DNA from: an uncultured Alphaproteobacteria bacterium | Lineage (GTDB): Bacteria > Pseudomonadota > Alphaproteobacteria > Caulobacterales > Caulobacteraceae | Direction: 5' to 3' | Length of the DNA stretch: 37,954 nt | NCBI GenBank assembly: GCA_903930545.1 | Contig: CAIYZB010000384.1 | Location: 1 to 37,954 of the forward strand | Shown here: positions 1 through 37,954 of the stretch, in pieces | Numbering within the stretch: the first letter of the stretch is position 1 | How the letters are laid out: every line of letters starts with the position of its first letter | Position numbers and translations under genes: made by a program | Notes under the pieces: generated by a model | What the model was told of the DNA's origin: nothing | Databases searched by the model: none | The model's input: the letters and a program-made list of their open reading frames with translations, nothing else

Positions 1-1
1 C

Positions 2-1000
2 ACGGCCTATGGCCACATCGCCATGGAACAGGCCATTGCCGATTCCGGGCTGCAAGAGGCCGAGGTCTCCCACGAGCGCACGGGCCTGATCGTAGGCTCC
101 GGCGGCCCCTCCACCCGGGCCATCATCGATTCCGCCCAGATCGCCAAGGAGCGCGGCCCCAAGCGCATCGGCCCCTTTGCCGTGCCCAAGGCCATGAGCA
201 GCGGTGCCTCGGCCACCCTGGCCACCTGGTTCAAGATCCGCGGCCTGAACTTCTCCATCTCCTCGGCCTGCGCCACCTCCGCCCACTGTATCGGCTCGGC
301 CTATGAGCAGATCCTGATGGGCAAGCAGGATGTGGTCTTTGCCGGCGGGGTCGAGGAACTGGACTGGACCCTGTCCTGCCTCTTCGACGCCATGGGGGCC
401 ATGAGCTCCAACTTCAACGCCACCCCGGCCACGGCCAGTCGGGCCTATGACGCCAATCGCGACGGCTTTGTCATCGCCGGTGGTGCCGGGATCGTGGTGC
501 TCGAGGACTATGAGCGCGCCAAGGCCCGTGGGGCCAAGATCTATGGCGAGATCATCGGCTATGCCGCCAATTCCGACGGCTTTGACATGGTCGCCCCCTC
601 CGGCGAGGGCGCAGCCCGGTGCATGAACCTGGCCATGTCCACCATTGGCGGGCGCAAGATCGACTATCTGAACCCCCACGGCACCTCGACCCCGGTGGGG
701 GACATTAAGGAGATGGAGGCGGTCCGTTCGGTCTTCGGCGCGAATGCCCCCCTGATCTCCTCCACCAAGTCCCTGACCGGCCACAGCCTCGGGGCGGCCG
801 GGGCCCAGGAGGCGATCTATTCCCTCTTGATGCTCAACAACGGCTTTGCCGCCGAAAGCGCCCATATCGAAAATCTCGATCCGGCCTTCGAGGACATGCC
901 GATCCTGCGGGCCCGCAAGGACATCCAGCTGGAAACCGTCATGTCCAACAGCTTCGGCTTTGGCGGAACCAATGGCAGCCTGGTGATGGCCCGGGTCTGA
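2..1000 (+). CDS. fabB: beta-ketoacyl-ACP synthase I, 5' truncated by window edge
   Basis: Frame is open from base 2 ([10 protein letters not shown]...). Ketosynthase motifs [23 protein letters not shown] and [13 protein letters not shown] with catalytic Cys/His/His; C-terminal [13 protein letters not shown]. Confidence 0.95.
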
Positions 1001-1036
1001 GGACCCACCCTATTTACGACCTCGGGAGATAAGAAC

Positions 1037-1852
1037 ATGGCCAAGGATGGCTGGGACCTGCCGACCGGCACGCTGATGGCGGGCAAGAAGGGTGTTGTGA
1101 TGGGCGTGGCCAATCACGACTCCATCGCCTGGGGAATCACCTCCCAGCTGGCGGCCCAGGGGGCAGAGATCGCCCTCTTCCACCTGCCTGGTATGGAGCG
1201 CCGGGTTCAGCCCCTGGCCGAGAGTGTCGGCATCCAGCATGTCATCGGGGTGGACGTCACCCAGGACGATCAGATGGATGCGGCCTTTGCCGCGGTGGAA
1301 GCCGCCTTCGGCAAGATCGACTTCTTCGTCCACGCCATTGCCTATGCCCCCCGTGACCAGATCAAGGGCTCCTTCGTGGAGAACGCCACCCGGGAGGGCT
1401 TCCTCCAGGCCATGGATATCTCGGCCTACAGCTTCGTGGACTGCTGCCGGCGGTCGGAGAAGCTGATGGGGGAGGGCGGTTCGATCATCTGCCTGACCTA
1501 TCTGGGCTCGGAGCGGGCTATCCCCAACTACAACACCATGGGCGTGGCCAAGGCCGCCCTGGAGGCCGCCACCCGCTATGCGGCCCGCGACCTCGGCCTG
1601 AAGGGGATCCGGGTCAATGCCCTGTCGCCCGGGGCCATGCGCACCCTGTCCCTCGCCGGGATCTCCGGCGGCAAGGGCCTGCTGTCCAAGGGTCGGGACT
1701 TCTCGGCCCTGAAACAGGATACCTCCATGGAAGGCGTGGCCGGGGCTGCCCTGTGGCTGTTGTCCGACCTGGGTCGGTCCACCACCGGTGAGCTGGTCCA
1801 TGTGGATGCCGGCTTCCACATGATGGGCTTCAGCGAGGACGAGGCGGGCTGA
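1037..1852 (+). CDS. fabI: enoyl-ACP reductase (NADH), FabI type
   Basis: FabI hallmarks: GVANHDSIAWGI, TYLGSERAIPNYNTMGVAKAALEA (Y-x6-K), GIRVNALSPGAMRTLSLAGI. Directly follows fabB. Confidence 0.95.
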   Translation: MAKDGWDLPTGTLMAGKKGVVMGVANHDSIAWGITSQLAAQGAEIALFHLPGMERRVQPLAESVGIQHVIGVDVTQDDQMDAAFAAVEAAFGKIDFFVHAIAYAPRDQIKGSFVENATREGFLQAMDISAYSFVDCCRRSEKLMGEGGSIICLTYLGSERAIPNYNTMGVAKAALEAATRYAARDLGLKGIRVNALSPGAMRTLSLAGISGGKGLLSKGRDFSALKQDTSMEGVAGAALWLLSDLGRSTTGELVHVDAGFHMMGFSEDEAG

Positions 1853-2456
1853 CCTCATAGGCCCGCAGGAACCTGCGGGCAGCCTCTGCGGCCACAGCCT
1901 CGGCATCTATACTGGCGGGGTCCGTAGGCACCCCGAGCAGGCCCGCCATCTGGTGGCTGCCCAGGACCATGCCGGCAAAGAACTCCGCCGCCAGGGCGGG
2001 GTCGGGGACATCCAGCCGACCCTGATCATGTTCCCGGGCCAGGAAAGCCGCCAGCCTCGCGCGGGAGGTTCTGGGCCCGGCCTCGAACACGGCCCGGGCC
2101 AGGTCCGGCATTTCGCTGGCCCCCTGGACATAGAGTCTGACCATGGCCATGGCCCCCGGTGACAGAACGGCTTCCAGAATGGATCGGCCGAAGGCTGTGA
2201 GGGCCTGCTGGGCTGTGCTCCCGGCGGCTTCGCTGTCCAGCTGGGCGACGATGGTGTCCATCCGCCGGTCCACCAGGGCGCGGATCAGATCGGCCTTGGA
2301 GCCATAGTGATTATAGATGGTCTGTTTGGAGACGCAGGCCCGCCGGGCAATCTCTTCGATGGGTGCCGCCAGTCCCCGCTCTGACAGGACAGCCAGGGCC
2401 GCGTCCAGAATGGCCTCGGACTTGGTGAGATCGATCTGACCGACCAGACGCGGCAT
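1830..2456 (-). CDS. TetR/AcrR family transcriptional regulator
   Basis: N-terminal HTH: ILDAALAVLSERGLAAPIEEIARRACVSKQTIYNHYGSKADLIRALV. ATGA overlap with the upstream MFS gene; overlaps the fabI 3' end by 23 nt. Confidence 0.93.
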   Translation of the reverse strand: MPRLVGQIDLTKSEAILDAALAVLSERGLAAPIEEIARRACVSKQTIYNHYGSKADLIRALVDRRMDTIVAQLDSEAAGSTAQQALTAFGRSILEAVLSPGAMAMVRLYVQGASEMPDLARAVFEAGPRTSRARLAAFLAREHDQGRLDVPDPALAAEFFAGMVLGSHQMAGLLGVPTDPASIDAEAVAAEAARRFLRAYEVSPPRPR

Positions 2457-4111
2457 CAGCGACCACCGCCCGCAGGTGCCAGGGCCGGGGTCTTGGCTGG
2501 ACGAGCCAGCAAGGCCAGGACCGCGGCAATGGCGCAGCCAGCCGCCAGGAACATGAAGCCGTCGGCAAAGCCCATGATGGCCGCTTCCCGATGCAGCATC
2601 AGGGAAAAGACCTTGCGCCCCGCGCCTTCGGGATCCGCTGCCCCGCTCTCCAGCATCATCCCCACCATATAGGACATCATGTCCTGGCTGGCGGGATTGG
2701 ACTGGGTCACCTGGCCGGAAAGGTCAGCATAGTGGGCGGCGGATCTCAGGCCCAGAATGGTGCTCAGCATGGCCAGACCGGCGGCCCCGCCGACATTGCG
2801 CACCAGGTTCACCAGGCCAGAGGCGTCCTTCATCATGCTCACCGGCAGGGTCGAGACCGAGAGTTGCTGGGTGGCGATCATGGCAATCATCACCCCGATG
2901 GACCTCAGGAACTGCATGCCGGCAAAGTCCCAATAGTCCCAATTGGCATTGATATGGGTGCCCAGTCCGATCCCCAGGGCCGCCAGGCCAAAGCCCACAA
3001 ACATCGGGATCCGGGCGTCCATCAGTCGCACGAACCGACCGGCCACCGGCGCTGTGGCAAACATCACCAGGCCGGAGATCAGCATGGTCGAGCCCACTTC
3101 GGCGGCCGAATAGCGCAGGACCGTGCCCAGGAAGAGAGGCAGGATGAAGGTCCCGCCATAGAGGCTCATCCCCGAGACAAAGTTCATGGCCATGCCCAGG
3201 GTGAAGTTGCGATCCACAAAGGGCTTCAGGGAGACAATGGGCTGCCAGTAGGTGAGCTGGCGCCAGACAAATATGGTGCCCGTGACGATGGAGGTGACCC
3301 CCAACCACAGGATCAGGTCGTCCTTGTACCAGCCCTTTCCGGCCCCTTCTTCCAGGGCATATTGGGTGGCGAGGAGGAAGATGGTCATGGTCACCAGACC
3401 CAACCAGTCAATCCCCTTGGAATAGCGGGCATCGCCCTTGTCGAAGTCGCCATAGCGGCTGACCAGCCAGATCACCAGCAGGCCCGGGGGCACATTGACG
3501 AAGAACAGCCAGCGCCAGTTCAGCCACTCGGTGAGGTGACCGCCAAGAGTCGGACCCACCGTGGGTGCCAGGGTGACAATGAGGCCGACCACCACATTGG
3601 CGGTGACCCGCCGCTCCGGGGGAAAGACCGTCATAGCCGTGGCAAAGACCGCCGGAATCATGGCTCCGCCCGCCAGACCCTGCAGGGCGCGGGTGACGAT
3701 CATCATCTCGAAACTGGTGGACAGTCCCGTGGCGATGGAGGTGATGATGAAGAGGATTGCGGCGGTCACATAGACCGTGCGGGTGCCCCACATCTTGGTC
3801 AGGTAGGCCGTGAGGGGGATGATCACCACCTCGGCCAGGAGATAGATGGTCTGGACCCAGCTGATCTCGTCCGTGCTTGCCCCCACCCCGGCCTGGATCT
3901 GGGAAAGAGAGGCCGAGACGATCTGGACATCGAGGACGGCCATGAACTGGCCCACCACCATGCCGCCAAAACCCAGAAAGACCTTGGTCCAGTCGACCTC
4001 GCCCGAGGCCTTGAGGTGACCTCCGGGGGCCTCGGCCTGGGTGGGCGCCAGAGCGGTCACGGGATCAGGGCTCGCTGCGGGCCAGGGCCGGACCGGGTCC
4101 GGCGTCCGCAA
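2456..4111 (-). CDS. DHA2-family MFS drug efflux transporter (EmrB/QacA type)
   Basis: 14-TM-like sequence with FMAVLDVQIVSASLSQIQAGVGAS and RALQGLAGGAMIPAVFATAMTVFPPERR. An in-frame GTG at 4060 would avoid the overlap with the HlyD gene and may be the real start. Confidence 0.93.
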   Translation of the reverse strand: MRTPDPVRPWPAASPDPVTALAPTQAEAPGGHLKASGEVDWTKVFLGFGGMVVGQFMAVLDVQIVSASLSQIQAGVGASTDEISWVQTIYLLAEVVIIPLTAYLTKMWGTRTVYVTAAILFIITSIATGLSTSFEMMIVTRALQGLAGGAMIPAVFATAMTVFPPERRVTANVVVGLIVTLAPTVGPTLGGHLTEWLNWRWLFFVNVPPGLLVIWLVSRYGDFDKGDARYSKGIDWLGLVTMTIFLLATQYALEEGAGKGWYKDDLILWLGVTSIVTGTIFVWRQLTYWQPIVSLKPFVDRNFTLGMAMNFVSGMSLYGGTFILPLFLGTVLRYSAAEVGSTMLISGLVMFATAPVAGRFVRLMDARIPMFVGFGLAALGIGLGTHINANWDYWDFAGMQFLRSIGVMIAMIATQQLSVSTLPVSMMKDASGLVNLVRNVGGAAGLAMLSTILGLRSAAHYADLSGQVTQSNPASQDMMSYMVGMMLESGAADPEGAGRKVFSLMLHREAAIMGFADGFMFLAAGCAIAAVLALLARPAKTPALAPAGGGR

Positions 4112-5162
4112 AGCCGGTTCCGGTGGTCACACTGACATCCACCTCGACCGAGACGGACAGGCCCGGACGCAGGGCGCCGGCCAGGGGCGATTTCGGATCC
4201 ACGGCGATCCGCACCGGCAGGCGCTGGGCGATCTTGGTGAAGTTGCCGACGGCGTTCTCCACGGGGATCATGGCGAACTCGGACCCTGTGGCCGGGGCGA
4301 AGCTGTCGATCTTGCCGGGGATGGCCTTGTTGCCAAAGGCGTCGGCGCGGATGGTCACCGGCTGGCCGACCCTCAGGCGGGAGACCTGGGTCTCCTTGAA
4401 ATTGGCCACAACATAGGCCTGACCCAGGGGCACGACACTCATCATCGACATGCCCGGACGGACATACTGCCCCGGCCGGACGGCGCGGGCCCCGACAACA
4501 CCGCTGACCGGCGCGCGGATCTCGGTCCGGCTGAGATTGATCCGGGCCGTTTCCACGGCCGCCTGGGCTCCCAGGGCCTGGGCAACGGACTGGTCCCGGG
4601 CCGAGCTCAGGGACTCAGCAGAGCGACGCTCGGCCTCCAGGGCGGCCTGGGCCTGGGCCACAGCGGCGGCGGAGGTGGATTCCCCGGCCCGCACAGACTG
4701 GACCCTCTGGGAGGAGACCCATCCCTGCTGGGCCAGGGCACCATAACGACGGGCCTCGGCCTGGGCCATCTGGGCCTGGGCCTTGGCACTGTCCAGGCCG
4801 GCGGCCTTCTGCGCGATCAGGGCCTGTTCCAGGGCTGCCTTGTCGTCGATGCCGCGGACGGCAGCCTGCAGGGCCTGGGCATTGGCCTGAGCCTGGGCCA
4901 GGCGGGCGCGAAGGTCGGCATCGTCGAGGCGGACCACCACCTGACCGGCGGTGACCCTCTGGTTATCGTCCACCAGGACCGCCGACACATAGCCATCGAT
5001 CTGGGGAGCTACCGAGACCTTGTCGGCCTGGATGAAGGCATTTTCCGTGGAGACATAGCGCTGCTTGTGCAGCCACCAATAGGTGCCCCCCACCAGTATG
5101 GCCACGACCATGATCCCGCCGACCACCATGGGACCGAGCTTGCGCGCCGGAGCCTCACTCAT
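4065..5162 (-). CDS. HlyD/EmrA family periplasmic adaptor subunit
   Basis: Single N-terminal TM, lipoyl halves (VAPQIDGYVSAVLVDDNQRVTAGQVVVRLD; IRAPVSGVVGARAVRPGQYVRPG), Ala/Gln-rich coiled coil; upstream of EmrB. Confidence 0.93.
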   Translation of the reverse strand: MSEAPARKLGPMVVGGIMVVAILVGGTYWWLHKQRYVSTENAFIQADKVSVAPQIDGYVSAVLVDDNQRVTAGQVVVRLDDADLRARLAQAQANAQALQAAVRGIDDKAALEQALIAQKAAGLDSAKAQAQMAQAEARRYGALAQQGWVSSQRVQSVRAGESTSAAAVAQAQAALEAERRSAESLSSARDQSVAQALGAQAAVETARINLSRTEIRAPVSGVVGARAVRPGQYVRPGMSMMSVVPLGQAYVVANFKETQVSRLRVGQPVTIRADAFGNKAIPGKIDSFAPATGSEFAMIPVENAVGNFTKIAQRLPVRIAVDPKSPLAGALRPGLSVSVEVDVSVTTGTGFADAGPGPALARSEP

Positions 5163-5241
5163 CTTCCGCCCTCGAATACAGATCCTGCCGGACCTTTGAT
5201 CATGGGGTTAGACCTCGCCCGCAGCCCCGGCAAGACAAAAA

Positions 5242-5257
5242 TGGACCAACGGGTCCA
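5242..5257. promoter_or_regulatory. inverted repeat TGGACC-AACG-GGTCCA, candidate TetR operator
   Basis: Perfect 6-bp arms with 4-nt spacer, 80 bp upstream of the HlyD start in the divergent region of an operon that encodes a TetR. Confidence 0.5.
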
Positions 5258-5306
5258 GACATCAATAGGCGTGGACGGCGAGGGGATTTCGGCGGCATAT
5301 CGGGCC

Positions 5307-6554
5307 ATGGAATTCGACGCTGACGTGATCATCGCCGGGGCCGGAATGGCCGGGGCGACCCTGGCCCTGGCCCTCAAGCAGGGGGGCCTCGAACCCCTGC
5401 TCATCGACCCCATGCCCTTCGATACCCAGCTGGCCCCCAGCTTTGATGGCCGCTCCTCGGCCATAGCCTTTGCCAGCTTCCGCCAGTGGCGCACCCTGGG
5501 CCTGGCCCCCGATATCGAGCCCCACGCCCAGAGGATCGAGCAGATCCTGGTGACAGACGGCAAGGCCCCGGGTGGGGCTGCCGGGCACCAGACCCCCTTC
5601 TATCTGCGCTTTGATTCCGAGGAGATCTCCGAACGCTCCGAGGGCGAGCCCCTGGGCTATATGCTGGAAAACCGCCGCAGCCGGGTGGCTCTGGCCGCCG
5701 CCGTGGGCCGGGCCGGCATCCGCATCCTCGCCCCCGCCCGGGTCGTGGGGGTCGAACTCAGGGCGGGCCACGCAGAGGTTCGTCTTCAGGACGGCCAAAC
5801 CTTGCGTGCTCCCCTGGTGGTGGGTGCCGAGGGTCGCGGCTCGGTGGTGCGTTCAGCGGCCGGGATCGGCACCATCGGCTGGGACTATCATCAGACCGGT
5901 GTGGTGGGCACGGTGCGGCTGTCGCGACCCCATGAGGGCGTGGCCCACGAATACTTCCTGCCCTCCGGGCCCTTCGCCATCCTGCCCCTGACAGAAGACC
6001 GGGCCAGCCTGGTCTGGACCGAGAGCCGGGAACGGGCCGAGGCCCTGGTCAGTGCCCGGCCGGAGGTCTTCCAGGCCCATCTGCAACGGCGTTTCGGAGA
6101 ATTCCTCGGCCCCGTCGAGATGATCGGTCCGATCTTTTCCTATCCCTTGAGCCTCGCCCTTGCCGAGCGGATGAGTGGGCCTCGGGTCGCCCTGCTGGGG
6201 GATGCCGCCCACGGGGTCCATCCCATTGCCGGACAGGGCCTGAACCTGGGCCTCAAGGGGGCTGCGGCCCTGGCCGAGGTCCTGGTGGATGCCGCCCGTC
6301 TGGGTGAGGACATCGGCTCCGAACTGGTTCTTGAGCGCTATGCCCGCTGGCGCAGCTTTGACAATGTCATGTTGGCGGCTGCCACCGATGTCTTTGTGCG
6401 GCTGTTTTCCAGTGACAATCCGCTGCTGAGACTGGTCCGCGGGGTCGGTATGTCGGCGGTCAATCGCATCGCCCCGGCCCGTCGGTTCTTCATGGAAGAC
6501 GCTGGCGGGGCCACGGGGGATCTCCCCCGCCTGCTGCGAGGCCAGGCCCTCTAG
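5307..6554 (+). CDS. UbiH/UbiF/VisC/COQ6 family FAD-dependent monooxygenase
   Basis: MEFDADVIIAGAGMAGATLALAL (Rossmann GxGxxG) and VALLGDAAHGVHPIAGQGLNLGLKGAAALAE. The 837-aa ORF in the track is an over-extension antisense to HlyD; true start is probably ATG 5307 (5202 or 5241 possible). Confidence 0.92.
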   Translation: MEFDADVIIAGAGMAGATLALALKQGGLEPLLIDPMPFDTQLAPSFDGRSSAIAFASFRQWRTLGLAPDIEPHAQRIEQILVTDGKAPGGAAGHQTPFYLRFDSEEISERSEGEPLGYMLENRRSRVALAAAVGRAGIRILAPARVVGVELRAGHAEVRLQDGQTLRAPLVVGAEGRGSVVRSAAGIGTIGWDYHQTGVVGTVRLSRPHEGVAHEYFLPSGPFAILPLTEDRASLVWTESRERAEALVSARPEVFQAHLQRRFGEFLGPVEMIGPIFSYPLSLALAERMSGPRVALLGDAAHGVHPIAGQGLNLGLKGAAALAEVLVDAARLGEDIGSELVLERYARWRSFDNVMLAAATDVFVRLFSSDNPLLRLVRGVGMSAVNRIAPARRFFMEDAGGATGDLPRLLRGQAL

Positions 6555-7318
6555 GGGCGCCGCGCCACGAAGTTGAAGATCTGGTCCCCGGACCTGGGGG
6601 CCCTGCCCGGGCGGTAATTGGCCCCGACACTGACGATCTCGAACCCGGCGGCCACCAGGGCCATCTCGAATTCCTTCAGGCCCCAGCTGCGATAGGCAAA
6701 GACCTCCAGCTGCTGGTCCACCAGCTGGCCATCCCGCCAGCGTTGATAGAGGTCGTGATTGACCCGCCTCTGGCCAACCCCATCCAGCTCCACCTTGCGG
6801 CTGTCCATCCGCAGGATATCGCCATTGGCCGCGGTCCAGACCCTGAGGCCATCGGAATTGCGCCCCAGGAAGTCCATGGGCGGCAGGTCGAGGATCAGCT
6901 GGCCTCCGGGCCTCAAGTGGTCGCGAAACCGGCCCAGCACGGCCATGGCCTCGTCAAACTGGTCGATGAGGATGAAGGATGAGGTGGGGACAATTATGGC
7001 CCCGAACCGCTCGGCAAACTCGAAGTCCTGAAACCGGGCCTGGTGCAGCGGGGCCTTCAGCCCACGGGCCTCCAGATGACCCTGACAGATGTCGAGCATG
7101 GCCCGGGAATGGTCAAAGCCCACCATGTCCAGCCCGGCCTCGACCAGGGGAATGAACAGGCGACCCGTGCCGACGGCCGCTTCAAGGATCGGACCCTCAA
7201 CCCCTTTCAGGGCTTGGGTATAATAGGCAATGTCGAACAGGGAACCGGGTGGCTTGTCGAGATCATAGATCTCCGCACACAGGTCACCATAGGGGTTGGT
7301 GATCGGTGCGGCGGTCAT
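6551..7318 (-). CDS. class I SAM-dependent methyltransferase
   Basis: GPILEAAVGTGRLFIPLVEAGLDMVGFDHSRAMLDICQGHL (motif I plus post-I acidic residue). Confidence 0.9.
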   Translation of the reverse strand: MTAAPITNPYGDLCAEIYDLDKPPGSLFDIAYYTQALKGVEGPILEAAVGTGRLFIPLVEAGLDMVGFDHSRAMLDICQGHLEARGLKAPLHQARFQDFEFAERFGAIIVPTSSFILIDQFDEAMAVLGRFRDHLRPGGQLILDLPPMDFLGRNSDGLRVWTAANGDILRMDSRKVELDGVGQRRVNHDLYQRWRDGQLVDQQLEVFAYRSWGLKEFEMALVAAGFEIVSVGANYRPGRAPRSGDQIFNFVARRP

Positions 7319-7322
7319 GGGC

Positions 7323-7517
7323 CTAGTCGATGGCCCGGGCGTCTTCGGGCAGCATGATCGGCACCCCGTCGCGGATCGGATAGGCGAGCTTGGCCTGACG
7401 CGAGATCAGCTCACCCTTTTCCCGGTCATAATCCAGGGGACCATGGGTCACGGGACAGACCAGGATTTCCAGCAGGCGGGGATCAACTTCGGCGGTGAGC
7501 GCGGTCATGTCAGTCAT
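7323..7517 (-). CDS. Trm112 family protein (YcaR/UPF0434-like)
   Basis: [47 protein letters not shown]. Confidence 0.92.
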
Positions 7518-7526
7518 GGCTCAAGC

Positions 7527-8192
7527 CTACTGCATTGGAAGCGGGCCGTCATCGTCGTCCTCAAGGGCGTCGATTTCCAGCAGGGCGGTGAGGGCGTCAC
7601 AGCGTTCCTGGAGGGCCGGGGCCTCCAGCAGGGCCTGTTTTTCCGAAGGGCTGAAGGGCAGGCCCATGGCCAGGCTATTGACCAGGGTCTCCAGGGGCGC
7701 GGTCTCGGCCGTCTCCCAGTCGATGTCCAGCTGGCGACGGTTCAGATAGAGCTTCAGGGCCTGGGCAAAGCGCTTGCGGTCAAACCCCTCGTCCTCCGGC
7801 GCGTCCTCGAGGTCGATGGCGAAGTCGTCATAGGCTGCCCGGACCTGGCGATAGGGGGTAAGGGCCGAGAGCTCCTCCCCCAGGACAAAACGGCAGACCC
7901 CGGTCAGGGTCACCAGATAGGTGCCGTCCGAGGTCTCGGTGAAGCTCGTGACCCGCCCGGCGCAGCCGATATGGGCAAGATTGGGCCGCTCCCGGTCGCC
8001 GCCGCGCCGGGTCTGGACCATGCCCAGGGTGCGGTCCCCGGCCATGACATCATCCAGCATGTTGAGGTAGCGGGGCTCGAAGATCCGCAAGGGCAGCTCG
8101 GTGCCCGGCAGAAGCAGGGCACCGTCCAGGGGAAAGATGGCCAGGATCTGGGGCAGGTCGGCCAGGCGTCGATAGGGCTTGGGGCTGGTCAT
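7527..8192 (-). CDS. LON peptidase substrate-binding domain protein
   Basis: IFPLDGALLLPGTELPLRIFEPRYLNMLDDVMAGDRTLGMVQ; no Lon ATPase or protease domain. Confidence 0.92.
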   Translation of the reverse strand: MTSPKPYRRLADLPQILAIFPLDGALLLPGTELPLRIFEPRYLNMLDDVMAGDRTLGMVQTRRGGDRERPNLAHIGCAGRVTSFTETSDGTYLVTLTGVCRFVLGEELSALTPYRQVRAAYDDFAIDLEDAPEDEGFDRKRFAQALKLYLNRRQLDIDWETAETAPLETLVNSLAMGLPFSPSEKQALLEAPALQERCDALTALLEIDALEDDDDGPLPMQ

Positions 8193-9082
8193 CAGGAAAA
8201 CAGGATCGCAGACAGACGACGCCGTCCGGTCCGGGCCACCTCGCTGGCCGCTCCGGCGGCCTCGAAGACCACCAGCAGCTGCTTGCGTGCCGCCTCCTCG
8301 TTCCAGGTGCGGTCCTTTTCGATGATCGTCAGCAGGTGGTCCGCCGCAGCCCCGAACTCCCCATGACCGGCCAGGGCCTTGGCCAGATCCAGGCGGGCCT
8401 GATGGTCGTCCGGGTCCGCGGCCAGGGCCTGTTCCAGGGCCCGGGTCTCCGAAGGGGCCTCACTGGCCAAGGCCAGGGCAGCGCGGACGGAGTCCAGGTC
8501 CGGATCGCGGGCATCCTCCGGGGCCATGGCCACCACCTCGGCGGCGCGCTCGGCATCCCCGGCCTGGAGATAGAGCCGGGCCAGGCCGCCAATGGCCTTC
8601 AGATGGGTCGGATCGGCCTGAAGGATCTGGGCATAGGCCTGAGCGGCACCGCCGAGATCTCCCAGCTCCAGGGATTCCCTGGCCAGTTTCAGCAGCTCAT
8701 CGGTCTCGCCCGCGGGCGCCTGCCCGGCGATGCGGTCCACGAACTGTTTCACCTGACTGTCCGGAAGAGCCCCCATGAAACCGTCCACCGGCCGGCCGCC
8801 GGCAAAGGCGAAGACTGCCGGGATCGACTGGACCCTCAGCTGGCCGGCATAGGCCGGGTGTTTGTCGATATCGATCTTGACCAACTTCACCTTGCCCTTG
8901 GCCGCCAGGACAGCCTTTTCGATAGCCGGGCCCAGCTGGCGGCAGGGGCCGCACCAGGGGGCCCAGAAGTCGACAATCACCGGCGTGGTCTTGGAGGCCT
9001 CGATGACATCGGCCATGAAGCCGGCATCGGTGCCGTCCATGATGGTGTCGGCCGGGGCCGCATTTTCGCCGATCAGGCTCAT
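8192..9082 (-). CDS. cnoX: thioredoxin-TPR co-chaperone, CnoX/YbbN-like
   Basis: VIVDFWAPWCGPCRQLGPAIEKAV thioredoxin domain followed by tetratricopeptide region (AYAQILQADPTHLKAIGGLARLYLQAGD). ATGA overlap with the LON-domain gene. Confidence 0.88.
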   Translation of the reverse strand: MSLIGENAAPADTIMDGTDAGFMADVIEASKTTPVIVDFWAPWCGPCRQLGPAIEKAVLAAKGKVKLVKIDIDKHPAYAGQLRVQSIPAVFAFAGGRPVDGFMGALPDSQVKQFVDRIAGQAPAGETDELLKLARESLELGDLGGAAQAYAQILQADPTHLKAIGGLARLYLQAGDAERAAEVVAMAPEDARDPDLDSVRAALALASEAPSETRALEQALAADPDDHQARLDLAKALAGHGEFGAAADHLLTIIEKDRTWNEEAARKQLLVVFEAAGAASEVARTGRRRLSAILFS

Positions 9083-9124
9083 GGCTCGTCTATCCTGTCT
9101 GCGGCACCATTCCGTGCCGGGTCC

Positions 9125-9652
9125 TCAGATGGGGCTGGCGGGAGTCGGTTCAACCACACTCAGGGTCTCGAAGTCGACCACCAGGGGCTGAATGTCCAGT
9201 GCGGCGAAAAAGGTGGCCAGGCCCTCACGGCTGACCCGGGTGGTGGCGGTATTGACCAGGGGGTGGAAATTGACCTCCTCGGCCTCTGCCAGGGACCGGT
9301 CCAGGACGAAGGTCACCTGCTGTTCGGTGTCATTGATCATGGCAAAGGCCGTGACAGAACCCGGGGTGACCCCCAGGGTCGCCTCCAGCAGTTCGGCGCT
9401 ACCAAAGGACAATCGGGCCGATCCGATCACCGGATGCAGGCGCTTCAGGTCGACAACCGCATGGTCCCGGGCCGAGATCAGCCAGAGCCGCCCCTTGGCA
9501 TCCTTCAGGAACAGGTTCTTGGAATGCAGGCCGGGCAGGGCGGCCTTCACCTCTTCGCCCTCTCCCACCCGGAACACAGCCGGATGGTCCACGGTGGTGT
9601 GGGCAATGTGGTGGGCCTCGAAAAAAGCCATCAGATCGCTGCGGGTCTTCAT
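9125..9652 (-). CDS. YbaK/ProX-type prolyl-tRNA deacylase domain protein
   Basis: [60 protein letters not shown]. Confidence 0.9.
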
Positions 9653-9734
9653 GTCACCCCCATAGCGGAACTGGACGGGAGGGCGACAGGGGGGCTAGCA
9701 CTAGGGGGCGACAAAAAACCTGAGGAGCCGCCCC

Positions 9735-10478
9735 ATGGAGCTTGAGTGCTATCCGACCGCCATGCGGCCGCCAGAGATCGTGCCAGGGCGCCCCGACCGG
9801 GCCTGGATGGACAGCTTCGCCCATCGCCACCCCTATCGCTGCCTGCCTCTGTCCATGGCCAATACCACGGGCTGGGACATCCTCTGTCCCATGGGCTTCA
9901 CCGCCGAATGGAACGGCGGGGTGAACCAGTCGGACATCGTGCTCACGCCAGACTATCCCCATCCAGACTTCCATAATTTCGTGAAGTCCCACTTCAGCCA
10001 CGGGGTCATCACCATGCACCCGGGCTATCTGTTCCGCACAAGCCCAGGCTGGTCGATGATCACCCAGGGCGCTCCCAACCATGTGAAGGACGGAATCCAG
10101 CCCCTGGCCGGCCTCATCGAGACCAGCTGGCTGCCCTTCCCCTTCACCATGAACTGGATCTTCACCCGTCCGGGACGGGTAAGGTTCGAAAAGAACGAAC
10201 CCTTCTGTTTCATCACCCTGGTCCAGGACAAGCCGCTGGAGGCTGTCCAGCCCGTGATCCGGTCCATGGATTCCAACCCGGAACTGCGCGAGCAGTACGA
10301 CCTGTGGGAAAAGCACCGCGCCGAATTCAATGCCAAGATCTGGCGCTCCGACCCCGAGGCCACCAAGGAAGCCTGGCAGCGTTTCTACTTCAAAGGCGAG
10401 TTCCCGGAGCAGGTCGCCGAGGCCCCCGAAGACCACACCAACAAGCGCCGGCTGAAATCCCCACGATTTGGTGGGTGA
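9735..10478 (+). CDS. DUF6065-like protein of unknown function
   Basis: Single long ORF with upstream GAGGAG; sequence MELECYPT...NTTGWDILCPMGF...W...GGV...HFSHGVITMHPGYLFRTSPGW recalls the DUF6065 family. Confidence 0.78.
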   Translation: MELECYPTAMRPPEIVPGRPDRAWMDSFAHRHPYRCLPLSMANTTGWDILCPMGFTAEWNGGVNQSDIVLTPDYPHPDFHNFVKSHFSHGVITMHPGYLFRTSPGWSMITQGAPNHVKDGIQPLAGLIETSWLPFPFTMNWIFTRPGRVRFEKNEPFCFITLVQDKPLEAVQPVIRSMDSNPELREQYDLWEKHRAEFNAKIWRSDPEATKEAWQRFYFKGEFPEQVAEAPEDHTNKRRLKSPRFGG

Positions 10479-10554
10479 CCCCGCTTGCCAAGGCCGCGGG
10501 CCTCTGCCATAAGCCCGCTCTCGAATTTGGGGGAGGCCACCCACTCTCTGGAGT

Positions 10555-10629
10555 GCGGGCGTAGCTCAGTGGTAGAGCACAACCTAGCCAAGGTTGGGGT
10601 CGAGAGTTCGAATCTCTTCGCCCGCTCCA
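10555..10629 (+). tRNA. tRNA-Gly (anticodon GCC), CCA encoded; A at position 33
   Basis: Full cloverleaf: GCGGGCG / TA / GCTC-AGTGGTA-GAGC / CAACC-TAGCCAA-GGTTG / GGGTC / GAGAG-TTCGAAT-CTCTT / CGCCCGC-T-CCA. Confidence 0.95.
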
Positions 10630-10663
10630 ATATTCGAGACTTTCAAGACATCGCGATCTGAAA

Positions 10664-10677
10664 GCCCCTTCGGGGGT
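10664..10677. terminator. C(UUCG)G tetraloop hairpin between tRNA-Gly and the convergent gene; possible terminator or processing signal
   Basis: GCCCC-TTCG-GGGGT, 3 nt from the minus-strand stop codon and about 35 nt after the tRNA; no strong T-tract on either side. Confidence 0.5.
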
Positions 10678-10679
10678 GA

Positions 10680-12071
10680 TCAGTCTGTCTGGCTCGCAGT
10701 CGCCTGTGCCCTCAGGGCTTCCCGGCGCACCCTCAGGGCTGCGTGGTCCGGTGCCAGGGCCAGGGCCTGATCATAGGCCTCCAGGGCCTCTGTGGGACGG
10801 TGATCGGCCTCAAGGGCGTGAGCCAGGGCCTGAAGGGTGCGCAGGTCCCTGGCGCCAGCTTCGAGAGCTCTTCCCAGATGGTGGGAGGCTTCCTTGGCCC
10901 GGTCGGATGTCAGGCAGATCAGGCCCAGTTCAGTCCGGGCACCGGCTTGGTTGCCGATCCGCCAGAGTGAGCGTCGAAGGCAGGCTTCGGCCAGTCTGGT
11001 CTGGCCGCGCTTCAGAAAGACCAGGGCTAGCAGGTAGAGGGCGTGGTGATCCTCCGTGAGGTCTGCGCTTCGTGCCAGGTCCTCGGCCAGGCAGCGGGCG
11101 CGGTTCAGGTCACCATCCCGGAAAAGGGCCATGATCTGCCTGTGGACCGGATCGATCGCCGTAGGTCTCAGGGTCACCGACCGAACTTGCCCGGCCGCAA
11201 CGGCCGCGCGGAATCGGCCAACGAAGTCGATCTGCGGCGGCTCCGAGAGCTCCACGGCATGATCGATGGCAAAGGCCTGGAGATCGGGCGGGAACAGGTC
11301 ACGCATGGCCTTGATCATGCCCCGCTCATAGGCCGATGCGCTGGTGGCCTCCGGGTCGGCCGCGGCGTAACGCTCCAGGCCCACCAGCATAAAGTCCTCC
11401 CGGCACAGGCGCAGGGCCTCCTCTCGGGTCAAGCTGGCGAAACGGACGGGGTCCATCAGGCCCGGGCGCATCAGATCCCGGACCCTGGGGTGGACGGGGG
11501 TGTCCGAAATCAGCCTGAACAGATCTTCCCGGTGAAACCTCGGCGGACGGGAGGCGGGGATGTCTATGTCTTCGCGGAGCAGGGTCAGGCCGAACCGCAG
11601 CCGGTGGTCAAAGTAGCGACCACTCTGTTCTGCGGCGAGCTGCGCACAATAGGCCTGCAGGGACTCGGAGATTTCCCCGATTCCGGCCCGCAGGGTCTTC
11701 ACGTCCCCCAGGGTCTTGGAAAAGGCTGTAGGAAGCTGGGCGTGGGATCGCTTGAAAATATACAGAACCTCCAGGGGCGGGACCTTGATCTCGCTACCCA
11801 GGATCCGGGCGGTTTTCGTGCAGAGGTCCGGAAGCTGCCGATAGGACGGGGTTTCTTCCGTATCGAACTCGACGAAATCGAACTCGCTACCCGGCCTCAG
11901 ATCCATCCTGAACCGGTGGTTCTGAACCCACTTCTCCTTGAGGATCAGGTCAGAGTTTTCACGCCGGAACTGTTCGCGCTCGGCCTCGCTGCCGATCAGG
12001 TCCAGGTCCTTGAACCTCGGTCGCATGGTCAGGCCGTTCAGGTGAGCGGCATAGGACCCGATGACGATCAT
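10680..12071 (-). CDS. nucleotidyltransferase-like domain fused to C-terminal TPR region
   Basis: N-terminus MIVIGSYAAHLNGLTMRPRFKDLDLIGS (GS...DxD pattern) and later MDLRPGSEFDFVEFD. C-terminus has TPR repeats (LYLLALVFLKRGQTRLAEACLRRSLWRIGNQAGARTELGLICL..., ALEAYDQALALAPDHAALR). Confidence 0.72.
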   Translation of the reverse strand: MIVIGSYAAHLNGLTMRPRFKDLDLIGSEAEREQFRRENSDLILKEKWVQNHRFRMDLRPGSEFDFVEFDTEETPSYRQLPDLCTKTARILGSEIKVPPLEVLYIFKRSHAQLPTAFSKTLGDVKTLRAGIGEISESLQAYCAQLAAEQSGRYFDHRLRFGLTLLREDIDIPASRPPRFHREDLFRLISDTPVHPRVRDLMRPGLMDPVRFASLTREEALRLCREDFMLVGLERYAAADPEATSASAYERGMIKAMRDLFPPDLQAFAIDHAVELSEPPQIDFVGRFRAAVAAGQVRSVTLRPTAIDPVHRQIMALFRDGDLNRARCLAEDLARSADLTEDHHALYLLALVFLKRGQTRLAEACLRRSLWRIGNQAGARTELGLICLTSDRAKEASHHLGRALEAGARDLRTLQALAHALEADHRPTEALEAYDQALALAPDHAALRVRREALRAQATASQTD

Positions 12072-12652
12072 GGAGCGGGTTTGATGACCTTCGGGGCGAG
12101 ATTGGCCACCACCTGACGGGCGTCAAAACTGGCCGGGTCACTGGTGTCCTTGGGGGTCTTCAGCAACAGGATCTCGGCGCTGGCCTCGAACTTCTCGATG
12201 GTGCGGGTCTGCATTTGGTCAGCCCAGAAGGGGTCCCGACCAAAGGGATCCCAGCTGCGCCAGCCCAGACCAGTCACCGAATAGCGCCAGTAGGGATGCC
12301 AGTAGAGCCCCGGCCCGCGTCCGAACCCGGACATGCCGAAGGGGTCCGGTTCGGTGATGGTGCGGGCCTTGCGGTCCGTTGCCCTCTGGACCACGGAAAA
12401 GCTCTCAAAACCCTGAGCCAGGGTCAGCTCGGCGGCGCGATAGAGCAGATAGGTCTCCACCGTCTCGCGGCGGGTGACGCTGTTGCCGGCAAAGGTGAGG
12501 CGATAGCGGTTGGTTTCCAGTTGCTGCTCGCCATAGCCCCCCATGGCCTTCTGGCCAGGATCGAGGGGCTGATAGGGGGTCGCCGTGACGCAACCACTGA
12601 CGAGGAGCCCGGTCAGGACCAGGGCAGACAGGGTCTGGGTGACTTTGCGCAT
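12068..12652 (-). CDS. outer-membrane lipoprotein resembling the CC0125/CC1285 family
   Basis: MRKVTQTLSALVLTGLLVSGCVTATPYQPL signal peptide with lipobox LVSGC; YRLTFAGNSVTRRETVETYLLYRAAELTLAQGFESF. Start set at internal ATG rather than the ORF-track start. Confidence 0.75.
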   Translation of the reverse strand: MRKVTQTLSALVLTGLLVSGCVTATPYQPLDPGQKAMGGYGEQQLETNRYRLTFAGNSVTRRETVETYLLYRAAELTLAQGFESFSVVQRATDRKARTITEPDPFGMSGFGRGPGLYWHPYWRYSVTGLGWRSWDPFGRDPFWADQMQTRTIEKFEASAEILLLKTPKDTSDPASFDARQVVANLAPKVIKPAP

Positions 12653-12740
12653 GGCACACTCCCGGGGACCGAGGGGCCCCAAAGTCTTGGCTAAGAGAAC
12701 AGGCAGGTGCGGACCTGACGGGGCCCGCACCCGGGCCCGG

Positions 12741-13151
12741 TCAGACGATCCCGCCTGCCATGACCAGATCATAGACGATCTTGCCCAGGGAACCGAATAG
12801 CAGGAAGGCGGTCCCGATAAGCTGGATCATGAAGCCCAGTTCCCGCTTGCCGGGATCGGCCACATAGCCCGTCGCATAGAGGATCCGCCCGACGATCCAG
12901 ACCAGACCGGCACCGGCCGCCATCTTCGGATCCCAGTAGAGGGCGAAGAGCCACAGCGAGGTCAGATAGACCGGCAGGGCCTCCAGGGTATTGTAGTGAA
13001 CCCGGATATTGCGCTCCAGATGGGGGTCGCCGGTCATGGCCGGGGCCTGGATTCCGCTCTTGCGGCGGGCGCCGCCGACCCGGGTGACCATCCACATATA
13101 GACGAGCAGGGACAGAAGGGTGACGATCGCCACCAAGGAATATTGCTGCAT
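12741..13151 (-). CDS. MAPEG family membrane protein
   Basis: ERNIRVHYNTLEALPVYLTSLWLFALYWDPKMAAGAGLVWIVGRILYATGYVADPGKRELG. Confidence 0.9.
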   Translation of the reverse strand: MQQYSLVAIVTLLSLLVYMWMVTRVGGARRKSGIQAPAMTGDPHLERNIRVHYNTLEALPVYLTSLWLFALYWDPKMAAGAGLVWIVGRILYATGYVADPGKRELGFMIQLIGTAFLLFGSLGKIVYDLVMAGGIV

Positions 13152-13245
13152 GGGTTTCCCCCCTTATTGACCAGACGACACGCGCGTCCTGTCGATCAAG
13201 GTGCCACGAGGCGGCGTGAACGGGAACCGCCCCTTTTTGCATGAC

Positions 13246-14481
13246 CTATGAAGACTGGCGTTGGTCCCGCTTGGCCGCCACCCGCAGGCGCAGGGCATTG
13301 AGCTTGATGAAGCCCGCCGCATCGCGGTGGTCATAGGCCACCTTGCCCTCCTCGAAGGTGACCAGATCCTGGTCATAGAGGGAATAGGGGCTGGTCCGGC
13401 CGGTGATGGAGACATTGCCCTTGTAGAGCTTCACCCGCACCTGGCCGGTGACCATGGCCTGGGAATGGTCGATGGCGGCCTGGAGCATCTCCCGCTCGGG
13501 CGCGAACCAGAAGCCATTATAGATCAGGGTGGCATATTTCGGCATCAGCTCGTCCTTCAGGTGCATAGAGCCCCGATCCAGGGTGATGCTCTCGATCCCC
13601 CTGTGGGCGGCCAGAAGGATTGTGCCACCGGGGGTCTCATAGACCCCCCGGGACTTCATGCCGACGAAACGGTTTTCCACGAGGTCCAGACGGCCGACGC
13701 CATTGTCGTGACCCAGCTGGTTCAGCTTGGTCAGCAGGGTCGCCGGGCTCATCCGCACGCCGTCAATGGCGACGGGGTCGCCCTTTTCGAAGTCCATCGT
13801 GAAGACGGTGGGGGTGTCGGGGGCGGCCTCCGGCGAGATGGTGCGCATGTGCACGAACTCGGGGGCTTCCACCGCCGGGTCTTCCAGAACCTTGCCCTCG
13901 GAGGAGGAGTGCAAGAGGTTGGCGTCGACGCTGAAGGGGGCCTCGCCGCGCTTGTCCTTGGTGATCTGGATCTGATGCTTTTCAGCAAACTCCAGCAGGG
14001 CTTCGCGGGACTTGAAATCCCATTCCCGCCAGGGGGCGATGACGTGGATATCGGGCTCCAGGGCATAATAGCCCAGCTCGAAGCGCACCTGGTCATTACC
14101 CTTGCCCGTTGCCCCGTGGCTGACGGCATCGGCACCGGTCATCCGGGCGATCTCGATCTGGCGCTTGGCAATCAGGGGCCGGGCGATGGAGGTGCCCAGC
14201 AGATACTGGCCCTCATAGACCGTATTGGCCCGGAACATGGGGAAGACGAAGTCGCGGACGAATTCCTCGCGGACATCCTCGATGAAGATGTTTTCCGGCT
14301 TCACCCCGGCGGCCAGGGCCTTGGCGCGGGCGGGTTCGATCTCCTCGCCCTGGCCGAGGTCGGCGGTAAAGGTCACGACCTCCGCGCCATATTCCGTCTG
14401 CAGCCACTTCAGGATGATCGAGGTGTCCAGACCGCCGGAATAGGCGAGGACGACTTTCTTGATCTGGGACTTTGCAGACAT
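13246..14481 (-). CDS. argG: argininosuccinate synthase
   Basis: [73 protein letters not shown]. Confidence 0.98.
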
Positions 14482-14538
14482 GGCGGGACTTTCGCAGAAG
14501 GGACTGCCGCGGGCGTTAAGGCCGGGAACGGTGAGGGG

Positions 14539-14907
14539 TCAAGCCCCGAGTTTGGGACCTGGCATGGGCAGGAGCACCCCGCGGTCCTCCAGGCGGTCCA
14601 GGGCCGCCTTCAGCCACGCCATGTGACCCAGGGCCACCAGAGGGGCCAGGGTGGCCTTGAGGCCGAAGACGATCACCGCTTCCACCGTGAGACCGACCTG
14701 GCTTCGACCGGCCAGCAACAGGGCTGTGCCAATGACGAAGGCCAGAATGACGGGGCCCAGCAGGGCCAGGGTCCGGGGCAGTTCCAGGCCCCCCAGGGGC
14801 AGGGTCACCCCCTTGGGCACCCGCTTGCGGGCCATGTTGGCGGCAGAGGCCATGACCGACAGGGCCAGGATCCAGAACAGGTCCCCAAGGATCCCGAACA
14901 GGGTCAT
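14539..14907 (-). CDS. small multi-TM membrane protein of unknown function
   Basis: MTLFGILGDLFWILALSVMASAANMARKRVP...LALLGPVILAFVIGTALLLAG...; ATGA overlap with the kup stop codon supports this start. Confidence 0.7.
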   Translation of the reverse strand: MTLFGILGDLFWILALSVMASAANMARKRVPKGVTLPLGGLELPRTLALLGPVILAFVIGTALLLAGRSQVGLTVEAVIVFGLKATLAPLVALGHMAWLKAALDRLEDRGVLLPMPGPKLGA

Positions 14908-16823
14908 CAGACAGTGACCTGGGTGCCCAGCTCCACCACGCGGCCCGGCGGGATCTTGAAGAAGTCCGTCGGATTGGCTGCATTGCGCATCAGGAAGATG
15001 AAGATCTTGTCCTGCCACAACGGCATGCCGGACTGGGCTGCAGCCACGACGGACCGGCGACCCAGGAAGAAGCTGGTGGCCATGATGTCGAACTTCAGAC
15101 CCTGCTTGCGGCACAGGCCCAGGGCCTTGGGCACATTGGGGCTTTCCATGAAGCCATAGCTGATGGTGACCCGCTTGAAGTCATCATTGATCGGCTCGAT
15201 CAGGACCCGGTCATCCTCCTTGACCCGGGGGGTCTCGGCGGTGCGGACGGTCAGGATGATGTTCTTCTCATGCAGAACCTTGTTGTGCTTGAGATTGTGC
15301 ATCAGGGCCACGGGGGCCATGTCCGGATCGGAGGTCAGGAAGATGGCTGTGCCCGGGGCGCGGTGCGGCGCGCGGGCCTTGAGGATCTCGGACAGCTCCA
15401 GCAGGGACACAGAGTCCCGCCGGGCCTTGTCGGACAGAATCTGGGAGCCGCGGTTCCAGGTCCACATGACCAGAACCATGACCGCGCCCATGGCCAGGGG
15501 CAGCCAGGCCCCGTCCGGGATCTTCAGCATGTTGGAAGAGATGAAGACCAGGTCCAGAACTGCAAACGAGCCCGAGGCCAGGGCGGCCTGCCAGGTCGGC
15601 CGCTTCCACATATATTTGACGATGACATAGAAGAGCAGGGTGTCGACGAACATCGAGCCGGTCACCGCAATGCCATAGGCTGCCGCCAGACCCGAGGAGG
15701 TCTTGAAGGCAAAGAGCAGGACCAGGACCCCGATCATCAGGAACGTATTGACCTGGGGCACATAGATCTGGCCGGCCTGGGTCTCCGAGGTCCGGCGGAT
15801 ATCGATCCGCGGCAGCAGGCCCAGCTGGACCGCCTGCTGGGTCATGGAAAAGGCCCCGGTGATCACCGCCTGGCTAGCAATGATGGTGGCCAGGGTCGCC
15901 AGGACGAGGACGGGCCAATAGGCAATCTCGGGCACCATGTCCCAGAAAGGATTATGCCGCGCCTCGGGATTGGCCAGGACATAGGCCCCCTGTCCCAGAT
16001 AGTTCAGGGTCAGGCAGGGCAGGACGAAATAGAGCCAGGCAGACTGGATGGGCCTTTTTCCGAAATGGCCCATATCGGCATAGAGGGCCTCGGCCCCCGT
16101 GACGGCCAGGAAGACAGACCCCAGGATGACAAAGCCCACCAGGCCGTCATGCATGAGGAACTCCACGCCATAGATCGGGTTGAGGGCCCGGAAGATCGAG
16201 AGATCTGCCGCGATGTGCATGACCCCCAGGACCCCCAGGACGATGAACCAGACCGCAGTGATGGGGCCAAAGAAGGCGGCCATCCTGTGTGTGCCCTTAG
16301 CCTGGACCAGGAAGAGCCCCACCAGGACCACGGCCGAGATCGGGACAATATAGGCATCCACCCGGCCACCCAGGCCAGGCGCATCCTTCATCCCCTCGAC
16401 GGCCGAGAGCACGGACATGGCCGGTGTGATGACCCCGTCACCGTAGAACAGGGCAGCCCCGATCACGCCGAGGAAGAAGACGGCAGCGGAGCGTTTGGGC
16501 AGATGTCTCTGGGCCAGGGCCATGAGGGCCAGGGTGCCCCCTTCGCCCTTGTTGTCGGCCCGCATCAGGAAGAAGACGTATTTAACGGTCACGATCAGGA
16601 TCAGGGCCCAGATCATCAGGGAAACCACCCCAAGGACGGCCAGTTCGCTGGCCCCACCAGACTTGGAATGGTGCAGGGCCTCGCGCATGGCATAGAGCGG
16701 GCTGGTCCCGATATCGCCGAACACCACGCCGATCGCCCCGAGGGCCAGGGCGGCGAAGCTGTTTGAATGTCCGGAATGGTGCGACTCGTCCGCCGCGTGG
16801 GCAGGGTTGGCTGGATCAGCCAT
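14907..16823 (-). CDS. kup: KUP family potassium uptake protein
   Basis: ALGAIGVVFGDIGTSPLYAMREA; DNKGEGGTLALMALAQ; GDGVITPAMSVLSAVEG. The ORF-track N-terminus over-extends; start placed at MADPANPAHAADES. Confidence 0.97.
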   Translation of the reverse strand: MADPANPAHAADESHHSGHSNSFAALALGAIGVVFGDIGTSPLYAMREALHHSKSGGASELAVLGVVSLMIWALILIVTVKYVFFLMRADNKGEGGTLALMALAQRHLPKRSAAVFFLGVIGAALFYGDGVITPAMSVLSAVEGMKDAPGLGGRVDAYIVPISAVVLVGLFLVQAKGTHRMAAFFGPITAVWFIVLGVLGVMHIAADLSIFRALNPIYGVEFLMHDGLVGFVILGSVFLAVTGAEALYADMGHFGKRPIQSAWLYFVLPCLTLNYLGQGAYVLANPEARHNPFWDMVPEIAYWPVLVLATLATIIASQAVITGAFSMTQQAVQLGLLPRIDIRRTSETQAGQIYVPQVNTFLMIGVLVLLFAFKTSSGLAAAYGIAVTGSMFVDTLLFYVIVKYMWKRPTWQAALASGSFAVLDLVFISSNMLKIPDGAWLPLAMGAVMVLVMWTWNRGSQILSDKARRDSVSLLELSEILKARAPHRAPGTAIFLTSDPDMAPVALMHNLKHNKVLHEKNIILTVRTAETPRVKEDDRVLIEPINDDFKRVTISYGFMESPNVPKALGLCRKQGLKFDIMATSFFLGRRSVVAAAQSGMPLWQDKIFIFLMRNAANPTDFFKIPPGRVVELGTQVTV

Positions 16824-17004
16824 CTTAGTCTCCGGGGCCGAAAAAGCGGCTCCCCTGGGCGGCCCAATGCCAGTTGCGCGCGGCGCGATACACTCTTTCT
16901 GAACTGGGTTCAATCGTCCACAAGTCCAGGGCAAATAACGCGGCTTGAACCGAGGCGCGGCTTTCGTCACTTTCCGGCTGACGTTCAACCTCCGGAGAGC
17001 TGCC

Positions 17005-17805
17005 ATGGATCGCCGTCTGGCCCTTGTGACCGGAGCCTCCGCCGGGATCGGCGCGGCCTTTGCCCGCATCTATGCCAGCCATGGCTATGATGTTGCCCTG
17101 ACGGCGCGGCGGGCGGATCGCCTGACCCTACTGGCAGACGAGATCCGCATGAAATACGGGGTCGAAACCCTGGTCATCGCAGCTGACCTCGCCGAGACGT
17201 CAGCCCCCCAGGCCATACTGGATCATCTGGCCTCCCACGGCCGTCATGTGGACGCCCTGGTGAACAATGCCGGCTATGGCATTGCCGGACCCTATGGCGA
17301 CACCCCCTGGGCGCAGCACGCGGCCTTCATCCAGGTCATGCTCACGGCCCCCAGCGAGCTTGCCCACAAGGTCCTGCCAGGCATGGTGGAGCGGCGCTTC
17401 GGCCGGATCGTCAATGTCGCCTCCCTGGCCGGACTGGTGCCCGGCGCCGGGGGCGCGACCCTCTATGGGGCGGTAAAGTCCTATCTGGTGAAGTTCACCC
17501 AGAGCCTGCACCTGGAAAACCTCAATAGCGGGGTTCAGGTCTCGGCCCTCTGCCCGGGCTTCACCTATTCCGAATTCCACGATGTGAACGGCAATCGCGA
17601 GCAGATCAACGCCGCGACGCCCCCCTGGCTCTGGCTGGGGGCCGACGAGGTGGCCGCGGCGGGCTATGAGGCGGTGGAGGCCAATCGCCCCATCTGCGTG
17701 CCGGGGGCTCCCAACAAGGCCATTGCCGCAGTGGCCAAGATCCTGCCCGACGAATGGGCCCTGGCCCTCATGGCCTCCCAGGGCTCACGCTTCAGAAAGG
17801 TCTGA
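17005..17805 (+). CDS. SDR family NAD(P)-dependent oxidoreductase
   Basis: LALVTGASAGIGAAFARIYASHG; DALVNNAGYGIAG; NVASLAGL...YGAVKSYLVKF. Confidence 0.92.
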   Translation: MDRRLALVTGASAGIGAAFARIYASHGYDVALTARRADRLTLLADEIRMKYGVETLVIAADLAETSAPQAILDHLASHGRHVDALVNNAGYGIAGPYGDTPWAQHAAFIQVMLTAPSELAHKVLPGMVERRFGRIVNVASLAGLVPGAGGATLYGAVKSYLVKFTQSLHLENLNSGVQVSALCPGFTYSEFHDVNGNREQINAATPPWLWLGADEVAAAGYEAVEANRPICVPGAPNKAIAAVAKILPDEWALALMASQGSRFRKV

Positions 17806-17808
17806 CCC

Positions 17809-18501
17809 CTATCGGGCGTCCTCATAGGGGGCGGCGGCATCATGGGTGATGACGCCCCGGGTGGAGTCCGCCACCCCGGCGATCACGAACTGCACGGCCA
17901 TGGCGCACAGGATCAGGCCCAGGACCCGCACCACAATGGTCAGGCCGATCTTGCCCATGATCCGGCTGATCAGGGGGCTGGCCCAGAAGGACAGCATGGT
18001 GGTCAGGGAAATCGCCGCAATGACGCTCAGTCCCACGGCCACACCCTGGAGTCCGAAGGCCTTGGCCTCGCTGGCATAGATGATGACCGTGGAAATCGCC
18101 CCGGGGCCGATCAGCAGGGGCATGGCAAAGGGCACGATCATCCGTTCGAACCGGCGCTTTGCATTGCCCCGACCCTCGGTCTCCGGACCCTCCGCCGCTG
18201 CGGCAAATGTGGCGGTGAAGTCATCCCGGGCCATCTCAAGGCCAAGCAGGAACAGGATGATGCCCCCTGCGATCCGGAAAGCCGGCAGGGAAATGCCGAA
18301 AAAGGCCAGAAGGGACAGGCCTGTAAAATAGAAGAAGGTCAGAAAACCAAGGACGAACAGGGAGATGAAGACGGCGATAAGCCGCGAATCCTTGTTCTTC
18401 ACACCGGCGGTGGCGGCGGCAAACAGGGGCACATTGCCGATCGGGTCGATCAGGGCAAAGAGCGCGACGAAGAAGTTGACCGCAAAGTCCTGGGAGTCCA
18501 T
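17809..18501 (-). CDS. MarC family integral membrane protein
   Basis: FFVALFALIDPIGNVPLFAAATAG; FAMPLLIGPGAISTVIIYAS. Confidence 0.92.
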   Translation of the reverse strand: MDSQDFAVNFFVALFALIDPIGNVPLFAAATAGVKNKDSRLIAVFISLFVLGFLTFFYFTGLSLLAFFGISLPAFRIAGGIILFLLGLEMARDDFTATFAAAAEGPETEGRGNAKRRFERMIVPFAMPLLIGPGAISTVIIYASEAKAFGLQGVAVGLSVIAAISLTTMLSFWASPLISRIMGKIGLTIVVRVLGLILCAMAVQFVIAGVADSTRGVITHDAAAPYEDAR

Positions 18502-18585
18502 TTCACCCGCTTAGCCTAATTCGCGCCGCTCGCCGACCCTTGGAACACAGGGTCTGTGCCCGATTGCCTTGAAAAGGACCCGTCC

Positions 18586-19278
18586 ATGACCGCTGACCCG
18601 CGTCTCATTGTTCCCCTCGACCTGCCCACGGTGGCTGAGGCCTCTGCCATGGTCGAGGCCCTGGGCGAGACAGTCAGCTTCTACAAGATCGGCCTGGAGC
18701 TGTTTGCCAGCGGCGGTGGCATGGCCCTGGCCCATGACCTCAAGGCCATGGGCAAGCAGATTTTCCTGGACTGGAAACTCCATGACATCGGCACCACGGT
18801 CCAGCGATCGGCGGCCGTCCTGGCAGAGTCCGGCTGCGACTTCCTCACCGTCCATGGCGAACCCCAGGTCATGGCCGCTGCCGTCCAGGGCCGGGGCCGC
18901 TCGGGGCTGAAGGTTCTGGCCGTCACGGTCCTGACCAGCCTGTCGGACGCCGATCTGGTGGAGATGGGCTTTGGGGAGACCACCGCCTCCCTGGTGGAGC
19001 GTCGCATCCATCAGGCGGTGAAGGCCGGCTGTGACGGGGTGATCGCCAGCCCCCATGAAGCGGCCCTGGCCCGACGGATCGGCGGTCCGGGTTTCCTGGT
19101 CGTGACCCCCGGCGTGCGTCCGGACTGGGCCGCGAAGAATGACCAGGCCCGGGCGGCGAGCCCTTCGGATGCCCTGAAGGCCGGAGCCAGTCACATTGTC
19201 TGCGGCCGACCCATCACGGCTGCCAATGATCCCAAGGCGGCCGCCAAGCGGATCTGTGCGGAGATCGCGGGTCTCTAG
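18586..19278 (+). CDS. pyrF: orotidine-5'-phosphate decarboxylase
   Basis: LIVPLDLPTVAEASAMVEAL; IFLDWKLHDIGTTV; VTPGVRPDWAAKNDQARAASPSDAL...IVCGRPIT. Confidence 0.97.
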   Translation: MTADPRLIVPLDLPTVAEASAMVEALGETVSFYKIGLELFASGGGMALAHDLKAMGKQIFLDWKLHDIGTTVQRSAAVLAESGCDFLTVHGEPQVMAAAVQGRGRSGLKVLAVTVLTSLSDADLVEMGFGETTASLVERRIHQAVKAGCDGVIASPHEAALARRIGGPGFLVVTPGVRPDWAAKNDQARAASPSDALKAGASHIVCGRPITAANDPKAAAKRICAEIAGL

Positions 19279-19772
19279 TGGCCCTTGCCGCAATAGCCAT
19301 TGCAGCCGCCGCCATAGTGACCCCCGGCAAACCTGCCGCCGGTGCTGAACTGGACCGTGGCGGTGGACTTCGAGATGGAAAGCGCGCTGGCCGAGGATGA
19401 GACCATGGCCTGGGAGCCACCCTGGGACCAGGGCTGGGCCCCGCCGCCATAGACCACTACAACCCCGCCGCCATATCCGCCCTGGGGATAGTCGCCGACA
19501 CCGCCATTGAAGGTGAAGCCGGGGGCCAGGGTCAGGCCGCCACATCCCTGATGGCAGGGGGGCGGCGGTGCATGATGGCGACAATGACAGTCCACGGGGC
19601 GCCCATAATGCTGGGCCACGTCACCATAGGTCGGCAGGCTGTAGCCAGCATCCCGGTGGAAATAGGCCTGGTTGGGATAGTGGGCCGGTCCGCCCTGAGG
19701 CGGGTGGGCAGAGGCCATGCCGGCAACAAGGGCCATGGCAAGGCCAGCGGCCAGTCGGGTCATCCAGGTCAT
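19275..19772 (-). CDS. predicted secreted Gly/His/Cys-rich protein
   Basis: Signal peptide MTWMTRLAAGLAMALVAGMASA|HPP; DCHCRHHAPPPPCHQGC and CNGYCGKGH clusters; Gly-rich body. Confidence 0.7.
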   Translation of the reverse strand: MTWMTRLAAGLAMALVAGMASAHPPQGGPAHYPNQAYFHRDAGYSLPTYGDVAQHYGRPVDCHCRHHAPPPPCHQGCGGLTLAPGFTFNGGVGDYPQGGYGGGVVVVYGGGAQPWSQGGSQAMVSSSASALSISKSTATVQFSTGGRFAGGHYGGGCNGYCGKGH

Positions 19773-19875
19773 GAGTGGCTCCGGGTCGAGGATCGTAACC
19801 CTAACGCGGCCTTGACGGTGTCCGCCAAGCCTTGCGTCCCACAGGGGAGCCCAAGGTCCCTTCTGGCGCGATCCC

Positions 19876-20097
19876 TCAGAAGTCGACCGCTATGCCCTTG
19901 CGTTCCCAGTCCCCGAAGCGGGTGGGCTCCGGACCAGCAGGTCCGCCCTGTTCGCCGCTCGGCAAGTCAGCCTTCTCGGCAGCCTGACGCCGGGCCTCGG
20001 CCTCGGCCAGGGCCCTTAGGGCTTCCGGGCTCAGAACCTTGTCCGGATTGGCTCCGGGGGGCGGGTTTGCAGGATCAGTCTCGGCCATGGACCCCAT
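19876..20097 (-). CDS. DUF1674/SDHAF4-like succinate dehydrogenase assembly factor
   Basis: C-terminal GPEPTRFGDWERKGIAVDF matches the DUF1674 signature. Confidence 0.85.
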   Translation of the reverse strand: MGSMAETDPANPPPGANPDKVLSPEALRALAEAEARRQAAEKADLPSGEQGGPAGPEPTRFGDWERKGIAVDF

Positions 20098-20157
20098 CTA
20101 GTCAGGGCTCGGGCCAAATGCCAGCCCTTGCCATTACAGACAGAAGCGGGCACCCCC

Positions 20158-21456
20158 ATGGGTGTGACCGAACCCAGCGAATTTGACCTAGCCGGCCTGC
20201 CCGCCCGTCGCGCAGCCCTTGATCTCCTGACCGCCGCCCTGGCGCGCCGCACGGGCCTGGAGGAGGCTGCCTCCAGCAATGCCTTCAAGGCCCTGGAGCC
20301 CCGGGACCGGGCCTTTGCCCGGGCCCTGGTCCTGGCCACCCTGCGCCATCTCGGCCCCATCGACCGGGCCCTGGACAGCCGCCTGCGCAAGGAACCACCG
20401 GAGAACGTCCATAATATCCTGCGACTGGGCCTGGCCCAGGCCTTTGTCCTGAAGACCCCGCCCCATGCGGCGGTTGGCACCAGTGTCGACCTGGTGGCCA
20501 GCTTCAAGGATGCCCAGACCTTCAAGGGTCTGACCAATGCCATCCTGCGCGGCCTGCTCCGCGAGCCCCCCGACCTCTTTGATCCGGAAGCCCTGGCCGC
20601 GCCCTGGCTCATGGCTCGCTGGCAGGCCGCCTTTGGGCCTGAGGCCGCCCTGGCCATGGCCCGGGTCTTTGCCGAGGAACCGGCAACAGACCTGACCCTG
20701 CTCGGCGAGGGCGGGGCCGCCGATCTGGCCATAGAGCTGGACGCCACCATCCTGACCGGGGGCAGCCTGCGCACTGCCCGGCGCGGGGATGTCTCGGCCT
20801 GGCCGGGTTTCGAAGAAGGCCAGTGGTGGGTCCAGGACGCCAGCGCTGCTGTTCCGGCCCGCCTGCTGGACCTGGGCCCCGGCAAGACCGGTCTCGATCT
20901 CTGCGCAGCACCCGGGGGCAAGACCCTGCAGATGGCTGCGACGGGGGCGGAGATCGTTGCCCTCGACCGCTCCAGTGCCCGGCTGAAGCGGGTCAGCGAA
21001 AACCTCGCCCGCATGGGCCTTGAGGCTGAGGTTGTGACTGCCGAAGCCAGCACCTGGTCCGATACCCGCCAGTTCGATGCGGTGCTTCTGGACGCCCCCT
21101 GCAGCGCCACAGGGACCTACAGGCGCAATCCCGATGTCATGTGGGCGGCCCGGCCAGGGGATATTCCAGCCCTGGCCCTGGTCCAGGCCCGCCTGCTTGA
21201 ATCCGCCACCGACCGGGTCAAGCCAGGCGGTCAGCTGATCTATTGTGTCTGCTCCCTCGAGCCCGAGGAGGGCGAGGCCCAGGTCCAGGCCTTTCTGTCG
21301 CGGACGACCACCTTCAGCCTGGAACCCATCACGGCGGGAGAGGGCGGCTCACCGGTCCAGAGCCGGCTTGAGAACGGTACCCTTCGCATCCTGCCCCACC
21401 ACAGGGACGGCGGCACGGACGGCTTCTTCATTGCCCGGTTCCGCAAGGCCAGCTGA
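20158..21456 (+). CDS. rsmB: RsmB/NOP family 16S rRNA m5C methyltransferase with NusB-like N-terminus
   Basis: GLDLCAAPGGKTLQMA; LLDAPCSATGTYRRNPDVMW; LIYCVCSLEPEEGE. Start at 20128 also possible. Confidence 0.93.
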   Translation: MGVTEPSEFDLAGLPARRAALDLLTAALARRTGLEEAASSNAFKALEPRDRAFARALVLATLRHLGPIDRALDSRLRKEPPENVHNILRLGLAQAFVLKTPPHAAVGTSVDLVASFKDAQTFKGLTNAILRGLLREPPDLFDPEALAAPWLMARWQAAFGPEAALAMARVFAEEPATDLTLLGEGGAADLAIELDATILTGGSLRTARRGDVSAWPGFEEGQWWVQDASAAVPARLLDLGPGKTGLDLCAAPGGKTLQMAATGAEIVALDRSSARLKRVSENLARMGLEAEVVTAEASTWSDTRQFDAVLLDAPCSATGTYRRNPDVMWAARPGDIPALALVQARLLESATDRVKPGGQLIYCVCSLEPEEGEAQVQAFLSRTTTFSLEPITAGEGGSPVQSRLENGTLRILPHHRDGGTDGFFIARFRKAS

Positions 21457-21494
21457 GCCTTGTTCCCGCCTGTTCCTGAGGCTAAGTCGAGTCC

Positions 21495-22154
21495 ATGACC
21501 ACACCGATCATTGCGCCCTCGATCCTTGCCTCCGACTTCGCCCGCCTGGGCGAGGAATGCCGTGCCGTCGAGGCGGCCGGGGCGGACTGGCTGCACATCG
21601 ATGTCATGGACGGCCACTTCGTCCCCAACATCACCCTGGGCCCGGATATCGTGAAGGCGCTTCGGCCCCACGTCTCCATCCCCTTTGATGTCCATCTGAT
21701 GATTGCCCCTGTCGACCCCTATCTGGAGGCCTTTGCCGCCGCCGGGGCCCAGATCATCAGCGTCCATCCCGAGAGCGGGCCTCACCTGAACCGCACTCTC
21801 AAGCGCATCCGCGAGCTGGGCTGCAAGGCCGGGGTGGTTTTCAATCCCTCGACCTCGCCCTCGGTGATCGAGTGGATGATGGACGAGATCGACCTGATCC
21901 TGGTCATGTCCATCAATCCGGGCTTTGGCGGCCAGACCTTCATGCACTCCCAGCTGGCCAAGATCGAAGCCCTGGCCGGGATGATCAAGGCCTCGGGCCG
22001 CGACATCCATCTGGAAGTCGATGGTGGCGTGACCCCGGCGACGGCCCCCCTCTGCGTCGCGGCAGGGGCCACGGCCCTGGTGGCCGGGACCGCCGTGTTC
22101 AAGGGCGGCCCCGAGGCCTATGCCGCCAATATCCGTGCCCTGAAGGGTGGCTAG
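21495..22154 (+). CDS. rpe: ribulose-phosphate 3-epimerase
   Basis: IIAPSILASDFARLGEECRAVEAAGADWLHIDVMDGHFVPNITLGPDIV; MSINPGFGGQTFM; EVDGGV. Confidence 0.98.
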   Translation: MTTPIIAPSILASDFARLGEECRAVEAAGADWLHIDVMDGHFVPNITLGPDIVKALRPHVSIPFDVHLMIAPVDPYLEAFAAAGAQIISVHPESGPHLNRTLKRIRELGCKAGVVFNPSTSPSVIEWMMDEIDLILVMSINPGFGGQTFMHSQLAKIEALAGMIKASGRDIHLEVDGGVTPATAPLCVAAGATALVAGTAVFKGGPEAYAANIRALKGG

Positions 22155-22160
22155 GACGCC

Positions 22161-23888
22161 ATGGCCGGCACGCTTCCGGCGCTGACGACCCTGCCAGGGG
22201 GGCTGACCGCCCTGGCCCTCTGGCGCGGTGCGTCCCGTCAGCTGCGCCGGGAATGGGCCGGTTCGCCCATGCATCGCTGGACCCTGACCCGACCCCGGCC
22301 GGACGGCCTCGCGGCCAGACCCCGCGATCCCCGTCCCGCCGATGTCGCCGCCGGCCGCATGATCCTGGACGGCCGCTATCTGATGGGCGGCGGGACCCTG
22401 GAGACTGGCCGGCGCGGCGATCCCTGGGATCGCCCCAGCCCCAATCGCCGTTTCGCCCAGGCCCTGCATCGGTTCGAGTGGCTGCCTGACCTTCTGGCCA
22501 CGGGCACGGAGGGCGCCGCCGAGGCCCTGAGACTGCAACTGGAATGGGCGCGGATATTCGGCCGCTGGAACGGCTTTTCCTGGTCCCAGGACATCCTGGA
22601 ATATCGGGTCTTCAACCTAGCCTGCGGGATCCAGGCCATGGCGTCTCGCGCCTCCGATGTGGAGGCCGCCCAGATCACCCTCGACCTGGCCCGCCAGGCT
22701 CGCCACCTGCTCACGGCCATAGACGGGCCGGTCAGGGCGGCGGAACAGTCCGTGGCCGCCACCCTTGCCGGAACGGTCCTGGCCGGAGAGGCCGGGGAAC
22801 TCCTGGTGGATGCCGGCCTGCTGCGCCTGGAACGGGCCCTCTATGAGACCGTGCGGCCGGACGGGGGTCATGCCTCGCGCTCGGCCATGGCGGCCCTGGA
22901 CCTTTTGCTGGACCTTCAAGCCCTGGACGAGGCCCTGGTCCAGAGGGGCGTCGCCCCGCCCGAGGAGATGATGCGGGCCATGGACCGGCTCAGCGGTGCC
23001 GTGCGGTTCTTCACCCTCAGCGACGGTGCCCTGCCCAATCTGCAGGGCGGAGAAGCCTGCCAGCCTGACTATGTTGCGGCCGCCCGCTGTAACCAGGACA
23101 GCGCGGCGCGTCCGCCCTCGGCCCGCAATGGCTATCAGCGCCTGGAGGCCCGCAGCCTGCAGGTCCTGGCCGATGCCGCGCCCCCCGCCACCGGGGCCTG
23201 GAGCGTGACCGCCTGCGCCCAGCCCCTGGCCATCGAGGTCCTGGCCGGCGGTCGCCGACTGGTCAGTGCCTGTGGCTGGACTCCGGAGGCCCAAGGGCCC
23301 CAGGCCATGCGTCTGGTGGATGCGGCCTCAAGTGCCTCATTCGCTGACATGGCCTGTGGCGAGCCACTTCGGGGTTTCCGGGCCGCGGCCCTTGGGCCAC
23401 GTCTGGTGGATGCCGACTATGAGGTCGAGGCCCGACGCCATGAGGCCCCGGGTGCCCTGTGGCTGGAGCTTTCGCACAATGGCTGGGAGCGGCGGTTCAA
23501 TCTGCGCCATGACCGGCGGCTCTATCTGGACCTGGCCGCCGACGAACTGCGGGGCGAGGACCGGTTTGTCCCCACAGGGCCGGAACCCACAACTCCGGAA
23601 GGGCGGCGCTTCATCCCCTTCATGGTCCGCTTCCACGTCCCGCCCAATGTCCAGGCCAGTCTGGCGCGGGACGGCAAGAGTGTCCTGCTCAAGACCGAGG
23701 GCGATGGCCATGGCTGGTGGCTGCGCAATGATGCCCGGGAGGTCGCCCTGGAATCCTCGGTCTTCTTCGAGGATGGCCAGGCCCGCCGCTCCCAGCAGAT
23801 CGTTCTGCGGGGCCAGGCGCGTCTGGATTCCGGGGCCCGGGTGCGCTGGAAGCTGGCGGCGGCCGAAGCCTGGCCGCCCCCGCATTGA
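22161..23888 (+). CDS. heparinase II/III family protein
   Basis: LLATGTEGAAEALRLQLEWARIFGRWNGFSWSQDILEYRVFNLACGIQAM and C-terminal beta-rich region (LWLELSHNGWERRFNLRHDRRLYLDLAADELRGEDRF). Confidence 0.88.
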   Translation: MAGTLPALTTLPGGLTALALWRGASRQLRREWAGSPMHRWTLTRPRPDGLAARPRDPRPADVAAGRMILDGRYLMGGGTLETGRRGDPWDRPSPNRRFAQALHRFEWLPDLLATGTEGAAEALRLQLEWARIFGRWNGFSWSQDILEYRVFNLACGIQAMASRASDVEAAQITLDLARQARHLLTAIDGPVRAAEQSVAATLAGTVLAGEAGELLVDAGLLRLERALYETVRPDGGHASRSAMAALDLLLDLQALDEALVQRGVAPPEEMMRAMDRLSGAVRFFTLSDGALPNLQGGEACQPDYVAAARCNQDSAARPPSARNGYQRLEARSLQVLADAAPPATGAWSVTACAQPLAIEVLAGGRRLVSACGWTPEAQGPQAMRLVDAASSASFADMACGEPLRGFRAAALGPRLVDADYEVEARRHEAPGALWLELSHNGWERRFNLRHDRRLYLDLAADELRGEDRFVPTGPEPTTPEGRRFIPFMVRFHVPPNVQASLARDGKSVLLKTEGDGHGWWLRNDAREVALESSVFFEDGQARRSQQIVLRGQARLDSGARVRWKLAAAEAWPPPH

Positions 23889-23918
23889 CGGTTCCCACCT
23901 GAGCGCGTAGAGCGCCCC

Positions 23919-23994
23919 ATCCGCAGTGACTGGCGATTTGAAGGTGGGCGACCACCGGGGAGCTGGCGGATCAAGACCGCCGCGCGCCTGGGCA
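23919..23994 (+). promoter_or_regulatory. ZTP (pfl motif) riboswitch upstream of purH
   Basis: ATCCGCAGTGACTGGCG...GCGACCACCGGGGAGCTGGCGGAT...CCGCGCGCCTGGGCA. P1 ATCCGC (23919-23924) pairs with GCGGAT (23966-23971); conserved GTGACTGGCG, CCACCGGGGAGC and CGCCTGGGC elements present. Confidence 0.92.
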
Positions 23995-24024
23995 TTTTCC
24001 TGACTGACTTCAAGGAGAGTGCCT

Positions 24025-25638
24025 GTGCCTGCAGCCCCCGACTTCCCCGCCGCCCCCGATCGCGCCGCCCCCAAACGGGCCCTGATCTCCGTCTCCGACA
24101 AGACCGGCCTGATCGAGGCCGCCCGCACCCTGGCGGGCCTCGGGGTTGAGCTGGTCTCTACAGGGGGAACCCGCAAGGCCATCGCCGATGCCGGACTGCC
24201 GGTGAAGGACATTTCCGACCTCACGGGCTTTCCGGAAATGATGGATGGCCGGGTCAAGACCCTGCATCCGGTGGTCCATGGCGGCCTTCTGGCGGTACGC
24301 GGTGCCCCCGACCATGCCCAGGCCATGGCCGAACACGGGATCGGCGGCATCGATATCGTCTATGTGAACCTCTATCCCTTCGAATCCACCGTGGCCGCTG
24401 GCGGCGACTTCGAGACCTGTGTCGAGAATATCGACATCGGCGGTCCCGCCATGATCCGCTCGGCGGCCAAGAACCACGGCTATGTGGCGGTCTGCACCGA
24501 ACTGGCGGACCTAGAAGAGGTGCTTGCGGAACTCACGGCCAGCGGCACCACGGGCCTGGCCCTGCGCAAGACCCTGGCCGCCCGGGCCTATGCCCGCACG
24601 GCGGCCTATGATGCGGCCATCTCAGCCTGGTTTGCGCTGTCCCTTGAGGATGCCGCCCCGCGCCGCCGGGCCTTTGCCGGCAAGCTGGTCCAGACCATGC
24701 GCTATGGCGAAAACCCCCATCAGGCGGCGGCCTTCTATGCCGACGAGACGCCGCGCACCGGCGTGGCTACGGCCCGCCAGCTCCAGGGCAAGGCTCTGTC
24801 CTACAACAATATTGCCGATACCGACGCGGCCATTGAACTGGTCTCGGAATTCGATCCCGCCGCCAGTGCCGCTGTGGCCATCATCAAACACGCCAATCCC
24901 TGCGGCGTGGCCCTGGGCGATGACCTGAAGAGCGCCTATGAGCGGGCCCTTCAGTGTGACTCGGTCTCGGCCTTTGGCGGGATCGTGGCGGTGAACCGCC
25001 GTCTGGATGCCGCCGCGGCCCGGGAAATCATCAAGATCTTCACCGAGGTGGTGGTGGCCCCCGATGCAGACGAGGACGCCATTGCCCTCTTCGCCAAGAA
25101 GAAGGACCTGCGCCTGCTCCTGACCGGGGGGCTTGCCGATCCCCAGGCACCGGGAGACCTGTTCAAGCAGGTGGCCGGGGGTTTCCTGGTCCAGAGCCGC
25201 GACACGGCCCGGATCACCGCCGCCGATCTGAAGATCGTCACCAAGCGCCAGCCGACGGAAACCGAAGTGCGCGACATGCTCTTTGCCTTCACCGTGGCAA
25301 AGCACGTGAAGTCCAATGCCATTGTCTATGCCCGGGATGGTCAGACGGCCGGCATCGGGGCCGGTCAGATGAACCGCAAGGACTCCGCCCGCATCGCAGC
25401 CATCCGTGCGGGCGAGGCGGCGGAAACCGCTGGGCTGGCCCAGTCCCTCGCCAAGGGCTCGGCCTGCGCCTCAGACGCCTTCTTCCCCTTTGCCGATGGC
25501 CTCATCCAGGCCGCAGAGGCAGGGGCCACGGCCGTTATCCAGCCCGGTGGCTCGATCCGCGATGCCGAGGTCATTGCCGCTGCCGATGAGGCCGGCCTGA
25601 CCATGGCCTTCACCGGCATCCGGGTCTTCCGCCACTAG
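24025..25638 (+). CDS. purH: bifunctional AICAR formyltransferase/IMP cyclohydrolase
   Basis: [36 protein letters not shown]-like [35 protein letters not shown]; ends GIRVFRH. GTG 24025 is well spaced from AAGGAGA; GTG 24019 also in frame. Confidence 0.97.
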
Positions 25639-25687
25639 AGCATTTTCCGATAAGTGTGAAACGGTTATCGGATCGAAAAATGCTCTA
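25636..25687. repeat. palindromic intergenic element 1, overlapping the purH stop codon
   Basis: TAGAGCATTTTCCGATAA ... TTATCGGATCGAAAAATGCTCTA inverted arms. Confidence 0.85.
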
Positions 25688-25698
25688 ACAATTTGAAT

Positions 25699-25750
25699 TA
25701 GAGCCCTTTTTATCCGACCAGACGGATCCGTCTGATCGGAAAGGGCTCTA
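25699..25750. repeat. palindromic intergenic element 2, overlapping the glutamate dehydrogenase stop codon
   Basis: TAGAGCCCTTTTTATCCGACCAGACGGATCCGTCTGATCGGAAAGGGCTCTA, near-perfect inverted repeat centred on GGATCC. Confidence 0.88.
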
Positions 25751-28700
25751 GCCCTTTTTCTTGCGGGGATGGGCGGTGGTCTCGGCCACCAGCTCTCGCA
25801 AGGCTGCATTGGCAATGGTAAGCTTGGCAAAGCTCCAGACTCCCCCCGCCGCCTCGATCTCGGTGGTGGCGCGGGTGGCCTGGGTGGTGGCGTCGTGGTG
25901 CAGGCTGGTCCAGCTGGTCACGGTCTTTCTGGCGGCCTCCAGGTTCGACCCGGCCTGCTCATTGCCGGCAAAGGCCATGACCGCCCGGGTCAGGGCGGCC
26001 TGCTCTCCCAGCAATTCTTCCATGAGGCGACGCACGGCTGTGCGCTCGAAACTGTCCCCGGGGCGGAAAGCTCCGGCGGCGGCCCTCAGACGGTCAAAGC
26101 CCATGGCGGCCCCCACCTGGTGATAGAGCCGCGCCACGGATCCCAGACTCCAGCTTGAGGCATCGGCTAGGTCCACCAGATCCACGGCGACCGTCAGGGG
26201 CTGGAGACAGGCTACAGCTTCAGCCAGGGCTCTCGGGGCCCCGGCGGTGACCAGGGCCTCGGCCTCAGCCTGGCTGCGCGCCTGTTCCACAGGCGACAGG
26301 ATGGCGGTGCCCAGCTTCTTCAGGGTTGCGGTGCCCGGGCCATAGCGCCGGATCAGATCATTGATATGGCCGCCTTCACGGGCGGCACGACGGGCCAGCC
26401 AGAAGGTCTCGCCTCTCAGGACCCGGACCAACTGGGCATAGAGGGCCATCTGGGCCGGGGCGGGGATCTGGCCATCCAGGGCGCCCACCTGATCCCAGAC
26501 GCGGGGCAGGTCGAGGACGACCTTTGCGGCCTCATAGCCGGTGACAAAGGCCCGTACGTCACAGGCCGCCGCCGCCATCAGCCGTCCTGGGAAGGAGGGA
26601 CCACAACGATTGACCACGTCATTGGCGATCACCGTGGCGATGATATCGGGCCTCAGGCGGTGGCGCTGGATGGCGGCTTCGTATTTCCGCAAGGGCTTTG
26701 GGAAATAGGCCAGGAGGGTGTCCTCCAGCCAGGGGTCATCCGGCACGGCGGAGCCGACGATCTCCCGCGACAGCTCCAGCTTGCCATAGGCAAGGAGGAC
26801 AGCCTCCTCCGGACGCGTCAGACCCTGTCCGGCCTGTCGCCGATCGGCCAGGACACCATTGTCCGGCAGCCCCTCCACCCCCCGGTCCAGGCGCCCGGCC
26901 GTTTCCAGCTGGATCATGAAGCGGGAATGGGCGGCCAGTTCCTGGGGGGCTTCCTGGTCCATCAAGGACAGGGCCAGGGTCTGGCCATAGTTGTGGGCCA
27001 GGACGTGGCTGGCCACATCATCGGTCATGGATTTCAGCAGGCGGTCCCGCTTGGGCCGGTCTAGTACGCCCGTACGCTCAAGCACCCCGGTGACGATCTT
27101 GATATTGACCTCGTGGTCGGAGCTGTCGACCCCGGCGGAATTGTCGATGGCGTCGGTATTGATCCGCCCACCGGCCCGGGCAAACTCGATGCGCCCGGCC
27201 TGGGTCAGGCCCAGATTGGCCCCTTCGCCGACGACCTTGACCCTCAGGTCCGATCCATTGACCCGGATGGCGTCATTGGCCTTGTCCCCGGCCTCCATCT
27301 GGGTCTCGCCCCTGGCCTTCACATAGGTGCCTATGCCGCCGAGATAGAGGAGCTCGGCCGGGGCCTTGAGAATGGCGGTCATCAGGTCATTGGGGCTGAC
27401 ACTTTCCCCGGTCAGGCTCAGCAGGCTGCGGATCTCGGGGGTCAGGGGGATGGATTTCAGGCTGCGGGCAAAGACCCCGCCGCCCTTCGAAATGGCCTTG
27501 CGGTCATAGTCATCCCAGGACGAGCGCGGCAGGGCAAACATCCGGGTCCGTTCGGCAAAGGACTTCGCCACATCCGGATCGGGGTCGATGAAGATGTGGC
27601 GATGGTCAAAGGCCGCCAGAAGCCGGGTCTGGGTCGAGAGCAGCATGCCATTGCCGAAGACGTCGCCAGACATGTCGCCGACCCCGACCACGCTGAAGGG
27701 CTCGGCCTGGATGTCCTTGCCCAGTTCGCGGAAGTGGCGCTTGACCGCCTCCCAGGCCCCCCGGGCCGTGATCCCCATGACCTTGTGGTCATAGCCCGCC
27801 GAGCCACCGGAGGCGAAGGCATCCCCAAGCCAGAAGCCATAGTCCTGGGCTATGCCATTGGCGATGTCGGAGAAGGTGGCCGTGCCCTTGTCGGCGGCGA
27901 CCACGAGATAGGGGTCATCTCCGTCATGGACCACGGTGCGGTCGGGATGGATCACCTTGCCCTCTGGGGTCAGGTTGTCGGTGATGTCCAGCAGGCCGGA
28001 TAGGAAGGTGCGATAGGCGCGGATGGCCTCGTTCCGCACCGCCTCGGCCGAGCCGCCCTTGGGCAGCTGCTTGGGATAGAAGCCGCCCTTGGAGCCCACG
28101 GGCACGATCACGGCATTCTTTACCTGCTGGGCCTTGGCAAGACCCAGGACCTCGGTGCGGAAGTCATCACGGCGATCAGACCACCTCAGGCCACCCCGGG
28201 CCACGGGTCCGAACCTCAGATGGACGCCCTCTACATGGGTCGCCCAGACAAAGATCTCGCGATAGGGCTTGGGCAGGGGCAGGTCGGCCAGCTGACCCGA
28301 GGCCACCTTGAAGGAGATATAGGGTCTGGGCTGCCCGTCGGGGCCCAGCTGGTAATAGTTGGTCCTCTGGATGGCATTGACCAGCAGGGCCAGGCGGCGA
28401 AGCACCCGGTCATCATCCAGGCTGTCCACATGCTGCAGGGCCTCGGTGATCTCGGCCATGACAGCCTGACCCTGGGCCTGACGCTCGGCGATGGTGGCCT
28501 GGATGGCGGGGTGGAAGCGGGTCCTGAACAGGTCCAGGATCAGGCGCGCCACACCGGGATGGTTGGACAGGGCCTGTTCCTGCACCCTCTGGCTGGGATC
28601 CAGGCCCGACTGGCCGCGATAGCGGGCCAGGGCCCGCATCAGGGCTGCTTCCCGCCAGGACAGGGACAGTTCCATGACCAGACGGTTGAAACCGTCGCTC

Positions 28701-30598
28701 TCGGTCTGACCGGACCAGACGGCGGTGAAGGCCTGTTCGAAGGCCGCCTTCAGATCCGCAAATACCAGGTGCTCGCCCTGCTCGTCGCGGACCTCGAAGT
28801 CATGGATCCAGACCAGGCCGGTCCCGGTGGGGGTCACGGGGAAGCCGAACTCCACCATGGCCTTCAGGCCCATGTCTTCCAGGATCGGCAGGACATCGGC
28901 CAGGGTGGCCGGCTCACCTAGGCGGTAGAGCTTGAATCTCAGCTGGGTCTTGTCGTCCTCGGCCCGGCGATAGGCCCGGACCCGGACGGACTCACCTGGG
29001 ACCAGGCTCTCGATGACCGCCATGTCGGCGAGGGCCTCGGCGGCGTCATAGCGATCACGATATCCGGCGGGAAAGGCGTGGCCAAAGGTGGAGATCCGGT
29101 CCGAGACCCTGGCCGCGTCTTCTCCGGATCCCCTCAGGGCCGTCTCCAGGCGGTCGTCCCAGGTTCGGGCCAGGGCTGCAATCTCGGCCTCGATCTTTTT
29201 CAGATCTGCAGACCGGTGGTGCCCCGGGGTGAAGCCGATGATGAAGTGTACCCGCGCCAGGGGGGTGTCGGAGAACTGCGGATAATAGGCCGAGATCCGC
29301 CCGCCATAGGCCTGGGCCAGGAGCTCGCCCGCCCGGGCCCTCAGGCCTGAATCAGAGCGTTCCCGGGGGACATAAAGAAAGATTGATGTGAAGCGATCAT
29401 AGGGGTCGCGGCGCTCGAACAGTCGGATTCGCGGCCGGTCATAGAGGTGCAGTATGGCCAGGGCGATGGAGAGCAGATCCTCCACCGTGGCCTGGAACAG
29501 TTCGTCCCGGGGATGGGCCTCCAGGATGTTTCTCAGACGCTTGGCGTTGTGGCTGCCGGGCATCTGGCCGGCCCGCTTGAGGACCTCGGCCACCTTGGCG
29601 CGGATCAGGGGTACGGCATGGGCCGGCTCGTCATAGGCCTCGGAGGTGAAGAGCCCGACAAAGCGGACCTCGCCGGAGGGCTTGCCGTCCGGGCCGTAGC
29701 GCTTGATGCCGATATAATCCATGTAGCCCCGGCGATGGACCCGGGAGCGGATGTTTGACTTGGCCACCACCACCGGCGGATCGGTCTCGATCCGCTTGGC
29801 AATGGCCGGACTGAGGACGGCGGGTTCGGAGGCGCGGCGCAGGACGCTGCGGTCGGGATCGCGCAGGACCCCCAGGCCATTTTCCGGCAGGAAGAGGGGC
29901 TCGGCGGCGGCATAGCTGCCATCGGCCAGGCGCGGATAGTCATAGACCCGCGCCCCCAGATAGACGAAGTGCTCGTCCCTCAGCCAGGACAGGAAGGCGA
30001 TGTCCTCCGCCCGGGCCGGGGTTGCCGGCGCGGACTGGAGTTCGGCCAGGGTGCGGCCCATCAGGTCCAGCATGGCGGGGAAGTCGTCCACCGCCGCCCG
30101 GGTATCAGACAGGGCGGCCTTGATCCCCTCTATGAGACCGGCGTCGCGATCCTCGACCATGCCATCCAGAATGACCTGGATCATGGATTCCCGGCGTTCG
30201 GTGCCAGCTTCACCCCGGATACCCTTGCGGTCCCGCCTTACGGCAACCACCGGATGGAACATGGCCCGGACGGACAGACCGTGCTCGGCGATTTCCCCCA
30301 TGACGGAGTCCACCAGGAAGGGGGCATCGTCCTGCAGGATCTCCAGCCGGTCGAGATCGCAGCCCTCCACCGTGACCCGCCGGATCACGGGGCCCTTGCC
30401 CTTGCGCTCTGCCGCGTGGGTCCAGAATTCGGCCATAAGGCCAGCCAGGGCCTCAGGCGTCAGTTCCGGCAGTTCATCCGGGGCGGCGTCCTGGGCGGCC
30501 TGGGTGATGAAGGCCTCGGCGGCCGGATCCTTGCCGACGGCGGCAAGAAAGCTGTCCACCAGGGTGCGGGCGAACTTGGTCCGGGGTTTCCAGCTCAT
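25748..30598 (-). CDS. gdhZ: large NAD-dependent glutamate dehydrogenase (about 180 kDa class)
   Basis: 1616 aa; [109 protein letters not shown]. Confidence 0.96.
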   Translation of the reverse strand: [1616 protein letters not shown]

Positions 30599-30676
30599 GG
30601 GTCAGACCTTTGTGTCAGGACAGGATGCAGCCAGGTCAGAACCCTGGGCTGAATCCAGTCCTGGGGAAGGGGAAGG

Positions 30677-30708
30677 GGCGCCGCCGGAGGAGAGGATCCG
30701 GCGGCGCC
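30677..30708. promoter_or_regulatory. GC-rich 12-bp perfect stem-loop in the glutamate dehydrogenase 5' region
   Basis: GGCGCCGCCGGA-GGAGAGGA-TCCGGCGGCGCC, about 80 nt upstream of the gdhZ start. Confidence 0.6.
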
Positions 30709-30861
30709 TGGTCCCGCCACGGGGGGGGTGGGCGGAACACACTGACCTCGCTGCGCCGCGGGGCTGATTCGGCGGGCGCGTCGAATCCGGTGCACATCCG
30801 GACAGTCCCTAGATAACAATGGTTCGGCCAAGCTGTAGTCCCCATTGGGTGTGGCGCATGG

Positions 30862-32007
30862 TCACGCCCTGGTTGAGTTGGCCCGGGATGTGGATTTCGA
30901 TTTCTGCTTCCAGGGCTCGCCATCCGCTGACAGCAGGATGGCCACCCCCCGTGTGCCGGGGAACTGGGCCAGGATGATCATGGCCATGACCGTGAGGGGG
31001 GTGGACAGGAACATCCCGGCCAGTCCCCAGATCACGCCCCAGAAGGCCAGGCTGAGCAGGACCACCACAGGGTCCATGTTCAGGCTGTCCCCCTGCATCC
31101 GGGGCAGGATGATATTGCCAACCACAAACTGGATGACCTGGAGCACGGCCAGCAGGATGACTGCAGGCCAGAAACTGGGGAACTGGATCAGGGCAAAGAC
31201 CGGCGGGGCCAGCACACCGATCACCCCGCCGATCACCGGGATGTAGGAGGCGATGAAGATCAGGAAGGCCCAGAAGATCGCATTGTCGAGGCCGATCACG
31301 GCCATGGCGATCCAGGAGGCTATGGCGATGGCCAGGCCCGTCACGGTCTGGACCCAGACATATTGTTCCACCCCGTCGCGGATCCGGCGGAAGGCCTCCA
31401 GGGCCTCTCGGCGTTCGTCACGATTGGGAAACAGCCCCACCACCTTGCGCTCGAAATTCCGGCGTGAGGCCAGCATGAAGCCCAGATAGATGAGGATGAA
31501 AAAGGCGTCGGCTGCAAAGCCCTGCAGGCCCTGGGCAATGTCTCCGAGATAATGGGAGGGGTTCAGCCGGCGAATGAGGTCCGCAACCGTCGGCTCCACC
31601 GTGACCCCCACCAGATGGGCGATCTGGGCGATCAGATTGTTGAGCCTGGGCGTATAGGCCACCAGCTGGCTCACAAAGGCCGTGGCATTGTCGGCAATGA
31701 CAAAGGCCGAGGCCACAAAGAGCAGCAGGGTCAGGGTCACCGCCAGGGGCAGGGCCGTGCGCTTGGTGATGGCGGGGAGATACTGTTCCAGCACCCGGGC
31801 AAAGCCATCGATCAACACCACCATGAACATGGCGAGCGCCAGGGGGGTCAGGATACCGGCCAGGGCATAGAGGACCCCGCCACAGGCAATGACGGCAAGA
31901 ATGACCAGGGCGTTGCGCGCCACATGGGATGGGGCAGGTGTCGTGACCATGGGTTGTTCTGATTCCCCCCAATCAGGGACTGTCCGCGTAGTCCCCGGAT
32001 TGGTCAA
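30862..32007 (-). CDS. AI-2E family transporter (YdiK/PerM-like permease)
   Basis: VILAVIACGGVLYALAGILTPLALAMFMVVLIDGFARVLEQYLP; ASYIPVIGGVIGVLAPPVFALIQF. Internal start at 31950 possible. Confidence 0.92.
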   Translation of the reverse strand: MTNPGTTRTVPDWGESEQPMVTTPAPSHVARNALVILAVIACGGVLYALAGILTPLALAMFMVVLIDGFARVLEQYLPAITKRTALPLAVTLTLLLFVASAFVIADNATAFVSQLVAYTPRLNNLIAQIAHLVGVTVEPTVADLIRRLNPSHYLGDIAQGLQGFAADAFFILIYLGFMLASRRNFERKVVGLFPNRDERREALEAFRRIRDGVEQYVWVQTVTGLAIAIASWIAMAVIGLDNAIFWAFLIFIASYIPVIGGVIGVLAPPVFALIQFPSFWPAVILLAVLQVIQFVVGNIILPRMQGDSLNMDPVVVLLSLAFWGVIWGLAGMFLSTPLTVMAMIILAQFPGTRGVAILLSADGEPWKQKSKSTSRANSTRA

Positions 32008-32199
32008 TGCGCTGCCAGATAGGCAGATTCGCGGCGGATCTCGGTGAGATTTCGCACCAAAGGGTCGAAAATGGGGCGTGAATCACTCCAGATTCCGCAA
32101 AAATCCGAAAAAACGGGTGAAGGCACGGTTCGAAAAGGTCCTGTGGCGATCCGGCCTGCGGACCGCTAGCCTGACACCGAACCAGTGCGAGGAGTTCCC

Positions 32200-33699
32200 A
32201 TGGCCGATGACGGCGTTCTGATCGGCTTTTCCGACCATCCCGAACTCCTCAGGCTGGATCGCGCCAATCGCCATGGCTTGGTGGCCGGGGCTACGGGCAC
32301 CGGCAAGACCGTGACCCTGCAGATCCTGGCCCAGGGCCTTTCCGATGCCGGGGTGCCGGTCTTTGCCGCTGACGTGAAGGGCGACCTCTGCGGGATCGGG
32401 GCTGTGGGTGCCCCCAATGAAAAGATGCTGGCCCGGGCCCAGACCATGGGCCTGACCCTCAATCCCCAGGCCGCCCCGGTGGTCTTTTGGGATCTGCTGG
32501 GGGAACAGGGCCATCCGATCAGGGCCACGGTCTCGGAGATGGGCCCCCTGCTGATCTCGCGGATGCTGGAACTGAACGACGTCCAGGAGGGCGTCCTGAC
32601 GGTGGTCTTCCGGGCCGCCGACGATGAGGGTCTGCTGTTGCTGGACCTGAAGGACCTACAGGCGGCCCTGACCTATGCCTCGGAAAACGCCAAGGCCCTG
32701 GGGGCCCGTTATGGCAATGTCTCCGGGGCCACCATCGCCACCATCCAGCGCAAGCTTCTGGTCCTGGAGGACCAGGGTGGAGCGGGCCTGTTCGGTGAAC
32801 CGGCCCTGCAGCTGTCCGACATCATGCGCACGGACGGCTCGGGGCGGGGTTATGTGAATATCCTGGCGGCCAACAAGCTGATCGCCACCCCCCGGCTCTA
32901 TGCCACCTTCCTGCTCTGGCTGATGTCGGAGCTGTTCGAGGAACTGCCGGAGGTGGGGGATCCGGAAAAGCCCCGCCTGGCCTTCTTCTTCGACGAGGCC
33001 CACCTGCTGTTCCGCGATGCGCCCAAGTCCCTGCTGGAAAAGGTGGAACAGGTGGTGCGCCTGATCCGCTCCAAGGGGGTGGGAGTCTATTTCGTCACCC
33101 AGAACCCGGCGGATATTCCCGACACGGTGCTGGGCCAATTGGGCAACCGTATCCAGCATGCGCTTCGGGCCTATACCCCGGTGGAACAGCGGGGCCTGAA
33201 GGCCGCCGCCGACAGTTTCCGGCCCAATCCGGCCTTCGATACCGCCGAGGCCATCCAGGGTCTTGGGGTGGGTGAGGCCCTGGTCTCGGTGCTCGACGAA
33301 CGGGGCGCCCCGACCGTGGTCCAGAAGACCCTGATCCGTCCGCCCGTCTCGCGCCTGGGGCCGATCACACCAGCAGAACGCACAGCACTCATGGCCTCGA
33401 GCCCGGTGCATGGCCTCTATGACACGGCCCAGGACCGGGACTCGGCCTTTGAAAAACTTCAGGCCCGGGCTGTGGCCAAGCAGGCCCAGGTGGAGGCCCC
33501 GCCGGCCAGAACCCCCGCAGACTCACCCTGGGGCGACACCCCGGCTCCGGAGCCCCGGACCCGCGCCGCGCCCCGGCCGAGGGCCTCCAGCCGCCAGTCC
33601 ATGGGCGAGGCCTTTGCCAAGTCCCTGCTGCGAACTGTCGGCAGCCAGGTCGGTCGTGAAATCATGCGTGGGGTCCTGGGGAGCCTGAGACGTCGATGA
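32200..33699 (+). CDS. HerA/DUF853-like P-loop ATPase
   Basis: Walker A VAGATGTGKTVTLQILAQG, Walker B LAFFFDEAHLLF, VYFVTQNPADIPDTVLGQLGNRIQHALRAYTP. Confidence 0.93.
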   Translation: MADDGVLIGFSDHPELLRLDRANRHGLVAGATGTGKTVTLQILAQGLSDAGVPVFAADVKGDLCGIGAVGAPNEKMLARAQTMGLTLNPQAAPVVFWDLLGEQGHPIRATVSEMGPLLISRMLELNDVQEGVLTVVFRAADDEGLLLLDLKDLQAALTYASENAKALGARYGNVSGATIATIQRKLLVLEDQGGAGLFGEPALQLSDIMRTDGSGRGYVNILAANKLIATPRLYATFLLWLMSELFEELPEVGDPEKPRLAFFFDEAHLLFRDAPKSLLEKVEQVVRLIRSKGVGVYFVTQNPADIPDTVLGQLGNRIQHALRAYTPVEQRGLKAAADSFRPNPAFDTAEAIQGLGVGEALVSVLDERGAPTVVQKTLIRPPVSRLGPITPAERTALMASSPVHGLYDTAQDRDSAFEKLQARAVAKQAQVEAPPARTPADSPWGDTPAPEPRTRAAPRPRASSRQSMGEAFAKSLLRTVGSQVGREIMRGVLGSLRRR

Positions 33700-34889
33700 A
33701 TACTGAACGCAGCCTGGACCAGATCCGCGCCGATCTCGGCCCCCTGGCCGATCGCCCGGGCCTGGCCATCAGCCTTGCGGAACTGGGCCAGCCCGGATCG
33801 CGCTATCGCATCACGACCCCGGCGGCGGTGGTCGATCTCGATGCCCTGGACCGCAATCTGGCCCGCCAGGCTGAGCGGGCCCGGCAGGCGGGCCTGGCCA
33901 TCCGGCCCCATGCCAAGTCCCACAAGACCTCGGCCATTGCCCTTCGCCAGATGGCCCTGGGGGCCTCGGGCATCTGTTGCGCCAAGCTGGCCGAGGCCGA
34001 GGCTCTGATGGCCCGGGGCGCTGGCCCGGTCCTGATCACCTCCCCGGTCGCCGGGCCTGACAAGGCGGCCCGCGCGGCTGCCCTGGCGGCGCGGGACCTG
34101 GGCTTTGCCATGACTGTGGATCACCTCGACGGTGTCGCGGAGATCGGCAATGCGGCCCGGTCGATCGGCACCCGGGTGCGGCTGGTCATTGATGTGGATG
34201 TCGGCCTGGGTCGGACCGGGGTGTCCAGCCTCGATCAGGCCCGACAGGTGGCCGAGGCAATTGCCGCTGATGACAATCTCGATCTTGTGGGGATCCAGGG
34301 CTATGGCGGTCAGTGGCAGCACATGGCCGGGGCCAATGCCCGGGCCGCCGCCGTGGGGGAGGGGATGAAGACCCTTGCCGCCGTGGCTACGGCCCTTCGT
34401 GCCGAAGGTCACGCCATCAATCTGATCACCGGGGGCGGTACGGGCAGCTTCTCCGCTGACGCCAATCAACAGGTCCTGACCGAGGTCCAGCCGGGCTCCT
34501 ATGCCTTCATGGATCGCCAGTATCGCGAGGCCCTGGCTGATGACGAGGACGGGGCCTTCGAGACCAGCTTCTTCATCCAGGCCCGGGTGATCAGTGCCAA
34601 TGCCCCAGCCTGGGTGACGGTGGATGCGGGCCTCAAGGCCTTTGCCACAGACGGCGGTATGCCCGAGCCGTCTGGCGAGGCCTGGGCCGGGGCGAAGTTC
34701 CGCTTCTTCGGGGATGAGCACGGCATGCTGACCCGGCCCGAGGGGCGGGTGGTGGCGCGTGGGGATCGGGTGGAGCTGACGGCACCGCACTGTGATCCGA
34801 CCGTCGATCGGCACGAGGTGCTGCATCTGGTGCGCGGGGACGTCCTCGTGGACATCGTCCCGGTGGAGGCCCGCGGGGCCTCGCAATAG
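33696..34889 (+). CDS. DSD1-like fold-type III PLP enzyme (D-threonine aldolase/D-serine dehydratase-like)
   Basis: TPAAVVDLDALDRNL; RPHAKSHKTSAIA (PLP Lys); VDVGLGRTGV; GGGTGSF; C-terminal HCDPTVDRHEVLHLV. ATGA overlap with the HerA-like gene. Confidence 0.9.
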   Translation: MNTERSLDQIRADLGPLADRPGLAISLAELGQPGSRYRITTPAAVVDLDALDRNLARQAERARQAGLAIRPHAKSHKTSAIALRQMALGASGICCAKLAEAEALMARGAGPVLITSPVAGPDKAARAAALAARDLGFAMTVDHLDGVAEIGNAARSIGTRVRLVIDVDVGLGRTGVSSLDQARQVAEAIAADDNLDLVGIQGYGGQWQHMAGANARAAAVGEGMKTLAAVATALRAEGHAINLITGGGTGSFSADANQQVLTEVQPGSYAFMDRQYREALADDEDGAFETSFFIQARVISANAPAWVTVDAGLKAFATDGGMPEPSGEAWAGAKFRFFGDEHGMLTRPEGRVVARGDRVELTAPHCDPTVDRHEVLHLVRGDVLVDIVPVEARGASQ

Positions 34890-34925
34890 GGCCCCCGCCC
34901 GTCAGGGCAGGGGCACCACTGTGTC

Positions 34926-35708
34926 TTAGCGAGGCGGCATGCGGATGGCGCCGTCCAGACGGACGTGCTCGCCATTGAAATAGCCGTTGCGGACCATTTC
35001 CACGGCCAGGGAGGCATATTCCTCGGCATTGCCGAGGCGCTTGGGGAAAGGCACGGAGGCGGCCAGGGCGGCCTTCACGTTTTCCGGAGCCGCATTCATC
35101 AGCGGGGTGTTGAAGATGCCCGGCAGGATGGTGTTGACGCGGATGCCGTCGCCCATCAGGTCGCGGGCGATAGGCAGGGTCATGCCGACCACGCCACCCT
35201 TGGAGGCCGAATAGGCCGCCTGACCCACCTGACCGTCCACGGCCGCCACGGAGGCGGTGTTGACGATGGCACCACGCTCGCCGTCTTCCATGGGCTCCAG
35301 ATCCAGCATGCCCTGGGCCGACTTGGCGATGCAGCGGAAGGTGCCGACCAGATTGATCTGCAGAATGCGCTCGAAGATGGCGATGGGGTGATGCTTGGTC
35401 TCGCCGGTGGCCTTGTCGCGGCTGGCGGTCTTGGCGGCAAAGCCGGTGCCGGCGCAGTTGATCAGGACGCGTTCCTGACCATGGGCGGCGCGGGCCTTGG
35501 CAAAGCCGGCCTCGACGGTGGCATCGTCAGTGACGTCCACCTTGCAGAAGACGCCGCCGATTTCCGCGGCAACGGCTTCGCCCTTGGCTTCGTTCATGTC
35601 GAAGATGGCGACCCGCACACCATGGCTGGCAAGCAGGCGAACCGTGGCTTCGCCGAGGCCGGAGGCCCCGCCGGTGACGACCGCGGCAATAGAGGAATCG
35701 AGTTTCAT
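34926..35708 (-). CDS. SDR, 3-hydroxyacyl-CoA dehydrogenase type II (HSD17B10-like)
   Basis: AAVVTGGASGLGEATVRLLASHGVRVAIFDMNEAKGEAVA; LINCAGTGFAAKTASRDKATGETKHHPIAIFERILQINLVGTFRC; NTILPGIFNTPLM. Confidence 0.92.
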   Translation of the reverse strand: MKLDSSIAAVVTGGASGLGEATVRLLASHGVRVAIFDMNEAKGEAVAAEIGGVFCKVDVTDDATVEAGFAKARAAHGQERVLINCAGTGFAAKTASRDKATGETKHHPIAIFERILQINLVGTFRCIAKSAQGMLDLEPMEDGERGAIVNTASVAAVDGQVGQAAYSASKGGVVGMTLPIARDLMGDGIRVNTILPGIFNTPLMNAAPENVKAALAASVPFPKRLGNAEEYASLAVEMVRNGYFNGEHVRLDGAIRMPPR

Positions 35709-35768
35709 GGACGCTTTGCTCCCGTTCTCGCTAGACTGGAAACCAGATGTTGAAGAGGCTTTAGACCG

Positions 35769-36191
35769 ATGAGCGCCCGTTCCAAAGCGTCACGCCACGT
35801 CAAGGACGACGGTTTTGATGCAAAGGCCGAGATTCACCCCTCGAAAGCCCTGATTCCAGCGGTTCAGAGGGTCAATGAACAGAGGGTCGAGGCCGGATTC
35901 TGGCCCAAGATCCGCAAGGTGGCCACCAAGGTGCCCTTTGCCGCCGACGCCCTGTCGGTCTGGTACTGCGCCCGCGATCCCGAGACCCCTACCGTGGCCA
36001 AGGGGATGATGATGGCCGCCCTGGCCTATTTCGTCCTGCCGACGGATGCGATCCCCGACTTTCTCGGGGTTCTTGGCTTTACCGATGATGCGGCGGTGTT
36101 TGCCGCCCTGATGGCGGTGGTGGGCAAGAATCTGAAGCCCCGGCACAAGACCGAGGCCCAGGCCCTGCTGGTGCGGATTGCCGAGGACTAG
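35769..36191 (+). CDS. YkvA family (DUF1232) membrane protein
   Basis: AKGMMMAALAYFVLPTDAIPDFLGVLGFTDDAAVFAALMAVV. Confidence 0.92.
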   Translation: MSARSKASRHVKDDGFDAKAEIHPSKALIPAVQRVNEQRVEAGFWPKIRKVATKVPFAADALSVWYCARDPETPTVAKGMMMAALAYFVLPTDAIPDFLGVLGFTDDAAVFAALMAVVGKNLKPRHKTEAQALLVRIAED

Positions 36192-37108
36192 AGGTCCTCG
36201 GCCATTGCGGCCTTGGCCGCGCGCGACAACTGCTGTTCGCGGAAAGTGATCAGCAGGGTGGAGGCCACGACCACGGCGGCCCCTGCCAGGGTCCAGACCG
36301 TGGGGACCTCGTGGAACAGGGCAAAGCCTGCCAGGGCGGTGAAGACCAGACGGATATAGTCGATGGGGGCCATGGCCGCCGCATCGCCGATGGACATGCC
36401 CTTGATGTAGCAGGCCTGGGTAACGGTCCCCATGACCCCCATCAGGGCCAGCAAGCCAAGGTCGGGCAGCTCCGGCCAGCGCCAGACAAACAGGGCACCG
36501 GGCAGGCCGAAGACCAGACCCAGGGTCGCTGACCAGACAAGGAGGACCGTGGGGCTGTGATCCCGGGTCATGATCTTCATGCCGGTAATGGTCATGGCAA
36601 AGAGGAAGGACGAGGCCAGCATGGCAAGGGCCGGCAGGCCTATGGCAAAGCCCCCGGCGCTGCCGGGCCTGACCATGATCAGAACCCCGACAAAGCCGGC
36701 CAGGGCGGCGGCGATCCTCATGGGACCTATGGTTTCCTTCACCACAATGGCCGCCAGGGGCACCAGCCACAGGGTCCGGGTGAAGGACAGGGCATTGGCG
36801 TCCGCCAGGGGCATCTTCTGGAAGGCATAGAAGGACAGGATCATCCCCAAGGTTCCGGCACTGGACCGGAACAGCAGGATCCCTGGCCGGGTGGTGGCGA
36901 AAGCCGCCCCCTTAAGCCGGATGATCACCGGCAGCAGGACGAGAAAACCCGCCAGCTGGCGATAGAAGGTCTGGAGGGCCGCCGGATAGTCATCCCCCAG
37001 ATACTTGATCAGGGTGGTCATGACCGTGAAGCCGAGGGCGGAGGCCACCATCCACAGGGCCCCCTCGACATTGGGGGCCAGGGCGACCTTGCCCTCGGGT
37101 TCGGTCAA
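36188..37108 (-). CDS. DMT superfamily EamA-like transporter
   Basis: Ten-TM-like sequence with two EamA repeats: GALWMVASALGFTVMTTLIKYL...; VRPGSAGGFAIGLPALAMLASSFLFAMTITGMKIM. Confidence 0.93.
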   Translation of the reverse strand: MTEPEGKVALAPNVEGALWMVASALGFTVMTTLIKYLGDDYPAALQTFYRQLAGFLVLLPVIIRLKGAAFATTRPGILLFRSSAGTLGMILSFYAFQKMPLADANALSFTRTLWLVPLAAIVVKETIGPMRIAAALAGFVGVLIMVRPGSAGGFAIGLPALAMLASSFLFAMTITGMKIMTRDHSPTVLLVWSATLGLVFGLPGALFVWRWPELPDLGLLALMGVMGTVTQACYIKGMSIGDAAAMAPIDYIRLVFTALAGFALFHEVPTVWTLAGAAVVVASTLLITFREQQLSRAAKAAMAEDL

Positions 37109-37954
37109 GAGGCCGGACCGTCAGTGCCGGGCATGACGCCGCCGAACATGGCGGCAAAGGGCGAGATCATGTTGGGATCCCAGGCATGGCGGGCACCGAC
37201 CGTAATGCCGCCATCCACCACCAGATGGGTGCCGGAGACAAAGGCCGAGGCTTCCGAGGCCAGATAGAGGGCTGCCTGGGCGATATCGTCGGGAACCCCG
37301 CCCTTGGGCACGGGCTGGACCGTGGCGGAATGTTCGGCCACCTGGGCGGCGAGCTGGTCTGCGACCTCCCGGGGCAGGCCCATGGTTGCCCCGAAGATCG
37401 AGGTGGCGATCAGGCCCGGGCAGATGGCATTGACCCGAATCTTCTTGGGCGACAGCTGGGCCGCCGCCGAACGGCTCATATGGATGACCCCGGCCTTGGC
37501 CGTGGAATAGGCAATGGGACCATAGCCGGCCTGGAGACCGGCAATGGAGGCGGTATTGATGATGGCCCCGCCGCCGCGTTCCTCCATCAGGGGCACGGCA
37601 TGCTTCATGCCCAGCGCTGGCCCGCGGACCAGGACGTCGAAGATCCAGCTCCAGCCCTCAGCGGTGATCTCGGTGATGAGGCTCATCCGGTCGGAGATGC
37701 CGGCATTGTTGAACAGGATGTCCAGGCCGCCGAACTCCGACTTGGCCAGCTGCATGGTGGCGGCGATATCGGCCTCGGAGGTCACGTCACAGTGGGAATA
37801 CTTCACCTTGCCGGGGAAGCGACGTTCCAGCATCGCCCCCTTCTCGTCCTGGATATCGGCGGCAATGACCTGGGCCCCCTCGGCGACAAAGAGCTCGACG
37901 GTGCCCAGGCCAATGCCAGAAACCCCGCCGGTGATCACCGCAACCTTGCAGTCC
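37105..37954 (-). CDS. SDR family oxidoreductase, 5' truncated by window edge
   Basis: Frame remains open to the window end (DCKVAVITGGVSGIGLGTVELF...); NNAGISDR; YSTAKAGVIHMSRS; NAICPGLIATSIF. ATGA overlap with the EamA gene. Confidence 0.92.
   Translation of the reverse strand, partial: DCKVAVITGGVSGIGLGTVELFVAEGAQVIAADIQDEKGAMLERRFPGKVKYSHCDVTSEADIAATMQLAKSEFGGLDILFNNAGISDRMSLITEITAEGWSWIFDVLVRGPALGMKHAVPLMEERGGGAIINTASIAGLQAGYGPIAYSTAKAGVIHMSRSAAAQLSPKKIRVNAICPGLIATSIFGATMGLPREVADQLAAQVAEHSATVQPVPKGGVPDDIAQAALYLASEASAFVSGTHLVVDGGITVGARHAWDPNMISPFAAMFGGVMPGTDGPAS

Follow-up and report, generated by a model that had tools for sequence, protein, structure and literature searches.

A tRNA-Gly(GCC) gene at a conserved locus

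The window, by which we mean the whole 37,954-nt stretch of DNA analyzed, contains a single tRNA gene according to ARAGORN, a tRNA-Gly(GCC) at positions 10555-10629 on the plus strand. The same interval and strand match Rfam family RF00005, scoring 62.8 bits where the cut-off is 29, and the gene is no chance match. U33 is near-universal among elongator tRNAs. In the assembly, this gene instead carries an A at tRNA position 33 (position 10586, plus strand), within an anticodon arm (10580-10596, plus strand) that reads CAACC TAGCCAA GGTTG. The first-pass annotation, made from the letters alone, had reported A33 in this tRNA, and ARAGORN, the RF00005 match and the loop TAGCCAA all bear it out. 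It had further described the rest of the tRNA as intact, which holds at the sequence level for the acceptor stem, the T stem, the T arm as a whole and the encoded CCA. The same gene in two relatives scores 71.6 bits against RF00005, and the drop to 62.8 bits in the window gene is due to the one base, A33. A fold prediction for the full-length tRNA with A33 moves to an alternative anticodon arm; the energies are near-equal and modifications are ignored in the calculation, and we gave this result no weight.

The tRNA gene lies between a DUF6065 gene upstream (9735-10478, plus strand; Pfam PF19541, E=2e-101) and a gene on the opposite strand downstream (10680-12071, minus strand) that has TPR and DUF7275 matches in Pfam. 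The upstream neighbor is conserved: among 29 loci compared in relatives, a DUF6065 relative precedes tRNA-Gly(GCC) at 26, with tblastn identities of 68-82% in 25 of these loci and 49% in the 26th. Because this synteny is kept in relatives, the window gene can be recognized as the normal ortholog. It is the syntenic, single-copy housekeeping tRNA-Gly(GCC) of Phenylobacterium, and it is probably essential. Compared with the housekeeping gene (RF00005), it has the same cloverleaf, GCC anticodon, discriminator, CCA and genomic position; compared with the common Phenylobacterium sequence, 74 of its 75 bases are identical, the exception being A33 for T33.

An origin from a phage or plasmid was considered and rejected, the matches there being more distant tRNA-Gly genes. 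Elsewhere in the window, a ZMP/ZTP riboswitch (23917-24000, plus strand; RF01750, 51.3 bits) is followed just 3′ by a purH-like open reading frame (24019-25638), which is a known arrangement.

Rarity of bases other than T at position 33

We scanned 101 Phenylobacterium genomes with a 75-base pattern containing 66 fixed positions and recovered 100 copies of the gene in 96 genomes, of which 97 match exactly over the fixed positions. The three inexact copies are the window gene (A33), a copy in genome G008 with both G33 and T37, and the second copy of genome G035, which has one acceptor-stem change. Position 33 therefore deviates in two copies, those of the window and G008, and is T in the other 98. 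Dozens of congener copies are identical to one another and one base, A33, apart from the window gene. The GAGAG/CTCTT T stem, which the first-pass annotation had pointed out as unusual, was read correctly from the sequence and proves to be the common type in Phenylobacterium. The G008 ortholog (L088) comes from Phenylobacterium sp. RYN_470, a draft metagenome-assembled genome (MAG) that is 73% complete; its anticodon loop reads TGGCCTA, and the gene is otherwise intact.

At the level of the family, the non-T33 pattern occurs in 2 of 390 genomes, again the source genome of the window and G008, and in a sample of the class it occurs in 1 of 385, the window's own. IMG/VR contigs gave no match to the non-T33 pattern, compared to at least 120 stretches with T33. 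The suggestion that A33 might be a lineage-typical variant is refuted by the family and class counts together with those of the genus, where A33 is found in 1 of 100 copies, and we rejected A33 as a lineage trait.

The non-T33 pattern was also run over 84,980 species genomes, where it returned 12 matches, seven of them chance matches outside any tRNA. The other five are real tRNA-Gly(GCC) genes, distinct from that of the window, in which position 33 is A (two genes), G (two) or C (one); this amounts to a rough rate of five such genes per ~85,000 species genomes, none of them from isolates. All five belong to MAGs, which come from several phyla. Three of these MAGs bear the project label RYN (Chitinophagaceae and Phenylobacterium), and a T33 copy is present elsewhere in the same genome in three of the five.

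The scatter over phyla, the mixture of replacement bases and the lack of isolates make technical noise likelier than a selected trait, and the appearance of three different replacement bases without clade structure likewise fits noise. We note that the restriction to MAGs and the base mix are suggestive, not decisive. Probably more than half of the genomes in the species set are MAGs, and five MAGs out of five would then be only moderately improbable by chance. Among the RYN genomes, the Chitinophagaceae MAG RYN_281 (G796; L085/L253 and L258) has two tRNA-Gly(GCC) copies, both with T15 and G48 and not the usual R15-Y48, and only one of the two carries G33.

The source assembly and its other tRNA genes

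The source genome of the window (G000) is a 3.1-Mb draft assembly with 443 contigs and a completeness of 95%. The 34 further tRNA genes that it yielded all have T33. Where its tRNAs differ from those of genomes G346 and G021, the differences are mostly paired, loop or variable-position changes and look natural. These two observations argue against general noise in the tRNA genes of the assembly, and the comparison with G346 and G021 led us to reject a high overall error rate.

We found no second tRNA-Gly(GCC) gene in the G000 assembly, with T33 or otherwise. The sole other ACCTTGCCAAGGT in G000 falls in coding sequence that resembles the end of uvrC, with no tRNA there, and was rejected as a hidden T33 copy. 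A tRNA-Gly(UCC) gene is absent from the 95% complete assembly and present in relatives.

In the tRNA-Thr(GGT) gene of the same genome (G000:C442:14980-15054), the anticodon stem contains a mismatch, CATCC/GGCTG, that is common to more than 50 members of the genus and is therefore a lineage trait. At T-stem position 64, the tRNA-Trp gene (G000:C435:3208-3283) carries C and its eight nearest genus matches carry T; C and T alike are unpaired with T50.

Interpretation of A33

We consider it probable that the window holds an ordinary Phenylobacterium tRNA-Gly(GCC) gene whose A33 is a single-base consensus or assembly error in the metagenome assembly, the base itself being most likely wrong. Among the three readings that the first-pass annotation had offered (a divergent isoacceptor, a lineage-typical variant or a base error), the last is the best supported, although short of proof, because every further non-T33 case that we found comes from a MAG. 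MAGs are documented to contain local assembly errors (PMC7111523), and A33 resembles these in being a single unexpected base in a draft assembly from a metagenome. The living cell would then have T33 in this gene and would decode GGC and GGU normally.

Several sources of such an error are plausible. The canonical arm with T33, CAACCTTG-C-CAAGGTTG, forms an inverted repeat of 17 nt, and the location of position 33 inside it may have promoted the error. The arm may also have been affected by lying within a stretch common to many alphaproteobacteria of one community. When the minus strand is read, the base opposite position 33 comes immediately 3′ of GGC, where an Illumina miscall might have arisen. 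Illumina miscalls have been reported following GGC and at inverted repeats, GGC by itself being a poor error predictor (PMC3622629). A point against the error reading is that both events seen in orthologs of the genus (2/2) are at position 33, so that a hot spot fits better than uniform random error. As matters stand, the case mainly shows that a single odd base at an invariant RNA position of a MAG should be checked against reads before any interpretation.

The other 34 tRNA genes of G000, which are clean and all carry T33, speak against an error and in favor of a real, rare point mutation, as does the perfect state of the remainder of the gene. Such a mutation, either fixed in the strain or present as a minor variant, would leave a normal tRNA-Gly(GCC) with no new function, and we regard it as a tentative possibility. 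The A33 tRNA would still decode GGC and GGU, perhaps less efficiently and possibly aided by tRNA-Gly(UCC). Replacements of U33 do occur naturally in other tRNAs: tRNA-ProX has been reported with A33, and a mistranslating tRNA-Ser with G33, which seems to curtail decoding efficiency (PMC11415595). That tRNA-Ser resembles the window gene in lacking U33 while being otherwise functional (PMC11415595); it differs in the replacing base, the isoacceptor and the context, and the window gene is a singleton. tRNA-Gly anticodon arms examined by NMR reportedly lack the classical U-turn in solution (PMC6720975), and the loop may therefore tolerate change.

However, a real mutation would have occurred in a single-copy gene with no T33 partner in the assembly, and no isolate genome with a base other than T33 was found in our scan. 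A weakened tRNA should moreover be costly, because GGC and GGT account for 70% of the glycine codons in eight neighboring genes. If A33 were real, the genome would offer a natural test of the need for the U-turn uridine in an elongator tRNA that is both the only one of its kind and in heavy use. The corresponding stronger claim, that the only tRNA-Gly(GCC) of this organism truly has A33 and decodes GGC and GGU, so that an essential elongator tRNA with one gene copy could do without U33, is in our judgment doubtful.

Mobile elements, both in the genus and in IMG/VR contigs, appear to integrate at the tRNA-Gly gene, and we explored whether A33 could be a scar of recombination, left when an integrative element with an attachment core from the anticodon loop swapped the base on entry or exit. 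Copies of the 3′ half of the gene are found in two Phenylobacterium genomes, G005 (L095) and G026 (L096), and in two IMG/VR contigs (the partial tRNA-Gly 3′ halves in our set are L093 to L096), and their first bases lie at the anticodon loop or shortly before it, where the end of an element would be expected. Yet all of these half copies retain T33, and none with A33 was found in the viral contigs. The window contains no second 3′ half, no integrase adjoins its tRNA gene and the upstream synteny is undisturbed. As neither an A33 attachment site nor an element in the window was found, we rejected a provirus attachment scar, which we hold to be very unlikely.

Hardly credible at all is an isoacceptor in which A33 was selected to tune decoding, to cause mistranslation or to serve a non-translational role, since the acceptor, D arm, T arm, discriminator and anticodon equal those of the genus gene, no T33 partner copy accompanies it and A33 is not conserved in relatives. 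The first-pass proposal that the gene is a divergent isoacceptor, decoding differently or serving some other function, accordingly goes unsupported for a single-copy syntenic ortholog that is otherwise identical to its genus. The precedent in its favor is tRNA-ProX, a group of dual-identity, mistranslating bacterial tRNAs that naturally have A33, whose role there has been called unexplored (PMC11415595). A33 is shared with the window gene, but the dual identity and the A15-A48 pair of tRNA-ProX are not. Whereas tRNA-ProX combines tRNA-Pro identity with a non-proline anticodon, the window gene has the tRNA-Gly body of its genus, a normal anticodon and no mixed identity, and is not a member of this group; in standard tRNA numbering, it has G15 and C48.
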